A stretch of 64,000 bases of DNA, taken from positions 1-64,000 of the IMG/VR virus record IMGVR_UViG_3300031951_000017. One strand, 5' to 3'. Positions 1 through 64,000 of the stretch are shown here, piece by piece. Position 1 is the first letter of the stretch; every line of letters begins with the position of its first letter. Source of the stretch: a virus. The position numbers and the translations under genes are program-made. The notes below the pieces were generated by a model that was given only the letters and a program-made list of their open reading frames with translations, was not told the origin of the DNA and made no database searches.

Positions 1-636
1 TGGTACACCTCCGTTAATTGTTAAATTAATCTCACCACCAGGTGTTAAATTACATACAGAATCGTTAGTAACATCAGTACTTAACGTGAACCCTTGTGCA
101 TCATTATTAACTATAAGATTACCCGTAATTCCTGTACAACCTCCATCATCTTCTAAAATTACGTAATAATTACCTAGTGGTAATCCACTTATGATATATG
201 GATTATCATTAGATGACGTAATTTCTAATAGTCTATCACTATCCGCATCATATAAACTAAACGTATAAAATCGGTTAAAAACAGGTTCTATTGATATTTC
301 AACCTGTCCATCACTATTACCACAAGTATTATTTGTTACAATCGTATCAAACGTAAAACCAGAAGATATGTAAAAATTAAGTGTAGCTAATTGATTACTT
401 GGTGAACTATCGGTAACTTGTACTGTGTAGGTCCCCGCAGTCAAACCCGTAAATAAAAATTCCCCACTAGGTAATAACCCATAAGATGCCCCTGTATATG
501 GTGCAATAATTTGTGCCGTATATGGTCCAGTTCCACCCGAAATGTAGACGGATACTATACCATCGGGTGTTGGTCCTGTACACGTACAATCTCCTGTAGT
601 ACTATAAATGACTGGGGATAAAAAAGGTAATGCCAT
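1..636 (-). CDS. SprB-repeat tail/adhesin protein, 3' end beyond window
   Basis: The frame opens with MALPFLSPVIYS at 636 and stays open to base 1, giving at least 212 residues. Two or more tandem units resemble the SprB repeat of Flavobacterium gliding adhesins. The first has GGTGPYTA followed by GLTAGTYTVQVTDS. The second has NNTCGNSDGQVEISIEP, then SGLPLGNYYVILED and a GGC motif, and a third begins near TNDSVCNLTPGGEI. Each unit has the GGxxPY / GLxxGxYxVxVxD pattern. The ATG overlaps the stop of the preceding gene as TAATG, so translation is probably coupled to the baseplate operon upstream. A distal fibre or host-binding adhesin is the likely role. The repeat assignment is by eye and the binding role is inferred. 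Confidence 0.75.
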   Translation of the reverse strand, partial: MALPFLSPVIYSTTGDCTCTGPTPDGIVSVYISGGTGPYTAQIIAPYTGASYGLLPSGEFLFTGLTAGTYTVQVTDSSPSNQLATLNFYISSGFTFDTIVTNNTCGNSDGQVEISIEPVFNRFYTFSLYDADSDRLLEITSSNDNPYIISGLPLGNYYVILEDDGGCTGITGNLIVNNDAQGFTLSTDVTNDSVCNLTPGGEINLTINGGVP

Positions 637-3596
637 TAGTTACAAATTATACTATAATCAACGTTTAATTTTATTTCAATATTGGTGGTGTTACTAAGTG
701 GGTTAAATCCTAAATATGTAATAATTATATTACCATTTTCAATTTCATAGGTAAATCCGTAACTTAATAGAGTCGGTAAATTAGCTTCTAACGTATCTAC
801 CCAAAGATTATTTGTTGGTGTGTCACTATTACCATATCCAATATAAAAATTTTCATTGATTACATTGGAACCATTAAGTACCACAACTATTGACCAATTT
901 GTTTGTATAGAATTTTGGTCACATGTCAGTCCTTGGGTTATTTTTTCGTTAATATATTCACCACTTATTTGATTTAATAATGATTGGAAACTAACATATG
1001 AAGTATTACCATTAGTCCAGGGAAACACTGGGAATGTCACAATTTGTTCACATCCACCTTGTAAAAATAAATTACCTTCAATTAAACAAGGTTTACACAA
1101 AACATTTGGAACATCTACATTACAATTCCTTGGGATTTTGTAGATATACTTCTGTCTTTGGAAGGGGGCGTTTTCGTATTTTATACCTCCGTTCCAAATA
1201 GTTGATGCCGGAATCATTTGTTCAACAAGTTTAGTCCAATATTGTCCTAAATTGTTAACATAATTAATTAGTGTTTGATATGTAAAGTTATTATTAGGAA
1301 CATTTATTGCAGTTCCTGATTGTAAATATTCCCAATATATTGAGGCTAGGTCATCATATCCTGACGTAGTTTGTCGGTTTGATGCGTTAATTCTATTTTG
1401 CCAAAAAGTCGAAGCAAATTCAAAAAAAGTTTGTTTGTTTGGTGGTACTGAAACACTATTACCAAATTTAGTACTTTTTAGTTTTCTTAAAGTAACAGGG
1501 GAGGTATTTGGAATAGGGAACCCATATTTTTTAGACATTTCCCAAACATCATAGACTAACCCTTTAGCAGGATTCATAAATACGTCTATATTTTTAACAT
1601 TTAATACCAATCTATCGTCCTGAGCATAGTAATAGGAATTAAATCCTCCAGTATTTGAAATCCTTAATTTATTATTCTGAATAGACCAACTCTTTTTATT
1701 ATCATATACTTTAAGAAGTTTAAACCCTTCGTTCATATATGGAAACTTTCTAAATCTGTCCAAATATTTTTGACCATAAGTAAATTTTTGAAATTCTGTT
1801 TGGATATTTGGATTTTGTCCTGTGAATACTGAACTATCTCTTGAAACGTCCTGTGGACTTGTGTGTGGTGGAGTTAATTCATACCATCCAGCCCCAAGTT
1901 GGAAAAAGAACGACTCAGTGTCTCTAGGTGCTTTTGGGTAACCTTCAGCATCAACAGGATAATCTTCTTCACTAGTATCAACATTTGTTATTTTAAACTC
2001 AGTAGTAAATCCTGAAAATGGTTGACCATAAATAGAAAATACATTAGATGAATCAAAAACAGTTACTTCCTCAACATATGTCCCCCCAGAAATTTCAGCC
2101 CACTGAGTATTAAAATTTCTCATATTAATTTTTTGGTCAGCCAAATAAATTGTTTCATTAAATTCAATCATTGCTTCGGGAGCCCCAATTAATCTTAACA
2201 AAAACTCAATAGATTTTCTTGTACCTTTGGACTTAAATAACCAAGCGGAGTTTAGGATTAAATTCTTATAAAACTGAAAATTAATCTCAGACGGAGTTAA
2301 ACTTCTAGCCATTCCAGGGAATGGTGATTTAGCACCATTTCCAAAAATAGATTTTAAAAAGTCTTCCTCTGTAATTGGAGAGACGTTAATATTCCAACCC
2401 AAAGTTTGTGATAAATTTTTAAGTAAGGCTGATGGTACATCATTTTTTGTGTTGTAGTTTACTGAATTCATAAATGCTAAAGCATCAATAAATTTTTTCA
2501 CTTCATCAAAACTTCTACCATAAATTGATAAAACTTTTTGTACTTTCTGGTCAGTGGTATCAAATTCTTTAAACGCATCAGTTACTAAAAATCTTGTAAT
2601 TAAATTGGTTTTAGCTGCGTCAAAATTTGTCGCAATTTCATTTAACTGATTAATATAGTTTGTAAACTTTTGTGTTCGTATATCTAGATTCCAAGTACCA
2701 TCTAAAGGCCAAGTAACCGTCTCATTGTCAATGAATATCGAACCATCGTCGTTTTGTTTTGGAACTTGGAAAATTGCACTATATTTTGGAACAACTAATC
2801 TATTAAGAAGATATCTTTCAATTTCGTCAAATGGTTCGGTAAATGCAACTTCTGTATAGTATTCATTTGGTCGAATAATAAGTGTGTCAACAATAGTAGT
2901 AACATTACCTGTAAAAGGTTGTCCTGAAACAGTTAAAGTTAAGTAACCCGTTGATAATGTGTTAGTTGGGACAATGTTTATTACTTGGTATTCATTATCA
3001 TTAACATTTAAGGCGTATTTAGAGTATTGAACCGTCATATTTCTTAAAAAAGAAACTGGCATTTCTCTAACTTCCATATTTCTTGTAGAATTGATAGTAA
3101 AATCAATACCAAAAGGATTTCTAGTTCTAGATAATGGTATTGAAAACGTAGTGGTATTATCTTCACCATCATATTGAACATTTAGTGCGGTATAACCAGA
3201 GGATATGTCCTCAGAATACTGATAAATTTCTAACGCTGCGGGAAAATAATTTACTATTTGTGTTACGGAAGCCGCAAATCTTTTGGTTAATGGTCCGTAT
3301 ATTGAAAATTTAGTAACATTTGTTAAGTCAAAGTTTGGGTAAACACCAAATTCTTTATTAACAATTCTTTTAGTTTCTTCAACTGAAGATATTTGTAAAT
3401 TATCTAATGTTATTGGTTTTGAAAATGCTCCAATACTAAAGGTACGATTAACTTTTTCAGTTAAACTAGTTGTAAACGCAAAATTCCCTTGGGTTAGTCC
3501 TCCCCCATCAACAACTTGGAATCCGACAATATTATCGGAGAAAGTTCCAGCTCCGGAAGATGGTCTAGGTGGATATTTAAAAAAATTTGTCGGCAT
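636..3596 (-). CDS. Large baseplate/tail structural protein, tail-protein-I-like segment
   Basis: A 986-residue protein that I cannot assign to a named family with confidence. Around residues 345-490 it has a helical region: a FKEFDTTDQKVQKVLSIYGR segment, then FYKNLILNSAWLFKSKGT and RKSIEFLLRLIGAP. The 'skGTxxsixxllxxxGxP' pattern is what one sees in baseplate-edge proteins of the P2 gpI / phage tail protein I kind. The C-terminus has a Cys cluster (NCNVDVPNVLCKPC) and a beta-rich end. Its ATG overlaps the preceding stop as TAATG. It sits in a run of baseplate-type genes after gp25 and gp6, so a peripheral baseplate subunit linking to fibres is likely. No signal peptide or membrane segment is visible. 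Confidence 0.6.
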   Translation of the reverse strand: MPTNFFKYPPRPSSGAGTFSDNIVGFQVVDGGGLTQGNFAFTTSLTEKVNRTFSIGAFSKPITLDNLQISSVEETKRIVNKEFGVYPNFDLTNVTKFSIYGPLTKRFAASVTQIVNYFPAALEIYQYSEDISSGYTALNVQYDGEDNTTTFSIPLSRTRNPFGIDFTINSTRNMEVREMPVSFLRNMTVQYSKYALNVNDNEYQVINIVPTNTLSTGYLTLTVSGQPFTGNVTTIVDTLIIRPNEYYTEVAFTEPFDEIERYLLNRLVVPKYSAIFQVPKQNDDGSIFIDNETVTWPLDGTWNLDIRTQKFTNYINQLNEIATNFDAAKTNLITRFLVTDAFKEFDTTDQKVQKVLSIYGRSFDEVKKFIDALAFMNSVNYNTKNDVPSALLKNLSQTLGWNINVSPITEEDFLKSIFGNGAKSPFPGMARSLTPSEINFQFYKNLILNSAWLFKSKGTRKSIEFLLRLIGAPEAMIEFNETIYLADQKINMRNFNTQWAEISGGTYVEEVTVFDSSNVFSIYGQPFSGFTTEFKITNVDTSEEDYPVDAEGYPKAPRDTESFFFQLGAGWYELTPPHTSPQDVSRDSSVFTGQNPNIQTEFQKFTYGQKYLDRFRKFPYMNEGFKLLKVYDNKKSWSIQNNKLRISNTGGFNSYYYAQDDRLVLNVKNIDVFMNPAKGLVYDVWEMSKKYGFPIPNTSPVTLRKLKSTKFGNSVSVPPNKQTFFEFASTFWQNRINASNRQTTSGYDDLASIYWEYLQSGTAINVPNNNFTYQTLINYVNNLGQYWTKLVEQMIPASTIWNGGIKYENAPFQRQKYIYKIPRNCNVDVPNVLCKPCLIEGNLFLQGGCEQIVTFPVFPWTNGNTSYVSFQSLLNQISGEYINEKITQGLTCDQNSIQTNWSIVVVLNGSNVINENFYIGYGNSDTPTNNLWVDTLEANLPTLLSYGFTYEIENGNIIITYLGFNPLSNTTNIEIKLNVDYSIICN

Positions 3597-4504
3597 TATT
3601 GGACTATATTATTGAAGTTTTTACTAAAATCAATATTATCATTTCTGTCTTGTCTGACTTCAAATAATAGTTTATTAAATTGGTCTCTGACCTCAAATAA
3701 GTTATATTGTTTGTAGATATTATTACTACTATCGTACATAGTGTAGATACCATCATCAATAGACTTAGTTTGATTTCCAAACAATGCAATTGCTAATGTT
3801 GATGCATCATGTTCAACCATTTCCACTTCTACTACCGTAGGGTTGAAGAAGGTATTTGTTATAACTATTGATTGACCTGGTTGTCCAATAAATGGTGTTG
3901 CGTTTGGTTTGTTTGTCGGTGCCGTGGATGGTGACAAAGTACAAAACATTAGATTTGTCTTTGAATCAGTGTATCGATATCTAACTGCCTTTTGAACCGT
4001 ATTTGTTAAATTCTGTGTTACAGGTTCACAATAAAAATTAGACGTTATAAGTCTGAAAAAATTTGGTATTTTTGCTCCCGAATCTCTTAAATATTCAACA
4101 CGATACCCAACAAGTTCTTGTGGTACAAATTTATTTAAAAATTCAGTAGGTACATTAGACAAGTCAATTACAATTCCTTTAACATTTGGTAAAGAAGTTA
4201 AAACTCCACAATCCGTTATTGTAGTTCTGATTTGTGCAGGTCTTATATAAACAGTATATATACCTAAAGCGTTAAAATCTGAAGCAGGTAATTTTAAATT
4301 ATATAAACCCCCTAAAATTTCAACATCAGCATTACCACCTGTTTCAGCATTATTGAAATAGGGTCGTAAAACATCTCTAGAATTTAATTTTTTTAGTACA
4401 AAATTACTTGTAACGTCCCTTGATGGGGTATAGTTTAGTATTACCTCCACATCATCAGGGGATACATCTGCAGGTCTTATTGTACCATATGAACCAACTG
4501 CCAT
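3596..4504 (-). CDS. Unknown structural protein of the baseplate gene run
   Basis: A 302-residue protein starting MAVGSYGTIRPADVSPDDVEV. The composition is beta-rich, with short hydrophobic stretches and many Asn/Thr residues, as in tail proteins. A central GLYNLKLPASDFNALGIYTVYI segment looks like an immunoglobulin-like strand pair. The C-terminus (NNIYKQYNLFEVRDQFNKLL) is amphipathic. The gene follows the preceding stop by one base (TAAAATG) and ends in a TAATG overlap with the next gene, so all members are probably co-translated in fixed ratio. I do not recognise a family. The context suggests a virion protein at the baseplate periphery. Confidence 0.55.
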   Translation of the reverse strand: MAVGSYGTIRPADVSPDDVEVILNYTPSRDVTSNFVLKKLNSRDVLRPYFNNAETGGNADVEILGGLYNLKLPASDFNALGIYTVYIRPAQIRTTITDCGVLTSLPNVKGIVIDLSNVPTEFLNKFVPQELVGYRVEYLRDSGAKIPNFFRLITSNFYCEPVTQNLTNTVQKAVRYRYTDSKTNLMFCTLSPSTAPTNKPNATPFIGQPGQSIVITNTFFNPTVVEVEMVEHDASTLAIALFGNQTKSIDDGIYTMYDSSNNIYKQYNLFEVRDQFNKLLFEVRQDRNDNIDFSKNFNNIVQ

Positions 4505-4505
4505 T

Positions 4506-5660
4506 TTATCTTAATTTAAAAAATTTATATCCATATTTTTCCAAGTCACCCATATTATCAACTTCATTCAATCTTTCAATCCTTTCAAGTGCGGAATTCT
4601 TACCTCTTTCAATAAATACATTACTTTGTATTTCTGTTTGAAAAGCTACGTTAATTAATACCTCTTCTTTTGTAATTGGTTCCGCAACCAACCAATCTTT
4701 CGTTAATCCGTATGACTCTACAAATTGAATTGTTGTACCATCTTTGAAATCAATGTATCTATCTTGTTGGATGGTGTAACCTGTATAATTCTCAGTAATG
4801 TCAGTTATTTGTCCGTAGGGTTCTCCTCCTTTAAAGATAACTGATTGTTTAAATTTCTGAACACCATACGATTGTAATTCATTAATTCTTGATTGAGTGT
4901 ATGATGATACTATAAGTGGGGCGTCTATATAACTACTAGAAATTTGGTCTTCAACAAAATTATTAGAATCTCCTGTAAATAAATAATCGTAGGATATTGG
5001 GGTGTCCGCCCAATTTAAATTAAAAGAAGTGAAAAACACAGTTCCGTTAGGATTCTCAATTGTAACATCAGTAAAAGGAAGTTTAATTTTTTTAAAAATT
5101 TCATTGATTCCCCAGGGTGTTGTTTGGGTGAGTTTTATATTATATTCTGTTTGTTCAAGAATATTTTGAAATGTGTGGCTAATATAATTGGGTGCAAAAT
5201 TATTTAAATTCTCAGAAAACCCATCACCCCATTCTATTTTAAAACTAGTTTGTTTTATAAAGTTAGATTTATTATCGGAAGTATTATAAACATAAACGGT
5301 ATAAGGGTCAGCAGAAGTTGCGGAAAATACAAAATTTGTAACAACGTCTTTCTGTGATATTGCACCATCAAAAACACTATAAAACCCATAATCAACCGCA
5401 CTCTCAACTAACAAAATTGGTATTGACATATCAACGAATGTTGATGTTCCATTTGTCCCTCCTGTCACTAATTGTGTCATTGAGGAATAAACTGACACAA
5501 ATTCAGTTGGTATGAATGTCGATGTTGTAGTAGTCGTATCACAACAAGGGTCAACTTCTTGGGTAATCGTTTCAGAAGGGCCATCGTAAGGTACTGTGAA
5601 TATTTTATTCAGGATTACCTCAGGCGATATTTTTACATAATATTTATTTTCGTTATTCAT
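4506..5660 (-). CDS. Structural protein with PKD-like beta domain
   Basis: A 384-residue protein. Residues 37-46 hold a CC pair followed by a run of five Thr, which looks like a flexible linker after an N-terminal anchoring segment. Residues about 140-190 contain FKIEWGDGFSENL, then SHTFQ and YNIKLTQTTPWG. This matches the layout of a PKD-like beta sandwich (WGDG ... HtF ... yxIxLtxt). The C-terminal tail NVFIERGKNSALERIERLNE then DNMGDLEKYGYKFFKLR is charged and probably mediates assembly. TAATG overlap with the upstream gene. A peripheral baseplate or fibre-connector protein is the inferred role. PKD-like domains are known in carbohydrate-binding contexts, but no ligand can be read here. 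Confidence 0.55.
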   Translation of the reverse strand: MNNENKYYVKISPEVILNKIFTVPYDGPSETITQEVDPCCDTTTTTSTFIPTEFVSVYSSMTQLVTGGTNGTSTFVDMSIPILLVESAVDYGFYSVFDGAISQKDVVTNFVFSATSADPYTVYVYNTSDNKSNFIKQTSFKIEWGDGFSENLNNFAPNYISHTFQNILEQTEYNIKLTQTTPWGINEIFKKIKLPFTDVTIENPNGTVFFTSFNLNWADTPISYDYLFTGDSNNFVEDQISSSYIDAPLIVSSYTQSRINELQSYGVQKFKQSVIFKGGEPYGQITDITENYTGYTIQQDRYIDFKDGTTIQFVESYGLTKDWLVAEPITKEEVLINVAFQTEIQSNVFIERGKNSALERIERLNEVDNMGDLEKYGYKFFKLR

Positions 5661-6445
5661 TAAGGATTAATATATTCATACCATTTTATGGGACTTGTGT
5701 CACCAACTCTTAATCCTGCATCATCATATACTTTATATGTGAAATTATCGTAGTTTAAATCTACTTGATAATAAAAATATTTTGACGGGTCAAATGTTGT
5801 TCTAGACCCTCCAATTTGATTTTGGGGTCGGTTCATCATTTTAACAAAAATACCTAATCTCGCATCAAAAAATTTAGCGGTCATATAAAAACGACTTATA
5901 TCAAGGTATTGTCTATTTCTTAACCAATAAATGAAATACCCTTCTAAATCCCCTATATAGTCTAGTTTAAATTTTGGTGTTTTAATCTTAACTTCATTTA
6001 AACCAACGGTTGTTGTTGTAGTATCTCCCTGTTGTGTCGGTATAATTATTGTGAGATAGTTAATCTGTTCATTTTCAATTTTACTATCGTAAAAATCTAT
6101 TTTGAAGAAAGAGTTTTTAAATTGTTTACGGAAATAATAAACTTCGGTCGCTGTAAATCCTTCCGCTAAATATGAATTAAAGTATTGTATATTATTAGGT
6201 GTCGACCCTGTTGGTGAGAAATAAAACTCATAATTTATATCGGTCTTAGGTGTTAACTCGTGTTTGGCATGTGAGAATCTAGCGACCTCAAAATCACTTC
6301 CGTTGTTTAGGATTTCTGAAAGAACTTTTGTTTCATAAACACCGATGTCATTCAACTGGTCCAAATAATCATTATTTGTCTCAATCGGAAGGACTAGTTC
6401 CCTATCCTCTGTATTAAATAATATTTTAAACTTATTGACATTCAT
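5660..6445 (-). CDS. Unknown baseplate-cluster structural protein
   Basis: A 261-residue protein starting MNVNKFKILFNTEDRELVLPIE. It is rich in aromatic residues and Asn. A five-Thr run (GDTTTTTVG) lies near residue 130, echoing the Thr runs in the next gene, the sheath and the hub protein. The C-terminal half (FYMTAKFFDARLGIFVKMMN then YYQVDLNYDNFTYKVYDDAG) looks beta-rich. It overlaps the end of the preceding gene by 14 bases and ends in a TAATG overlap. I do not recognise the family. The position suggests a minor virion component. Confidence 0.5.
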   Translation of the reverse strand: MNVNKFKILFNTEDRELVLPIETNNDYLDQLNDIGVYETKVLSEILNNGSDFEVARFSHAKHELTPKTDINYEFYFSPTGSTPNNIQYFNSYLAEGFTATEVYYFRKQFKNSFFKIDFYDSKIENEQINYLTIIIPTQQGDTTTTTVGLNEVKIKTPKFKLDYIGDLEGYFIYWLRNRQYLDISRFYMTAKFFDARLGIFVKMMNRPQNQIGGSRTTFDPSKYFYYQVDLNYDNFTYKVYDDAGLRVGDTSPIKWYEYINP

Positions 6446-8186
6446 CTAATGATGGTAATTGTATATCTAATACATATTCGTTTATGTTTGTTTCGGGATA
6501 GATTTTGAAATTTATATTTTCAAATGGGTAATGTGATTTGTTTAAATATGGATAATTTACTCCGTTCCCACTTGAGTCGATATACCCATACCCATATATG
6601 TCTCTCCACCTAAATAACCCTAAATTTTCAGAATAAAAAGCGTAGTTTGGAATCCCTACCACATTTTCAGAATTTGCCTCTTCGACATAGTCTGAAAAAA
6701 CTCTAATTGTCATTTTATTATGTGGTTTGTAATAATAACCATTACTATTTGTAGTTGGGTTTTGATTAATGTTAAAAACATTGGGGTTAAATTCAAACTT
6801 ATGGTAATATTCGGAGATTACCATTTCTTCTTGTAAGTAACTATTAAACTCACAAAAATCCCCATAAATCGTATCACCTTCTTTCAAATCTTGATTGTAA
6901 TAGAATGTATAACTATTACCATTAGATGTCTTAGTGTAATTACTAGTTGGTATTTTTGATGAGTTAAGTAAATTACCATCATCCCACCATTGTCCAGAAG
7001 TACGAGCAATGTTAAATTTATATCCCTCTTTCAAGGCTGAATTATCACTACCTAAAGGATTTCTTGGTCTATTAAACCAACCAAAATAACCTTTATTAAT
7101 AATTGTTAAAAATAGTTCACTGACAGGACGATTTAAGTTATCTAATTCATCATCTAAATTAATATCTTTACTAAAAGTAATATTAAAATTTTGAGACCCG
7201 TCAGTTTCAACAACACTCGAAATAAAATTTGGTGTTAATGCCGATGTTTGAAACTTCTTTTTACTAAAAAATCCATTTTGTGAAAACCCTGATTTCAAAG
7301 GTAATGAATCATCAATATTAGTTAATATTTTGTGTTTTCTAACATAATAAATCGATTTTGTGTCTTGTGGGTTTGTTATATCAACAATCTTCTTAAATGT
7401 ACCTAAATTAGAATTTGCAAATGCAGTCGTCTCATACCCAATGTCGTAAATATTAAAAATGATTGATTCCGTACCATAATTAACATCACCTAATACGTCA
7501 ACCTGAAAAATTTTATTGTCATTTACACCCGTCCATCCCCCTAGAAACTCCAATTCAACATAATCACCAGCCAATAAATTATGATTCATAGGACAAGTAA
7601 ATTGTATGTAAGTTCTACCATTAATTTCTTGTCTTGAAATTATAAAAGGTATTCCATCAGAACAAGTCCAACTTATACTATTATTAGGGTCAAAAAAATG
7701 TTGTAGGGTTTTTGTTGAGTCATTTTCATAAGCATAACTTAGGTAATACCCCCAATTATATGTAAATGCACTACTATTAACAAAATCTATATGTGTTGTC
7801 GTATTATCTCTTCTATAAAAATTAAACTCTTTATATTGTGGATACCCATACCATATACCAGGGTGAGAACCACTTACAATTGAATTTTCGGCATCTGTGT
7901 ATGCTAAATCATTTAAGAAGGGTGTGTAATTACCCCCATTTATGTTTGTTGTACCAGTGTAAGCATTAAAAAATACAATATCAACACTAAAAGTTGGTCT
8001 GAATACAGTACACGCCTGCCTCTCATCATCAAAAACTTGGTTAAGATTAACATCAATTGTTCTGTCGTATTCCTCAAGTTCTTGTTGTTTTGAATCAATA
8101 AGTGGTATAAGATTTAAATTAGTGTCAGGATTACTTTTAAATCTTTTTGAACCTAAAACTATCTCTACAGGACTATGTGTATTCAT
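6432..8186 (-). CDS. Unknown large tail/baseplate structural protein
   Basis: A 584-residue protein starting MNTHSPVEIVLGSKRFKSNPDT. It has high Asn, Tyr, Phe and Gly content and predicted beta strands throughout, as in receptor-proximal tail proteins. The N-terminal third contains a CTVFRPTFSVDIVFFN segment and the middle a SWTCSDGIPFIISRQEINGR segment. No enzymatic motif or membrane segment is apparent. The start overlaps the stop of the 1758-residue gene as TAATG, implying coupled translation. No named family can be supported from the sequence. The inferred role is a minor baseplate or fibre component. Confidence 0.5.
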   Translation of the reverse strand: MNTHSPVEIVLGSKRFKSNPDTNLNLIPLIDSKQQELEEYDRTIDVNLNQVFDDERQACTVFRPTFSVDIVFFNAYTGTTNINGGNYTPFLNDLAYTDAENSIVSGSHPGIWYGYPQYKEFNFYRRDNTTTHIDFVNSSAFTYNWGYYLSYAYENDSTKTLQHFFDPNNSISWTCSDGIPFIISRQEINGRTYIQFTCPMNHNLLAGDYVELEFLGGWTGVNDNKIFQVDVLGDVNYGTESIIFNIYDIGYETTAFANSNLGTFKKIVDITNPQDTKSIYYVRKHKILTNIDDSLPLKSGFSQNGFFSKKKFQTSALTPNFISSVVETDGSQNFNITFSKDINLDDELDNLNRPVSELFLTIINKGYFGWFNRPRNPLGSDNSALKEGYKFNIARTSGQWWDDGNLLNSSKIPTSNYTKTSNGNSYTFYYNQDLKEGDTIYGDFCEFNSYLQEEMVISEYYHKFEFNPNVFNINQNPTTNSNGYYYKPHNKMTIRVFSDYVEEANSENVVGIPNYAFYSENLGLFRWRDIYGYGYIDSSGNGVNYPYLNKSHYPFENINFKIYPETNINEYVLDIQLPSLDECQ

Positions 8187-11100
8187 TATATCAATTCGTC
8201 ATTAATGTATTTATTTCTAAACTTATCAAATGCCGATGACCCTTTGACAACTCCAAAATAGAAAAAGAATGGTGTACCAAAAGTGATTGTGTCATTATAC
8301 CCACTTGGGACCGCATCTGTTGGTAATCCATTTCCATCTACATTATAAATAAACCCTTTCCAATTTTTTTGTAGTGTTGAGCCCACAACTTGATATTGCG
8401 AGGTTGGGGAGAATCTATCCAAAGATTGGTATCTTATCTTAAAATACCCGCTCTCATTTGTATCCCAATTGTTATTTTGATTTCCAAAAATGGTATTGGA
8501 AGAACTATACTTAACATTCCATTGGTACATAGGAACAATTTGTGATTTAGTTGTAATGTAACTAAAATCTCCAATGTTTGGACTAACTGTTGCGTTATTA
8601 TTCCATATTTTTCTTCTTGGTGTAATATAATCTCTACTTTGGTTATCTGCAGAAAAGAATATTTCAAAATATGCGTAATTACTACTATCTCTCTTCAACT
8701 TCACATCAGTATTCATATTATAACTTTCAGGTGAAAACTCACTAACTCCAAACTCTGAATTTGTTGATATCATTTGGGAGTAATCTCCGTCAATTACTCC
8801 AGGTATTAAATTTCCTGATGGATTCCATCTGTCATTATTAAAAAATCCAGATATTGATGGGTCACTACCTCCTCCTGAACCTGGTATTAATAATGAAATA
8901 AAACTTTCATTAACAAGTCTACTAAGAATTAAAATGTTTAAAATGTCGGTAACATCTTTAAATGATGTTGAGTCTAATTGGTCAACAATATATCCATCGT
9001 AATCGTCATTGAAAACAATTTCTTGTAAATATGAAACTTTGGGACCTAAATCAAGGATTGTTGTTGGTTGGCCCAATTGTTTTTTATTCCCAGCACCATT
9101 TGACCTTTCGTTTTGGTCTCTACCAATGAATTTACCACCACTTGCCGAGGAATAAGGTGAACTTCTATAATAAAATGTGTTAGTAGGGTCGTGGAAATAA
9201 ACTAAGTCCTTACAATAGTTATAAAATGGTTTATTTTGAGTATCGAAGAAAGTTGTCATCTGAAATGGATACATATACAAAGTACCATTTATCCAATTAT
9301 TCCCAAATGTGTGTGAAAATACATCAAAACATAATGCTAGATTTAGTTTTAGTCTTTGGAAAAACTCAGTTAATAAAGTGAAATCTTTAACAATTGAGAT
9401 GATTGGAAAAGATACTAAATTATAACACCCAACACCATAATCAAACCATTTTCGATATCCGCCATTGTTATAGTTTTTACCACAACAACTTCCATCTGAT
9501 TGGTCACAAGGTTTTAGTGAAACTGTGCCATCAGCATTAGTTACATAACACTCTAAAGGTAACGCTTTACTACACTCAGATAATGTTTCAACAAATCCAC
9601 TATATCCGTTAGGAATATCTTCAGTTTCTACCTCAGAAAATGTGTAAGACACAGGTGAAGAACCTAATGAACCAGCTGAACCACTTTCATCAAATAAATA
9701 AATTGTAAAACTGCTATTTTGATGTAGCAGATAAACACCATTACCAGTAGTATTACCTGTTGATACCTGTGTTGATGATGGTAATCTATCGGTCCTCATA
9801 ATTAATTTACTTGGGTTCACCATATTAACTGATGTTGTGGACGGATAGATGTTACTAATATATGCGGCAGGTATCGAACCAACTCGATACGGGAAGGCGG
9901 CACACGCTGGTTCATCTATACTATCTGTCTGTTGTATTAAATTTTGAACACAAGAACTTCCTCCCTCAAGATATTCCCCACTTTGATAACCAAAGAAACT
10001 ATTGTTACCTGTACCAAAGTTATATCCTAATCGTAATGAATAATTCGTGCCACAATCACATGGTCCTTCATTAATATTTGACACAAACCCAGAACCTTGT
10101 ATTTGAACCTTTGTGAAAATACCCCCAGTTTCACTTACCGCGGTTGAACTTACCGATTCACCCAATCTTGAGTAATATCTGATTAAATTACTAGTGTACC
10201 CTGAAAACGTGTTCTGAACATTGAACGTTCCATTAAAAAATATCGTACCAAAAATATCGGTAGAGTTGTTTGTTTGGAACTGGTCATGTCTAGGTAATTT
10301 TAAATTATTGGATGCTTGTATAGGAATATTTAACTTATATTCACCTGTTATTTTTAACCCGGGTTGATTATAATCATTCCAACCAAATATTCTAGATAAA
10401 TCAACTTCTTGTTGTACTTTAGGTGAGTGTGGGTCAACACCTCTTTGTAATATTATTATACCTAAACCATCTCTTCCATCTAACCAATATAACGGACTCC
10501 TAACATTAGAATTTTCAGGGACGTTATATAAAGGACTTGGTGCCAATGCAATACTTCTCCAAAATTGATTAGTACAATCAGTATTTGTACCTAAGAAATT
10601 GGCTAGTGTCATATAAAATTTCATTTCATTAAGTAGATACCTATTTAAAAAATCGGGTCTACTATAATTTCTATTTAAGAAATTACTATTAACACTTGTA
10701 CTATTTGGTGTTAGTGCGGTAAATGAACTTAATGTTAACCCCGTTAGAACCTGGAAATATTCCATATCAGTAGGGTAAACTAAATAGTCTGGGGTTTCTC
10801 CAGTGTAATTTATTACATAATTTACTGGACCAACGTTATTTGCTGGAGCATTTGGGTCAGCATAATTCACAGACCATATACCACCATTCGTAATCGGTGT
10901 TCCTGTTATTGAATTTGTACCTCCAGTGTTCGCAATTGTACTCCCCGTTAAATTTGGGTCACTTGATAATAAAGGATTACTAAACGATATAAGTTGACCT
11001 GTTGGGAAACTTGATATTTCTCCATTATCCACAACTAAAACAATAGTGTTATCAAAATGAAATAATCCTCCATTCCCAGATATTGTTCTTTTTACTTGAT

Positions 11101-13462
11101 TCCTACCCACCCCACCATTTACTGGTGTGTTATTAAAGTACTTGTCTTTTAAGTTAAACATATTTAACTTCTCTGACGTAGTTAGTGAATTCGTGAAGAT
11201 TATATCTTTTGAATTGTCCTCATTTAGTGATGCACTTGAGTCAAATGCTGTTTGTCTAATAGGCCCTTCCATCACATATGGTAAGTCATCCTCGGTACCA
11301 TCCATATTGTAAGCGTCGGCGCTATTGAAATCGGCGAGTGGACTTGAGTTAACCGAACCCGATTTTGCCGACTCTAAATTAGAGTTAGCTTCACTTGCGA
11401 CATCATTACCACTAATATCCATCTCAGTGTCTTTACAATCACATCTTTCACACCCATCACTAGTGTATAGAAACAATGGTAACTTTATATTTTTAAACCA
11501 ATTATCTTTCCATTTTGTACGTTTTGGTTTATCACCACAATCCCCAGGTTCCTTACCTATCCAACGTCTAATTTTATTTATAGCTTTACAAAGTCCATAA
11601 ATTAATAATTGTAATAAATACACAATTTGCATTATGACAAATATTATTGGCCATAAAAACGCCAAAATATGAGTTACAATTAATATTGGTGTAAACGCAA
11701 ATTTGAAAATTGTAATAAAAAAACTTAGAATAATAAAAATCGCATCAAATCTATATTGTACATCATTAGATGGAAACTTATTAACTGAATTTTCACATTC
11801 GATGGTATTAATATTTTTAATTAAAGTTGTATTCCAAGAAAATCTTCTAGATTGGTATCTATCTAATAATTGTGATATGGTATACACTTTATTATATTGC
11901 ATTTGATAGAACGTATCCTCACAATCTATGGCGTCGATAGGATTAGCATAGTCACTCCAACTCAAACTAAATGCGTATGACGCTTCTAATTGAAACTTTT
12001 GTGCTGAAATTACTTTAAAAACTAAACTGCCCTGATTTTCATTTGGAGTGGTGTATGAAATCGTGTAGTTCCCATCTTGGGATAAATTGGTTCCATTTAT
12101 TACCTCGTCGTTTGGTCCTGTAATTGATAGATTTTCAAAATTACTCTTACTTTCAATTTGATATACGTATCCATTTGGTACTGATATGTTTGCAAATGCT
12201 GGTACGTCTCCAGTTGCCGCAGGTAATAATATTTCAAAAGATTCACTACCTTCATTTGCTGGGTCTGAATTAGAATTAGACCATCCTCTTTCTCGAATGT
12301 TTGGTACTAAGAAATATGCTCGTCTACTCTCTTCTTTAAGACCAGAAGGTTGTTGCCATTTAATTTTGAATCTGTATTTTCCCTTTGTTGGGATACCTAA
12401 ATTTGGGTCTTCACTTAATACTTGTTCGCCAAATTCATTAGTATATACATAATCAAGGTTCATTGGGACCTCTATTAACCACGTACCGTCAGCATCTATC
12501 ACTTTTCCTTCTTGTGGTAAGTCAGCAACTTCTAATATTGGATAACCTAATTCATCTTGTCTGATTGTTTGTCTGATTGCTAAAATCTGTCCAGGTCCGG
12601 GTGTTAATGCACACAATTGACCCATTTTAGATTTAACCTTACATCTTCTCTTAACTTTTCTTAAAGTATCTGTCGAGAAAATTGAACCCATGAATACCGA
12701 AGTTGGTTCAATTTTAATATTTGCAGCACCTGAAGATAAATCAAAATCAGCTCTTGTAATACCAACTTGACAAAGGTCTTCTTGCCCCCAAAAAGCATTA
12801 ACTTGTACTATCTTTGTCTCATAAACAATTTGTGGTAATTCATTAAAATTATTAGAAGATTTAAATCTACTTCCGTTAAATTGACTTTCAGTTCCTCTAC
12901 CCATCCTCAATAAATCTTGAGGGGTTAGTGAGAATTCACCAATATCAGATAAATCCACATTTAACACTAATGTATGTTGTCCAGGTGGTACACCATAAAT
13001 CATATAGTCACCACTTTCGTTGGTTGTAACCGTATACTTATAATATTTTTGATAAAGTTCTGAGGCGATTGGGTCTCTCAATACATCTTCCCTAGTTGGA
13101 AATGTTCCTGTTGGTGTGTGTCCTGAATATGACGGAGTATATGGTAGAAGATTGTATTTAAAACCATCTTCATTTATATCTGATAATGTTCTATAAGGAT
13201 AATAAGATGTTAGAATTGGGTTATTTTCATCCTCTTGTTGTAGAGGTATAAAAACCGAAACTTTACATTTTGGTAGTCCGTAACCACCATTTACAAATAC
13301 CCTACCAGCAATTACGCCATAATTTGCACAACTTTTCGGATATACTTCCGATTGTCTTATTTTTAAAGATAATAACTCAATTTCTTCAAAATCTTGGTCT
13401 ATCTGTATTGATATATTTTGGTCTTTTCCTGGTGTAGATTTAATCCTGAATGACTTACCCAT
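8186..13462 (-). CDS. Giant structural protein with carboxypeptidase-regulatory-like domain and hydrophobic helices
   Basis: A 1758-residue protein. Residues about 45-180 hold a carboxypeptidase-regulatory/CNA-B-like fold: IAGRVFVNGGYGLPKCKVSV, later TTNESGDYMIYGVPPGQHTL. Residues about 568-628 are strongly hydrophobic (FIILSFFITIFKFAFTPILI, then LAFLWPIIFVIMQIVYLLQL) and would make two or three membrane helices. A Cys cluster, CERCDC, follows near residue 668. The rest is beta-rich and Asn/Ser-rich. The start follows a TATTTATT motif 21 bases upstream and lacks a Shine-Dalgarno sequence. It sits between gp6 and further baseplate genes. A baseplate-associated protein is likely, and the hydrophobic block could act at the host envelope during injection, which is inference. 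Confidence 0.6.
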   Translation of the reverse strand: MGKSFRIKSTPGKDQNISIQIDQDFEEIELLSLKIRQSEVYPKSCANYGVIAGRVFVNGGYGLPKCKVSVFIPLQQEDENNPILTSYYPYRTLSDINEDGFKYNLLPYTPSYSGHTPTGTFPTREDVLRDPIASELYQKYYKYTVTTNESGDYMIYGVPPGQHTLVLNVDLSDIGEFSLTPQDLLRMGRGTESQFNGSRFKSSNNFNELPQIVYETKIVQVNAFWGQEDLCQVGITRADFDLSSGAANIKIEPTSVFMGSIFSTDTLRKVKRRCKVKSKMGQLCALTPGPGQILAIRQTIRQDELGYPILEVADLPQEGKVIDADGTWLIEVPMNLDYVYTNEFGEQVLSEDPNLGIPTKGKYRFKIKWQQPSGLKEESRRAYFLVPNIRERGWSNSNSDPANEGSESFEILLPAATGDVPAFANISVPNGYVYQIESKSNFENLSITGPNDEVINGTNLSQDGNYTISYTTPNENQGSLVFKVISAQKFQLEASYAFSLSWSDYANPIDAIDCEDTFYQMQYNKVYTISQLLDRYQSRRFSWNTTLIKNINTIECENSVNKFPSNDVQYRFDAIFIILSFFITIFKFAFTPILIVTHILAFLWPIIFVIMQIVYLLQLLIYGLCKAINKIRRWIGKEPGDCGDKPKRTKWKDNWFKNIKLPLFLYTSDGCERCDCKDTEMDISGNDVASEANSNLESAKSGSVNSSPLADFNSADAYNMDGTEDDLPYVMEGPIRQTAFDSSASLNEDNSKDIIFTNSLTTSEKLNMFNLKDKYFNNTPVNGGVGRNQVKRTISGNGGLFHFDNTIVLVVDNGEISSFPTGQLISFSNPLLSSDPNLTGSTIANTGGTNSITGTPITNGGIWSVNYADPNAPANNVGPVNYVINYTGETPDYLVYPTDMEYFQVLTGLTLSSFTALTPNSTSVNSNFLNRNYSRPDFLNRYLLNEMKFYMTLANFLGTNTDCTNQFWRSIALAPSPLYNVPENSNVRSPLYWLDGRDGLGIIILQRGVDPHSPKVQQEVDLSRIFGWNDYNQPGLKITGEYKLNIPIQASNNLKLPRHDQFQTNNSTDIFGTIFFNGTFNVQNTFSGYTSNLIRYYSRLGESVSSTAVSETGGIFTKVQIQGSGFVSNINEGPCDCGTNYSLRLGYNFGTGNNSFFGYQSGEYLEGGSSCVQNLIQQTDSIDEPACAAFPYRVGSIPAAYISNIYPSTTSVNMVNPSKLIMRTDRLPSSTQVSTGNTTGNGVYLLHQNSSFTIYLFDESGSAGSLGSSPVSYTFSEVETEDIPNGYSGFVETLSECSKALPLECYVTNADGTVSLKPCDQSDGSCCGKNYNNGGYRKWFDYGVGCYNLVSFPIISIVKDFTLLTEFFQRLKLNLALCFDVFSHTFGNNWINGTLYMYPFQMTTFFDTQNKPFYNYCKDLVYFHDPTNTFYYRSSPYSSASGGKFIGRDQNERSNGAGNKKQLGQPTTILDLGPKVSYLQEIVFNDDYDGYIVDQLDSTSFKDVTDILNILILSRLVNESFISLLIPGSGGGSDPSISGFFNNDRWNPSGNLIPGVIDGDYSQMISTNSEFGVSEFSPESYNMNTDVKLKRDSSNYAYFEIFFSADNQSRDYITPRRKIWNNNATVSPNIGDFSYITTKSQIVPMYQWNVKYSSSNTIFGNQNNNWDTNESGYFKIRYQSLDRFSPTSQYQVVGSTLQKNWKGFIYNVDGNGLPTDAVPSGYNDTITFGTPFFFYFGVVKGSSAFDKFRNKYINDELI

Positions 13463-13475
13463 CGAACTTTTTATT

Positions 13476-13483
13476 AATAAATA
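13476..13483 (-). promoter_or_regulatory. TATTTATT motif before giant structural gene
   Basis: TATTTATT begins 21 bases upstream of the ATG at 13462, in a 76-base gap after the gp6-like gene. The same offset is seen at 26940 and 49434. It is one of a set of TATTTAt motifs ahead of structural genes and may be a late promoter element or leader signal. Confidence 0.35.
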
Positions 13484-13538
13484 CTTATGACCACATTTTT
13501 AAAAACGTAATCAACATAATAATAAACAGAACCGAAAA

Positions 13539-15377
13539 TTAAGAAACAGAAACGGATTGGAAATTCTTGACTCTAACTCTAATGTCTTTAGCTGGGAATC
13601 TGATTTGGTATATCTGATTCGGTAAAGCAAATAAAGTTCCGTCTTGAGGTTCAATTTGTTTTGTAGTACTATCAGAATAAGCCATTGATGTTTGGGACGA
13701 TGAGTATTCACCTCCAACTTCATTGAAAATGTCTATTTGTGTTACCGATATTACGCCATTTTCAGATTGTAATATTCTATTAACTTCAGATATATTAACA
13801 TTTTGTCCTAATTCTCTAGCTGATGGGTTAAAATAATCAGCAATTTTTTGAATGATTGTACTAATAATCGCACCTTGATTTTGGGTAGACTCAAGTACAA
13901 CATACACATCAACACTTAAATCAATAACATCCGCAGTTTCAATTGAGATGTAGTCATTTATCATTCGGTAATTTGAAAGGTATGACGCTAAGTTATCCAT
14001 TAAAGCGTTTGATACAACAGGCGTCAATGCTCCAGTTGTGTCAAAAGAAAGGATTTTAATTTTAATTTTATTATCTTCCTCCATTACGGCAACTTTTGCA
14101 GGTGCTCCAAATTGACTTGGCATTTTTCTAATGATTGCCTCATAGTCATTTACAGTAACTGCTCTGTTTTGACTTGCAAAGTTAAATGCCACATAGTTTC
14201 TAACTTCTTCAATCGTAGGTTGTCCAGCACCACCGATTGCGGCAGTAACATTTGTACATCTAAGTGAATTTACAACAGAAGTATTCGTTCCTTCTGATGG
14301 ACCATTCACCACAAATATGACTGTACCTATTTGATTGATTACGTTTACACCTAAATTACTACCGACCCCACCACCAGAACGATACTGAATAAACAGAGTT
14401 GTATTAGATTTAAGTGTTGACCCTAAAGCAAAATTATTCAAAAAGTTTTGGATTGTTGGCATATTACCTGTTCTAGTAAACTCAACCAATTGTTCTTCAG
14501 CTGAAGTATTACCACCACCAAAAGTAACTTTTAAGAAACCTTCAGGGGTATATTCACTAATAAATCTATTATTAGTTTGTATCCATTTTCCGATTTTAAC
14601 ACCAGGTCTATCTGATGGTTTTGTTGAATCTTCAACAAATACTCTATCTTGAGCAAGTGCATCAACTTCATACCATCTTCCAATCTCACCTAAAAATTCT
14701 TGAGCAGATGGGATATTAGCATAATTTGTACCATCTTTTTGTATAATACTTGTAATACCTAACACATTTTTACCAGGTAAAAATATTTCATAAAATGGTC
14801 TAACGTCATTTGGTGTAATAACTTGTTTAAATACTTTTGTAACACCATTAACAACTAATTCTCGTTTTGTAATTGTGTAGTTAATTAAATTACCTCTTGA
14901 GTCAAAGTTTGGTATTTTTAATCTGTTTGGATATCCTTGTGCGTTATATGGTGATGTGAAATCAATATCATATATTGTTTCAAATATTTGACCAGCACCA
15001 ACAACCTGAGAACCCCTTCTTAAAATACCTTCATACCTTTCATCATCCTTATCACCTGAAGCTGGAACAGTAATTGAAAAGTCAACTAATGCAACTGATG
15101 GTCTTTGTCCTGGTATTTTTAATCCGTATGTTCTAGCTAAGTTGTAAATTGAGGAACGTTGTTGAGCAAATTGTAATACCGTCTCCTGAACACTTCTGTC
15201 AATATGGTAATGTAAATTATCCGCAACAGCCGCGTTTAAGTCCATAAAAACGGAAAATACGGATGCGTCATTGAAGTTATCAATTAACTCAGGGTAATAA
15301 GCTTTTACAAAATTTACTAATTCTGTTCTAATTCCTTGGAAATCCCTGACGGTATACGCTATTCTTTTTTCAGCCAT
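13539..15377 (-). CDS. Baseplate wedge protein, T4 gp6-like (baseplate J family)
   Basis: A 612-residue protein close to T4 gp6 in length (660). The N-terminus MAEKRIAYTVRDFQGIRTEL, the NDASVFSVFMDLNAAVADNL segment and the HIDRSVQETVLQFAQQRSSI segment are typical of gp6/baseplate J proteins, which form the ring that joins wedges around the hub. A mid-protein RAVTVNDYEAIIRKMPSQFG motif and the VDVYVVLE / INISEVNRILQ C-terminal pattern also fit the family. It lies four bases after the gp25-like gene, the usual partner order in contractile tails. No Shine-Dalgarno sequence precedes the ATG. Confidence 0.9.
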   Translation of the reverse strand: MAEKRIAYTVRDFQGIRTELVNFVKAYYPELIDNFNDASVFSVFMDLNAAVADNLHYHIDRSVQETVLQFAQQRSSIYNLARTYGLKIPGQRPSVALVDFSITVPASGDKDDERYEGILRRGSQVVGAGQIFETIYDIDFTSPYNAQGYPNRLKIPNFDSRGNLINYTITKRELVVNGVTKVFKQVITPNDVRPFYEIFLPGKNVLGITSIIQKDGTNYANIPSAQEFLGEIGRWYEVDALAQDRVFVEDSTKPSDRPGVKIGKWIQTNNRFISEYTPEGFLKVTFGGGNTSAEEQLVEFTRTGNMPTIQNFLNNFALGSTLKSNTTLFIQYRSGGGVGSNLGVNVINQIGTVIFVVNGPSEGTNTSVVNSLRCTNVTAAIGGAGQPTIEEVRNYVAFNFASQNRAVTVNDYEAIIRKMPSQFGAPAKVAVMEEDNKIKIKILSFDTTGALTPVVSNALMDNLASYLSNYRMINDYISIETADVIDLSVDVYVVLESTQNQGAIISTIIQKIADYFNPSARELGQNVNISEVNRILQSENGVISVTQIDIFNEVGGEYSSSQTSMAYSDSTTKQIEPQDGTLFALPNQIYQIRFPAKDIRVRVKNFQSVSVS

Positions 15378-15381
15378 GTTC

Positions 15382-15843
15382 TTATATATTAATTATTACA
15401 AAATCTTTAGAATTAAATACATTATCTGTAATAATATAATCAATTCTAACTTTTGCAGTGTATTCTAAATTATTTAATCCAGGCATCCTGTAACTTCTGT
15501 TTGTAGCATTACCTTCAGTAGTAACAACAATATCCTCCTCTTCCGATGAGGCTGCCGTAATAGTTATTTTATTTATTTTTAAGTTCGGAATATACCTTTC
15601 ACAACTTTCTCTAATTTCAGATTCAATACCATCAAAGGTTGGTGAGTCCATTGGTTCGAAAATATATTCATATAATCTTGTCCCAAAATCAGGTAAATAA
15701 TATCTAGTTCCCTTTCTAGTAAGTAGAAGATGTATCAAATTGTTTCTTATTTCATCGTCCGCAGTTTGAGATAAACTCAAATATTGTCCATATTGGGAAT
15801 TTCTGAAAGGAAAATCAATACCATATGTTTTACCATTTGCCAT
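15382..15843 (-). CDS. Baseplate wedge protein, T4 gp25-like
   Basis: A 153-residue protein, slightly longer than T4 gp25 (132). Family features are the N-terminal IDFPFRN segment, the DDEIRNNLIHLLLTRKGTRY helix, then PDFGTRLYEYIFEP and the E-rich helix around SEIRESCERYIP. In T4 the protein is part of the inner baseplate that primes sheath contraction. The fold is lysozyme-like in name only, with no catalytic Glu expected. The gene begins a new transcription unit: the nrdA terminator lies just upstream, and a TATTTAAT motif begins 38 bases before the ATG. Four bases separate it from gp6. Confidence 0.92.
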   Translation of the reverse strand: MANGKTYGIDFPFRNSQYGQYLSLSQTADDEIRNNLIHLLLTRKGTRYYLPDFGTRLYEYIFEPMDSPTFDGIESEIRESCERYIPNLKINKITITAASSEEEDIVVTTEGNATNRSYRMPGLNNLEYTAKVRIDYIITDNVFNSKDFVIINI

Positions 15844-15873
15844 ATTGTATAAATATAATGTTGTGAAATTTTA

Positions 15874-15881
15874 ATTAAATA
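15874..15881 (-). promoter_or_regulatory. Candidate late promoter element before gp25-like gene
   Basis: TATTTAAT begins exactly 38 bases upstream of the gp25 ATG. The tail tube and sheath genes carry TATTTATA at the same 38-base offset. A promoter is needed here, because the nrdA terminator ends about 13 bases further upstream. The assignment to late transcription is inferred. Confidence 0.45.
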
Positions 15882-15893
15882 GTGTAAAAAATA

Positions 15894-15917
15894 AAAACCC
15901 GACTTGTGTCGGGTTTT
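15894..15917 (-). terminator. Rho-independent terminator after nrdA
   Basis: A perfect 10-bp inverted repeat (AAAACCCGAC / GTCGGGTTTT) with a 4-base loop lies 4 bases beyond the nrdA stop. On the minus strand the right arm runs into a T tract (GGGTTTTTAT). It ends the replication and nucleotide module before the baseplate genes. Confidence 0.88.
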
Positions 15918-15921
15918 AATA

Positions 15922-18354
15922 TTAGGATGAACATCCAAAACAATCAAATTGACTATTGTCTGGTTTTGGAGGTAAATTCATTTCTTTATAGTCTACTTTT
16001 GGTGGTTCAGGGGTTACTTTTGGTTTAATCGTTTTTGATATGTCGACCGCTAAATGTTTAGCTCCTGTTGAAATCGCCTTTGTTCTAACATAGTAGCAAA
16101 GTGTTTTTAAACCTTTTTCCCATCCGTAAAAATGTGATGATGAAATCTTAGATAGAGTTGGGTTACCCATATAAATGTTCATTGATTGTGATTGGTCAAT
16201 GAATGGTGCTCTATCTGCCGCCATTTCAATCAAAGACTTCTGAGAAATTTCCCAAATTGTTTTATATTTCTGAATCAAATGTTCGGTTCTTTTAACTTTT
16301 GAGTTGTATTTCTTATCTTCTTGGTCGAGGTAATTATTAAAATTTATTCCTTGTATTGAACCTTCGTTCATGATGATTTCATTCTTCAAATCCTCAGACC
16401 AAATTCCAATCTTTTCAAAATCGTTAATTAAATACTTGTTAACAATCATAATTTCACCACCAACTACACGTCTGTTAAAAATAGCTGAGTGGGCAGGTTC
16501 GGTCATTTCATATGAACCTGTAATCTTGGCCGAAGATGCCACAGGCATCTGAGCAGTAAATAAAGAGTTACAAACACCATATTTACTAACATTTTGTTTT
16601 AAGATACCCCAAGGCCATCTTCCTGACAACTCATCTTCTTTTAATCCCCACATATCAAATTGAAAATTACCTTGTGACATAGGTGAACCTTCAAAGTGTG
16701 AGTATGGTTTGTATTCACCATCAATACACAACCTATTACTTTCAGTGATAGCTGCGAAATAGATAGTTTCAAAAATTTCTTTGTTTAATTTACGAGCTTC
16801 GTCAGATGTGAAGATGTAATCCATCAAATAGAATACGTCAGCAAGACCTTGAGTTCCAATAGCAATTGCTCTTTGGGCTAGTCCACCAATTCTACCTTTT
16901 TCAGTTGAGTAGCTATTGATATCGATTACTTTATTCAACGCTCTTACCACCTTACGGGTTTCTTCATACAATAGTTGGTGATTAAACTCCCCGTCTTTAA
17001 CGAAGTTCTTTAATACCATAGATGATAAAGTACAAATCGCCGTAGTGTCCTCATCAGTATATTGATAAATTTCATTACAAAGATTTGATTGTTTAATTAC
17101 ACCAATATTTTGGTGGTTAGTTTTCTTATTAGCATTGTCTTTAGAACAAAGATAAGGAACTCCGGTTTCAATTTGAGATTCGATAATTTTATTCCAAATG
17201 TCTTGAGCTTTAACTTTTTTACCAAGTCCTAATTCAACGGCTTTATTGTAATTAGTCTCATACTCATCACCATAACATTCTTGTAGTGGTTTGATACCTG
17301 ATTTCTTAATATCATTAGGACAAAACAAATACCAATCGTCATTATTCTTAACCGCTCTCATAAAATTGTCAGGAATCCAAAGTGCTGTAAATAAATCACG
17401 AGCTCTTAATTCTTCAGCACCAGTATTCTTTTTAATATCCAACAAATCCAAAACATCTTTGTGCCAAGGTTCTAAATAAATAGCCGCAGAACCTGGTCTA
17501 CGTCCTTGTTGGTTAAAGAAACGGAGTGACTCGTTAACAATCTTCAAATACTTCAATAATCCACCCGCATATCCCCCTGATGAGTTAATACGACTTTCCT
17601 TACTACGAATATTTGACATACAAAGACCAATACCCGCAGCATCTGATGAATACGTTGAGATGTCTCTCATAGTGTCTAAAAGACCTTCACGCGAATCGTC
17701 ATCATTGTATTTCAACACACAAGATGCAAGTTGTGGTGTCTTTGTACCAGCATTAATCATAATTGGTGTTGCGGGTGATATAAGTTGATTTGACAATGAC
17801 TTATAATATTCAACGGCCTCCTCAAATGACTTAGTTACCCATAATGCGACACGCATGTACATATGTTGGGGTCTTTCAACGACTTTACCTGTAGGTAATT
17901 TTAAAAGATACATTTCTTGTAATGAACGCCATGCAAAATAGTCAAAATTGTAATCATTATCGTGATTAATAACATCATCAATATTACTAGGTCCGTATGA
18001 TTCAATAATTTCCATTAATTTATCATTAACAATACCATCAACATGTAGTGTGTGCATAACATTAGAGAAACTCGGGTCTGTTTCTTTGTGATAAGATGAT
18101 ATTGCAACTGATGACGCTAAACGAGAATAGTCATGGTGACTACCCGTAAACGCTGCTGCAATTTCATAAATTAACTTGTCCAAGTCCTTGGTAGTGATAA
18201 TGCCTTCAGTTGGAACTGAAGTTATTACCTTGATGAATATTTCGTCAGAATTAACCGTTAATCCTTTAGCGGCTCTTTTAATTCTGTTATAAATTTTTTG
18301 TGGGTTGAACGACGCATCGTCACCACTTCTTTTTTTAATTCTAAGTGACATCAT
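15922..18354 (-). CDS. nrdA: Ribonucleoside-diphosphate reductase class Ia, alpha subunit
   Basis: An 810-residue catalytic subunit that reduces ribonucleoside diphosphates to deoxy forms. The N-terminal 95 residues are an ATP-cone (LRIKKRSGDDASFNPQKI), so allosteric control by ATP/dATP is possible. Active-site features are the redox Cys in LASCVLK (about 209), the NLCNEI motif with the thiyl-radical Cys (about 426), the second redox Cys in AICTLSS (about 440), and the radical-transfer Tyr pair in CYYVRTKA (about 751). The C-terminal swinging arm carries CFGC (805-808). All key residues look intact. It lies 19 bases after nrdB and ends in a strong terminator. Two adjacent ATGs start the protein; I used the first. 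Confidence 0.96.
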   Translation of the reverse strand: MMSLRIKKRSGDDASFNPQKIYNRIKRAAKGLTVNSDEIFIKVITSVPTEGIITTKDLDKLIYEIAAAFTGSHHDYSRLASSVAISSYHKETDPSFSNVMHTLHVDGIVNDKLMEIIESYGPSNIDDVINHDNDYNFDYFAWRSLQEMYLLKLPTGKVVERPQHMYMRVALWVTKSFEEAVEYYKSLSNQLISPATPIMINAGTKTPQLASCVLKYNDDDSREGLLDTMRDISTYSSDAAGIGLCMSNIRSKESRINSSGGYAGGLLKYLKIVNESLRFFNQQGRRPGSAAIYLEPWHKDVLDLLDIKKNTGAEELRARDLFTALWIPDNFMRAVKNNDDWYLFCPNDIKKSGIKPLQECYGDEYETNYNKAVELGLGKKVKAQDIWNKIIESQIETGVPYLCSKDNANKKTNHQNIGVIKQSNLCNEIYQYTDEDTTAICTLSSMVLKNFVKDGEFNHQLLYEETRKVVRALNKVIDINSYSTEKGRIGGLAQRAIAIGTQGLADVFYLMDYIFTSDEARKLNKEIFETIYFAAITESNRLCIDGEYKPYSHFEGSPMSQGNFQFDMWGLKEDELSGRWPWGILKQNVSKYGVCNSLFTAQMPVASSAKITGSYEMTEPAHSAIFNRRVVGGEIMIVNKYLINDFEKIGIWSEDLKNEIIMNEGSIQGINFNNYLDQEDKKYNSKVKRTEHLIQKYKTIWEISQKSLIEMAADRAPFIDQSQSMNIYMGNPTLSKISSSHFYGWEKGLKTLCYYVRTKAISTGAKHLAVDISKTIKPKVTPEPPKVDYKEMNLPPKPDNSQFDCFGCSS

Positions 18355-18373
18355 AGTTTATAAAGATAGTAAA

Positions 18374-19321
18374 TTAAAAGTCATCAGTAAATGAGAGGGA
18401 CTCATTTAATTTCGCTTTTTGATATTCAACCGTTCTTGATTCGAAGAAATTCCCTTTCGTTTCAACGGCTATTTGTTCCATAAATTTAAATGGTTGTTCA
18501 ACATTGAATTGTTTTTTACATCCCATTTTAACAAGTAGTCCATCGACCACGAATTCTAAGTATTGTTTCATTAAATTTTGGTTCATACCAATCAATGAAA
18601 CGGGTAATGATTCAGTAATAAATTCTTTTTCAATCTCTAGAGCCGATAAAAGAATTTCTTTAATTCTCTTTTCACTTGGTTTATTTTCGACGTGATTATT
18701 CAACAAGTGGATTGCAAAATCACAATGTAAATTTTCGTCTTTGAAAATCAAAGAGTTTGCATTACACAAACCTTGCATGATTCCACGAGACTTTAACCAA
18801 AAGATTGAACAAAACGACCCTGAAAAGAAAATACCTTCAACTGCTGCAAATGCAACAAGTCTTTCTTGGAAGGACGCGTTTTCAATCCAATCTAAAGCCC
18901 ATTTAGCCTTCTTTTGAACTGCTGGTAGATTATCTAATGCCGTGAAACATTTGTTCTTTTCTTCCTCATTTGAGATATAGGTATCAATCAATAATGAATA
19001 CATCAATGAGTGGATATTTTCCATTGCAAGTTGCATTCCGTAGAAAAATTTAGCCTCTGGATATTGAACTTCTCTATAAAAATTTTCCGCTAAATTTTCA
19101 TTAACAATTCCGTCAGAAGCGGCAAAGAATGACAATACATTTTTAATAAAATATTGTTCATTTTCCGATAAATTCTCCCAGTCTCTAATGTCGTTTGATA
19201 AATCAACTTCTTCAGCCGTCCAAAATGCCGCTTGATGCATTTTATAATATTCCCATATGTCGTTATATTGGATAGGAAATATCACAAATCGGTTTGGGTT
19301 TTCTTTTAATATTTTTTCCAT
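18374..19321 (-). CDS. nrdB: Ribonucleoside-diphosphate reductase class Ia, beta subunit
   Basis: A 315-residue diiron radical subunit, at the short end for NrdB (E. coli has 376). It generates the tyrosyl radical used by NrdA. Metal and radical residues can be followed: Asp in [10 protein letters not shown], Glu and His plus the radical Tyr in [10 protein letters not shown] (the E-x2-H-x3-Y pattern of class Ia), Glu in AVEGIFFSG, and Glu/His in DENLHCDF. The C-terminus SLSFTDDF resembles the tail that docks on NrdA. It directly precedes nrdA in the same orientation, so the pair forms an nrdBA operon. No glutaredoxin or thioredoxin gene is visible in the window. Confidence 0.95.
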
Positions 19322-19348
19322 AAAATGTAATTTAATCTGTTTTAATAA

Positions 19349-20722
19349 TTATACTTGTTGTTGTTTTCTTTTCTCCATAACCTCTTTAATTCTGTCTTTT
19401 TTCTGTTGCTCTCTGTTCTCTTCCAATCCTAAGAAAGTAACAGAACTTTCAGTGTCAATTTCCATCAACTCATTATTAAATTTACAATTTTCAAATACAA
19501 TTCCGTCTTTACCAATACGTGATTTTGTAATTGCAATTGTTGCCAAATTTAATTCTTTTTGTTGTAAAGATTTAGCAATTGTAATAATAACGTGACCAAC
19601 TTGAGCTTTCTTAATAGAACCCCCCATTTGGTCAGTAGTAACAACCTCAGATGAGATTGAACTTCTATTACCTTGGGTTGCAGTCCAACCAGCAATATGT
19701 AATTCATGACACATGGCTTCAAATGCTCTCATTACAGAACCTTCAGATTTCCATTCGTCCTCTAAAGATTTTTCAGGTGTAACACAATCAATATAATCCA
19801 AAATAATAACATCAAGGTTAATACCATCAGCAATCATCTTTCTTAATTGATTTTTAATCTGATTCATAGTTAGAGTATCTGAAGGAAGTTTTTTAAGGAT
19901 AAGTTTATTTTTCATCTTATCCTTAATTTCCTTCACCTTTTCCAAAACTTCTTCTTTGTGTTCACCCAATTTGTCAGGAGCAATTCCTGTCCACATAGTG
20001 AAATGTTTCCTTTGGATAATTTTTGGGTTATCCTCAAAAAATATCTGAAGAACGTTAAATCCCATATTAAAAGCGTGGTTAGCAATTTTGGATGTAACGG
20101 TGGTTTTACCTACCCCTGTTGGGGCTAAAATTACACCAATTTCACCCTTTGCCAATCCCCCTTTAAGTAAGTTGTCGATTCCTGGTATTCCCATTGGGAT
20201 TGGGTGTCTGTAATCGTCCGATAATACGTCATCAAGATTTTCAAAGACATCTCCAGTCCCCCTATCAACTTCACCCACTTGTAAAGCATCTCTAACCATT
20301 TCTTCAAGTTGGTCATAATTTTCGAATTCACCCGAATCAATGATTTTTTGAGCCTTACTCATTACTTTCTGTAACTCTTGTTGTTTACAGAATTTTAATG
20401 CCTTTTCTTGGACAAATGTTTTACCTTCGTCAGGGGCAATTTTAATTTCCCCAATAGTGTCAAGTACTATTTTTCTTGCCAATTCTTGTGAAATTTCACT
20501 TTTTGCAATTTGAGACAGAGTTTCAAAATTAGGACTAGCCTCGTATTTTGAATAATACTCTTTAATCATCTGAATGATAATCTTGTAGTATTTATTTTCA
20601 AAATAACTATTTTCAACAACCTCCACAATTGAATGTGCAAAGTCTTTATCTGTGATGATTTGATTCAGTAATTGTAACTGAAATGTTTGTCCTAAATACT
20701 CGAAATTTTTGTCTGTACTCAT
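19349..20722 (-). CDS. Replicative DNA helicase, T4 gp41/DnaB-like
   Basis: A 457-residue hexameric-type helicase that would unwind DNA at the fork. The N-terminal helical part (about 1-150) precedes a RecA-like domain. This has MGIPGIDNLLKGGLAKGEIG, Walker A APTGVGKTT (about 199-207), and Walker B-type VIILDYIDCV near residue 310. It also has GWTATQGNRSS, and DQMGGSIKKAQVGHVII with the arginine-finger region ITKSRIGKDG. Length matches T4 gp41 (475). The C-terminal tail is rich in Lys/Gln. It lies between the 150-residue unknown gene and nrdB, in the replication module. T4 recombinase UvsX and exonuclease genes are close by, which supports the assignment. Confidence 0.92.
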   Translation of the reverse strand: MSTDKNFEYLGQTFQLQLLNQIITDKDFAHSIVEVVENSYFENKYYKIIIQMIKEYYSKYEASPNFETLSQIAKSEISQELARKIVLDTIGEIKIAPDEGKTFVQEKALKFCKQQELQKVMSKAQKIIDSGEFENYDQLEEMVRDALQVGEVDRGTGDVFENLDDVLSDDYRHPIPMGIPGIDNLLKGGLAKGEIGVILAPTGVGKTTVTSKIANHAFNMGFNVLQIFFEDNPKIIQRKHFTMWTGIAPDKLGEHKEEVLEKVKEIKDKMKNKLILKKLPSDTLTMNQIKNQLRKMIADGINLDVIILDYIDCVTPEKSLEDEWKSEGSVMRAFEAMCHELHIAGWTATQGNRSSISSEVVTTDQMGGSIKKAQVGHVIITIAKSLQQKELNLATIAITKSRIGKDGIVFENCKFNNELMEIDTESSVTFLGLEENREQQKKDRIKEVMEKRKQQQV

Positions 20723-20749
20723 AAGTGTCTGTTGGTTTTTTGATAAATA

Positions 20750-21202
20750 TTAACGAGCCAAGCGAACACCCATATAATCTAAAGTTAAATTTTTAGTTGA
20801 GAAAACGTCGGTCAAATTACGTAACAATTCTTTTAAGAAGATACGTACGTCAACAGTGTATCTAACTTTTGGTGGGTATGGTTTAGCGTCGAACTGACGA
20901 TGACATACCAATTCTCCGTCAATTTTGATGAACATATTAAAGTTTTCCGGACCATCTGTATAAGACGTTTCCAACATTTGTGGGTCTTCCATAATTTGGT
21001 AGTCGTTCTCTAGAAGATAGTCGATAGACCGCATTTTTAAATGTCTTTGTAATAACTCTGAAAAGTCCAAAAGTTCATAATAAAGCTCCATAGAATTTTT
21101 AGCTTTAGGATTATACCCTCTTACGTTGTAAAATCTTTGTACAACGATGTTGTCGTTTAGAGTTAACAAAAACTCCATTTTTGTCATTTCATTTTGATTC
21201 AT
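20750..21202 (-). CDS. Conserved-looking small protein of replication module, unknown
   Basis: A 150-residue protein with no cofactor or nucleotide-binding motif. It starts MNQNEMTKMEFLLTLNDNIV and has two charged helices (ELYYELLDFSELLQRHLKMR; IFLKELLRNLTDVFSTKN) around a beta segment (MFIKIDGELVCHRQFDAKPY). It is packed between the flap exonuclease (3-base gap) and the helicase (27-base gap), so it probably acts in replication. A helicase-loader or fork-accessory role is possible, but nothing in the sequence proves it. Confidence 0.6.
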   Translation of the reverse strand: MNQNEMTKMEFLLTLNDNIVVQRFYNVRGYNPKAKNSMELYYELLDFSELLQRHLKMRSIDYLLENDYQIMEDPQMLETSYTDGPENFNMFIKIDGELVCHRQFDAKPYPPKVRYTVDVRIFLKELLRNLTDVFSTKNLTLDYMGVRLAR

Positions 21203-21205
21203 TTT

Positions 21206-22210
21206 TTATCTATTTTTTGGTTTGTTTTTTTCTTTTCTCGTTAGTTTCATAAAAGGTTGGATAAAATATGTCCATCCGTTATCTCCTTTTGGGAGATACT
21301 TGAATAGTCCATCTTCGACCATAAATTTGATTAAGTTTTTATAACTCCGACCCTCAATATCCAATCTTTCTTCATATAAACTTTTGACTTGTTCTTTGTC
21401 TTCATCATTTAATAGTGGTTCTGATAAATCCACAATTTGTCGATTAATTTCAAAGTATTCTTGTTCGTATATTCCTGACTTTGTTTTACCTGTTAGTAAA
21501 TTTTTTAAAGTTTGACTATCTTTTTGTTCTTTTAAGAGTTCCTCACCCTTTTTCAAAATATCGTCAAAAGAAACTGGTTTATCAAGTATCTCAGGAAAAA
21601 ATTTTACTAGAGTTTTTTCACCCAAAAGGTATATCCCTTCAATATTATCTGATTTATCACCAATTAATATCTTCAAAGTTAACACATTATAGTGTGGAAA
21701 CTCAAAATCATCAAATTTAATTTTATCACCATTTTTGTAGGTGACTTTAAGATTTGGGAGATATTGTGATACTTTCTCAGAAATCAATTGAGTTAGGTCT
21801 CTATCTGCCGAAAATATCAGTTTGTTTTCATTTTCAGAAATTTGACAATAATAAGCAATTAAATCGTCAGCTTCTCTACCAGGAATTTCAATTTGTCTTA
21901 CGTAAATTTCTTCAAGATATTGTTTAATACGATTACGTTGTTTTAAATAGGATTCATGAATCCCATCCTCCATTTCAAATTTACGATTTTGTTTATATTT
22001 GGGATAGATAGTTTCTCTAAGTCCCCTAGAGTCTTCTCCATCCCAAAATACAATTACTTTATCAAAATTTTGTTCATCTACAAACCTCCTGATAGTGTTT
22101 AAAAAGTGATATACTGCACCAATGTGTTCACCATTATTGAAGTAGTCTTTAACACCATGAAATCCGATTTTGAAGAGGTTGTTACCATCTATTAATAAAG
22201 TTTTTTTCAC
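21206..22210 (-). CDS. 5'-3' exonuclease / flap endonuclease (T4 RNase H-like)
   Basis: A 334-residue FEN-family nuclease that would remove RNA primers and 5' flaps. I place the start at a GTG (22208-22210), giving VKKTLLIDGNNLFKIGFHG. An upstream ATG at 22288 in this frame would overlap the methyltransferase gene by 67 bases and add residues unlike the family. Metal-binding acidic residues are in LLIDGNN, VIVFWDGEDS, EADDLIAYY, FSADRDL and LIGDKSDNIEGI, in the order expected for T4 RNase H and T5 exonuclease. The C-terminal end is basic (LTRKEKNKPKNR). The gap to the methyltransferase stop is 11 bases. Confidence 0.9.
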   Translation of the reverse strand: MKKTLLIDGNNLFKIGFHGVKDYFNNGEHIGAVYHFLNTIRRFVDEQNFDKVIVFWDGEDSRGLRETIYPKYKQNRKFEMEDGIHESYLKQRNRIKQYLEEIYVRQIEIPGREADDLIAYYCQISENENKLIFSADRDLTQLISEKVSQYLPNLKVTYKNGDKIKFDDFEFPHYNVLTLKILIGDKSDNIEGIYLLGEKTLVKFFPEILDKPVSFDDILKKGEELLKEQKDSQTLKNLLTGKTKSGIYEQEYFEINRQIVDLSEPLLNDEDKEQVKSLYEERLDIEGRSYKNLIKFMVEDGLFKYLPKGDNGWTYFIQPFMKLTRKEKNKPKNR

Positions 22211-22221
22211 TTTTAAGTTTT

Positions 22222-23205
22222 TTAGTTGTTTGTAACCATATACTCTTGAAAGAATTGTTTGAAGATTTCTTCCATAACCGGAACACATATTGAATTACCT
22301 GCAAGTGCTACGTGATTTTTAGTACTAATACTTGTTGATAATAATTTTTCAATATCCTCTTCCCTTACACCCATAAATCGGTAACCTTCACGTGCTGTAA
22401 TATTTCTTACTCTACCATCTCTAGTCATAATTTGTGGTGAACCACTGGTAGTTAAACAAGGTGAACAACCATCAATAGAGTAGATACGTCTAGCTTGGTC
22501 ATATTTTACATCATTTCGTCTAGCGATTAACCTACAAGTAGATTGTTTTTTTGGTTCATTAATCTCATATTCACAATCAATGAATAGGGATTCATCGACG
22601 TTTTCAGTCTCCACAAAATCCTTCATAGGTATATGAGTTTTTTTGTTTTCTAAAACTCTTCTCATTTTGATTTCAACTTCTTCATTAGTTTCACCAAAAA
22701 CTGACATCATAAAAACTCTTTCTCTGTTCTGTGGACACCCATAATCAGCACCATTTAACATCAACCAAGAACATCCATACCCTATTGAATTTAGATAAGT
22801 TATATGGTCTTCAAAATTTTTAATGTGGTTTTTAGAAATTAAATTTTTTACATTCTCCATCAAAAGGAACTTTGGTTGGTTTTTACTTAGAATTCTTTCA
22901 ACTTCATATAATAATCCACTTCTAGTACCTTTTTGAATTCCTTTTTGTATTCCTGAAATTGAGATATCTTGACAGGGAAATGAATAGGTTAAAAAATCAC
23001 ATTGTGGGAACGTGTTTTCATCAACCTTAGTAACATCGCCTAAATTACCAATAGTCGTAGTGTGTATTGAGTCATAAGCAATATTTGCAGTATTTAAAAT
23101 ATCACAATTTGCTATAGTCTCAAAATTAACCCCAATGTATTTAAGGGCCAATTCTTGAGTGCCATAACCTGAAAATAATGATATTACTTTTAATTTATTA
23201 TTCAT
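22222..23205 (-). CDS. DNA (cytosine-5)-methyltransferase, orphan
   Basis: A 327-residue C5-cytosine methyltransferase. Motif I is VISLFSGYGTQELAL near the N-terminus, motif IV with the catalytic Cys is SFPCQDIS (about 73-80), motif VI is LLMENVKNL, and motif VIII is GCPQNRERVFM. A short target-recognition region precedes motif IX/X (NITAREGYRFMGV; VALAGNSICVPVMEEIF). The methylated site cannot be read from the sequence. No restriction endonuclease gene adjoins it, so protection of phage DNA against host restriction, or a regulatory mark, is likelier than a restriction-modification pair. It sits between recombinase and exonuclease. Confidence 0.95.
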   Translation of the reverse strand: MNNKLKVISLFSGYGTQELALKYIGVNFETIANCDILNTANIAYDSIHTTTIGNLGDVTKVDENTFPQCDFLTYSFPCQDISISGIQKGIQKGTRSGLLYEVERILSKNQPKFLLMENVKNLISKNHIKNFEDHITYLNSIGYGCSWLMLNGADYGCPQNRERVFMMSVFGETNEEVEIKMRRVLENKKTHIPMKDFVETENVDESLFIDCEYEINEPKKQSTCRLIARRNDVKYDQARRIYSIDGCSPCLTTSGSPQIMTRDGRVRNITAREGYRFMGVREEDIEKLLSTSISTKNHVALAGNSICVPVMEEIFKQFFQEYMVTNN

Positions 23206-23232
23206 TTAATTTAAAAATCTTTATCTTTATTA

Positions 23233-24234
23233 TCAAAAATTTTCTGAGTCGTCGTTTTGGAAAATTTCTTCTGTCTCATCTAAGATAATTTCTCCAGTTC
23301 CTGAAAGAATTGCGTTCCAATATTGGGAATACTCTTTTTTGTATTTTTCAAGAGCGTCTTTATCGTCAGCAATATATCCTTGTGGTGTTGCAATAATCTT
23401 ACCGTCTTTATATCCTAGTCCATTGATGTGGTTCTTTAAAACTGATATTTTAGTTCGGATAGCGTAAGATACTGTTCTACCATTTTTAGTTGCCGTAATG
23501 TGATTAATACCAGCATTTTTCTGATTACCGAATAAGAATACAAGTGCTGATGCTAACCACATTGCCTCCCCACCTTTAGCTTTAATTGTTGGTTGTCCAA
23601 ATGGATTATCCGGTAATTCAACCCAAGGTTGATTAACAACAACCATAGTATTAGTATAAGGATAATCTTCTTTACGTGATTTAGTAATACGGGCTTGGAT
23701 ACCCATACCGATTTTGTCCGCTAATACGGATGCGTTATGTTGTTTTCCACCTTTACCATCAAAAGTCATTTTACAAGGGATTGAACCAACCGAATCCCAA
23801 AGGAAACAAAGTGAATATGGGATATTACCTTTTTCCTGTTCATCTAAAAGTTCGTTAATATAATCAGTAACTTGTTCAATATAGTCAAAATTATCGTTAA
23901 ATAAAAATTGACCATCCCACTCCCCATCTACCATTTGAGCTTGTAACCCCAATTCTATGGCGTGTTCCCACGACCATTTTTTTTCAGTAATAATGAAAAC
24001 GGGTAAATGCCCCTTCTTCTGTGCCGATACAGCAGCTTTAACAAGAGCTGTGGTTTTCGAAGAGTTCGAATGACCGAGGAACATATTGATGTTACCCAAA
24101 GCAGGACCAGGTAAACCACAAGCACTGTGGAACGCTTCATCCACTTCATAAAACTCCGTCTCTTTGTATTTAGTTTTTGTAGAATACTTGTTTTTGATTG
24201 CATCTAATGAGAATTCTTTTTTCTTTATTGCCAT
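23233..24234 (-). CDS. uvsX: UvsX-like RecA-family recombinase
   Basis: A 333-residue strand-exchange protein. The ATPase core has Walker A in the UvsX form GHSNSSKTT (about 54-62), with Ser where RecA has Gly before Lys. Walker B is SLCFLWDSVGS near residue 150, and MVVVNQPWVE and GGEAMWLAS are the following RecA-like strands. The length fits T4 UvsX (391) with a shorter C-terminus, which ends in an acidic stretch (EIILDETEEIFQNDDSENF) as in RecA and UvsX. In T4 it works with UvsY and gp32 in recombination-dependent replication. A UvsY gene was not identified here. Confidence 0.88.
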   Translation of the reverse strand: MAIKKKEFSLDAIKNKYSTKTKYKETEFYEVDEAFHSACGLPGPALGNINMFLGHSNSSKTTALVKAAVSAQKKGHLPVFIITEKKWSWEHAIELGLQAQMVDGEWDGQFLFNDNFDYIEQVTDYINELLDEQEKGNIPYSLCFLWDSVGSIPCKMTFDGKGGKQHNASVLADKIGMGIQARITKSRKEDYPYTNTMVVVNQPWVELPDNPFGQPTIKAKGGEAMWLASALVFLFGNQKNAGINHITATKNGRTVSYAIRTKISVLKNHINGLGYKDGKIIATPQGYIADDKDALEKYKKEYSQYWNAILSGTGEIILDETEEIFQNDDSENF

Positions 24235-24272
24235 AAATGTATATGCGTTTTAATTGTTAGTGTTAAAATAAT

Positions 24273-24311
24273 AAAGGAGGGACACTTGTATAGACAAAGT
24301 GCCCATCCTTT
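24273..24311 (-). terminator. Terminator after ParB-like gene
   Basis: Inverted arms of 15 bases (24273-24287 and 24297-24311) surround a 9-base loop. On the minus strand the pairing has one mismatch and one G-U pair, followed by TTTATTATTTTA. Imperfect, but well placed 8 bases after the upstream gene's stop. Confidence 0.65.
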
Positions 24312-24319
24312 TAAACTTT

Positions 24320-25051
24320 TTAAGGAAATCTTAAATTGACTCTATCCTTTCTTTTGTAATTATAAATTTTTTCAACCAACTCAATATATGTATCTGATTT
24401 TATACAATTTACAAGGGATGTTGGTTGTTGTTGTAACTTAACAATAAACTCATCAAATTTGAACTCCTTATTACCCATTAATGTCATCATCGCATTAATA
24501 AACATAGTTCTTTTATAACCAGCATAAAATGGTCTAATCATTAACAACTTTTCCATAAAATCACATGCTCTTTCATAACTTTCAATTTTAAATTTTCCAT
24601 TTTTAAAATCATTAGTATATGACCTTTGGTGTTTCCATTTCAAAATTTTCTGAGAGTCTGAGTGATTCAAACTATATTTTTGTTTAAATTCTTTGTATTT
24701 AACATAATGTGGATTCTCTTGTTTTATAAAACATCTCAAATAATCGTCGTTTGTCCAATTTGTATTATTTGTGTTAAGTCTTTTCATTTCTTCCTCACCA
24801 TATCCATTAATTACAACATAGAATAATGGTAAATTAAGTTCTCTTATTGCATAATACCTATGTTGTCCGTCACAAATTTCGTTTTTTTCATTCACAGTTA
24901 TCAATGTAAATAAATAATCTTGTTTCATAGACTCAATCAACGATTTCACGTGAGTTTCATTTACTGGTCGATTTAAAGGATGAAACTTAAAAGTAGAATA
25001 ATCTGTAGTACAATTTATTGATGGTATTGTAATTGTATTATTTAAAATCAT
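24320..25051 (-). CDS. ParB/sulfiredoxin-like domain protein
   Basis: A 243-residue protein. Residues about 25-90 carry a ParB-like N-terminal fold: FHPLNRPVNETHVKSLIESM, then LITVNEKNEICDGQHRYYAI. The GQHRYYA motif matches ParB box II (GxxRxxA), which in ParB binds CTP and in related phage proteins can carry nuclease or other activities. The rest is helical, with basic segments (YAGYKRTMFINAMM). It sits between the SSB and recombinase genes and is flanked by terminators on both sides, so it may have its own expression control. A DNA-binding or nucleotide-dependent regulatory role is plausible. Function is otherwise unknown. Confidence 0.75.
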   Translation of the reverse strand: MILNNTITIPSINCTTDYSTFKFHPLNRPVNETHVKSLIESMKQDYLFTLITVNEKNEICDGQHRYYAIRELNLPLFYVVINGYGEEEMKRLNTNNTNWTNDDYLRCFIKQENPHYVKYKEFKQKYSLNHSDSQKILKWKHQRSYTNDFKNGKFKIESYERACDFMEKLLMIRPFYAGYKRTMFINAMMTLMGNKEFKFDEFIVKLQQQPTSLVNCIKSDTYIELVEKIYNYKRKDRVNLRFP

Positions 25052-25080
25052 AATTTTAATTATTTAAAAGTTAAACTAAA

Positions 25081-25117
25081 GAACTTGGACACCTTGTCTA
25101 AGTAGATGTCCAAGTTC
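25081..25117 (-). terminator. Terminator after SSB gene
   Basis: A perfect 11-bp inverted repeat (GAACTTGGACA / TGTCCAAGTTC) with a 15-base loop begins 7 bases after the SSB stop. On the minus strand it is followed by TTTAGTTTAAC. It could limit read-through from the strongly promoted SSB gene into the ParB-like gene. Confidence 0.75.
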
Positions 25118-25123
25118 AATGAA

Positions 25124-25969
25124 TTAGAATGGTAAGTCACCATCAGGTTCAGCACCTTCTTGTGGGTCTGAATATGAACTAGAACCTCCACCCATACTCA
25201 TTTCTGCAGATTCACTATTACCATAAACATATCCACCTTTGTCCGAATCCCATCTTGGGGTTTCACCACGAGCAATCGCTTCAAGGTATTCAGTTGGTTT
25301 TTTAGAGTAAACATCTCTCCAAGTCAATTCATCATTAACCCAAGATTTACCTGTTACCTCGTCAGTGTGAATTGGGGTAGCATCATCATACATAACTGTT
25401 TGGATGATTGTATATTCCTTACCTTTTGGAGTTTTAGCTTTAGCTAATTCAATGATAAGGTCACGTCCTTTTTCAGGGTCAGTGATATCACCTTTTGCTT
25501 TCCAAATTGGGATGATTTTGTCAAGAACTCCTTCGTTCTTATAGTTGTGTTTGAAACGCCAGAACTTTGGTCCGTCCGCCTCGTTATCACGGTCAATTAC
25601 TTTAACGATGTAGAATTTACGTGCCTTATATTGTTTAGCAAGTTCCTTGTCGGAATCCTTACCTGTACTAATAAGTGCGTCGTGTACATCTGTTAGAGGT
25701 GACGCCTCGTTGTCGTTTTTACCTGGGTCATAGAATTTATTCCATTGACCACCTACCTGAATTTCATGGAACCATCCCTCAACAAAGGGTGAACTACCAT
25801 CTTTTGTAGGTAAAATTCTAATTCTCTTCTGAGCTGAAGATTGATTAGCTGGAAGGATTGCTGCGAAATACTTTTTCATTCGCTCTTCCTGCGTCATTTT
25901 GTTTGACGCACCGCCTGACTGTTTTGATTTTTCGTACTGTGCCAGAACTGAATCTAAGACTGATGACAT
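25124..25969 (-). CDS. Single-stranded DNA-binding protein, T4 gp32-like
   Basis: A 281-residue SSB. The N-terminal 30 residues are basic (VLAQYEKSKQSGGASNKMTQ), matching the gp32 cooperative domain. The core contains KRIRILPTKDGSSPFVEGWF and KFWRFKHNYKNEGVLDKIIP, aromatic and basic segments of an OB-type fold. A Gly/Ser-rich linker leads to an acidic tail ending DGDLPF, like the protein-interaction tip of SSBs. No Cys is present, so the zinc site of T4 gp32 is absent. A canonical flavobacterial promoter and a strong terminator frame the gene as a one-gene unit, consistent with high output. Confidence 0.85.
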   Translation of the reverse strand: MSSVLDSVLAQYEKSKQSGGASNKMTQEERMKKYFAAILPANQSSAQKRIRILPTKDGSSPFVEGWFHEIQVGGQWNKFYDPGKNDNEASPLTDVHDALISTGKDSDKELAKQYKARKFYIVKVIDRDNEADGPKFWRFKHNYKNEGVLDKIIPIWKAKGDITDPEKGRDLIIELAKAKTPKGKEYTIIQTVMYDDATPIHTDEVTGKSWVNDELTWRDVYSKKPTEYLEAIARGETPRWDSDKGGYVYGNSESAEMSMGGGSSSYSDPQEGAEPDGDLPF

Positions 25970-26002
25970 AAATTATAAGTTTTAAAAAGTTAATTATTAA
26001 AA

Positions 26003-26033
26003 CAAATATAATCTAAAATTCCAAAAAGTCAAA
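26003..26033 (-). promoter_or_regulatory. Flavobacterial-type promoter for SSB gene
   Basis: TTTG at 26033-26030 and TATATTTG at 26010-26003 on the minus strand are separated by exactly 19 bases. This is the published Bacteroidota consensus (TTTG / TAnnTTTG). It lies 34 bases upstream of the SSB ATG. Confidence 0.85.
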
Positions 26034-26711
26034 TTAGATTTTGTAAAAGTCCTCGTCACTAGTTGGTGGTGTGAACGTTTTTTTAATCTCCGTGGGTGAA
26101 AAATCTTCAACCTCATTAGATGTTAAAACGTACTCATTTTTACCTGACTTTTCCAAGTCCTCTTCCTTCTCATCAAAGAAATCAGTAAGTTTTTGATTAA
26201 ACGGATATGAATCCAAACTTCTTAATTCCAACTTTTCTTCAGGTGTTTTTGTACGATATTTTTCAATCTTTGTTTCCAACTGATTAATTTTATCAACAAT
26301 CTTGTCCATTTCTGACAATTTAGAAGTTAAATTCTCCAATTGACCGAATAATTGTCCAAAATAATCATCCTGTTTTGTCTGAGTTTCTTTTTGAGCATTT
26401 ACCAAATCAGTAATCTCTAATTCTTCAGTACCATCACCTTCTGGTTTAGACTCCATAGATTCTCCACTATCATCCACTTTTTCAACTTCAGTATCCGTAT
26501 TAACATCAACCACTTGTGGTTCTGCTGGTAGTGCTGTAGTAGCATCGGTAGTGGCCGCTGGTTCAGCCCCAATTGTAGGTTCAGCGGGAGGTGGAATTGT
26601 TGCTTCATCACCAGGAGCTGGAGGTAATGCTGCCGCATCTTGCTCATTTAAGTATTGATTAATACTTCTATATCTTTTAATTTCAGAGATAATTTTTTTA
26701 TCGATTGCCAT
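26034..26711 (-). CDS. Pro/Ala-rich, coiled-coil protein, possible minor virion protein
   Basis: A 225-residue protein starting MAIDKKIISEIKRYRSINQY. Residues about 28-70 are a Pro/Ala/Glu-rich low-complexity stretch (PPAPGDEATIPPPAEP). Residues about 105-160 form a coiled coil (QLENLTSKLSEMDKIVDKIN). The C-terminus is acidic. An ATG 12 bases upstream (26723) would overlap the previous stop by 8 bases; I prefer the one that leaves a 4-base gap. It follows the large hub gene cluster and a 74-residue gene, so an assembly or minor structural protein is likely. Family not recognised. Confidence 0.6.
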   Translation of the reverse strand: MAIDKKIISEIKRYRSINQYLNEQDAAALPPAPGDEATIPPPAEPTIGAEPAATTDATTALPAEPQVVDVNTDTEVEKVDDSGESMESKPEGDGTEELEITDLVNAQKETQTKQDDYFGQLFGQLENLTSKLSEMDKIVDKINQLETKIEKYRTKTPEEKLELRSLDSYPFNQKLTDFFDEKEEDLEKSGKNEYVLTSNEVEDFSPTEIKKTFTPPTSDEDFYKI

Positions 26712-26715
26712 TTTA

Positions 26716-26940
26716 TTAACCATTTAATAATCTTTTAATTCCATTCGGAGTTTCTACATTAACTTTTTTGTTAACATTCATAGTGTTGTCAACTCTTTCA
26801 ATGAGACCATCTTTCATTCTTACTGTGTAACAATCTCCACTATCTAAATCACACACTTCTTTAAACCCGTTTCCAGTGTCTTTTTCTGAATATCTTGTTC
26901 TTTTACCAAGATAATTATCTAAAATTAATTGCAAACTCAT
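26716..26940 (-). CDS. Small unknown protein
   Basis: A 74-residue protein starting MSLQLILDNYLGKRTRYSEK and ending NGIKRLLNG. It has a CDLDSGDCYTV segment with two Cys and a KDGLIERV turn, suggesting a compact beta fold. It lies between the giant hub gene and the Pro-rich gene in one transcript. A TATTTATA motif precedes it. I do not recognise it; a small tail or assembly component is possible. Confidence 0.55.
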   Translation of the reverse strand: MSLQLILDNYLGKRTRYSEKDTGNGFKEVCDLDSGDCYTVRMKDGLIERVDNTMNVNKKVNVETPNGIKRLLNG

Positions 26941-26953
26941 ACTCTTTTTTTTA

Positions 26954-26961
26954 TATAAATA
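26954..26961 (-). promoter_or_regulatory. TATTTATA motif before 74-residue gene
   Basis: TATTTATA starts 21 bases upstream of the ATG at 26940, in the 38-base gap after the hub gene. Same motif and offset as at 13462 and 49434; candidate late element. Confidence 0.35.
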
Positions 26962-26978
26962 TACAGATTATTATAAAA

Positions 26979-29900
26979 TTAAATTAAACCTATCGCTTTT
27001 GCCTCCAAATAGGCTTTTTTAACTATTTCTTTTACATTATTATAGTAATCAACATTTTTAGTTTTGAACTCTGAAAAACTCTGAGGAGTCATTCTATCCA
27101 ATTGACTCCAATAAACGTAGTATATCTCCAAAGATTTATCGATTGATGTTTCATCTATCTCATTCGCATTTGTTAAATTAAGTGTTAAAACTATATTTTT
27201 GTACTTAGAGTTCATCATTTGAAATGCTGTTGGTATTGAGGCAAAGACAGCATATGGGTAAGATTTACCATCAGAACCTTTTTGACAGAAATATGTTTTT
27301 TGTAATGATGTAATCAAAGGACCCCAATCACCTAATAAATCTGCATTTCCAATATTGTTATTGAAATATAAAAACTCAGAATTCTTGTATGATGTTAGGT
27401 AAGCGGTCAAGAACATCATCCATTTGGCAGCTCTGTTAGCCGAACCTGTACCTTCAATTGCAGTTTTAACCGATGTAATTGAAAGTGCCGCCCCTTGTAC
27501 CGCATTTGTTGGTTCAAATAATTGATATTTTTGATTAGTTGGTTTACAAGAATTTTGTGGTGCCGTTTCTCCAATTGGTTGGGAGGTTATTGGTGCGACA
27601 CTAGAGGACTGAGCATTTATTGTTGTTGTCGTAGTGACGGTATTAATTGAGCCACCATTTTCTGTTGATTCTTGTTTTCTCAATTCCAAAACTTCGTCTA
27701 AAATTTCTCTAACTGCTCCTTGTATATATGAATCAATCTTAGGGAAGACAAACATAGATTGTCTTGACCCAGTAAACCTAGTAGTAAAATTACCTGGGGT
27801 TATTGTGTGTTTGACACTCATAATCATATAAGTCCCATTAAACATCGGTACGTGTCTAAGATTAAAATACATAAGTGGTTGAATTACTGCATTACCGATA
27901 CATTCTACCGAACATTCGTAGTTCCTAGACTTATAGAAATTCCATAAAGAAGTATTTTGTGTCGTATACTTCTTACCTGACGCTTGGCTAACAACATTAT
28001 CTAAATGTTGTGCTGCTTCCAACGTTAATTTTGCAGCATTTTGTGATATATCAAATTTAGTGAAAATATTCTGATTTCTTATTCCAATATCAACATTAAA
28101 CCCAACAACTCTATTTGACCTAGCATAATCCACTTTTCCATTTAAAGTTTCTAATAGTGGATTATCCGAAGAACGACGTAATTCAAAACTATCTGAATTG
28201 TACTTATAGTCTTTATTATTACCCATATCCAAGTACTTACTTTGTCCATCCTGATAATAACATAAAAATTTAGTACGTGTCTTTCTCGTATCTACCGATA
28301 GAAAGGTTCCAAATAAATTATTACCAAACTCCAACGTCCCATCAACTTTAGGTGTTGTTTGGTCAGCAATTTCCTCAGCATTGTAAAAATTAATATAACC
28401 TGGAACTATCATGTGGTATAAATGATGTTCAGCTAAAATACTTGCTACAAATGTGTAAACACTACCGGACATATTAATACTATCAAATCTATTCTTTAAC
28501 TTGAATGGATTTATAATAATTTTGTCACCAATATTTCTATTAGCTCTGTCTAAAAATAAAAAGTCTTCAAATAATGTAGTCTCACTAAAATCACTTCCTG
28601 CTATCCAAGTGTCGTTAACTCCTTTAAAACCATCATATAGTTCTAATTTCATTTGTTCACCTTCATAACCTACTTTATTTGTATCCTCATTAACCTCGGA
28701 AACATTTGGAAGTTGGTTTCGTACTTTATTAAAGAAATAATCTAAACTAATATCCATATTTAATTTAGTGGTTCTTAAATAACTTCTAATATTATTCAAG
28801 AACTCAGGACCAATCCCTGACACACTAGGTGGGGTTTGTTGTTGTGATAAAGTTTGTGGAGTGTTAGTTTGATTGTATTGATTGGTATCAACAACATATT
28901 GTGGATTTTCAGGGTCATTACTTGTATTACCATAAACCGATATGATTGATTCATCAACTAATTGTTTAATTGTTATTTCAGAAGACACAAATTGTCCATC
29001 ATACTCTAATATACCTAAAGCATTTCTCATTTGTGCCTTTCTTCTCGAACCTGATTTTGTAATTGTAATTTCAGAACCATCTTTTAAAGTTGATTTTGCA
29101 ACTATGTTTGAAGGAGTATTTTGAGTAATATCAGTTATGGTCGGTGGTACTATTGGTGCGGTTTGTAGTGCTGGTGTCGGTGGGGCAACTTTATTATATT
29201 TTTGAGTTGCGTAAATTTTAATAAGTGGTGCCAACAATATTACATTATCTTCAGAAAATTCAATATTTAAATCGATAAAGAAATCAGTAATAAATGACCC
29301 ACTATTGGTATAATCCATATTAGGGATTGTTGAGAACCCGACGTATGTTTGTAAGGCTTTCCAAGCATTCGGGTTCTGTTCCTGTGATTGTTGTAAGGAT
29401 GGTGACCCTAAACTACTAGGTAATGAACCTGGTGTATACAGATTAAATGTGTATGGTTCTTCTATGTAAAATTCAGTTGTTTGAGCCAAACTATAGAACA
29501 ATTTTTTATCAAATTGTCCGGGGTTACCAATTTTTAATAATTTATCGTACAATAAGAATTTATTTAATTCAGGTAACAATTGGGCATCTTGTTTTAACAT
29601 TAAAGTTTTCAATAATGTTATTGGTTCAGGACTTGATGATGGTTGTAAACCAAATAAGTTTTTCATCAACAACTGAAAATTTTGTAAAGATGCATCAGGA
29701 GTATTCTGTAATTTATTAATTGTTTCTCTAACTATTACATTATTTTCATTCTTTAATATTGCAAACTCATATTGTGATTTAGAAAAATTTAAGAAATGAT
29801 TTTCCATTTCATCCAAATCTTGTTTACTAAAAACACCAAATAAATCTTCTATTGAGGAGTAATCCGTAAAATTAAATGCCATTTGGTTTTCTTGAGCCCT

Positions 29901-32900
29901 GTAAATACGTTTCATATATTGTAGAGGAGTTGGTTTTGATAGACTTGAATTATCAAAATACCCGAATTGGGAACTTGACCAGAACATTCTAACCGAACCA
30001 TTAAAAATAGCAGGGTTTCCAATTACAGGTATGCTTGCAATTGGGGTTTTACCAAAACAATCGTAATCAACTTGAGAGAAGTTAGACCCTAATGATGGTA
30101 CTAAATATTGTTTTCCATTTATTTTATCGGTAACTGTACACGCCCACCCCCTATATTGTAAAGCAGTATTTGGGTGTGTTGTGTCGTGAGTTTTTGTTTT
30201 ATTTAAATTAGTACCTACTAATGGTATCACATTAATGTCACCATTTTGAATTTTTTCATTAATTTCAGTATCAGTAAATGTTTGGAATATTGTTGTACCA
30301 TTAACAAATAAACTAATATCATTGATAAGTTTTGGATAAAATCCGACATTTATACACTCGGTTGATACTCCACTTAAACTTTTATTAGTCTGTAATTGTA
30401 TTGATTGTGGTACGTTGTTTATTGAAAAGACATAGTTTCTCGCAGGGTCATTAGTTATTGGGTCAAAACTAGAAACCGCATCAAAATCTTTCCAAACATC
30501 GTCAAGAAAATCGACTCCGGTATCAATAAATGTTTTATATCTATTCCAAACTGAACCAATTTTTAAAATAAAAGCATATGGTAATCTATGGACCCCACCA
30601 TATTTTTTCAAAGTTGCAAATATGTAATCAGAGTAGTTAGTAAAATTATTTTCAAAAGAAGTATACTTTTCACTTACATTTGAAATTGGTAATGAATTAA
30701 GGAATAGGTATGCCGCAGCAACAAAAGGAGTTTTTTCTCCACTTAACCAATTATTCACCCCTTTAGAAATTGCGTTAACAAAATAAGGTGTGTTAAAAAT
30801 TGATGTGTTTTGTTGTGGTGATAACTTACCTTGGTAGTCTTTATAAACTAATTTACCTTGTGTTGGGTATAATTCTCTTTCGTCTACTGGACTATCGTAA
30901 AAAGTATTGAATGTTGTTAATACGGGTTGTTTTGGTATTGTTGCAGTAACAAATTTATAGCTTGTAAATGGTCTATTTTGGTAAGCTTTAGTGTCAGGCG
31001 TGAAATTAGTCACTAAATTTTTACTCTGGTATAATTTAAGAACCGAATTAGTTTTCCACGAACTTTCAAAAGTTTGACCTTCACCATAAGCTAAACTACT
31101 AGAGTAAAAACTATTTATAGCTTGTGGGAAAACATCTAATAAATCAGTATTGGATGTATACTCGGCCCCCAAATAATCCACCATTATTTGTTGTGATGGT
31201 GGAACTTTTGTTATTACCGAACTATCAAAACTTTCAAAACTTTCAATTACAAAACTATCCGAGACTCTGTTTTGTAAGTAAGGTGTATTAAAAATACCTC
31301 TAATAAATTTTTGCCAACTTTCCCCAATACCATTGTTTGATATATTAGCAAGAAATGGGACATATATTGTAGAACTAAGATTGTATTGTTTCAGTTTTTG
31401 TGTAAGGTATGGTGACCCACCTGCTAAAGATTGTTGTAAATTCAAAAATTCAGCATCACCAACACAAGAATAACCCTGTGCTTTCATAAAATCACCACGA
31501 TTAAACCTTTGGTAATAAAAGGGAAGAATAAATCTTTCGTAAATTTCATAAAAAAACTTAACCTCTTCTTTGTTTGCAAAAACTAAATTTGTTAATGGGT
31601 AATCAATCGCATTAAAAGACGCTCTATTAATTACTTTTGAGTCGTCTCCTTGTGGGACTGGAATTTCTAATGGTTTATCAATCAACATCCTTCCTTTGAG
31701 GTACTCCTCAACAAATTCTACTTCAGGCCAATAAGCGTAGATATATCCTTTTGTCTTATTACTAACCGCAGGGTCTCCAGGGTATCTCATTTCAAATCGT
31801 TCACCTTTTTCAGTATTTGTTTCAACAAAATAATGAGGCCAAGGATAAACAGGTATAAGATTAGTACCTCCTTCTTGGACGGAGTCTTTAGCATCTGGGG
31901 ATGGTGCTGCAGTATCAGTACCTAAAACAGCCTCAAGTCTATATTTATTACTTCTTTGATTCCAAGCTGATTCATGTACATCCTCCATTAAACGTATGAA
32001 AGCTTCAGCACTTGCCATAATCACCGCAATCACATTAACTAGTGTTGGTTCAAACCCTAGGCCCGTATCACTACTTTGTATTTTTTCTTCAAGTGCTTTG
32101 TTTAACGCGTCATCAATTTCTTTTTTCTTCTCATCAACCTTCGCATTCAAACCTTTAATATAGGTATCGAAAGAATTATCTCCATCTATTTGGTAGGTGA
32201 CAATACTAGTTGTTTTTACTCCGTATTTTTCTAATTCAATTGTAATATCTTTTTTTTGACCACTTTCACCAGGTTTTGGAGCTTCTTGTGATGCTTGGTC
32301 TTGTTGTGATTGAGTACTAGTACCCCCACCTCCAGTTATGAGTCCTTGTACTTCACTCTTTAACTGATTGATACTTACAGAATTAAATTCAAGTTGTAAT
32401 TTTGATATTGTTATTTGTGTTGGTTCTTTACTATATCTTTGTCTATATGTCTCAGGAAAATCAATATCACTATCGGTAACAATTCTCAAAAATTTTTCAT
32501 AGTTAACCTGTTCTGCAGGATTGACAATTCTTGTAGATATAATCTTATTATTAACAATAACATTTCCAGGTAATAACCCAAACGTTGGGTTTTTCATCAT
32601 TTGGTCTTGGAACTTTTTTAATACCGTATCTAAAGATTGTAATGATTCAAGTATTCCCCCACCTACCGCATAATTTGGTTTTAGTTTATATACTTTCAAT
32701 CCTTTAGTTGTTACCCAAAACTCATTTTTTGTACAATACTTACCAAACCAACTATCTTCACCAGTGTAAGCCACTACTTCACCTTCATATTGTCTTAATA
32801 TTTCTCTAAAATTTTTAACTTCTGTTTGTGAACTTAAATCTTGTTTACCAAATGATTCAAGAACATATCTTTCCATAAATTCTAACTTGTTCATTAATTG

Positions 32901-33815
32901 TTTTACAGTTAGTTCAGGAAAAGTATTTGGTATTAAATTTTTAGCTTTGTATTCAGAATAAACTTCTTTAATTTTTTGTAGTCCTTTTGACTCATTTATT
33001 GTAATAACATCATTAGTTAATGGTGTTGCCCCTGCAGCAATTGTTGGACTAACTTGGTATTTTTTATTGTACATGTATGGTACCGCAAGTACGTTACCTA
33101 ACATTAAACTATTAAGGATGTTATATTTGAAGGCGGACATCCTTAAACTTATATTGTAATTACCTGTTGTGGTATCAAATCTTGCAGCAAAACTCGTTAG
33201 TGTTAATTGGTATTTAACCGCTTGACCTATATAACCTTTAATAGTTAAATAAAAAATAGGGTATGGAAGATTAAAAAATGCCGCGTATGGAGAATTCTCA
33301 CCTTTCTCAAATAAAGCCCTTCCTCGTATGTCAACTAACTCTATTTGAACTTCGGGTTGTCCAATATTTTGGTTTTCAACTATGATAGAAGTGATACCTA
33401 ATAAACCAGTATCAACATTATTAATTGTTTGTTGTTGGAAATAGTACTCTGTGGACTTGTCAGCTCCTGAAACTTTTTGTCCTTTTTCTGATGGTTGGTT
33501 TAACCCTTGTCCACTTCTACTATTTTCACCTGTAAACTCATCGTAAAACTCATTCTTTAGTAATGATTCTCCACCAGGTTTTAAAAAGTTAATTGAGGCT
33601 ATGTTAACAACTTCAGCTGTGGCACCTTGTGAACCACTTGCCAACCTTGTTCTAGGAAATAAATTACATTCTAAATTTGCAAAACAAACAAGATTCTCAG
33701 GTGGTAAAAATCTCTCACCAACTTTACCCTCACTATCAATTACTTTATTTGGGTCAACAAGAATGATGTTCTCATAATCAAATTCAACCAATACATTTTT
33801 GTTTTCACCTACCAT
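26979..33815 (-). CDS. Giant baseplate hub protein, late-control-like segment near C-terminus
   Basis: A 2278-residue protein, among the largest in the window. The N-terminal 300 residues (VDIRGRALFEKGENSPYAAF, FYLTIKGYIGQAVKYQLTLT) look like hub beta domains that contact the tail tube. Residues about 1900-2020 carry ECIGNAVIQPLMYFNLRHVP and FNGTYMIMSVKHTITPGNFT, a pattern found in gp27/late-control D type hub proteins. A Thr run (VTTTTTIN) near 2075 links to a C-terminal 180-residue domain beginning AALSITSVKTAIEGTGSANR, whose function I cannot name. No lytic active site is evident. The start overlaps the gp53-like gene by 11 bases. Confidence 0.7.
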   Translation of the reverse strand: MVGENKNVLVEFDYENIILVDPNKVIDSEGKVGERFLPPENLVCFANLECNLFPRTRLASGSQGATAEVVNIASINFLKPGGESLLKNEFYDEFTGENSRSGQGLNQPSEKGQKVSGADKSTEYYFQQQTINNVDTGLLGITSIIVENQNIGQPEVQIELVDIRGRALFEKGENSPYAAFFNLPYPIFYLTIKGYIGQAVKYQLTLTSFAARFDTTTGNYNISLRMSAFKYNILNSLMLGNVLAVPYMYNKKYQVSPTIAAGATPLTNDVITINESKGLQKIKEVYSEYKAKNLIPNTFPELTVKQLMNKLEFMERYVLESFGKQDLSSQTEVKNFREILRQYEGEVVAYTGEDSWFGKYCTKNEFWVTTKGLKVYKLKPNYAVGGGILESLQSLDTVLKKFQDQMMKNPTFGLLPGNVIVNNKIISTRIVNPAEQVNYEKFLRIVTDSDIDFPETYRQRYSKEPTQITISKLQLEFNSVSINQLKSEVQGLITGGGGTSTQSQQDQASQEAPKPGESGQKKDITIELEKYGVKTTSIVTYQIDGDNSFDTYIKGLNAKVDEKKKEIDDALNKALEEKIQSSDTGLGFEPTLVNVIAVIMASAEAFIRLMEDVHESAWNQRSNKYRLEAVLGTDTAAPSPDAKDSVQEGGTNLIPVYPWPHYFVETNTEKGERFEMRYPGDPAVSNKTKGYIYAYWPEVEFVEEYLKGRMLIDKPLEIPVPQGDDSKVINRASFNAIDYPLTNLVFANKEEVKFFYEIYERFILPFYYQRFNRGDFMKAQGYSCVGDAEFLNLQQSLAGGSPYLTQKLKQYNLSSTIYVPFLANISNNGIGESWQKFIRGIFNTPYLQNRVSDSFVIESFESFDSSVITKVPPSQQIMVDYLGAEYTSNTDLLDVFPQAINSFYSSSLAYGEGQTFESSWKTNSVLKLYQSKNLVTNFTPDTKAYQNRPFTSYKFVTATIPKQPVLTTFNTFYDSPVDERELYPTQGKLVYKDYQGKLSPQQNTSIFNTPYFVNAISKGVNNWLSGEKTPFVAAAYLFLNSLPISNVSEKYTSFENNFTNYSDYIFATLKKYGGVHRLPYAFILKIGSVWNRYKTFIDTGVDFLDDVWKDFDAVSSFDPITNDPARNYVFSINNVPQSIQLQTNKSLSGVSTECINVGFYPKLINDISLFVNGTTIFQTFTDTEINEKIQNGDINVIPLVGTNLNKTKTHDTTHPNTALQYRGWACTVTDKINGKQYLVPSLGSNFSQVDYDCFGKTPIASIPVIGNPAIFNGSVRMFWSSSQFGYFDNSSLSKPTPLQYMKRIYRAQENQMAFNFTDYSSIEDLFGVFSKQDLDEMENHFLNFSKSQYEFAILKNENNVIVRETINKLQNTPDASLQNFQLLMKNLFGLQPSSSPEPITLLKTLMLKQDAQLLPELNKFLLYDKLLKIGNPGQFDKKLFYSLAQTTEFYIEEPYTFNLYTPGSLPSSLGSPSLQQSQEQNPNAWKALQTYVGFSTIPNMDYTNSGSFITDFFIDLNIEFSEDNVILLAPLIKIYATQKYNKVAPPTPALQTAPIVPPTITDITQNTPSNIVAKSTLKDGSEITITKSGSRRKAQMRNALGILEYDGQFVSSEITIKQLVDESIISVYGNTSNDPENPQYVVDTNQYNQTNTPQTLSQQQTPPSVSGIGPEFLNNIRSYLRTTKLNMDISLDYFFNKVRNQLPNVSEVNEDTNKVGYEGEQMKLELYDGFKGVNDTWIAGSDFSETTLFEDFLFLDRANRNIGDKIIINPFKLKNRFDSINMSGSVYTFVASILAEHHLYHMIVPGYINFYNAEEIADQTTPKVDGTLEFGNNLFGTFLSVDTRKTRTKFLCYYQDGQSKYLDMGNNKDYKYNSDSFELRRSSDNPLLETLNGKVDYARSNRVVGFNVDIGIRNQNIFTKFDISQNAAKLTLEAAQHLDNVVSQASGKKYTTQNTSLWNFYKSRNYECSVECIGNAVIQPLMYFNLRHVPMFNGTYMIMSVKHTITPGNFTTRFTGSRQSMFVFPKIDSYIQGAVREILDEVLELRKQESTENGGSINTVTTTTTINAQSSSVAPITSQPIGETAPQNSCKPTNQKYQLFEPTNAVQGAALSITSVKTAIEGTGSANRAAKWMMFLTAYLTSYKNSEFLYFNNNIGNADLLGDWGPLITSLQKTYFCQKGSDGKSYPYAVFASIPTAFQMMNSKYKNIVLTLNLTNANEIDETSIDKSLEIYYVYWSQLDRMTPQSFSEFKTKNVDYYNNVKEIVKKAYLEAKAIGLI

Positions 33816-34128
33816 AATAATAAAAATGAGTATCTAATAAAGTTTTATAGTCTTGTAATGAAGGTATTAAAGGAAATGGAATTGTCAATAAACCATTGTC
33901 AGGAATTCCACTTTCTAATCCACCATATTGTGGATTTGCTTGTAAAATTAACCAACCATATAAAGGTGAACCATAATATTCTTGTGAAATCTTATCTAAT
34001 CTAGAAACGTTTGATATATAAATGTATTTTTTGTCCGTAGATTTACCATTAAGTTTAATTCCAGGGACAACAGTCTGTTTTCCATTAATCAAAAATAAAC
34101 TATATCTATCGTAAGTACTTTCAGCCAT
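33805..34128 (-). CDS. Baseplate wedge protein, gp53/LysM-like
   Basis: A 107-residue protein. The segment SRLDKISQEYYGSPLYGWLI followed by LQANPQYGG and a Pro-rich turn (LTIPFPLIPS) has the pattern of LysM-like tail proteins: 'dxIsxxyYGxxxYxWxIlxaN'. This is shared by P2 gpX and the T4 gp53 region. Such proteins sit around the hub or tube end in the baseplate. Here it lies between two giant hub genes with overlapping or near-touching ends. Assignment to gp53 as such is tentative because T4 gp53 is longer (196). Confidence 0.65.
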   Translation of the reverse strand: MAESTYDRYSLFLINGKQTVVPGIKLNGKSTDKKYIYISNVSRLDKISQEYYGSPLYGWLILQANPQYGGLESGIPDNGLLTIPFPLIPSLQDYKTLLDTHFYYYGR

Positions 34129-34130
34129 AA

Positions 34131-37100
34131 TTAATTGAATTTATGTTTACCATTAAAGGTCGATTTATCCTCGTTTGAGTTACCTGTCTTGTAAATATTT
34201 AATAATCTATCTTTCCAAGTCCCGTCAGCAGGAATAATAGCATAATTATACTTTCTATCAACATTTTTTATACTAGTATCTAATTTTAGATAAGTCTGTC
34301 CTTCAGCAGAATCACTCCAAGTTTTAATTTTTTGTTGAGCCTTTGTTATCTCAGTTAAATAAACTTTATAACTTTCGAACCTTACTTTTAATTCAATTTG
34401 AGCCGTAGTTCTATCGTTACTATCTTCAATATTTTCTGTTAGTTTTTTTGTTAAATCTGTAAGTTCGGCATCATTTCCTAAATATTTGGACATTATAACA
34501 ACAAATAAAGCATCTTGATTGGTTAAATCTAAAATAGCGAAATTAGTATCCGTTGTCTTATAATTAACATTACCTAATAGTCCTGTACCACTGATTGAGG
34601 TGTAAAAATTATTTAAATTATCAGTTATTGTTTTGTAATCGGCTTTTAATTTATCATCACTACCACCAATACCACTAATAGATAATAATTCTACTGATTG
34701 GTCACTTTTAATTTGACCATCATAACTTCCAGACACCAGGTCCATTTTTTCAAAAAATAAAACCATTGATTGTTGTTGTTCAATAGAACTTTGGATGTAT
34801 TTAGAAATATCTGTAGTAAAATCAATCTTATATGTGTTTAAAAAATTCACAAAATTTGAATTAATCTTTTTTCTGTCTTTTCTTTTAACAATGTTTTTAT
34901 ACACATCATTGTTTTGATACGATAAACTCTCATCTTCAACTGCGGTAATTAAACTACTTATCATACCATCAACTGATGTTTGTATACTATCCGTTTTACC
35001 TAATATTTGAAGTGGCATTTCGTCATTATAAGGTTGTACTTTACCTTTAGAGTATAATTGTTTTGATGTCGCGATTTTTAAAATTACATCGTTATATATT
35101 AAACTAGTATCAGTCAAATACGTAATAAATGCATTTACATAATTTTGAGCAGAATCAAATGTTTCATCAAATAACTTCTTATAATTAAGTGTTCCTCCGG
35201 TTGCATTACTACTTTCAACAACCCCTAAATATGTTCCTCCATTATTTTGAACCGCGTTTTGAACAGTTGTTGCCCCTGAAGATTCGTTTCTATCACTTAA
35301 TATTTTCTTAACTAAATCTTCGTCTAATTTCTTAAATGAATCATCGGTCCACTCCGCCCTCTCATCAAATATTTCAGTATTAGCGTAGTAGTTAAACGAT
35401 AACGCATTTTGTAATGTATCAATAGGTTCTTTTAATCCTGAACCACCAACAAATTTAAAAGTCATATTAATCTTAGCAATCATTGGTTGGAAACCGATTC
35501 CTTCGGGATTAAAATCAAATAAATTTTCATATGTAATTCCTATTGACTCAGGAATTATTCTAGTATTATAAAAGTCACCAATTCTTAAAATAAGCACTGG
35601 TGGTGCTCCAAATGCAGTATTAGTCGCTGATGAATATTTAGGTTTACCATCAGTACCAATTGTAGGTATTGTATCACCAGGTCTTGAACATTGATTAAGG
35701 AAAGTTAATCTTGAGTTCAAACCTTCGGGTGTCATTGAGTGGAAAGCAGGATGAAAATACTTCAATTTTTGTTTAATTGAATCATAAATCATCGGGTTTT
35801 CCTGTTGGATTGCGGTAAAGTAATCACATTCGGATAATAAATCTCTCAATATCTTTTTAGAAATTCCTTCTCTGATTTTTTGAGTTGTAGTTATTGTGGG
35901 TGGTACTACTGGTGGTGGTGGTACTAATGTTTCTTGTGGATTTGTTACCACAGTATCAGTTGTTGGGTTACCTTGTGGTGTATCACCACCTGGTTGACCC
36001 TCAACTTTAATTTCTTGTATTGCAACCCTTCTACACCACATAGCTTGATATGAATATATTTTATCATATCCAGTTACCCCAGTGTCAGCATCAGTACAAC
36101 TTTGTAAGGCTGTTGGTATGTTAGCTCCACTATCACTTTTAACTTTTGGTTGTGACTCAGTTTCTTCCTCCCCTTTACCATTTGGTTCAACAACTATCTT
36201 TCTTTCAGCAGCATCACTCATATATTTACCTAAAACAGTACTTTTTAAGTAATTTTCAACAGAAGAAATTCTTCTTTGTGATAAGTTAACATTATATCCT
36301 TGTGAAGCTGGAGCTGATGCACTACCTCTTAATTTCAGAATAATTTTAGTGACTTTTGGATTTTGTTCCATAAAATCAAATAATTCTTTAACAAAAGCGT
36401 CACTTTCAGTACGATTATATTCGACTACATTTTTAAATGTGAACTCAACTCGTTGTTTTGCTAATTGTTTTTCTTCTTGAGTTTGTGGTTTTATCGTTGA
36501 CTTATCTAAATATTCGGTCTCTCTTCCTAAATAATCTGTATAAGTACTTAACCAATTTACATCAGTTTTAGTAATTCTTGTATTTGGATTTGGTTGGTCA
36601 TTATGAAAATACCATCCTAAATTCACCCATTTAGATGCAAGTTCATTACCTGGATTTGTAGTATTAGTATTATTATTAGCACTTGAGTCATTATTACCAC
36701 CCAATTCACCCCCTTCACTATTTGTCACAACCACTCCAGCTTCTTGAGCCGCAGTAGCTATTTGGTCAGCATTTGCCGATGGATTGGTGATTATCTGTTG
36801 ATAAACAAATAAATCTCTTGTAGGTATTGTTGTAAATCTTCGTGCTAATTCATATAAGTCGTATTTAACACATCCAGCAAAAAATGAATCAACAATAGAA
36901 TTTACTTTTTCAGTGTTTGACTCGTTTTGTAAAATTTTATTAGTGATAGTATTCAAAACTGATGGATGGTCAACAACCATTTTCCAAGATAAACTACCAC
37001 CACGAGTTGTACTTCTATAGGTATATATTGGTTCTGGTCGACCCAAAACTTCAATACCATCAAATCTAGGTGATATTGTTTCACTGAATGTTAAATCATA

Positions 37101-39116
37101 TGGTGGAAACCACATTACTCTACCCCCATTTGGACCTCTTTCACATACAGGTAAATCGTCATATGTAAATCCTGGTCTATTTGATGTTCTCCAAGCTAAA
37201 TTTTCAATGGAAAACATATATTTTTTAACTTTGTTATCTTTAATATTAGTTGACCCAGGATTTTTTAAAGGTGCAATATTCAAATTGTATGAACTATCCA
37301 CAATAGAATACGTGAATTTTCTTCCAGCATTTGTAATACCATCTGTTTTTTGTAAATCAGCAAATGTGTAATATGGTGTATCTTTAGTGAAAACTCGACA
37401 ATATTCAACCCCACCACCGTGTTTATTAGTTGCCGCATCATAAGTATACGAAACAACTTTTGAACCTTTCGTCATTTCCTTATATCCATCGTGAAATACT
37501 TTTGATAATTGATTAATAGCATTACCAACGTGTGATAATCTTGCAGCACCTTCAGGAGTTGATTCTAATAATCTTTGTGTATTATCAAGGATACTATCAT
37601 TTCTGAAATCAATATTTGTGGAAACAGAACTTCCATCAAACTGACTACTAATTTGGTTAAATTCTGAGTCTTGTGTTGATGCTGCATCACCTCCAACAGT
37701 CGCTTTAAATCCAGCGTTATTATATTTTGTAGATGTCCAAGTAAATCCTCCAGTAATACCACCAGCATCTATCGTTGTTTTACCAGCTAATCCAAATTTA
37801 AAATTTTGGTCTTCTCCCTCATACAACTTACCCATAACATCGGGTCCAACAACAGGTGATTTTACTTGTTGCCCAACTGAATTAATAGGTAATTGACCCG
37901 GAGGTGAAAAAATGTCTGATGGGTCTGAGTTATTTGCCCCAATATAAAAATCAGATGGTGGTGCTTGTTCACCATCTAACAAATTTTCAATACCTTCCAA
38001 GATACCTCTACCGAGATTTCTTAACGCACCTCTGTCATATCTTGGTTTATATTTATTATAGTCAATACTATTGAATAGTAGTGACCTTTGACCAAAACTA
38101 GTGTTATTTAAAAATAACTGAGAAGGATTTGTATCATTTTTTAGTAATCCAAAAAACTTACCTATAGCAGTTTCTCTAGGGTCTTTACCACCACCAAATG
38201 CAGATGTTATTTGATTTAATGCCGTTGGTCTCCACTGAGCCATATCCTCATCAAAATAATCACCAGGGATAACTGAAGACGGATAATATGTTCCTGAAAG
38301 TCTAAGTAAAAAATCGGCACCTGCAACAACTGGATTAGCCGCAACTGTAATTCTATAATTTAAATCTATTAAAGGTCGTCGACCTGCCGCTACTTGTTGT
38401 GCAAAAACAGGGTCTTGTAAGGCTTCTGTTAAATTTTCTCTGCCCGATGTATTTCTTTCAATTTCTCTGTCAATCCTATATTGAAACGCGTCCCTTAAAA
38501 AAGTTGCTGACAACTGAGCTAACATACTATCTTGAGATACACTTCCATCTGAACCTTGTGGGTTATCACTTCCTAAAATATCATATGGAGAATAAGTAGA
38601 TGGTACAAAACTTATTGGGTTTGGATTCGCATAAAATGTGAACGTTGGGACAAATTGTATATTATTAATCGTCTCCAAAAATACCTCGTCAAAAGAGTAT
38701 TTGTTAAGGGATGGGATGTTTTGTTCTGCCGAAACTTGTGCAAAACTTGGCCAACCTTGTCCCACCAAACTTTGTTCAGGTAGTGAAGCGTCCATAACAG
38801 TATATTCACCCCCATTAGCATTTTGAACTAATGGTTGTGATTGTGTTATAGTAACCCCATATCCACCTTGTGGTCCGTATTCATTTAAAACATAAAGTCC
38901 GTGGAATTGGGGTGGTATAAGATTTGAGGGTGGGTCGTCAATAAGTCCGTTTGGTGAGTCAACTACCGAAAAATTATTTTGATTATATTCATAATTTTGT
39001 TCGGCAACAGGTGGTGTGAACGCACCAGCAATAGTATATGGTTGTAAATTCCTTACAACTAGACTATCTCTAAATGTTGACGTATTTAAAAACGATAATG
39101 GACTATCTATTGGCAT
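34131..39116 (-). CDS. Giant baseplate protein with internal OmpA-like domain
   Basis: A 1661-residue protein. Residues about 660-760 hold WFPPYDLTFSETISPRFDGI and GGSLSWKMVVDHPSVLNTIT, a tail-tube/baseplate-junction type pattern. Residues about 880-985 look like an OmpA C-terminal domain: RVEFTFKNVVEYNR, then a helix, NPKVTKIILKLRGSAS, and GYNVNLSQRRISSVENYL. In OmpA the LSxRRAxxV helix and a nearby Asp bind peptidoglycan. Here the Arg is kept but the Asp position reads Ser/Ala. A Pro-rich linker (VPPPPVVPPTI) follows. Residues about 1160-1260 (APPVLILRIGDFYNTRIIPE) resemble tube-cap proteins. The gene starts after a TATTTATT motif. Confidence 0.7.
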   Translation of the reverse strand: MPIDSPLSFLNTSTFRDSLVVRNLQPYTIAGAFTPPVAEQNYEYNQNNFSVVDSPNGLIDDPPSNLIPPQFHGLYVLNEYGPQGGYGVTITQSQPLVQNANGGEYTVMDASLPEQSLVGQGWPSFAQVSAEQNIPSLNKYSFDEVFLETINNIQFVPTFTFYANPNPISFVPSTYSPYDILGSDNPQGSDGSVSQDSMLAQLSATFLRDAFQYRIDREIERNTSGRENLTEALQDPVFAQQVAAGRRPLIDLNYRITVAANPVVAGADFLLRLSGTYYPSSVIPGDYFDEDMAQWRPTALNQITSAFGGGKDPRETAIGKFFGLLKNDTNPSQLFLNNTSFGQRSLLFNSIDYNKYKPRYDRGALRNLGRGILEGIENLLDGEQAPPSDFYIGANNSDPSDIFSPPGQLPINSVGQQVKSPVVGPDVMGKLYEGEDQNFKFGLAGKTTIDAGGITGGFTWTSTKYNNAGFKATVGGDAASTQDSEFNQISSQFDGSSVSTNIDFRNDSILDNTQRLLESTPEGAARLSHVGNAINQLSKVFHDGYKEMTKGSKVVSYTYDAATNKHGGGVEYCRVFTKDTPYYTFADLQKTDGITNAGRKFTYSIVDSSYNLNIAPLKNPGSTNIKDNKVKKYMFSIENLAWRTSNRPGFTYDDLPVCERGPNGGRVMWFPPYDLTFSETISPRFDGIEVLGRPEPIYTYRSTTRGGSLSWKMVVDHPSVLNTITNKILQNESNTEKVNSIVDSFFAGCVKYDLYELARRFTTIPTRDLFVYQQIITNPSANADQIATAAQEAGVVVTNSEGGELGGNNDSSANNNTNTTNPGNELASKWVNLGWYFHNDQPNPNTRITKTDVNWLSTYTDYLGRETEYLDKSTIKPQTQEEKQLAKQRVEFTFKNVVEYNRTESDAFVKELFDFMEQNPKVTKIILKLRGSASAPASQGYNVNLSQRRISSVENYLKSTVLGKYMSDAAERKIVVEPNGKGEEETESQPKVKSDSGANIPTALQSCTDADTGVTGYDKIYSYQAMWCRRVAIQEIKVEGQPGGDTPQGNPTTDTVVTNPQETLVPPPPVVPPTITTTQKIREGISKKILRDLLSECDYFTAIQQENPMIYDSIKQKLKYFHPAFHSMTPEGLNSRLTFLNQCSRPGDTIPTIGTDGKPKYSSATNTAFGAPPVLILRIGDFYNTRIIPESIGITYENLFDFNPEGIGFQPMIAKINMTFKFVGGSGLKEPIDTLQNALSFNYYANTEIFDERAEWTDDSFKKLDEDLVKKILSDRNESSGATTVQNAVQNNGGTYLGVVESSNATGGTLNYKKLFDETFDSAQNYVNAFITYLTDTSLIYNDVILKIATSKQLYSKGKVQPYNDEMPLQILGKTDSIQTSVDGMISSLITAVEDESLSYQNNDVYKNIVKRKDRKKINSNFVNFLNTYKIDFTTDISKYIQSSIEQQQSMVLFFEKMDLVSGSYDGQIKSDQSVELLSISGIGGSDDKLKADYKTITDNLNNFYTSISGTGLLGNVNYKTTDTNFAILDLTNQDALFVVIMSKYLGNDAELTDLTKKLTENIEDSNDRTTAQIELKVRFESYKVYLTEITKAQQKIKTWSDSAEGQTYLKLDTSIKNVDRKYNYAIIPADGTWKDRLLNIYKTGNSNEDKSTFNGKHKFN

Positions 39117-39144
39117 ACATTAATAAATACATTTAATCTATTTT

Positions 39145-41118
39145 TTATCCAAAAGATTCTCTTTTGTAATAGTCCATTTGTTTAATAAATTGATTTTTAA
39201 ATTCGTTTGAATACACAATATTACTTAATGCGGTATTAAATTGTGTTGCATCTAATTTAATATTCATTTCGTGAGTATGTTTTACCTCCTCAGTTTTTGA
39301 GGTCGTTTGAGGGTTCGTATTAACCGCTATGTTTGGTGACGCTAATATTTTATCTTCAGGGTCAATCATTGTTGCAAATTTACCCTTAATATCTGAAACC
39401 ATAATTCCATCTTTATTTATAAGAGCATCTTGTACTTGAGTTACAGGTGGTGTTATTGTTTGAACCTCATTAGAGGTTGGGGAAACTTTGTTAATCATAT
39501 CCTGTACTACTGATGGTACTTCTATAGCCTTTTGTCCAGTGTGTGTTTGTTCATATTTTTGTCTAGCCTTTTCGTATTCTTCAGAAATATTAATTTGTGA
39601 TATTTTTTTAACAATTTCTTTAGAACCGTCTACCATATTATTTGCAACCTTACCTAACGCATCAGATAAGGATAAATCACCATTTTTTAAAGAAGTAGAT
39701 ACATCACTTAAAGACGATGTGACAGAATTAATACCCTCTCTTAATCCTTGAGTACTAATTTGTTGATTTATAGTATCTAAAACAGGTGTAAAAGCCCCTC
39801 CAATCATTTCTTTAATTCCAGTTAAAACATTACTAGTTGCTGCGGCTCTTATTGGTTTATCAGTCAATAATGCCGTGTTATTAGCAACCTCTTTCAACAA
39901 ACCATTAGCGTCAATTTGTAATTGTTCAATTGTTTTAGAAGCATTTTCTTGAGCCTTTTTTAACCCCGCCATGTCATCAATACCTCTACTTTTATCAACA
40001 GTTAAGCTATCAACAGCCTTTTTTACATTTTGACCTAATTTTTCATCATAAATTTCAACTTCAAATTTACCAGTTTGTTCGTTAAGTTGAGCCATATTAG
40101 CAATCAACTTTCGAGTATCATCAGAGGCAAATTCATCGGCAGTTGGGAACTTAATTTGACTCATTTTTTTACTTAATTCTGAAGACTCAATACCTAAATT
40201 TAGAAATTCATCGGTTGTCATATTAACTAATTTAGCAATTTCCCTTACCTCTCTCCCCGCACCTGGCATCATCTGGAATCTTCCTTGTTCTTTATTAAAC
40301 TCAACATATCTTTGGGAAAGTTCAATAAGATTTTTCTGTAGTTCTTCAGGGTCATTTTCCGCCATATTCATTAATGATATTGGGTCAAGTAATCCACTAA
40401 TTTGGACTCCCATCCTTTGCAATCCTGCGGCTAAATCCACTGCTTGTTGCGGGTCAAATAACTTCTCCGCAAGTTGTAAAGTGTTTGACATGTTATATTT
40501 CAACATCACAGCTTCAGCTGCCATTTTGGCCATACCTTGGACGCCATTATCAAAATTATATAGATTTAAAGTTTTAACATTTTTTTCGAGTTCATCGTAA
40601 ACAGCACCTGCGGACACCCCAATTGACAATGCGTTTTGTACTATCTTTTCACCTTGGGTTACTACCCCATTGGCACTATAACCTAATTTTGTAAAGGTGT
40701 CGTATGCTTTAGATGCTTGAGCAGTTGCATCCTCACCAATTCCTTTAGTAATATCACCTAATGCTAATAATTGACTATATTGTTGTTGTTGTAATAGGAA
40801 ATTAGTTTTTTCAATTCCTGTAATGTTACCCCTAAGTTTTTGTAAATCAACTAATGTAAATCCTAGTTTTTGTGCAGCGTCCGCGGCACCAAGTATATTT
40901 TCCCTAACTCTATCAGCATTTGCTGCCCCACCCCCTAATTCTTTGTTAAAAGTAATTGAAATTTCTTCAAATTTATCGAAAGTTTCAACAATTGTTTTAC
41001 TTATACCATCTAATTTAATACCTAAGGCATTAATAGCATCACTTAATGGTGTTATATTATCAAGTTTGTTTTGATTTAATTGACTACCTCCTGTATTATT
41101 ATCTGTAGATTGTAACAT
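39145..41118 (-). CDS. Tail tape measure protein
   Basis: A 657-residue, mostly helical protein with heptad-like repeats throughout (KIVQNALSIGVSAGAVYDEL, GINSVTSSLSDVSTSLKNGD) and an Ala/Gln/Lys-rich composition. It follows the two chaperone-type reading frames, the position of tape measure genes in most tailed phages. If about 0.15 nm per helical residue applies, the tail would be near 100 nm, similar to T4. Two short Gly/Ala patches (GGGAANADR, GGAFTPVL) may break the helix. No peptidase or lysozyme domain is visible. The C-terminus HEMNIKLDATQFNTALSNIV may contact the hub. Confidence 0.75.
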   Translation of the reverse strand: MLQSTDNNTGGSQLNQNKLDNITPLSDAINALGIKLDGISKTIVETFDKFEEISITFNKELGGGAANADRVRENILGAADAAQKLGFTLVDLQKLRGNITGIEKTNFLLQQQQYSQLLALGDITKGIGEDATAQASKAYDTFTKLGYSANGVVTQGEKIVQNALSIGVSAGAVYDELEKNVKTLNLYNFDNGVQGMAKMAAEAVMLKYNMSNTLQLAEKLFDPQQAVDLAAGLQRMGVQISGLLDPISLMNMAENDPEELQKNLIELSQRYVEFNKEQGRFQMMPGAGREVREIAKLVNMTTDEFLNLGIESSELSKKMSQIKFPTADEFASDDTRKLIANMAQLNEQTGKFEVEIYDEKLGQNVKKAVDSLTVDKSRGIDDMAGLKKAQENASKTIEQLQIDANGLLKEVANNTALLTDKPIRAAATSNVLTGIKEMIGGAFTPVLDTINQQISTQGLREGINSVTSSLSDVSTSLKNGDLSLSDALGKVANNMVDGSKEIVKKISQINISEEYEKARQKYEQTHTGQKAIEVPSVVQDMINKVSPTSNEVQTITPPVTQVQDALINKDGIMVSDIKGKFATMIDPEDKILASPNIAVNTNPQTTSKTEEVKHTHEMNIKLDATQFNTALSNIVYSNEFKNQFIKQMDYYKRESFG

Positions 41119-41145
41119 AGTTTTTTTTAAATAAATAGATTCAAA

Positions 41146-41316
41146 TTAATTTTCCTTTGGTTTACTATCCTCTATATATTTGTCAAGTAAAAATCTACGT
41201 GTACTTACTGGCATGGTCATAAAATCAGAATACGAAATTCTTAAAAACCTAGCTAAATAATAAAATTCTAAATTTTGATTTTGTCTATAATCAGAAGAAA
41301 GGGCGAAAAAACTCAA
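41146..41316 (-). CDS. Small tail assembly chaperone-like frame, TTG start or recoded
   Basis: An open frame reading LSFFALSSDYRQNQNLEFYY, then LARFLRISYSDFMTMPVSTR, ending EDSKPKEN, 56 residues from a TTG at 41316. It has no ATG except internal ones that would leave only about 24 residues. The aromatic/charged pattern and the position directly before the tape measure gene match the second of the paired tail chaperone frames. It overlaps the end of the upstream gene by 26 bases in the +1 (or -2) frame at TTTTTTC. It could be made by ribosomal frameshifting from that gene or from the TTG. The peptide looks clearly coding. Confidence 0.7.
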   Translation of the reverse strand: MSFFALSSDYRQNQNLEFYYLARFLRISYSDFMTMPVSTRRFLLDKYIEDSKPKEN

Positions 41317-42043
41317 CCCCAAAGAGAATATTAACAGAAATCTCTTTTCCTGACGGGGTAATAACTTGTCTTCTTAAATCCAATTTAGGTTCATTCTTAT
41401 CTATATAATTTTTAATATACTTTGAATCCATGATAGGCATAGATTCAATAAATTTAGATATTAATTCTCTGTCAGTTGAGCCGTCAACCGAGACAATCAT
41501 TTTATTTAATCTCAATGTTTGTTTTGGGGCGATTCTACCAGGAGGATAGGATTCAACCATTCGTTCAATTTCTTGAGTATCCCCTAAAGTGAGAGGTCTA
41601 ATTTTTACACTATTTCCTGATTTTGGTAGTGTGATTTGAAATGTACCGTCTTCATCAGGTTCAGCATCAACATCTGTAGAGTATAACTCTGTTAGATATA
41701 TTTCAGTTGAGAACTCTTTACTAGTATCGGGGTCAGTTGCGGTAATTTCATACGTTGGTCCGAAGGAAGTGTTTCTTAAAAAGATAAGAATCGCTTCTAC
41801 ATCACCATTTAATAATTCTTCAGGACGAATATCAGGTTCATATATTTTGTTTCTCAAAAGTGTCATAACAACACCTTCACGTAAAGTACCACCTGCCATC
41901 AAAATATTTTCATCTGACGCAGTTAAATAACCAATTTTTAATGTTTTCTTTTTATTCTTATAGAATTTACCTCTAGATGGTAGAGTTACCACGTCGTGAG
42001 GCAAGTTAAAATTCATTTGTCCATATTGAGCACTTTGGTCCAT
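41291..42043 (-). CDS. Tail assembly chaperone / gp26-like baseplate hub protein
   Basis: A 250-residue protein starting MDQSAQYGQMNFNLPHDVVT. The LPSRGKFYKNKKK start, the LTASDENILMAGGTL segment and the LLNGDVEAILIFLRNTSFG segment are like the T4 gp26 family of large phages. An Asp/Glu-rich middle (STDVDAEPDEDG) follows. These proteins are made in bulk and help tail assembly ahead of the tape measure protein. The last codons (GVEFFRPFF) contain TTT TTT C just before TGA, and a second open frame continues beyond. The gene precedes the tape measure gene and follows the tail tube gene, as expected. Confidence 0.65.
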   Translation of the reverse strand: MDQSAQYGQMNFNLPHDVVTLPSRGKFYKNKKKTLKIGYLTASDENILMAGGTLREGVVMTLLRNKIYEPDIRPEELLNGDVEAILIFLRNTSFGPTYEITATDPDTSKEFSTEIYLTELYSTDVDAEPDEDGTFQITLPKSGNSVKIRPLTLGDTQEIERMVESYPPGRIAPKQTLRLNKMIVSVDGSTDRELISKFIESMPIMDSKYIKNYIDKNEPKLDLRRQVITPSGKEISVNILFGVEFFRPFF

Positions 42044-42082
42044 AGTCTTTTTTTAGATAAAATAAGTTTGAAATTTAAAAAA

Positions 42083-42196
42083 TCAATCTTTCTTATCTTT
42101 TTTGTTGTGTCTGTTTTCAAATTCTTCTTCTGTTTCAAACACTTTACCACATTGTGGACATACATACTCGGTATTACCTGAAAAAAAAAGTTCCAT
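42083..42196 (-). CDS. Tiny Cys-pair protein, zinc-finger-like
   Basis: A 37-residue frame from an ATG at 42196: MELFFSGNTEYVCPQCGKVF, then ETEEEFENRH and a Lys/Asp-rich end. CPQCGKVF with a following Phe and His resembles half of a C2H2 zinc finger; only one His is present. The start codon lies in the 3' arm of the terminator that follows the tail tube gene, which is unusual. If the terminator is not fully efficient, read-through RNA could express it. The Cys pair and codon pattern make a real gene plausible, but the short length leaves doubt. Confidence 0.5.
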   Translation of the reverse strand: MELFFSGNTEYVCPQCGKVFETEEEFENRHNKKDKKD

Positions 42197-42218
42197 ACAC
42201 ATAAGTATATGGAACTTT
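42187..42218 (-). terminator. Terminator after tail tube gene
   Basis: A perfect 11-bp inverted repeat (42208-42218 with 42187-42197, arm AAAGTTCCATA) has a 10-base loop and runs on the minus strand into nine consecutive T. It lies 23 bases past the tail tube stop and is the strongest terminator in the window. Confidence 0.9.
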
Positions 42219-42241
42219 AATATATAAATCAATGAAAAATT

Positions 42242-42730
42242 TTAGTATACTAAGATACAACGGTCGGGTCTAAGTGTTGCAGTAATTGAAGCAAGTGCGT
42301 CTGAGTTGTATGCCAAGTTATCAAAGTTTACGTTTGATAGGAATGTACCTTGGAGAATCCATTTTTCAACCACAACTCCTGTCGGGTCTAACAATTCTAA
42401 ATCAACGTCTTTTTTATAACCTGCAGCATAACCCATACGACCTGTAACAGATTCTGCATGTAAACGTACCCACTCCATAAGTGCTTGGGCTGCAGACGGT
42501 CCAATTGGGTCACGGAATTTAACATTAATAGTACCCCACGTAAATCTTCCTGCTACGTAAGTAGATGTGTTTAGAAATTGGATTTCAACAGGATTAATGG
42601 TAATTGCAGGTCTCGATGTCGATTCCACAAACCATTCGTTAATTCCTAATGAAGAAGGAAATCTCAATATAAATCTATTTTGTCTTTTGGGTTCGTAAGG
42701 AACCGGCATTTTCATCAGTAAATCTGCCAT
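42242..42730 (-). CDS. Tail tube protein, T4 gp19-like
   Basis: A 162-residue protein, the same size as T4 gp19 (163). The RQNRFILRFPSSLGINEWFV start, the RPAITINPVEIQFLNTSTYV segment and the GRFTWGTINVKFRDPIGPSA segment are characteristic of T4-like tubes. WVRLHAESVTGRMGYAAGYK and the C-terminal LASITATLRPDRCILVY complete the fold. It stacks as hexamer rings inside the sheath. TATTTATA begins 38 bases upstream of the ATG and a strong terminator follows, so it can be made as a separate, abundant transcript. The leader is A-rich without Shine-Dalgarno. Confidence 0.93.
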   Translation of the reverse strand: MADLLMKMPVPYEPKRQNRFILRFPSSLGINEWFVESTSRPAITINPVEIQFLNTSTYVAGRFTWGTINVKFRDPIGPSAAQALMEWVRLHAESVTGRMGYAAGYKKDVDLELLDPTGVVVEKWILQGTFLSNVNFDNLAYNSDALASITATLRPDRCILVY

Positions 42731-42760
42731 TGTTTTAAGTTTTTAATTCGTTTTATTATC

Positions 42761-42768
42761 TATAAATA
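42761..42768 (-). promoter_or_regulatory. Candidate late promoter element for tail tube gene
   Basis: TATTTATAGA starts exactly 38 bases upstream of the tail tube ATG, as does the same decamer before the sheath gene. Both genes encode the most abundant tail proteins. No TTTG element is nearby, so a phage-specific sigma factor would be needed. Confidence 0.55.
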
Positions 42769-42848
42769 GTGTTGTTTATTTTTTTTTCTATTTACTTTCA
42801 TTTATTTTAGAAATATTCTTATAATAGAATTAGTACTAGTATAATATA

Positions 42849-43706
42849 TTAATTATCTTTTTTAACTTTTACTTTCTTACCAGTTTTAGTTGAATATATA
42901 TTTAAACTTTCTTCATCACCAAAGTGTTTCTTAATAGTTTCTATATTCTTTGGGTCATCGTCAGAAAATCCAATTTCAACTGATGGTAAAAAATAATTTT
43001 TAACTTTTTTCTTTAAAAAGGCTTTTTTCCCCAACTCCTCGGATAAATCTTTTACATAACGAATAAATTCGTTTAGAGCAGTTACTTTTAATTCTTCTGG
43101 AGAAGCTGCAGAACCTTGTCCATAAGTTACCGGGTAAAATTTACATAGGTCTAAGTATTCTTTGATGACTTCCATGTCTGTAAGGTCTTCAAAATCGGCT
43201 AAATCCCTATATTTTCTTAAATTTTTCAAACACTCGTTAAAATCTATCCCTCCCTTACTAGAGATTATTAAATTAAAACAAGATTCTTTGAGTGTATTTG
43301 GGTTGTGACCTCTAGCGGTAATGATTGCAAAAATGGAACCATTATTTATACACTCCACAAAATCATTCCATGAAGGTCCAGTTTCGGCCATAAGTGAATC
43401 GATTAAAAATTTATCGTCACCCTCAATTCCAAATTCTCTAAATGGGTCTTTTGCAAATCCAACGATTACATGACCCTCATACTTAAATTCTTCTTCCCCA
43501 ATTTTACTTCTATATTTAGCAAAATCGTGAGTAGACATTCCAACCTCTTCATTATCAGAATTAATTAGAATGATTTTTGTAGGCATATACATAAGATTGT
43601 CATCCCAATCAAATGCGTAGTATTTCATGTCAGGAGTACCTCCCTCCGAAATCTTTTCTGTAAGAAATCGGAGGGGTTGGGTACTGATTTTATTTTTTAT
43701 TTTCAT
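42849..43706 (-). CDS. HAD-superfamily-like phosphatase domain protein
   Basis: A 285-residue protein. Near residue 30 the motif YYAFDWDDNLMYMP is a HAD motif I with Asn in the usual Thr position. IFAIITARGHNP (near 128) fits motif II, and IGFSDDDPKNIETIKKHFGD (near 248) fits motif IV. A Lys-rich stretch (KKAFLKKKVKNYF) sits where motif III Lys would be. Predicted substrate: a phosphoester, possibly a nucleic acid end, as in T4 polynucleotide kinase phosphatase, but that is a guess. It lies between sheath and tube genes, an odd place for an enzyme. Similar proteins may have a structural or assembly use. Confidence 0.7.
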   Translation of the reverse strand: MKIKNKISTQPLRFLTEKISEGGTPDMKYYAFDWDDNLMYMPTKIILINSDNEEVGMSTHDFAKYRSKIGEEEFKYEGHVIVGFAKDPFREFGIEGDDKFLIDSLMAETGPSWNDFVECINNGSIFAIITARGHNPNTLKESCFNLIISSKGGIDFNECLKNLRKYRDLADFEDLTDMEVIKEYLDLCKFYPVTYGQGSAASPEELKVTALNEFIRYVKDLSEELGKKAFLKKKVKNYFLPSVEIGFSDDDPKNIETIKKHFGDEESLNIYSTKTGKKVKVKKDN

Positions 43707-43708
43707 AA

Positions 43709-46700
43709 TTAGATATTATCAAATGATGCTCCTGTTGGTGTAATCAAGAATTCGATGTCGATGAATTCTAAAGATTTGGTTGGTTTTACATAGATTTTAC
43801 CAACTAACTGATTTCTGTCTAGGTCTTCAGCTGATGAAGAAACCGTTACACGGAAATCATACAAACCTCTATCTCTTCTAATCGAATCCAAGATTGGGTT
43901 GACTGCGTCTAAGAAATCTTGTCTAACCTTTTGGTCATTTTGTTCAAACAACAATCTTACTGAAACTGCAGAAATCAACTTACGTGCCTGTAATAACAAT
44001 CTTCTTACATTCAATCTGTCTAATGCAGACTCTCTGATTTGTAAGGTCTTGTTACCCCAAATTACTGTTCCAACATCCGAGAATGTTGCGATAGGATTAA
44101 TTCTACCTTTGTACAATGTATCTCTATCTTCTTGAGTTAATTTCTTACGTGCTTTGATTGCATTTACAAGACCACGTGTGTAACCCGCAGATGCAAACCA
44201 AGGGAATGAGATGTTATCAGTTAACGCTAAGTTTCTACAAACTTCCGCTGTTGGTGGGATGTAGATTTGAGTGTTGTTAACAGTATCACGAGTCAATACC
44301 CAAGGATAGTAAGTAGCGGTGTAGTTAGAATCGATACCTGCCTCTTCCAAACTATCTACAACATCTTGTGGGTAAAATAATTCGTCAATAGTGTAAGTAG
44401 GTGTAAACAAGTTACTATCTGGTGTTGTTAAGATGTAGATAGAATCCGCTCTATCAAACTCAACCATATCGATAGCTTCCTCAACAAGATTACTATTATT
44501 CACAAAATCAATACCTGGAGTTGCAAACACGTTAATATTTGTTGCTTCAGGGTTTTCAAAAGTTCTAATACCCATTAAGTATGCGTAGTAGTCAGTATTT
44601 GCCCAATCTTGAGTTCCGTCACCGACACTGATTAATTTGAATGAACCATTACCAGTTGCTGTTGGGAATCTTAGACTTGGACAAGCTCCCCATAGGAAAC
44701 CTCTTTGGCCAACTCTAAATATGTCTCCATTGGTACGATATTCTCTGTAGATGTCCCATCCGTCAAAACCACCTTGTACTAAGAAAGTAAACTTACGAGA
44801 GAATAATCTGTAGTAAGGACTACTTGGATTGGTTGGTTCTGAATTAAAGGATGCTGCTCCGACTTCAAATGCCGATTGACCAGATAATGTATAACCTGAA
44901 GGTATTGTTACAACAGTTGCCCCACTATCCATATGGAAACCTTTAGAAATGTAAGCCCATTCGTCACCACTAGTGTCGAAACAAGGGTCGATTGGTCCAC
45001 GTTTTCCTTTATACATATAGTAATCTAAATCATAACCTACTGTGTCAGAAACACCTAGATATGTTCTTCTTACGTTGTCACCACCTGCTGGTACGGCATC
45101 ATCACCACCTGCTGTTGTTCCAAAAGGAGGATTATAAATGATTTCACCAGGAGTAAAGTACTTTGTTTTAAATACTGGAGATGGAGTTACCGCACCTTCG
45201 TATAATCTGTTTTTAAATCCTTCAAAACCACAAGGTACCGCATCAATAGGTGCGTCAATATTGTAGTCAATCATGATAAATTTAGAATTTAACACAAACT
45301 CACCATCAGAAGAACCTACTTTTTTAGCAATGTAGTTATTCTGTCCTGGGTCCATACCACAATTAGTGAATTTCTCTAAAACAACTGGTGCGTCGTCAGT
45401 ATCATAGAAATCTCTAACAACTAAATCAAATGATTGATTTGAGAAAGACACGTTCAAAATTGAAACTTTGATTTGGTAGTTAGCCGAATTACCATCAGCA
45501 ATTGATATAACTCTGAAAAGTTTGTATACATCATTACCACGTAATTCTGAAACAACCCAAGGTGAAGTTGAGGATTGGTATTTTTCTAAGTACCAACCAA
45601 TTGAATTCAATTCAGTATATCCTTGTCTGTAACCAGGTAATGCGACTAGTTCAGAACTAATACCACGAATATAACCTTTATTATATGCGTCATTAAGTAA
45701 GAAACTATATTTCTCTTCAACCATTAATGGGGTTGCTAATCTAGGTTTAGTAAAGTTACCATAACCTAATACCTTCTCAATTGCTGTAGAATCTGTCGAA
45801 GACATTGAAACTTTGAAGTTAAAGTTCGCCCCGTCGATTGTAGAACCAGTAATTGCAAAAGGTGAGAAAGGATTTAAAGTTGCCGCAGAATATGAACCAC
45901 TAAAATCCAAACCAACATCAGATGTACCACTTACTTGGTAAGTAGGTCCGTTGTTAGTTGAGGTGTAGAAACTAAAACCTCTTGACCTTAAAGTTGCAAT
46001 CACCATATTATGATATTCTTCATAAGTTTGACCAGTCATCGGGAACAAATATCCGACAACATTTCCAGAATAACAAATATTTGGAATATTTGGTGTTGAA
46101 GTTGGTGTTGCGGTAGGTGTTGGTGTGACATCACAAGGGTTAAAAGTAGATGTTACAGTAACAGTTGGTTCTGGTGTTGTAGTTGTAGTTACAGGAAGTT
46201 CTTCTAAATTTTCAATGATGAAAAGATATGAAAAACCTGAATATCCATTATTTGTTGTTGGATTCCACAAAGCATAATACCAAGTATCATTATAAGGTGA
46301 GGTAAAACTACAATTGTATGAAGAGTTACCACTTGTTCCAAGATAGTTAGTAATGTTTGTGAAACCAATACCTGTATATGCGTCAAACACATCACCAGGT
46401 ATAATACCCCAAACACCTAGTGAATCACCACTTAATGTTGTATCTGCCAAAATTCCTTGTACAAAACCTTTCATATCGTCGAATAAACTAGAAGTTCCAC
46501 CATCAAACTGAGTGTAAACATTGTTTATTCTTGTTTGGATTTCACTAGGGAAATCCTCTAAAAATGCAAATTGTGTTAAATCAGCTGAACAACCAGAGAA
46601 ACCAACATTGATTTCTGTAGTTCCTGTTATAATACAATTTGTCTCACAAATTGCTGGGTCAACACTAAAATTAGGAGATGTTGTACAACTATAAGGATAA

Positions 46701-47065
46701 CCTACAGTTGTTGAGTCAACATTTGCAATTGTTTTAATTGACCAAGATGGTCCAGCATCATAACCAGACAAACCTAATACTCTTGTAACAAAAAGTTGAT
46801 TTGATTGTTGTAGGTATGCCTTAGCAATGTAAGACATCTCATACTTTGGGATTTGTGTGTTTACGAATTTTTCGGGTGTTGTTCCTCCAAAATAAGTTTG
46901 GAATTCATCATAGTTTGTAATAAAAATTGGTTCAAAAGCAGGTCCCTTAACTGCCTCACCAACTAGACCTAATGTTGTTACACCAACACTAGACGTTACA
47001 AAACTTAAATCTCGTTCAGATGTGTATACACCTGGAGAAACGAATACTTTGTTTGCTGTTGCCAT
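43709..47065 (-). CDS. Tail sheath protein, T4 gp18-like, enlarged
   Basis: An 1118-residue sheath protein, against 659 in T4. The N-terminal VFVSPGVYTSERDLSFVTSS is the hallmark start, with GLVGEAVKGPAFEPIFITNY next. The C-terminal third has DTLYKGRINPIATFSDVGTV, LQIRESALDRLNVRRLLLQA and FLDAVNPILDSIRRDRGLYD, the conserved sheath core that interlocks with neighbours. Between residues about 150 and 650 is a large insertion containing a Thr/Pro-rich linker (TTTTTPEPTVTVTST, VTPTPTATPTSTP, near 295-325), likely displayed on the tail surface. TATTTATAGA lies 38 bases upstream of the ATG. Confidence 0.92.
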   Translation of the reverse strand: MATANKVFVSPGVYTSERDLSFVTSSVGVTTLGLVGEAVKGPAFEPIFITNYDEFQTYFGGTTPEKFVNTQIPKYEMSYIAKAYLQQSNQLFVTRVLGLSGYDAGPSWSIKTIANVDSTTVGYPYSCTTSPNFSVDPAICETNCIITGTTEINVGFSGCSADLTQFAFLEDFPSEIQTRINNVYTQFDGGTSSLFDDMKGFVQGILADTTLSGDSLGVWGIIPGDVFDAYTGIGFTNITNYLGTSGNSSYNCSFTSPYNDTWYYALWNPTTNNGYSGFSYLFIIENLEELPVTTTTTPEPTVTVTSTFNPCDVTPTPTATPTSTPNIPNICYSGNVVGYLFPMTGQTYEEYHNMVIATLRSRGFSFYTSTNNGPTYQVSGTSDVGLDFSGSYSAATLNPFSPFAITGSTIDGANFNFKVSMSSTDSTAIEKVLGYGNFTKPRLATPLMVEEKYSFLLNDAYNKGYIRGISSELVALPGYRQGYTELNSIGWYLEKYQSSTSPWVVSELRGNDVYKLFRVISIADGNSANYQIKVSILNVSFSNQSFDLVVRDFYDTDDAPVVLEKFTNCGMDPGQNNYIAKKVGSSDGEFVLNSKFIMIDYNIDAPIDAVPCGFEGFKNRLYEGAVTPSPVFKTKYFTPGEIIYNPPFGTTAGGDDAVPAGGDNVRRTYLGVSDTVGYDLDYYMYKGKRGPIDPCFDTSGDEWAYISKGFHMDSGATVVTIPSGYTLSGQSAFEVGAASFNSEPTNPSSPYYRLFSRKFTFLVQGGFDGWDIYREYRTNGDIFRVGQRGFLWGACPSLRFPTATGNGSFKLISVGDGTQDWANTDYYAYLMGIRTFENPEATNINVFATPGIDFVNNSNLVEEAIDMVEFDRADSIYILTTPDSNLFTPTYTIDELFYPQDVVDSLEEAGIDSNYTATYYPWVLTRDTVNNTQIYIPPTAEVCRNLALTDNISFPWFASAGYTRGLVNAIKARKKLTQEDRDTLYKGRINPIATFSDVGTVIWGNKTLQIRESALDRLNVRRLLLQARKLISAVSVRLLFEQNDQKVRQDFLDAVNPILDSIRRDRGLYDFRVTVSSSAEDLDRNQLVGKIYVKPTKSLEFIDIEFLITPTGASFDNI

Positions 47066-47095
47066 TATTTAATTTCTTTCTTAATTTTATTTCTC

Positions 47096-47103
47096 TATAA
47101 ATA
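47096..47103 (-). promoter_or_regulatory. Candidate late promoter element for tail sheath gene
   Basis: TATTTATAGA begins 38 bases upstream of the sheath ATG, the same decamer and spacing as at the tail tube gene. It lies in the 117-base gap shared with the divergent small regulator gene, which has its own copy on the other strand. Confidence 0.55.
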
Positions 47104-47140
47104 TTACCTTTTTTTTCAAAAAACTTTACTTTTTGGATGG

Positions 47141-47148
47141 TATTTATA
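47141..47148 (+). promoter_or_regulatory. Candidate late promoter element for RHH-like gene
   Basis: TATTTATA on the plus strand lies 42 bases upstream of the ATG at 47183. It mirrors the copy serving the sheath gene, so the two divergent genes may be switched on together. Confidence 0.4.
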
Positions 47149-47182
47149 AATTGGAAGAATTTTTTCTACCTTTTTTCTACCT

Positions 47183-47338
47183 ATGGAAAAGAAAATAAAA
47201 AACATAAAAATATCAGTTGAGTCACATTCATTACTAAAAAAGTATTGTGAAAAAAAAGGGTATAAAGTTTATAGGTTCTTAGAAGAACTAATACGGAAAG
47301 AATGTGAAGAAGAGAAAGATTTGTATGGTGAGAATTAA
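47183..47338 (+). CDS. Small ribbon-helix-helix-like DNA-binding protein
   Basis: A 51-residue protein: MEKKIKNIKISVESHSLLKK, then YCEKKGYKVYRFLEELIRKE, ending LYGEN. The short N-terminal strand IKISV, followed by two amphipathic helices with a turn at KKGYK, matches CopG/MetJ-type ribbon-helix-helix regulators, which bind DNA as dimers. It is the only plus-strand gene inside the minus-strand tail region and is divergent from the sheath gene. Its TAA stop overlaps the stop of the gene on the other strand (shared TTAA at 47335-47338). A repressor or activator of nearby genes is plausible. Targets cannot be told. Confidence 0.7.
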   Translation: MEKKIKNIKISVESHSLLKKYCEKKGYKVYRFLEELIRKECEEEKDLYGEN

Positions 47339-48375
47339 ATTAAGGTGTTTTGGAATTTAATAGTTGAAGTCAGAGTATCGTCTGTTCTGACAACATCAAA
47401 CCTAACACTATCACCCGAATTAATCTGTATAAAATTTACATTTGACCCGTAATATAGGTTGTTTATATAAACTTCATAACTTTCAATATTATCACTAGTC
47501 AATAATTTTAAATCCACACGTTCTGGAAATAAATCACCCAAAGAATTAACACCTAAAGGAAAATTAATATTTTCATAAAATCTATTAGGATTATAGGGCG
47601 GAGTTCTTTTTCCTCTTGTCTTACGGTCAGTTTGAAATTCAAATAATTGTAAAACTCTTGAAATACCAGGTTTAACTTTAAATTCATCCTCGTCAATCAA
47701 AAAACCTAACATAGTAAAATCATAAGATACTATGTAATACTTTCTTTTTTCAATTTCCATTACAGATTCGTCAGAAACATTATCCCATACTATTGGAATA
47801 TAATGTCCTTTCACTTTGGTATAGGCTTGTCTTGATGAAAAGTTCTCAAGAACCACTTTGTTTAATTGATTTACTTCACGGACTCGATTACATATAAATT
47901 TTAAAGTATATTTTATATCAATAGGAATTGGTTGTGGTATTTGATAAACATCAACACCACTTCTTTGTCCATCAAAAGTTGGGACGTAGGCGTAAAAAAA
48001 TTCTTTTCTTACTGGTATCGTATATTGTAATGATGGATTTGTACCATATTTCATATCATTTGACCTGATGACCGTAACAAAAGGAGGTGAAGCATTTTTA
48101 TCTAAGTCTTGGAATTTCCAAGTCTGTGTAAATTGAGCCCAATTTTGAGTGGTAACGATAATATCGACTACAGGTACAGATTTTCCATCAACACTAAAAC
48201 CTAACTTATTTTTAACAAAATCTAAAAACCCTCTATCTAAATCAGCATGTAACACAGACTTTGGTAGAAATGTACCATCTTGTTGGATTTCTTCCAACAT
48301 TTCTTGTCGTCTAGCTAACCCTACTTTATTTGGGATTAAATCAATATTTTTTTTAATTTGTTTAGAAAATCCCAT
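47335..48375 (-). CDS. Tail terminator/connector-type structural protein, tentative
   Basis: A 346-residue protein starting MGFSKQIKKNIDLIPNKVGL. It has a beta-rich core (WAQFTQTWKFQDLDKNASPP, YTIPVRKEFFYAYVPTFDGQ, PIPIDIKYTLKFICNRVREV), followed by a charged loop (FQTDRKTRGKRTPPYNPNRF). Its position just upstream of the sheath gene corresponds to T4 gp15, the tail completion protein, or gp3. Length is larger than T4 gp15 (272), and I see no diagnostic motif, so the T4 match rests on synteny. It is in one run with the Zn-ribbon gene, and 1 base separates them. Confidence 0.6.
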   Translation of the reverse strand: MGFSKQIKKNIDLIPNKVGLARRQEMLEEIQQDGTFLPKSVLHADLDRGFLDFVKNKLGFSVDGKSVPVVDIIVTTQNWAQFTQTWKFQDLDKNASPPFVTVIRSNDMKYGTNPSLQYTIPVRKEFFYAYVPTFDGQRSGVDVYQIPQPIPIDIKYTLKFICNRVREVNQLNKVVLENFSSRQAYTKVKGHYIPIVWDNVSDESVMEIEKRKYYIVSYDFTMLGFLIDEDEFKVKPGISRVLQLFEFQTDRKTRGKRTPPYNPNRFYENINFPLGVNSLGDLFPERVDLKLLTSDNIESYEVYINNLYYGSNVNFIQINSGDSVRFDVVRTDDTLTSTIKFQNTLI

Positions 48376-48376
48376 G

Positions 48377-48925
48377 TTATTTAGAAATGATTTCGTTTAT
48401 GACAAATAATTTGTTTTTCAAATTAATCATATCAACTTCTTTAGCGTTGAATACTGGTGTTTCTGTATCTTTGTAAACAAATGAATCATGTTTATACGGG
48501 TTATAGGTTACAACTCTCGTTGATGATTCCTCAGGTAAATTTTCACATGGGTATTCACAATAATCGATTAAATCTCCGATTACAAAAGCATGTACATTTT
48601 TTTGTTTGTCGACTCTAACTTTTTCTCTACCACCTTTTCTTACTCTAAACTCAACATCACCTAATTTAACATAATCAGCGTGAAGAACTACTTTAGTTTT
48701 ATATACTACAGAAAAAGTATGTAAATGAAGGTTATAATATACTTTTACTTTCTTACCTATAAAGTTTTCATCTGAATTATTATGACCACATTTATGACAA
48801 ATGTATGGGTCATTACCCCCCTCACTTAATTTCCAAGACCAACCACACTCTTCACACGTAACTTTATTAGTGTTAAGTTTTTCAGTTAATATACGTAATT
48901 GTTCTTCTGTTAATAAAATGTTCAT
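48377..48925 (-). CDS. Zn-ribbon protein of the head-tail region
   Basis: A 182-residue protein. Residues about 18-50 form a treble-clef or zinc-ribbon: TCEECGWSWKLSEGG, then PYICHKCGHNN, giving two CxxC pairs. This ribbon occurs in virion-associated proteins of large T4-like phages. After it, a beta-rich part (HTFSVVYKTKVVLHADYVKL, VEFRVRKGGREKVRV) and a second Cys pair (YCEYPCENL) follow. The first part MNILLTEEQLRILTEKLNT is a helix. The start overlaps the preceding gene by 4 bases. It probably acts in head-tail joining or as a minor structural protein. Confidence 0.65.
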   Translation of the reverse strand: MNILLTEEQLRILTEKLNTNKVTCEECGWSWKLSEGGNDPYICHKCGHNNSDENFIGKKVKVYYNLHLHTFSVVYKTKVVLHADYVKLGDVEFRVRKGGREKVRVDKQKNVHAFVIGDLIDYCEYPCENLPEESSTRVVTYNPYKHDSFVYKDTETPVFNAKEVDMINLKNKLFVINEIISK

Positions 48926-49434
48926 AACCCTCTAAATTCATTATTTGTTACAGGTGCACATATTATTGTTCGATAATATGGTTTATATCCACCATAATTA
49001 TGTTTGTTATCGGATGTGACCCTACCATCATTGGATACTGTATAATATCTAACTCTATTTTCAGTTTCATAATAACCAATATAATCACCATACTCAATTT
49101 CGGTACCCATCAGTTCTAAATCCTTAATATAAACACTAAGTTGCATAGTACCAGGTTCGAGTTGTTCAATTTTTGAGTTACCCAAATATTTGTTTTCAGT
49201 CCCCAAAATTTTAACATAAGCTTTAAATTCAATTGGAGGGTGAAATTTAATTCCGTCTTCAACGGTTTCCCCATAAACATCATCTGTGTTAGTTCTATAT
49301 CTATCTACTTTATATAGAACACAGGTAAAATTCATATCACCATGAAGCCATTCTTGACCCATCTCTAATTCTAGGTTAAAGTCAGAATCACCAAAAAATT
49401 TACCTAATCTTGTTATTGGAACTTTGTTTGTCAT
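48922..49434 (-). CDS. Head-tail connector-type structural protein, tentative
   Basis: A 170-residue protein starting MTNKVPITRLGKFFGDSDFN. A beta-rich arrangement: FKAYVKILGTENKYLGNSKI, then GTMQLSVYIKDLELMGTEIE and GDYIGYYETENRVRYYTVSN. It resembles small adaptor proteins of phage necks that have a hydrophobic strand and a charged loop. It begins the minus-strand tail transcript across from the plus-strand helicase gene. TATTTATC lies 21 bases upstream of the ATG. A neck or tail-adaptor role is inferred only from position. Confidence 0.55.
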   Translation of the reverse strand: MTNKVPITRLGKFFGDSDFNLELEMGQEWLHGDMNFTCVLYKVDRYRTNTDDVYGETVEDGIKFHPPIEFKAYVKILGTENKYLGNSKIEQLEPGTMQLSVYIKDLELMGTEIEYGDYIGYYETENRVRYYTVSNDGRVTSDNKHNYGGYKPYYRTIICAPVTNNEFRGL

Positions 49435-49447
49435 AATCTATATACTT

Positions 49448-49455
49448 GATAAATA
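49448..49455 (-). promoter_or_regulatory. TATTTATC motif before first tail-module gene
   Basis: TATTTATC begins 21 bases upstream of the ATG at 49434 and marks the start of the minus-strand connector-tail transcript. Candidate late element; same offset as at 13462 and 26940. Confidence 0.35.
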
Positions 49456-49492
49456 TCTACTTTAAAGTTATCTTTATACTTGAAAATATAAT

Positions 49493-51256
49493 ATTATAGA
49501 ATCTCCGATTAAAATATCTGAAATTGAAGCTTTAGAAATTCTCCAAAATTACTCTGGGGCTAATAACTACATTTTAAAATTAAAACAACAACAATCGGTC
49601 AATAAAAAATTTTACCCTACTAGGGCTCAAACCGATTATATTATTAATTATCACACTAAAGAACCAAAAGTCGCTAAAAGGTGGGTTGAAATTGATAACT
49701 ATTTTGCAAAAAAATTAGTTGAAGATAACCCTTTCATATCTGAACCTGAGAAAATTTATGTTGAAAAACTTTTGGTTGAGAAAGATAAATCATTCCACAT
49801 TTGGGGAAAAATTCATAGTGGGGATACGCTCCATGATTTTTGGGTTCCTAAAGCGGCAATAATTAAAGAACCAAAAAAAAATATTGTAAATGTAGATTAT
49901 TCCAAATATGATAATCGACCCCCACTTAGTCATCAAAAAGAAGCTATAGAAAAATTTTTAGCATACGATAAATTCATATTAGCCGATGATATGGGTCTCG
50001 GTAAGACAACCTCAACAATAATTGCGGCTTTGGAGAGTGGTGCTAATAAAATATTGATAGTTTGTCCCGCGTCTTTAAAATTGAATTGGGAAAGAGAAAT
50101 AAGGAATTACTCAGATAGACCTGTTTATATATGTGAAGGAAAAAAATATGAGGATGCGGATTTTGTGATTACAAACTATGATATTCTTAAAAATTTTCAT
50201 AGTGAAAGAGAAAAAGAAAATTCATTAATATTAAAATCAAAGTTTGATTTGGTAATTATTGATGAGGCTCACTACATTAGTAATACACAAGCTCAAAGGA
50301 CTAAATTAATTAATGATATTGTCTCAAACATAAGCAAAATATGGTTACTTACAGGTACTCCAATCACGTCTAGACCAATTAATTACTTCAATCTTTTACG
50401 TATGGTTGAAAATCCTGTTGCACAAAATTGGATGGCTTACGTTATCCGGTATTGTGAGGGATTCCAATTTAAGACAGGTAACCGAAAAGTTTGGAATGTA
50501 AACGGGGCGTCAAATTTAGAAGAATTACGTAATCGTATTTCTAAACAAGTTTTAAGACGATTAAAAACAGATGTTTTAGACCTTCCTGAAAAAATAATTT
50601 CACCTGTATATCTAAGATTACACTCTAGACAATATGAAGAATTTATGGGTGAATACTATGATTGGTATACTAATCGTGAGAATGAAAATAAATCAGTTGC
50701 TTTACAATTTTCTAAATTAACTAAGGTTAGACAAATAATTGCTGAAGAAAAAATTACTCATACCATTGAGGTTGCTGAAAATATTATTGAACAGGGTAAA
50801 AAAGTTATAATCTTTAGTAATTTTACAGAGCCGTTAAAGAAAATTTATGAACATTTTGGAAAAAAAGCGGTCTATCTAGATGGAACAACGACAAAACCAG
50901 CTAGACAAAAGGCCGTCGATGACTTCCAAGAGAATGACAAAGTGATGGTATTTTGTGGTAATATTAAAGCCGCAGGTGTTGGTTTAACATTAACTGCAGC
51001 TGAGGCTGTAATTATGAATGATTTATCATTCGTACCATCTGACCACTCACAAGCGGAAGATAGAGCTTATAGATATGGTCAGAAAAATTGTGTTTCAGTT
51101 TATTATCCAATCTTTGAAAACACAATTGAAGGTATTATTTATGATATTCTAAATCGTAAAAAAAATATCTTTGAAACTGTTATGGGTGACAATATTGATA
51201 AGACGGATATGGTGTTTGAAATTATGAATCAAATAAATTCTAATGAAAAAAGTTAA
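49493..51256 (+). CDS. SNF2-family DNA helicase/translocase, non-ATG start
   Basis: A helicase of about 587 residues if started at ATT 49493. The TTG at 49772 would cut off a 93-residue N-terminal domain that is open in frame and looks coding (KFYPTRAQTDYIINYHTKEP, VAKRWVEIDNYFAKKLVEDN). An in-frame TGA lies at 49481 and no ATG, GTG or TTG occurs before 49772. Helicase motifs: DDMGLGKTT (I), VIIDEAHYIS (II), LLTGTPITSRP (III), IIFSNFTEPL (IV), AAGVGLTLT (V) and QAEDRAYRYGQ (VI). This resembles SMARCAL1/HARP annealing helicases and T4 UvsW in role. It is the first gene of the plus-strand island. Confidence 0.85.
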   Translation: MIESPIKISEIEALEILQNYSGANNYILKLKQQQSVNKKFYPTRAQTDYIINYHTKEPKVAKRWVEIDNYFAKKLVEDNPFISEPEKIYVEKLLVEKDKSFHIWGKIHSGDTLHDFWVPKAAIIKEPKKNIVNVDYSKYDNRPPLSHQKEAIEKFLAYDKFILADDMGLGKTTSTIIAALESGANKILIVCPASLKLNWEREIRNYSDRPVYICEGKKYEDADFVITNYDILKNFHSEREKENSLILKSKFDLVIIDEAHYISNTQAQRTKLINDIVSNISKIWLLTGTPITSRPINYFNLLRMVENPVAQNWMAYVIRYCEGFQFKTGNRKVWNVNGASNLEELRNRISKQVLRRLKTDVLDLPEKIISPVYLRLHSRQYEEFMGEYYDWYTNRENENKSVALQFSKLTKVRQIIAEEKITHTIEVAENIIEQGKKVIIFSNFTEPLKKIYEHFGKKAVYLDGTTTKPARQKAVDDFQENDKVMVFCGNIKAAGVGLTLTAAEAVIMNDLSFVPSDHSQAEDRAYRYGQKNCVSVYYPIFENTIEGIIYDILNRKKNIFETVMGDNIDKTDMVFEIMNQINSNEKS

Positions 51257-51274
51257 AGTTTAGATTATTTATCG

Positions 51275-51282
51275 TATATTTG
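51275..51282 (+). promoter_or_regulatory. Weak promoter candidate before superoxide dismutase fusion gene
   Basis: TATATTTG matches the Bacteroidota -7 box TAnnTTTG, but no TTTG lies at the required distance upstream. It ends 7 bases before the ATG, so a transcript from it would have almost no leader. Confidence 0.3.
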
Positions 51283-51289
51283 TGCCTTT

Positions 51290-52927
51290 ATGAAAAAGAT
51301 AGAAGAAAAAATTGATTTGATTGAATCTCAAATCAATGAAATCGAGTTAACCAAGAATAAAGATTTCTTGTTGACCGAAATGAAAAAAATTGGGATTGAA
51401 AAATTACCCTACTCCTACTCAGCCTTAAAATCATTCATTGATTCAGAAACAATGAATGTTCACTATAACAAACATTACAAAGGATACGTAGATAAATTAA
51501 ATGCTGCGTTAAGTAAGAAAAAATTTGGTGATATGGATTTGGAACAGATTGTTAAATCCATTAGTAAATTTAGTAAGGACGTTAGAAATAATGCAGGTGG
51601 TGCATACAATCACGCATTATTTTGGAAGATGTTATCACCAAAACCACAAAAACCTAAAAAATTGGTTTTAGCAAAAATTAACAAAGATTTTGGTGATATT
51701 TCTTCTTTTAAGAAAAAATTTAACCAAATTGCAAAGGAAAATTTTGGGTCAGGCTGGGTTTGGTTAATTGTTACCGATAAAAATAAATTAAAGGTCGTTA
51801 CTACACCAAATCAGGACAATCCACTAATGAATGATGCTGAAGACAAAGGGTATCCAATTTTAGGATTAGATTTGTGGGAACACGCATATTATTTGAAATA
51901 TAGAAATCAAAAAGATGACTATATTAAAAACTTTTGGTCAGTTGTAAATTGGGAATTTGTTGAAGAATTATATAAAATGAAAATGGAAACTAAACTTAAT
52001 GAATCTGTCATAACTCGGACATTGTTAGAACAAGAAGAAGATATCGTATTAAGTATTACCCCACAATATTGTAATGGTGGTGAGACTAACGTGATTTCAA
52101 AAATTATATTTGATACTAATCTAGAAAAAGACCAAAGGTCAAAAAGACAAGAGACTTGGAGGTCGATGATGTCAAATGGTATTCAAGAAATTTTAAAAAA
52201 TCACTTCCCAGAAAGATGGGAAAAACCTAGTCCTCTTCATAAACCAGGAGTCTATAGAGTACAGAATGGTATTAAAGTCAGGTCATTACTTAATAATTTG
52301 ACATCATCATATACAGCACTATGTGTTATTTATAAATTCATAAATGATTATCTCCGTCTCACTGACCAACCTCTTTTGGACTTTGATAGAGATAATTACG
52401 AAAAGACCACTTCAGAGGTGAAAAGATTTTTGTCAATTATTGATTCACTAAGAGGATATATCTTTAACCCAAGTACTGAAATTAATAAAAAAATTGGGAA
52501 TGCTCTTAAATTCTCTAGTTGTGAAGGTGACCAAAACGAAAAAGTTGCTTTACAAATTTTAATTGAGAATTATGGAGAGGGTTGTGCTAAACTAGAATCA
52601 GGTTTAGGGTTGACTAAAGATATGATTGGTGGGATTGATTGTATATTAAACACGGATGAAGGTGAAAAAACCGTACAAATTAAACCATTTAGAGCTCTAA
52701 AAGAAGAAAACTCTGAAATACATGTTTTAGGTGCCTCTTCAGTTAAGGACCATTCCGTTGACTTGTATATGTTCGTTGATAAGGACAACGGAGTCTTACA
52801 AATATTTAAGAACGAAGGTGTTAAGTTTGCACATAGAACATTTATATTCCCTAATACTTCACATATGGATAGTTTATCGGCTAAAAATCCTATTGAAAAA
52901 GTTAATTGTAGAATGTATCTTGTGTAA
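51290..52927 (+). CDS. Mn-type superoxide dismutase fused to PD-(D/E)XK-like domain
   Basis: A 545-residue protein. Residues about 38-230 are a full Fe/Mn superoxide dismutase: LPYSYSALKSFIDSET, metal ligand His58 in VHYNKHY, His62 and Tyr66, NNAGGAYNHALFW with ligand His108, NQDNPLM with the Mn-type Gln175, and LDLWEHAYYL with ligands Asp194 and His198. All ligands are present, so superoxide dismutation is expected. Residues about 235-545 are a second part. Its segment NEKVALQIL (Glu417), GGIDCIL (Asp450) and VQIKP (Gln463, Lys465) fits a PD-(D/E)XK nuclease with QxK. The fusion is in one uninterrupted frame. I know of no standard family with this pairing. Confidence 0.85.
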   Translation: MKKIEEKIDLIESQINEIELTKNKDFLLTEMKKIGIEKLPYSYSALKSFIDSETMNVHYNKHYKGYVDKLNAALSKKKFGDMDLEQIVKSISKFSKDVRNNAGGAYNHALFWKMLSPKPQKPKKLVLAKINKDFGDISSFKKKFNQIAKENFGSGWVWLIVTDKNKLKVVTTPNQDNPLMNDAEDKGYPILGLDLWEHAYYLKYRNQKDDYIKNFWSVVNWEFVEELYKMKMETKLNESVITRTLLEQEEDIVLSITPQYCNGGETNVISKIIFDTNLEKDQRSKRQETWRSMMSNGIQEILKNHFPERWEKPSPLHKPGVYRVQNGIKVRSLLNNLTSSYTALCVIYKFINDYLRLTDQPLLDFDRDNYEKTTSEVKRFLSIIDSLRGYIFNPSTEINKKIGNALKFSSCEGDQNEKVALQILIENYGEGCAKLESGLGLTKDMIGGIDCILNTDEGEKTVQIKPFRALKEENSEIHVLGASSVKDHSVDLYMFVDKDNGVLQIFKNEGVKFAHRTFIFPNTSHMDSLSAKNPIEKVNCRMYLV

Positions 52928-52934
52928 TTAATAA

Positions 52935-52965
52935 ATCGGCTAATATTTATAAAATAAAAGCCGAT
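52935..52965 (+). promoter_or_regulatory. Hairpin covering neck gene start, with TATTTATA in loop
   Basis: ATCGGCT (52935-52941) pairs with AGCCGAT (52959-52965), whose last two bases are the A and T of the ATG. The 17-base loop holds TATTTATA at 52944-52951. Transcripts from upstream would hide the start, while ones begun at the motif would lack the left arm. Inference from sequence only. Confidence 0.45.
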
Positions 52966-54085
52966 GTCTAAAATATCACAACCCGAAAGAAACAAGTTAT
53001 TTACAAAAGTAAGACACTTACTTGGTGCACCTTTAAGAGGTATTGAATTGGAAGATGAACAGATGGACACTCTGTTAGAATTTTCTATTGATGATTATTC
53101 ACAATATATACAAGATTGGTTAACTGAATCACAATGGTCATCATTGTATAATTTAAACTTGGATGAACAATCTTTGTCTAGAGCTTTTGTAACTAGAACT
53201 TTAGATTATGAAACAAGATACACTTATGCGTATTCAAAAATTGTTGGGTTACAAACTGGTGGTGATTGGGTTCTAAAGAAAGATTTTATAGAATTAAAAA
53301 AGAACCAACAAATTTATGAAATTCCTGCTGGTCGTGAACTTAATGAGTTACTTTGGTTCACACCATCAACACTGACAAATATTTTATTTGACCCTTGGTC
53401 TTTTGGTAGTATGGGTGGACCTGGTATTGGTGGACCAGGAGGATATGCACAATTAGGTTATAGTGGTTCATATTTCTTAATGCCAGCTTTTGACATGCTA
53501 TTAAGGATGCAAGAGATTAATATCCAAAGACGTATCATTGCTTCTGAAATGACTTATCGTGTTACTGCATTACCTGATGGTAAAAAAGCAATACATTTAA
53601 TGAATACTCCTGGTGGTAAGTTTGACTTTGGTAGTTCTAACTTCGTAAGTGGTAGAGTTTGGTATTGGTATTACGATGTGGGTCCCGCAGATAAAAATTC
53701 ATGTTTAAAAGCTAATCCCGATATTATTAGAACACCTAATGATGTCCCATATGAAGAACTTACATGGGACGATTTAAATAACCCATCAAGACAATGGGTT
53801 AGAAGATGGTTTGTTGCATATTGTAAAGAAACTTTAGCAAGAGTACGAGGAAAATACAGTGGAAACTTGAAAACTCCAGATTCTGAATTAACTTTAGATT
53901 ATACATCATTAGCGACTGAGGCTAAAGATGAAAAAACTAAACTTATTGATGAGTTGATTGGAACTGATGGAAGACTTACTAGATTAAAGCCTGAAAAGGT
54001 TATGGAGAGAGAAGCACAAATTGCCGAAAATCTTAACAAGTCTCTTAAATTCAGAGCAGCACCTCGTCAGATTTATGTAATTTAA
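52964..54085 (+). CDS. Neck / head-tail connector protein, tentative
   Basis: A 373-residue protein starting MSKISQPERNKLFTKVRHLL. It has a helical N-terminus with an acidic stretch (GIELEDEQMDTLLEFSIDDY), aromatic repeats, a Gly-rich patch (GSMGGPGIGGPGGYAQLGYS, about 149-168), and a helical end. The segment ARVRGKYSGNLKTPDSELTL is like T4 gp13/gp14 neck proteins, where it is followed by a Glu-rich helix. In T4, gp13 and gp14 lie near the tail genes. It is followed after 3 bases by the 111-residue gene. A structural neck role is likely but not certain. Confidence 0.6.
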   Translation: MSKISQPERNKLFTKVRHLLGAPLRGIELEDEQMDTLLEFSIDDYSQYIQDWLTESQWSSLYNLNLDEQSLSRAFVTRTLDYETRYTYAYSKIVGLQTGGDWVLKKDFIELKKNQQIYEIPAGRELNELLWFTPSTLTNILFDPWSFGSMGGPGIGGPGGYAQLGYSGSYFLMPAFDMLLRMQEINIQRRIIASEMTYRVTALPDGKKAIHLMNTPGGKFDFGSSNFVSGRVWYWYYDVGPADKNSCLKANPDIIRTPNDVPYEELTWDDLNNPSRQWVRRWFVAYCKETLARVRGKYSGNLKTPDSELTLDYTSLATEAKDEKTKLIDELIGTDGRLTRLKPEKVMEREAQIAENLNKSLKFRAAPRQIYVI

Positions 54086-54088
54086 TGT

Positions 54089-54424
54089 ATGTCAATTATT
54101 AAGACAAGACCTGTTGACCGGGTTATTAATGGTCAAATTATTACTGGTTCTGAGGTTACCTTAGTATCAGAAACGTATTATGTTTGTAATGGTGAAAGTG
54201 TGGTAATTGTTAAAAATACACCATTCACAAAAATAAAATTAAATTCACTTAAAAACGACAGAGTCACAATTAAGTGTCTGACAAAAGTTTTATTACTTCC
54301 AGATTTCGGTAAAATAGATGAGATTTTTGATGAAATGGAGTTAGAAAATGGTGCTAGTGTTGAGTTAATATTTGCAATTGGTAACTGGTATATCCTATCA
54401 TCAGATGGGTTGAAACAGTCTTAG
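54089..54424 (+). CDS. Small unknown virion-like protein
   Basis: A 111-residue protein starting MSIIKTRPVDRVINGQIITG. A beta-rich fold is suggested by SEVTLVSETYYVCNGESVVI and FTKIKLNSLKNDRVTIKCLT. The end GNWYILSSDGLKQS is a pattern seen in small structural proteins of large phages. It follows the neck-type gene by three bases. Its TAG stop overlaps the stop of the DNA polymerase gene on the other strand by four bases. I do not recognise a family. Confidence 0.5.
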   Translation: MSIIKTRPVDRVINGQIITGSEVTLVSETYYVCNGESVVIVKNTPFTKIKLNSLKNDRVTIKCLTKVLLLPDFGKIDEIFDEMELENGASVELIFAIGNWYILSSDGLKQS

Positions 54425-57216
54425 ACCATTTCTTCCCACCCTTCTTCAGCTAACTCATAGATATATTCAGGGTCAATTCCTCGTTTTTCCCAATATATTT
54501 TTTCTTGTTCGGTTATTGTTAATAAATCATCAATACTATCTTGGTCTTCGGGTTCAAATGGAACCCCATTTATTAATTTACATTGTTCCTTTGTAAAGAT
54601 ACCTCTTTTACTTGGGTCATCAACAATTAAGTTATTTCTAACTTCTTCACCAAATACAATCAACAATGGTTCAATACGTTTGTTAAACGTTACTATAGCT
54701 CTTGGTACATTGTATTCACCTAATAAACTTGGATTATTTTCTACTTCTGTTGGATTCAAACGATAACAATTAAGCTGAATGATTGAATCAATACTATCAT
54801 CGAGTATTTTACCAAATTCTTTTAGGTATTGTTCTTTGGTTTCATCTGACCAACCTTTTTTTGGTTTATTTACTTTCTGAACATCCCCATGAGAAGCCTT
54901 AACACCATTATTAACATAAAGAATAACCTCACCCAAACTAACGGCAATTTTATCTCTTATAGCCAATTCCATATGTGCCATTCTAGACATCTCATTACCA
55001 GCTTTAGTCTTTTCTTTTGAACGTTTACGATAATCATCCATAGACAACTTAACCTTTGCTCTTTGTGCGATTTTCATAAGTGGAATTTGTTTATTATAAA
55101 TATTTTCCAAGTATTCATAATACCACTCAACAAAATCTTGACCATTACCTTCTAACAACATTTTAATTCCTTTGTCCAAGAAATCTTCAATATATAAAGG
55201 TAGTTTCTTACTTTTGATGGAATTACCTGTAAGTTTAATCTTTCCGTTGTGTTCCATTGTTGCGTAGTTCTTACGAGCAATGTTCATACAGGATTTCCAA
55301 GTCCCATCACAATCAAGACCCATAGCACCTTTCATAAACATATCGTTAAACTCGGCAACATCCGCATCATAACCTTTATATTCCTTACCTTCTTTAACTA
55401 ACCAATTGTTACCCTTACCGATATACACTCTATCGTCCACACCACCTTCAGGTAACGAGAAGTTCATACCATCCGTATCACATACAAGAGGAGTATAACC
55501 TCGTTTCATAAAGAAACGTAACATCTGACGTAAGTATTGTCGTCCTGTACAAGTAATCTGTTCACCCATATACATATCACCCCAGTGGTATACTTGTGGT
55601 GCGGATAACGCTCCAAACATTGAGTTAATGAAAATCTTAATCGGTAATTGTTTGCGGTCATAAGATGTTGCTTGTTTTTTGTCAATATCCTGATATTCCT
55701 TAGCTAAGTTTTTATACTTGATACGGGTGTTACGGAAGTAATTTAACATTCCTTTCATCGCACCTGTAATATCGCAGGTTGGGAATACGTCATGAACCAA
55801 CTGAATGGAAGGATAAAGTGACGAGAAGTCAAGTTTCAATACATCGGTTGAAAAACCAACCTTTAGTAGTCGTGACAACCCTCCAACAAATTCTGTCTTT
55901 TCATTCTTAGCAGGGATTGCTAACTTATGTTTATAAGACCATGCTCTCATTTGAATTTCCCATAACGTAGCGGTTCCCATAGTTGAGACCCTTTCATATG
56001 TTGTTGGAACCAAAGACGCAAGTAGGAATGAACCCTGATTGAATTCTTCGTCAACTGTCAGAGTTTCTTCCAAGTCATCGTCAAGATATCTCTCAACCAA
56101 ATCATCACCTGTTGTTTTAATATATACGTTTGAATGTTTTGAACACGCTTCGTCAATTGTGGGGTCAATCCCCACTTTCTTATATTTACCATTTTGGATG
56201 TTCAACCAAAACGCTTCTTTCTTCGCGTAGAACGGACCGATATCTGTATGGTCAATGTATACACGGTCAGGTGCCTCAGCTTTAATATATTGAGTGATAT
56301 ACTTCAAACCTGCTGATTTAATAGATGAGTTAATTGCTTGAGCTCGTCTAACAGCATGTAATGTATCCACAACATTATAACCCCACATTGAAGTTTGGTT
56401 AAACCTTTCGACCTCGTTTGCCAACTTCAACATACTTTCAGATTGTTTGATTGGGTTCATTGGATTGAGGGTTTTTGCTATTTTCTTAATATCCAACTTT
56501 AACGCTTTGGCTCTTTCAAATATCCAAAACCAGTCAAAGTTGAATCCGTTGTAAGATGCGATAATACTTGGTTTGAGTTCATCTATTGTGTTGAAAAATT
56601 TGATAATACCTTCTCTTTCCTGTTCTTCAGTTGAGCACTCAATTACCTGACTAAAACCTTTATTGGTTTTCATCCCTATCATAAAAATACGACCATCCTT
56701 TGGTTCTAATGCGGTCGTCTCTAAGTCAAATACAAACCTCGTGATACTATTGTAATCGTCAAACCCCTTAAACAATCGTTTCTCTTTTGTGACTAAGAAT
56801 TGTTCAACAGGTGGTAAAATCAAAACTAAACTTTTAGTTTTTTCACCCCAAGGGTCAACACCCCCCTCTCTAAAAAATTGGATTAGTGAACGATATCCGT
56901 TTAATGATTTAACCATAAAAGTTAATCCTCTCTCTAGTCTATCATTACCATCAGTTCGTAATTTTTCAATGACAATTTTATGTTTTGTCATTGCTTCTTT
57001 TTGCAACGCCTTTGATGATTGATAAAAGTTTAGTCCACGTAAATCACCCACCCAGGCAAATGGGATGAATGTATCTTTTTTAATAAGTTTTCCATGAATT
57101 GGGTCTTCAATTATTTTCCAAATACAATCTTTGACGTAATCGTATTCTACTCCGATGATGTACTTTTCATCGTCATTTCCTTGTAGGAAATTCTCAATTT
57201 CTTCATTTGTTATCAT
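54421..57216 (-). CDS. DNA polymerase, family B (T4 gp43-like)
   Basis: A 931-residue replicative polymerase, close to T4 gp43 (898). The 3'-5' proofreading domain has FVFDLETTALEP (exo I, Asp and Glu, about 165) and IASYNGFNFDWFWI (exo II). Polymerase motifs are KLDFSSLYPSIQ (A, about 460), KIFINSMFGALSAP (B, about 525) and VCDTDGMNF (C, about 578), all with their acidic residues. The end LAEEGWEEMV is acidic. It has a canonical flavobacterial promoter 57 bases upstream and a hairpin in the leader. It is transcribed alone after the structural gene at 57304. Confidence 0.95.
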   Translation of the reverse strand: MITNEEIENFLQGNDDEKYIIGVEYDYVKDCIWKIIEDPIHGKLIKKDTFIPFAWVGDLRGLNFYQSSKALQKEAMTKHKIVIEKLRTDGNDRLERGLTFMVKSLNGYRSLIQFFREGGVDPWGEKTKSLVLILPPVEQFLVTKEKRLFKGFDDYNSITRFVFDLETTALEPKDGRIFMIGMKTNKGFSQVIECSTEEQEREGIIKFFNTIDELKPSIIASYNGFNFDWFWIFERAKALKLDIKKIAKTLNPMNPIKQSESMLKLANEVERFNQTSMWGYNVVDTLHAVRRAQAINSSIKSAGLKYITQYIKAEAPDRVYIDHTDIGPFYAKKEAFWLNIQNGKYKKVGIDPTIDEACSKHSNVYIKTTGDDLVERYLDDDLEETLTVDEEFNQGSFLLASLVPTTYERVSTMGTATLWEIQMRAWSYKHKLAIPAKNEKTEFVGGLSRLLKVGFSTDVLKLDFSSLYPSIQLVHDVFPTCDITGAMKGMLNYFRNTRIKYKNLAKEYQDIDKKQATSYDRKQLPIKIFINSMFGALSAPQVYHWGDMYMGEQITCTGRQYLRQMLRFFMKRGYTPLVCDTDGMNFSLPEGGVDDRVYIGKGNNWLVKEGKEYKGYDADVAEFNDMFMKGAMGLDCDGTWKSCMNIARKNYATMEHNGKIKLTGNSIKSKKLPLYIEDFLDKGIKMLLEGNGQDFVEWYYEYLENIYNKQIPLMKIAQRAKVKLSMDDYRKRSKEKTKAGNEMSRMAHMELAIRDKIAVSLGEVILYVNNGVKASHGDVQKVNKPKKGWSDETKEQYLKEFGKILDDSIDSIIQLNCYRLNPTEVENNPSLLGEYNVPRAIVTFNKRIEPLLIVFGEEVRNNLIVDDPSKRGIFTKEQCKLINGVPFEPEDQDSIDDLLTITEQEKIYWEKRGIDPEYIYELAEEGWEEMV

Positions 57217-57239
57217 AAATTAAAATTTGGTCTATTTGC

Positions 57240-57259
57240 TTCCGAATTATAGGTCGGAA
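57240..57259 (-). promoter_or_regulatory. Leader hairpin of DNA polymerase mRNA
   Basis: TTCCGA and TCGGAA form a 6-bp stem with an 8-base loop, 24 bases before the polymerase ATG. In T4, gp43 represses its own translation by binding a leader hairpin. A similar role here is possible but unproven. Confidence 0.35.
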
Positions 57260-57272
57260 TTTACCTTACATG

Positions 57273-57303
57273 CAAATATAAACAAAAATATTAATTTATC
57301 AAA
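57273..57303 (-). promoter_or_regulatory. Flavobacterial-type promoter for DNA polymerase
   Basis: TTTG (57303-57300) and TATATTTG (57280-57273) on the minus strand are 19 bases apart, an exact match to TTTG-N19-TAnnTTTG. It lies directly after the stop of the preceding gene. Host RNA polymerase could use it without phage factors. Confidence 0.85.
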
Positions 57304-57684
57304 TTAACAACAAGCTTTGTCGGAAATAAAACTATCTTGTACGTTAATATATAGTTTTTCTCGTATTGGGACTATTAGGTTACCTTGTTCATTTCTCAAT
57401 AAAAATTGACCTTCATACCTTCCAGGTTTATTTGTATCCTTTTCAGAGAATTTATAATAGATATAAAACTCTGTTGGGGTTGTTTCATTTAAGAAATTTT
57501 TAGATACAAATCCTCCTTGTTTGGATAGGAATTTAGGAATACCTGTTTCAGTATCAACCATAGAAAATAGAATAGTTGATGTCTCAATTAAATCCATAAA
57601 ATTATGATAGTCACTTCTTCCATCCTTAACTACTTGCATTTTAAGTAATGGAAGAGTCGCACCCTTTTTAATATAAAATTCCAT
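57304..57684 (-). CDS. Small tail-type protein, BppU-like N-terminal pattern, tentative
   Basis: A 126-residue protein starting MEFYIKKGATLPLLKMQVVK. I use the ATG at 57684 instead of a TTG 24 bases upstream, which would put a hydrophobic leader (NIVVFIV) on the protein. The sequence has DGRSDYHNFMDLIETSTILF and SMVDTETGIPKF, a layout like the N-terminal domain of siphophage baseplate upper proteins. It ends DKACC. TATTTATT stands 11 bases before the ATG. It lies between glycosyltransferases and the polymerase, so its link to the tail is from sequence pattern only. Confidence 0.5.
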   Translation of the reverse strand: MEFYIKKGATLPLLKMQVVKDGRSDYHNFMDLIETSTILFSMVDTETGIPKFLSKQGGFVSKNFLNETTPTEFYIYYKFSEKDTNKPGRYEGQFLLRNEQGNLIVPIREKLYINVQDSFISDKACC

Positions 57685-57708
57685 AACAATAAATACTACG
57701 ATATTCAA

Positions 57709-59385
57709 TTAAGATTCTTTTCTTAATTCTTTGTCATAGTGGTCAAATCTATTGTGTTCAGTAGGTGTTGCTAATAAAATTCCAGCATTAATCAAATTTT
57801 CTTTGGTCATTTGGTAAACGTGAGACATCCAAGTTTGTTCGTGAGGGTGAGCCCATTTAGTATTTAAAAATACTTTACGACTACCTTCTTTGGTCATAAC
57901 CTGTGGCCAATTACAATAATAAACTTCCCCTGTTGCATATGGAACACCTTTATATGACATTATTTTATCATATTTTGTTTTGGGGGCGTTAGGGTCTAAT
58001 CCTTGTTGTGGTAACTTATCATTCTCAGGAAAATATTTTTGTCTAACATTCTGAGGTACGTTATACCAACTCCATTGTGTTGAATTGTCTCCGAAGAATT
58101 CCGTGAAATTCAATTTAAGAAAATCAAAACTATTTTCTTTGGTTATCAAAAGACTTTTTGTATAAAGTCTATCTATTTTTCTAACAAACCCATTCTTACA
58201 ATTTACATCGGGACCTGAATAGAAAAACATATCATCCTCAAAAAACATCATAAAATCGGAATCACTCTCATCAAAATGTTCCGCAATATATTGTCTACCA
58301 CCACATATTCCTAAATTTGTATGGGGTTTATAATGAGTAAAACCATATTCCTTACATAGATTATCATATTCCATATAAGTTTCAGAGTTTGTTGAATTAT
58401 TAATCAAATATTTTTTTGGAAGTTTTAGGAAGTCCTCGTCGTAGACCTCCATAGATTTAATTAATGTTTTAAATTGGTTTGGACTATTAAATGTTAAAAC
58501 ATATAAGGAACATTTTTTAATATTTAAATCAGTCTTAACTTGTGTTTTAGGGTCAAAAGTTTTTAAGTTTTCAAAAAATGGCCAAACTAATCCATTACCA
58601 GTAATTTCATAACGATGTATTTGATTTGGGTAATTGTGGGCAAGGATGGTGAATAAACACTCGTCCGCACCCATAAGACCTTCATTTATTGTTCTATAAA
58701 GTACATTATAATAATAATTGTTTATTTCATGTACTTGTTCTTTACTACCCCCAAAAAAACCACCTCGACACACATACTCAACAAAAGTAGTATTACAATA
58801 TTGAGCCATTTTTTTTCTTTCAAATCCGTGAATTTCATCATTTGCAGTGTATGGATAACTGATAAAAGTAAATTTATCTACAAATTGTGTATATTCTGGT
58901 AACCTATCAAAAACTTTATCTGTTGTAAAATAACCAGGATTAACAGTTGACGTTATCCCACCATCAATCCAATAAAAATATTCACTTCTAAATGGATTAA
59001 GTATAGCCGTATCATTAACCATAAACATTTTACACATCATCATAGGATTGTAAAATTCTAATCCCGCTTGTGGGGAATCTTTTAACCACCCTGCAAAATT
59101 AAACCATTCAGGATTTGTTCTAATTTTTTGTAATTCATTAAAAAATGGAAACCACGTTTTAAAATCCTCTAGCTCTTTGAAATAAACAACGGTGTTATGT
59201 CTCTTACGTATTTTCCAAACCTCAGACTCTAGTGACCTTGGAATCCAAATACATAGATTTGCATCAGTTTCTAGTAATTCAAAAAATTTTTGTTTATACG
59301 TATCAAAACTACGTTGTGCCCATCCATTTAAGTTTTCCCTACCTAAGTCCCACAATCCGGTGACAATTGTAACTTTACTATTCAT
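57709..59385 (-). CDS. Two-domain glycosyltransferase, HtrL/YibB-like N-terminus
   Basis: A 558-residue protein. The N-terminal 280 residues start KVTIVTGLWDLGRENLNGWA and contain EYFYWIDGGITSTV and a GADECLFTILAHNYP segment, as in the HtrL/YibB family. The C-terminal half (from SLYVLTFNSPNQFKTLIKSM) has a GT-A layout with MMFFEDDMFF as DxD-type metal site. Each domain may transfer a sugar. The gene is in a cluster of four such genes at the window's right end. Targets could be host surface glycans, phage proteins or DNA. Nothing in the sequence selects among these. Confidence 0.75.
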   Translation of the reverse strand: MNSKVTIVTGLWDLGRENLNGWAQRSFDTYKQKFFELLETDANLCIWIPRSLESEVWKIRKRHNTVVYFKELEDFKTWFPFFNELQKIRTNPEWFNFAGWLKDSPQAGLEFYNPMMMCKMFMVNDTAILNPFRSEYFYWIDGGITSTVNPGYFTTDKVFDRLPEYTQFVDKFTFISYPYTANDEIHGFERKKMAQYCNTTFVEYVCRGGFFGGSKEQVHEINNYYYNVLYRTINEGLMGADECLFTILAHNYPNQIHRYEITGNGLVWPFFENLKTFDPKTQVKTDLNIKKCSLYVLTFNSPNQFKTLIKSMEVYDEDFLKLPKKYLINNSTNSETYMEYDNLCKEYGFTHYKPHTNLGICGGRQYIAEHFDESDSDFMMFFEDDMFFYSGPDVNCKNGFVRKIDRLYTKSLLITKENSFDFLKLNFTEFFGDNSTQWSWYNVPQNVRQKYFPENDKLPQQGLDPNAPKTKYDKIMSYKGVPYATGEVYYCNWPQVMTKEGSRKVFLNTKWAHPHEQTWMSHVYQMTKENLINAGILLATPTEHNRFDHYDKELRKES

Positions 59386-59392
59386 AATTAAA

Positions 59393-60415
59393 TTATTTTG
59401 TATTTCCTAAATTTAAATAAAAACCCTCAAAAGACGATACAACATAAGTTTTTTCTGGGTCAATATTTGTTTTAAAATAAGTTCTCCATTTTTTTGGTAG
59501 TTCTTTTGCAATATCTGTTTTAAAGAACTGGTCATAATCAACAAATCCGTTATTTGATAAGTTTAATTTTTTATAATTATTTTTTTTAAGTTGTTCCTCT
59601 ACAATGTTTGTAACATCTATTGTAATTTTTTCTTGGCTATGAAGACTGCGTCCTTCATCCCGTTGTTCATTAAAATATCCATATTCAGAACTAACCAACT
59701 CAATTTTTAAGTTTGATAAATCAGTTCCATCGTAAAAATATTTTGGTATTATTGAGTAGTGTGAGTCATAACAAAAATGAAAAAATTCATAGTATTTTGT
59801 GTCGTTTTTAAATTTATTAGACTCCATTAACCATGCTTCACACTGCCACCTAGAACCTCCCCAAAAATTCATAAAAGGGATGTTATTTCTAATATAGTAT
59901 GCATTTACCCACCAAAAATTTCCCCAATACCAAAAATTGTGACAATGTACACCAACAATGTTGTAAGTGTTTAATTTTTCAAGACATATTTTCCATTTTT
60001 CAATTAAAAAATATTCAAGCATCTCAACCCAAGAATTTTCTGATTCAATTTTAAGTTCATCAATTTCAAAGTTTACAAAATTTTTGAACTTATTAAATAC
60101 TCCTTTAGTGTGGAAATAAAGAATTTTGGCGTCCTCATATTTAAAAGATAGTTCATACACTTGATTAAGTGCTAATACACCTTCTCCATAATTTTTGAAC
60201 CCATGAATAAAATTTATTTTTTCATATTTAATTTTAAGAGTTTCAACAATATTAGAGTATTCTTTTTTTTCGTCCGTTAAATATATGAAAATATCGTCAG
60301 CTTTCTCATATAACCCAAACAATTCTAATTTTCTTAATTGCTCCTCAAGTTTGAGTTGCCAATCATTAACCATGTAACAATGAGCAACAACAAAAATTTT
60401 AGAGTTGTCTATCAT
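59393..60415 (-). CDS. Putative glycosyltransferase
   Basis: A 340-residue protein starting MIDNSKIFVVAHCYMVNDWQ; an ATG 18 bases upstream (60433) overlaps the previous gene and is less likely. The segments KILYFHTKGVFNKFKNFV and FWYWGNFWWVNAYYIRNNIP, then WGGSRWQCEAWLM, look like bacterial glycosyltransferases of capsule clusters with a conserved HTKG and GNFWW pattern. The catalytic residue is not certain. It is 4 bases after the tripartite gene and 7 before the HtrL-like gene, so all are probably co-expressed. Confidence 0.6.
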   Translation of the reverse strand: MIDNSKIFVVAHCYMVNDWQLKLEEQLRKLELFGLYEKADDIFIYLTDEKKEYSNIVETLKIKYEKINFIHGFKNYGEGVLALNQVYELSFKYEDAKILYFHTKGVFNKFKNFVNFEIDELKIESENSWVEMLEYFLIEKWKICLEKLNTYNIVGVHCHNFWYWGNFWWVNAYYIRNNIPFMNFWGGSRWQCEAWLMESNKFKNDTKYYEFFHFCYDSHYSIIPKYFYDGTDLSNLKIELVSSEYGYFNEQRDEGRSLHSQEKITIDVTNIVEEQLKKNNYKKLNLSNNGFVDYDQFFKTDIAKELPKKWRTYFKTNIDPEKTYVVSSFEGFYLNLGNTK

Positions 60416-60419
60416 TTTT

Positions 60420-62849
60420 TTATTTTTTAACAATTATTGCAGTAATACTCCAATTAGGCCTTACTTTAACTATTTCACAACTTTTTATATTTTCTTCTAG
60501 ATATTTTGTTTCAGATTCTGTTAAATAATCAGAAAAAATTCTACCTGTTTTTTGAAACTCTTCTAACATTTGTAAGGTCGTAGTTTTTTTAGGGTCTCCC
60601 CAATTACACCAAGCTTTTTCAGGCATCAGGGCTTCAATACTAGTATGTAAATCTTCCATCACAAATATACCTCCACTTTTAATTGATTTAAATAAAGTTG
60701 CTAAAGTTATTTGTTGGTCGTACATCCTATGACTCCCGTCATCTAGTATTACATCAATGTCAGTATTTTCTTCTGAAAACTTTATTAGTTCTTCTTTTTT
60801 AGACTGGTCCAAAAGTTTTATACTAATCCTTTCAAAGTTATTAAATTGTCTAATTGATTCTGGGTTATTATCTAAACCCAAAATTTCAGAATTAACAAAG
60901 TAATCGGACCAAACTTTTAATGAATTCCCGTCTAAAACACCAATCTCTACAAATTTTTTAATTTGGTCTTTTATTGGTGAAAAAGTTTTTTCATAAATCT
61001 TACTAAAGTAGTCATGTTCGTGGTGTTTATCCGTGGGATAAATTTCCGCTAATTGTGTTAACATAAATTTTGATGTATCTATTTTTATATTGAATTTATT
61101 TCGATAAATAACGTCGATAGTTCTGTATGGGGTATTACCATATGAGAATGCATGGAATATAAATTTATTCTCATTGTAATCTCTAGAATTTAAATCACCA
61201 TTAGGGATGATTTTAAATTTAGTTCTATCGTCTAATCTTTCGCGTACATATTTTAAACAGGTTTGGTCATGCCAAAGTGCGTTTTTATAATGTGGATATT
61301 CTTCACAAACATCCCACCAATCACGCATAAATTTTTTAACAAAATCTGAATTTTTAACTAAGAATACTCCAGCATTAACGATTGAGGGTCCAAAATCTTC
61401 GGTCATCAATACCTCAAAATTACCATGAATAAATTCCTCAATACGTCGATAATTGTTACAGAAAATCGCATCAATATCTAAAAATAAAACATAATCTAAA
61501 TTAGGATTTTTTTCTAACATTTCTAAAACTAGTTTAGGTTTATACCAAGTTGCGGCACGTCCCTCTAGTTTAGTTCTTATTTTTTCAGTATTTTTTTCTA
61601 CAAAATAATAATAATGATTTTCTTCACAATATTTCTCATTAATAGCTTCAGTATACCTACCATATAATACGTTATCAGTATAAAATTGACAAACACCAAT
61701 TTTTAAATTGGTGTCTGCACATATTGTCGTACTTTGTTTTTTAGGGGTTTTATCTAAGACTAACCATTTTTTACCTTTAAAATCAAACATCTCACTTATT
61801 TCGTTAAGGTCTATCCCATCGACTTCGGTAGTTTCTAAATTTAAATTATTAAAATTATTTTGAACCTCCCCGTCAAATTGGACAATTAACCTACCACCTT
61901 CCTGAACTGAATTAATGTACTCATCAATTAATTTGGGGTTAGTGTTTTTAAAAATGTCAACATTTGGAATAACTAATGTGTGAATAGAGTTTTTCCCAAA
62001 AGGACAAAATCCTCTGAAATCATAACTACTCCTCACTTGTCTTCCATAGAACTCCCAATTGTATTTATCTTTATTGTAGGCGTACCACATAGCGGTATAT
62101 TCCCCATCACCATACCAAGTTTTTACAGGGGTGTGATTCCAAAAATTAACATCCGAGTCAATAATTACTTTTCGCTTCATCGGAATATTTTGGTAATAGT
62201 AGTCCAATACATCCTCAACAAAATATTGTCTTTTACCATTCGTATAATGAATAGTAAAAAATTTTTCACCTAGAATATATTGAGTACAAAGTAAATTTGT
62301 CGTTTTAACAACAAAATCTCCATTGTTAATGAATTCAAACAAAGCTTTATCTTCTATAGTTTGGTTTGTTAAATTTTCATGATTCACTAACCCACTACAT
62401 ACTCTTTTTGATAAGAATAGACCAGCACCACCACCTGAATTATTACGTAATACATCAGCATTACCTAATTCTTCTAAAACATTATCTAAAACATAATGAT
62501 TCACATAAGACCCATCGTCAATTCTAAAAATATAATCAAATTCCTCATTTTTCAACACCCATCCTATTGCTTCTTTTAATCTTTCAAACATAAATGATTT
62601 AGTCTGCCCTTGGATTGGTGGATTATGGTCGTAAGTCTCAGGTGAAACACAATGTAATATCTTGTCTACTGGGTTGTATGTAAGTTTATCATTACCTCCA
62701 TCAAAAAAAATAACTTTGTGACCTAATGACTCAACTTTAGGTACCCATGTCTCTAAACAAGACATTTTTCTTGTTAATGAAGCGTCAGATATTTTAATAT
62801 GATTACCATCATATTTTTTACTAGTAAATGCTAAAAAAACTATTTTCAT
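60420..62849 (-). CDS. Tripartite glycosyltransferase-glycosyltransferase-methyltransferase
   Basis: An 809-residue protein. Residues about 1-250 have KIVFLAFTSKKYDGNHIKIS and YIFRIDDGSYVNHYVLDNVL, a GT-A fold with a DDG site. Residues about 380-590 resemble GMA12/MNN10-type galactosyltransferases: LKIGVCQFYTDNVLYGRY, DYVLFLDIDAIFCNN (DxD) and WHDQTCLKYV. Residues about 600-809 form a class I SAM methyltransferase: FVEIGVLDGNSLKVW (motif I), EILGLDNNP and VILDDGSHRMYDQQ. It would build and methylate a glycan in one polypeptide. All motifs look intact in one frame. Confidence 0.8.
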   Translation of the reverse strand: MKIVFLAFTSKKYDGNHIKISDASLTRKMSCLETWVPKVESLGHKVIFFDGGNDKLTYNPVDKILHCVSPETYDHNPPIQGQTKSFMFERLKEAIGWVLKNEEFDYIFRIDDGSYVNHYVLDNVLEELGNADVLRNNSGGGAGLFLSKRVCSGLVNHENLTNQTIEDKALFEFINNGDFVVKTTNLLCTQYILGEKFFTIHYTNGKRQYFVEDVLDYYYQNIPMKRKVIIDSDVNFWNHTPVKTWYGDGEYTAMWYAYNKDKYNWEFYGRQVRSSYDFRGFCPFGKNSIHTLVIPNVDIFKNTNPKLIDEYINSVQEGGRLIVQFDGEVQNNFNNLNLETTEVDGIDLNEISEMFDFKGKKWLVLDKTPKKQSTTICADTNLKIGVCQFYTDNVLYGRYTEAINEKYCEENHYYYFVEKNTEKIRTKLEGRAATWYKPKLVLEMLEKNPNLDYVLFLDIDAIFCNNYRRIEEFIHGNFEVLMTEDFGPSIVNAGVFLVKNSDFVKKFMRDWWDVCEEYPHYKNALWHDQTCLKYVRERLDDRTKFKIIPNGDLNSRDYNENKFIFHAFSYGNTPYRTIDVIYRNKFNIKIDTSKFMLTQLAEIYPTDKHHEHDYFSKIYEKTFSPIKDQIKKFVEIGVLDGNSLKVWSDYFVNSEILGLDNNPESIRQFNNFERISIKLLDQSKKEELIKFSEENTDIDVILDDGSHRMYDQQITLATLFKSIKSGGIFVMEDLHTSIEALMPEKAWCNWGDPKKTTTLQMLEEFQKTGRIFSDYLTESETKYLEENIKSCEIVKVRPNWSITAIIVKK

Positions 62850-62854
62850 AAAAA

Positions 62855-64000
62855 TTATAAATTCCCAGTGATTCGGTTACACCATCCTTTAGATTTAGAG
62901 TAAGGCCAAACAACCCAATATTTTGGTTGTTCTGCAGTTTGGAAGTCTCTCCACAATTTACAATACCCGTCAGGGTCACGCATTAGGTTATTAATTTCAT
63001 TAATGTCTGCGTCTTTTCTGTATAAAGTATTATCTTTTTCATCGTGGAAAGCAACAACCCAAAATTCATAATCTTTTTCAGGTACCTGTGAAAACCCTAA
63101 ATCAATACAATGTTTGAAAATTCTTGCAAAACTATCTTCCCATTCCTGTTCAGTACTAAACGTATTTGGATTTGGTGGATATTTTTTATCTAGTGTCCAT
63201 TGTTGAACAGCTCGTTTACCAAAATGTAATCCTGCATATTTTTCATAGTCTCTTAAAGTTCTTTCAGTACCAAAACCAAAAACACCAAATTCTTCAGGAT
63301 TATATTTTTCACCATCCATCGAGAATAATTTACGATTTTTTAAATGGCACTTGTTATTTCTTTCTACCCACTTTTTATCGTCGTCCCATTGTTTTGTTCT
63401 ACCTTTACGGGTATACTCATGCCAAATAACAACTTTATGAGGGTGAAATAAATCATATCCGTGTGTATATGCTCTTGCCGCAATTGAAATTTCTTCTCCG
63501 TGAAAATAGTATTCAGGGTCGTGTTGAACTTCTTTTGAGAACTGTCCTACTGTAAAACAAAAATGTGCGGAATAAAATCTCGCAGGGATTGGCTCGGTCA
63601 TTTTTTTCCATCCAGGGATTGTCTCGGGTAAAAAGAAAACCGCACCTTCAGGAATAAATCTATCAAAAGCCATTCTCCAAGGCTCTTTAATTCTTGCGGC
63701 AGGGTCATTATCAGGGTCAAAAGACGATACATAACCCGTTAATAAAGGTTTCTTATGTCCTTTCTCTTGGAGTTGTGTAATCATTCCAATTAAGGTCTCG
63801 TCCCAGTCCTTATCAAATCTCATATGAGAATCAACCTGAAGAGTATATTCTTCATTCTTATAGACTTGTTGTATAAGATTTCTAGCCCAACAAGCACCTT
63901 GTGATTCGTTATAAGGGATATCAATAATTCTAAAACGTTTATCTTTTTTATATTTTGTAAGGTCATCAAATCCATCATTTGGGTTGAATTGTCTAGCAAT
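62855..64000 (-). CDS. GlcNAc-type glycosyltransferase, 5' end beyond window
   Basis: The frame is open to base 64000 and starts outside, so at least 381 residues are present; the ATG at 63823 is internal. The segment SQGACWARNLIQQVYKNEEY then TLQVDSHMRFDKDWDETLI has the Asp-Ser-His motif of the GlcNAc transferase family (PF11397-like). EYYFHGEEISIAARAYTHGY and VVIWHEYTRKG are the following family elements. The end is a basic, Trp-rich stretch (YWVVWPYSKSKGW). It is the first gene on the transcript that contains the other three sugar-transfer genes. Confidence 0.85.
   Translation of the reverse strand: MARQFNPNDGFDDLTKYKKDKRFRIIDIPYNESQGACWARNLIQQVYKNEEYTLQVDSHMRFDKDWDETLIGMITQLQEKGHKKPLLTGYVSSFDPDNDPAARIKEPWRMAFDRFIPEGAVFFLPETIPGWKKMTEPIPARFYSAHFCFTVGQFSKEVQHDPEYYFHGEEISIAARAYTHGYDLFHPHKVVIWHEYTRKGRTKQWDDDKKWVERNNKCHLKNRKLFSMDGEKYNPEEFGVFGFGTERTLRDYEKYAGLHFGKRAVQQWTLDKKYPPNPNTFSTEQEWEDSFARIFKHCIDLGFSQVPEKDYEFWVVAFHDEKDNTLYRKDADINEINNLMRDPDGYCKLWRDFQTAEQPKYWVVWPYSKSKGWCNRITGNL

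Follow-up and report, generated by a model that had tools for sequence, protein, structure and literature searches.

The internal proteins of phage T4 reach the head by means of cleaved N-terminal targeting sequences, and the T4 protease gp21 cuts after L/I-X-E (both as outlined in PMC9026906). Outside bacteriophages, chlorovirus PBCV-1 packages a Cu/Zn superoxide dismutase (SOD), and chlorovirus restriction endonucleases are likewise packaged in virions, according to the account given in PMC7019647. PMC6802176 describes numerous oxidative-stress genes, including SODs, in freshwater phages. In Vibrio phage 2.275.O (189 aa) and Pseudomonas phage Callisto (182 aa), the SOD is a separate gene, unlike the fusion described here. 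A search of the open-access literature by titles and abstract openings returned no paper naming a SOD-nuclease fusion or a phage-packaged SOD.

We analysed a 64,000-nt stretch of DNA (the window; positions 1 to 64,000 of IMG/VR record IMGVR_UViG_3300031951_000017), together with the full record (G000), around a plus-strand gene at 51290-52927 for which a preliminary description had proposed a SOD fused to a nuclease-like domain. Like the T4 internal proteins IPI-III and Alt, the gene product has a leader and hydrophobic-x-E sequences at its joints, and its genome encodes a T4-type protease and a capsid protein; it differs in that two enzymes share one precursor and that cleavage and packaging are deduced from the genes, and we claim no sequence homology to the T4 proteins. 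PBCV-1 offers a parallel in that SOD and nucleases travel in the particle of a dsDNA virus, established by experiment there and proposed here, and differs by an unrelated SOD family, separate proteins and a eukaryotic host. Our best reading of the fusion, to which we give an even chance, is that of a head-packaged precursor that would be made late and split by cleavage, its SOD and nuclease entering the host along with the phage DNA.

Results

A SOD-nuclease frame recurs in uncultured phages

The gene at 51290-52927 (plus strand) is a single ORF of 545 codons with an ATG start and zero internal stops. The 545-aa protein comprises, in order and all on the plus strand, a 30-residue leader (residues 1-30; 51290-51379) that ends with LTE30 and is followed directly by M31 of the SOD, a complete Mn-type SOD (residues 31-232; 51380-51985), a hinge (residues 236-247; 51995-52030) with the candidate prohead-protease sites LNE238/S ... 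LLE247/Q, and a 300-residue second half. Two parts can be distinguished in the latter: a helical part in the AlphaFold2 model (residues 262-402; 52073-52495) and a PD-(D/E)XK nuclease-like core (residues 403-537; 52496-52900). The full-length AlphaFold2 model has a pLDDT of 82 and a pTM of 0.52, and the placement of the domains relative to each other is therefore unreliable.

When IMG/VR was scanned with the whole protein, at least 600 stretches matched and at least 598 of them were found to encode a relative, the best 80 of which were kept. Among the matches listed, the nuclease domain was recognized (E <= 1e-5) in 94 distinct proteins from IMG/VR contigs. In 75 of these a SOD shares the frame, another 15 are stand-alone nucleases (278-294 aa), and in the remaining 4 the domain lies on a zinc-ribbon / L5 gp82-like protein. 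The 75 SOD-nuclease proteins consist of 73 complete fusions, the window's own counted, and 2 cut by the end of the stretch, one of them identical to the window's protein apart from the truncation. At E <= 1e-4 and with further loci included, the matches listed comprise 102 nuclease-domain proteins, 75 with and 27 without SOD; note that neither 94 nor 102 is a frequency, because both were drawn from best-hit lists. The 73 complete fusions among the matches listed include 29 at < 80% and 12 at < 65% identity. Conservation was counted on an alignment of 67 distinct full-length rows, window included, from which rows < 480 aa and duplicates were dropped; as the rows are related, these counts are not independent.

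Since the same uninterrupted frame recurs across distinct relatives, a missed stop or a frameshift between the two halves is excluded, and the at least 73 distinct complete fusions rule out a chimeric assembly as well. The preliminary description had also held that neither half is degraded, and the SOD ligands and E417, D450, Q463 and K465 of the second half are indeed invariant in 67/67 rows. Overall, we regard the existence of the SOD-nuclease fusion and its conservation as practically certain.

The first half is a Mn-type superoxide dismutase

Pfam assigns Sod_Fe_N to residues 37-116 (2.7e-24) and Sod_Fe_C to residues 124-226 (6.3e-40), and among solved structures the best matches are to SODs, which align with residues 38-230 (E 2.5e-62). 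The metal ligands H58, H108, D194 and H198, plus Q175, are all present as first described, and each is invariant in the 67 full-length rows; Q175 together with GG103-104 we take to be marks of the Mn type. By its domains and ligands the first half is a member of the Fe/Mn SOD family, of Mn type, with dismutation as its predicted activity. It resembles other members in both Pfam domains, the four ligands and Q175, and is unlike them in its setting, with a phage leader before it and a nuclease after it. That the gene encodes simply an ordinary host-like SOD is ruled out by the conserved second half.

A scan for a possible SOD donor gave 28 pattern matches, 4 of which encode a relative (Halomonas, Fluviicola, Verrucomicrobiia and a Woesearchaeota MAG), too few cellular relatives for a SOD tree to be built. 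Host-like SOD genes are present in several 'phage' records (e.g. OR850395, OR845917 and AFYI01000005), one of which bears the title of a Salmonella genome; these records may in fact be bacterial, in which case SOD counts in the phage collection would be inflated.

The fusion gene lies between a helicase and a neck gene and may be transcribed like the latter

The fusion gene is flanked upstream by a SNF2-type helicase (49772-51256, plus strand), recognized by profile matches, and downstream by a neck / head-tail adaptor Ad2-like gene (52964-54085, plus strand; phrog_211, 5.1e-10), in agreement with the short plus-strand island between a helicase and a neck-type gene noticed at first. The helicase lies on the same strand and < 1.5 kb upstream in 60/60 fusion and 12/12 SOD-less loci with enough flank, at a gap of <= 150 bases in 68 of these 72. 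By a strict rule the neck gene comes next downstream in 58/67 fusion and 14/15 SOD-less loci; in the other 9 fusion loci and 1 SOD-less locus it overlaps by 9 and 3 bases. In some relatives this locus thus holds a SOD-less version of the gene, with helicase and neck gene on either side, so the SOD was inserted, or lost, between leader and nuclease. In 17 chosen records (the window's and 16 relatives) the nuclease domain is present in 17/17 and the SOD in 12/17; in the five whose copy lacks SOD, none is present elsewhere in the record either, though records may be fragments. The cultured Flavobacterium phage immuto gave neither a SOD nor a nuclease match, and its leader-like N-termini are weak matches (best E 0.016) of types other than the leader sought.

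The nuclease domain also occurs as divergent copies on other proteins, most of them leader-bearing: L063 2118-3623, L072 1224-2639 and L218 1480-2637 on the minus strand, and L219 1201-2157 and L220 892-2019 on the plus strand of relative loci. Further divergent copies were seen at L178 and L179. The window has a leader-bearing zinc-ribbon / L5 gp82-like gene (48377-48925, minus strand; Phage_L5_gp82, 3.7e-29) that is free of the nuclease domain, and its homologues in relatives at L063, L072, L021, L128, L166 and L170 carry a divergent copy. In relative G003, the copy at L219 is located between the prohead protease and an acidic gene called 'scaffold-like' from its position and composition.

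A promoter-like element, TATTTAT, is read at 51266-51272 (plus strand) upstream of the fusion gene and recurs in relatives. It is found <= 60 nt upstream of the fusion or SOD-less gene in 66/69 distinct regions (shuffle mean 4.0) and of the neck gene in 63/65, against 10/62 for the helicase (shuffle 7.3), 3/61 for the DNA polymerase and 0/43 for the gp82-like gene; a 170-aa minus-strand gene has it in 38/61 loci. Because TATTTAT precedes the fusion gene and the neck gene and not the helicase, the fusion gene probably follows the neck gene in its transcription and not the helicase.

A second sequence, ATATTTAT, which we take to be the reverse complement of the T4 late promoter core, occurs within 60 nt upstream of 29/160 genes of the window and the full record (3.6 in shuffles, 6 antisense), where it is directional and sits 10-42 nt upstream. 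It precedes the fusion or SOD-less gene in 30/69 regions and is absent before the window copy. Among the genes scanned, a PHROG function is available for 8 of the 29: baseplate wedge, sheath, neck and prohead protease, then two endolysin-like genes, one transglycosylase-like gene and, as an exception, one DnaB-type helicase; six of the eight are structural or lysis genes. The scaffold-like gene also has ATATTTAT. The T4-like late motif TATAAATA was tried and discarded, with 9/160 upstream occurrences against 5.4 in shuffles, its reverse complement being the enriched form. That the TATTTAT element is a late promoter is what we infer rather than read off, because ATATTTAT is absent <= 60 nt upstream of the capsid, portal and terminase genes and the 170-aa gene has TATTTAT in more than half of its loci.

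The constant helicase would suit a cytosolic bifunctional enzyme, uncleaved and unpackaged, in which a Hjc-like nuclease would act with the SNF2 helicase in recombination or repair while the SOD shields replicating DNA or the host, and the many Holliday junction resolvases among the structural matches of the second half (see below) agree with it. Its SOD part would also accord with the freshwater phage oxidative-stress genes, SODs included, which are read as host protection in PMC6802176. However, the neck gene is an equally constant neighbour, a promoter-like element of the fusion gene's own sets it with the neck gene and apart from the helicase, which lacks one, and such an enzyme leaves unexplained the hydrophobic-x-E at the joints, the leader and the nuclease copy among the G003 head genes. 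We therefore consider it rather unlikely.

Both joints carry candidate prohead-protease sites

[ILVMF]-x-E is present in at least 90% of the 73 complete fusions at three columns only, E30, E197 and E238, and the same three columns emerge from the 29 fusions at < 80% and the 12 at < 65% identity. E197 belongs to the W-E-H metal site of the SOD; E30 and E238 are the two joints, and hydrophobic-x-E is found at each of them in 73/73 (note that the hydrophobic class was widened from L/I to ILVMF for these counts). An additional hydrophobic-x-E lies between E238 and C261 in 72/73. The residue after E30 is Met in 73/73, and M31 looks like the own ancestral start codon of the SOD. After E238, Ser or Gly is found in 48/73 and Glu in 13/73; T4-type sites mostly have A, S or G after the cut Glu.

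The genome encodes a T4-type head maturation protease (102543-103280 of the full record; phrog_207, 1.3e-42) as well as portal, terminase and capsid protein. A prohead protease match was obtained in 10/17 records, the 7/17 without a match being records that may be fragments. The capsid protein was matched in 12/17 records and 11 N-termini were recovered, of which 11/11, the window's own counted, read LINE/A at residue 60, the kind of site expected for a T4-type protease; this conservation is no separate proof, because the capsid-protein N-terminus is nearly invariant throughout and contains other hydrophobic-x-E.

The hydrophobic-x-E could instead be structural, as helix caps or linker packing, with the leader being another targeting signal or a vestige and the chain staying single at whatever site it acts. 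E30 and E238 do sit in modelled helices, and the invariant Met after E30 would fit this as well. Against it, the otherwise strongly variable hinge keeps only E238 and the hydrophobic residue two before, and model confidence is lowest exactly there, the pLDDT of the full-length model falling below 50 over residues 237-248 and nowhere else. We hold this explanation to be quite improbable.

The leader and the hinge resemble N-termini of other phage proteins

The start K(I/L)xES...IxxxIxxE is common to several proteins of the genome. Leader-bearing and otherwise unrelated proteins are encoded beyond the window at 95278-95889, 111882-112727, 153081-154307, 158140-158478 and 162436-162867 of the full record, and one leader-bearing protein is endolysin-like (117998-119410). 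Small ORFs at 162872-163868 of the full record belong with these, the leader across this group reading K(I/L)xES...IxxxIxxE or MK(F/Y)xITES. The leader that precedes the nuclease in the SOD-less orthologues resembles that of the fusions in kind, and in 14/15 of them, by the pattern used, the order is leader, hydrophobic-x-E, nuclease. Nuclease copies at other loci show the leader pattern in 9/12, against 74/524 other N-termini, the pattern being post hoc and several of the 12 copies closely related; the 3/12 without it include one in a 735-kb phage. Genes with the leader pattern are not enriched for ATATTTAT (3/13 vs 29/160 genes). The shared leader is perhaps a capsid-targeting signal of this phage group.

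A leader HMM was built from six proteins of the genome, fusions left out. It scores >= 0 bits on 57/67 hinges, as compared to 295/2010 shuffled hinges, 204/2263 internal windows of other proteins and 125/612 other windows of the fusions. The window hinge reaches 4.1 bits, and 4 bits are attained by 24/2010 shuffles and 22/2263 windows. The pattern K.?[ILVM][NT]E[ST], written after seeing the hinges, is present in 48/67 of them and in 0.7% of shuffles, 0.3% of windows and just 2.3% of 528 other N-termini. From these sequence comparisons, the hinge resembles the N-terminal leaders of other proteins of the genome.

The second half contains a nuclease-like core of the PD-(D/E)XK type

AlphaFold2 modelled the second half from 36 sequences with a pLDDT of 87.8 and a pTM of 0.82. 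Foldseek against the PDB gave nothing at E <= 0.001 for this model, the best match being I-Ssp6803I (E 0.024). When the Foldseek candidates were aligned with VIA-align, rows 1-18 were all nucleases or nuclease complexes (Z 5.0-7.9), namely Holliday-junction resolvases, restriction and homing endonucleases and SPARDA complexes, with top values of 7.9 for Hjc-type resolvases, 7.7 for NhoI, 7.6 for I-Ssp6803I and 7.4 for SPARDA complexes; we take the structures of these 18 rows to belong to the PD-(D/E)XK superfamily. The matches span model residues ~175-309, which correspond to protein residues ~403-537. In the model, E417 is in a helix, D450 just ahead of a strand, and Q463 and K465 in the following strand. 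The core fold and the E, D, QxK pattern are thus as in archaeal Hjc, I-Ssp6803I, NhoI and the SPARDA effector, and the differences from these lie in an extra helical part ahead of the core, the fusion to a SOD and Z values < 8, a range that by itself can reflect a common arrangement. The structure prediction and fold search thus support the nuclease-like domain that the preliminary description had drawn over some 300 residues, but confine the core with E417, D450, Q463 and K465 to ~403-537, residues 262-402 being helical. This helical part had no clear fold match with VIA-align; a likeness to RNase III, at a best Z of 3.3, is not believed.

Because the VIA list is uniform and E, D and QxK are invariant, the assignment to PD-(D/E)XK is likely, and we consider a catalytic nuclease likely as well. 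Catalysis being predicted and the fold matches staying at Z < 8 with a best Foldseek E of 0.024, the second half might be a dead nuclease serving as a DNA-binding or packaging adaptor, but this is very improbable given four putative catalytic residues that are invariant in 67/67 rows while the half as a whole is 25-41% identical to the window copy in 35 relatives.

None of the curated families of Pfam, PHROGs, NCBIfam and PADLOC recognized the second half of the window copy, Pfam giving just VpsT-like_REC at E 0.6. We give no credence to stray matches among the 36 members, such as those of one member to Pfam MC4 (1.9e-4), of three to PADLOC Csn2 (best 0.0011) and of one to phrog_5018 (0.001). 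A pattern-based scan of cellular genomes for the second half gave 15 pattern matches and zero relatives. In the phage collection, the window copy's second half found nothing at E <= 1; with a SOD-less copy as query, two uncultured records of 735 kb were matched (25% identity). The best BFVD match to the second half is UniProt A0A6J5L953 (E 2.1e-18, TMq 0.70), a 501-aa protein deposited as 'superoxide dismutase [uncultured Caudovirales phage]' and so named as a SOD only; since it aligns by fold with the second half, it is likely a member of the family already deposited. The second BFVD match is a 1113-aa marine phage protein, and two more are named PD(D/E)XK endonuclease (E 0.019 and 0.099).

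Discussion

Three readings had been offered for this gene at the outset: protection of DNA from oxidative damage during infection, a redox-controlled nuclease, and a virion-carried enzyme. The last gains most from our comparisons, because of the hydrophobic-x-E at the joints, the T4-type protease, the leader and the promoter-like element of the kind seen before the neck gene; the redox-controlled nuclease finds no specific support.

In the reading that we prefer, the gene would give rise to a late-made precursor consisting of leader, SOD, hinge and PD-(D/E)XK nuclease. The leader would carry this precursor into the prohead, as do the capsid-targeting sequences of the T4 internal proteins, and the T4-type prohead protease would cut after (L/I)xE, that is after E30 and after E238 and/or the next site, leaving in the head an intact SOD starting at Met31 and a free nuclease. 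Both would be ejected together with the genome. The SOD could then lower superoxide as infection starts, whether this arises from membrane or respiratory damage or from an oxidative defence, and the nuclease could act against the DNA of the host or of competitors. That the protein is packaged, cut, ejected and made late, that both halves are active, and what they act on is all inferred from genes and models. Several observations speak against this reading: the Met after E30 and the Glu after E238 in some fusions, the modelled helices at E30 and E238, the modest leader score of the window hinge, the lack of ATATTTAT enrichment among genes with the leader pattern, the endolysin-like protein that bears a leader, the nuclease copies that lack the pattern, and the outcome for phage immuto.

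If the nuclease is packaged, the phage genome would need to be protected from it, and phage cytosine methylation may give this protection. Such marking could come from two C5 cytosine DNA methylases, encoded at 22222-23205 of the window (minus strand) and at 158551-159405 of the full record (plus strand). A weak GmrSD_N / DndB-like match, under curated cut-offs, was also seen at 24320-25051 of the window (minus strand), beside recombination genes.

More tentatively, and with somewhat less than an even chance of being right, we propose a two-enzyme polyprotein that is cut in the capsid by the prohead protease of the phage itself and ejected along with the genome as a kit for the first minute of infection, its nuclease being a module that shuffles among leader-bearing ejected proteins in this group of phages.

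The second half represents a nuclease-like family for which Pfam, PHROGs, NCBIfam and PADLOC hold no curated model. If the preferred reading is true, an antioxidant enzyme and a nuclease enter the phage particle as a single cargo and are separated by cleavage while the head is assembled, and the superoxide exposure of phages in the first minutes of infection becomes directly testable. The combination of leader and (L/I)xE could moreover give a sequence rule for recognizing the ejected proteins of one group of large uncultured phages.
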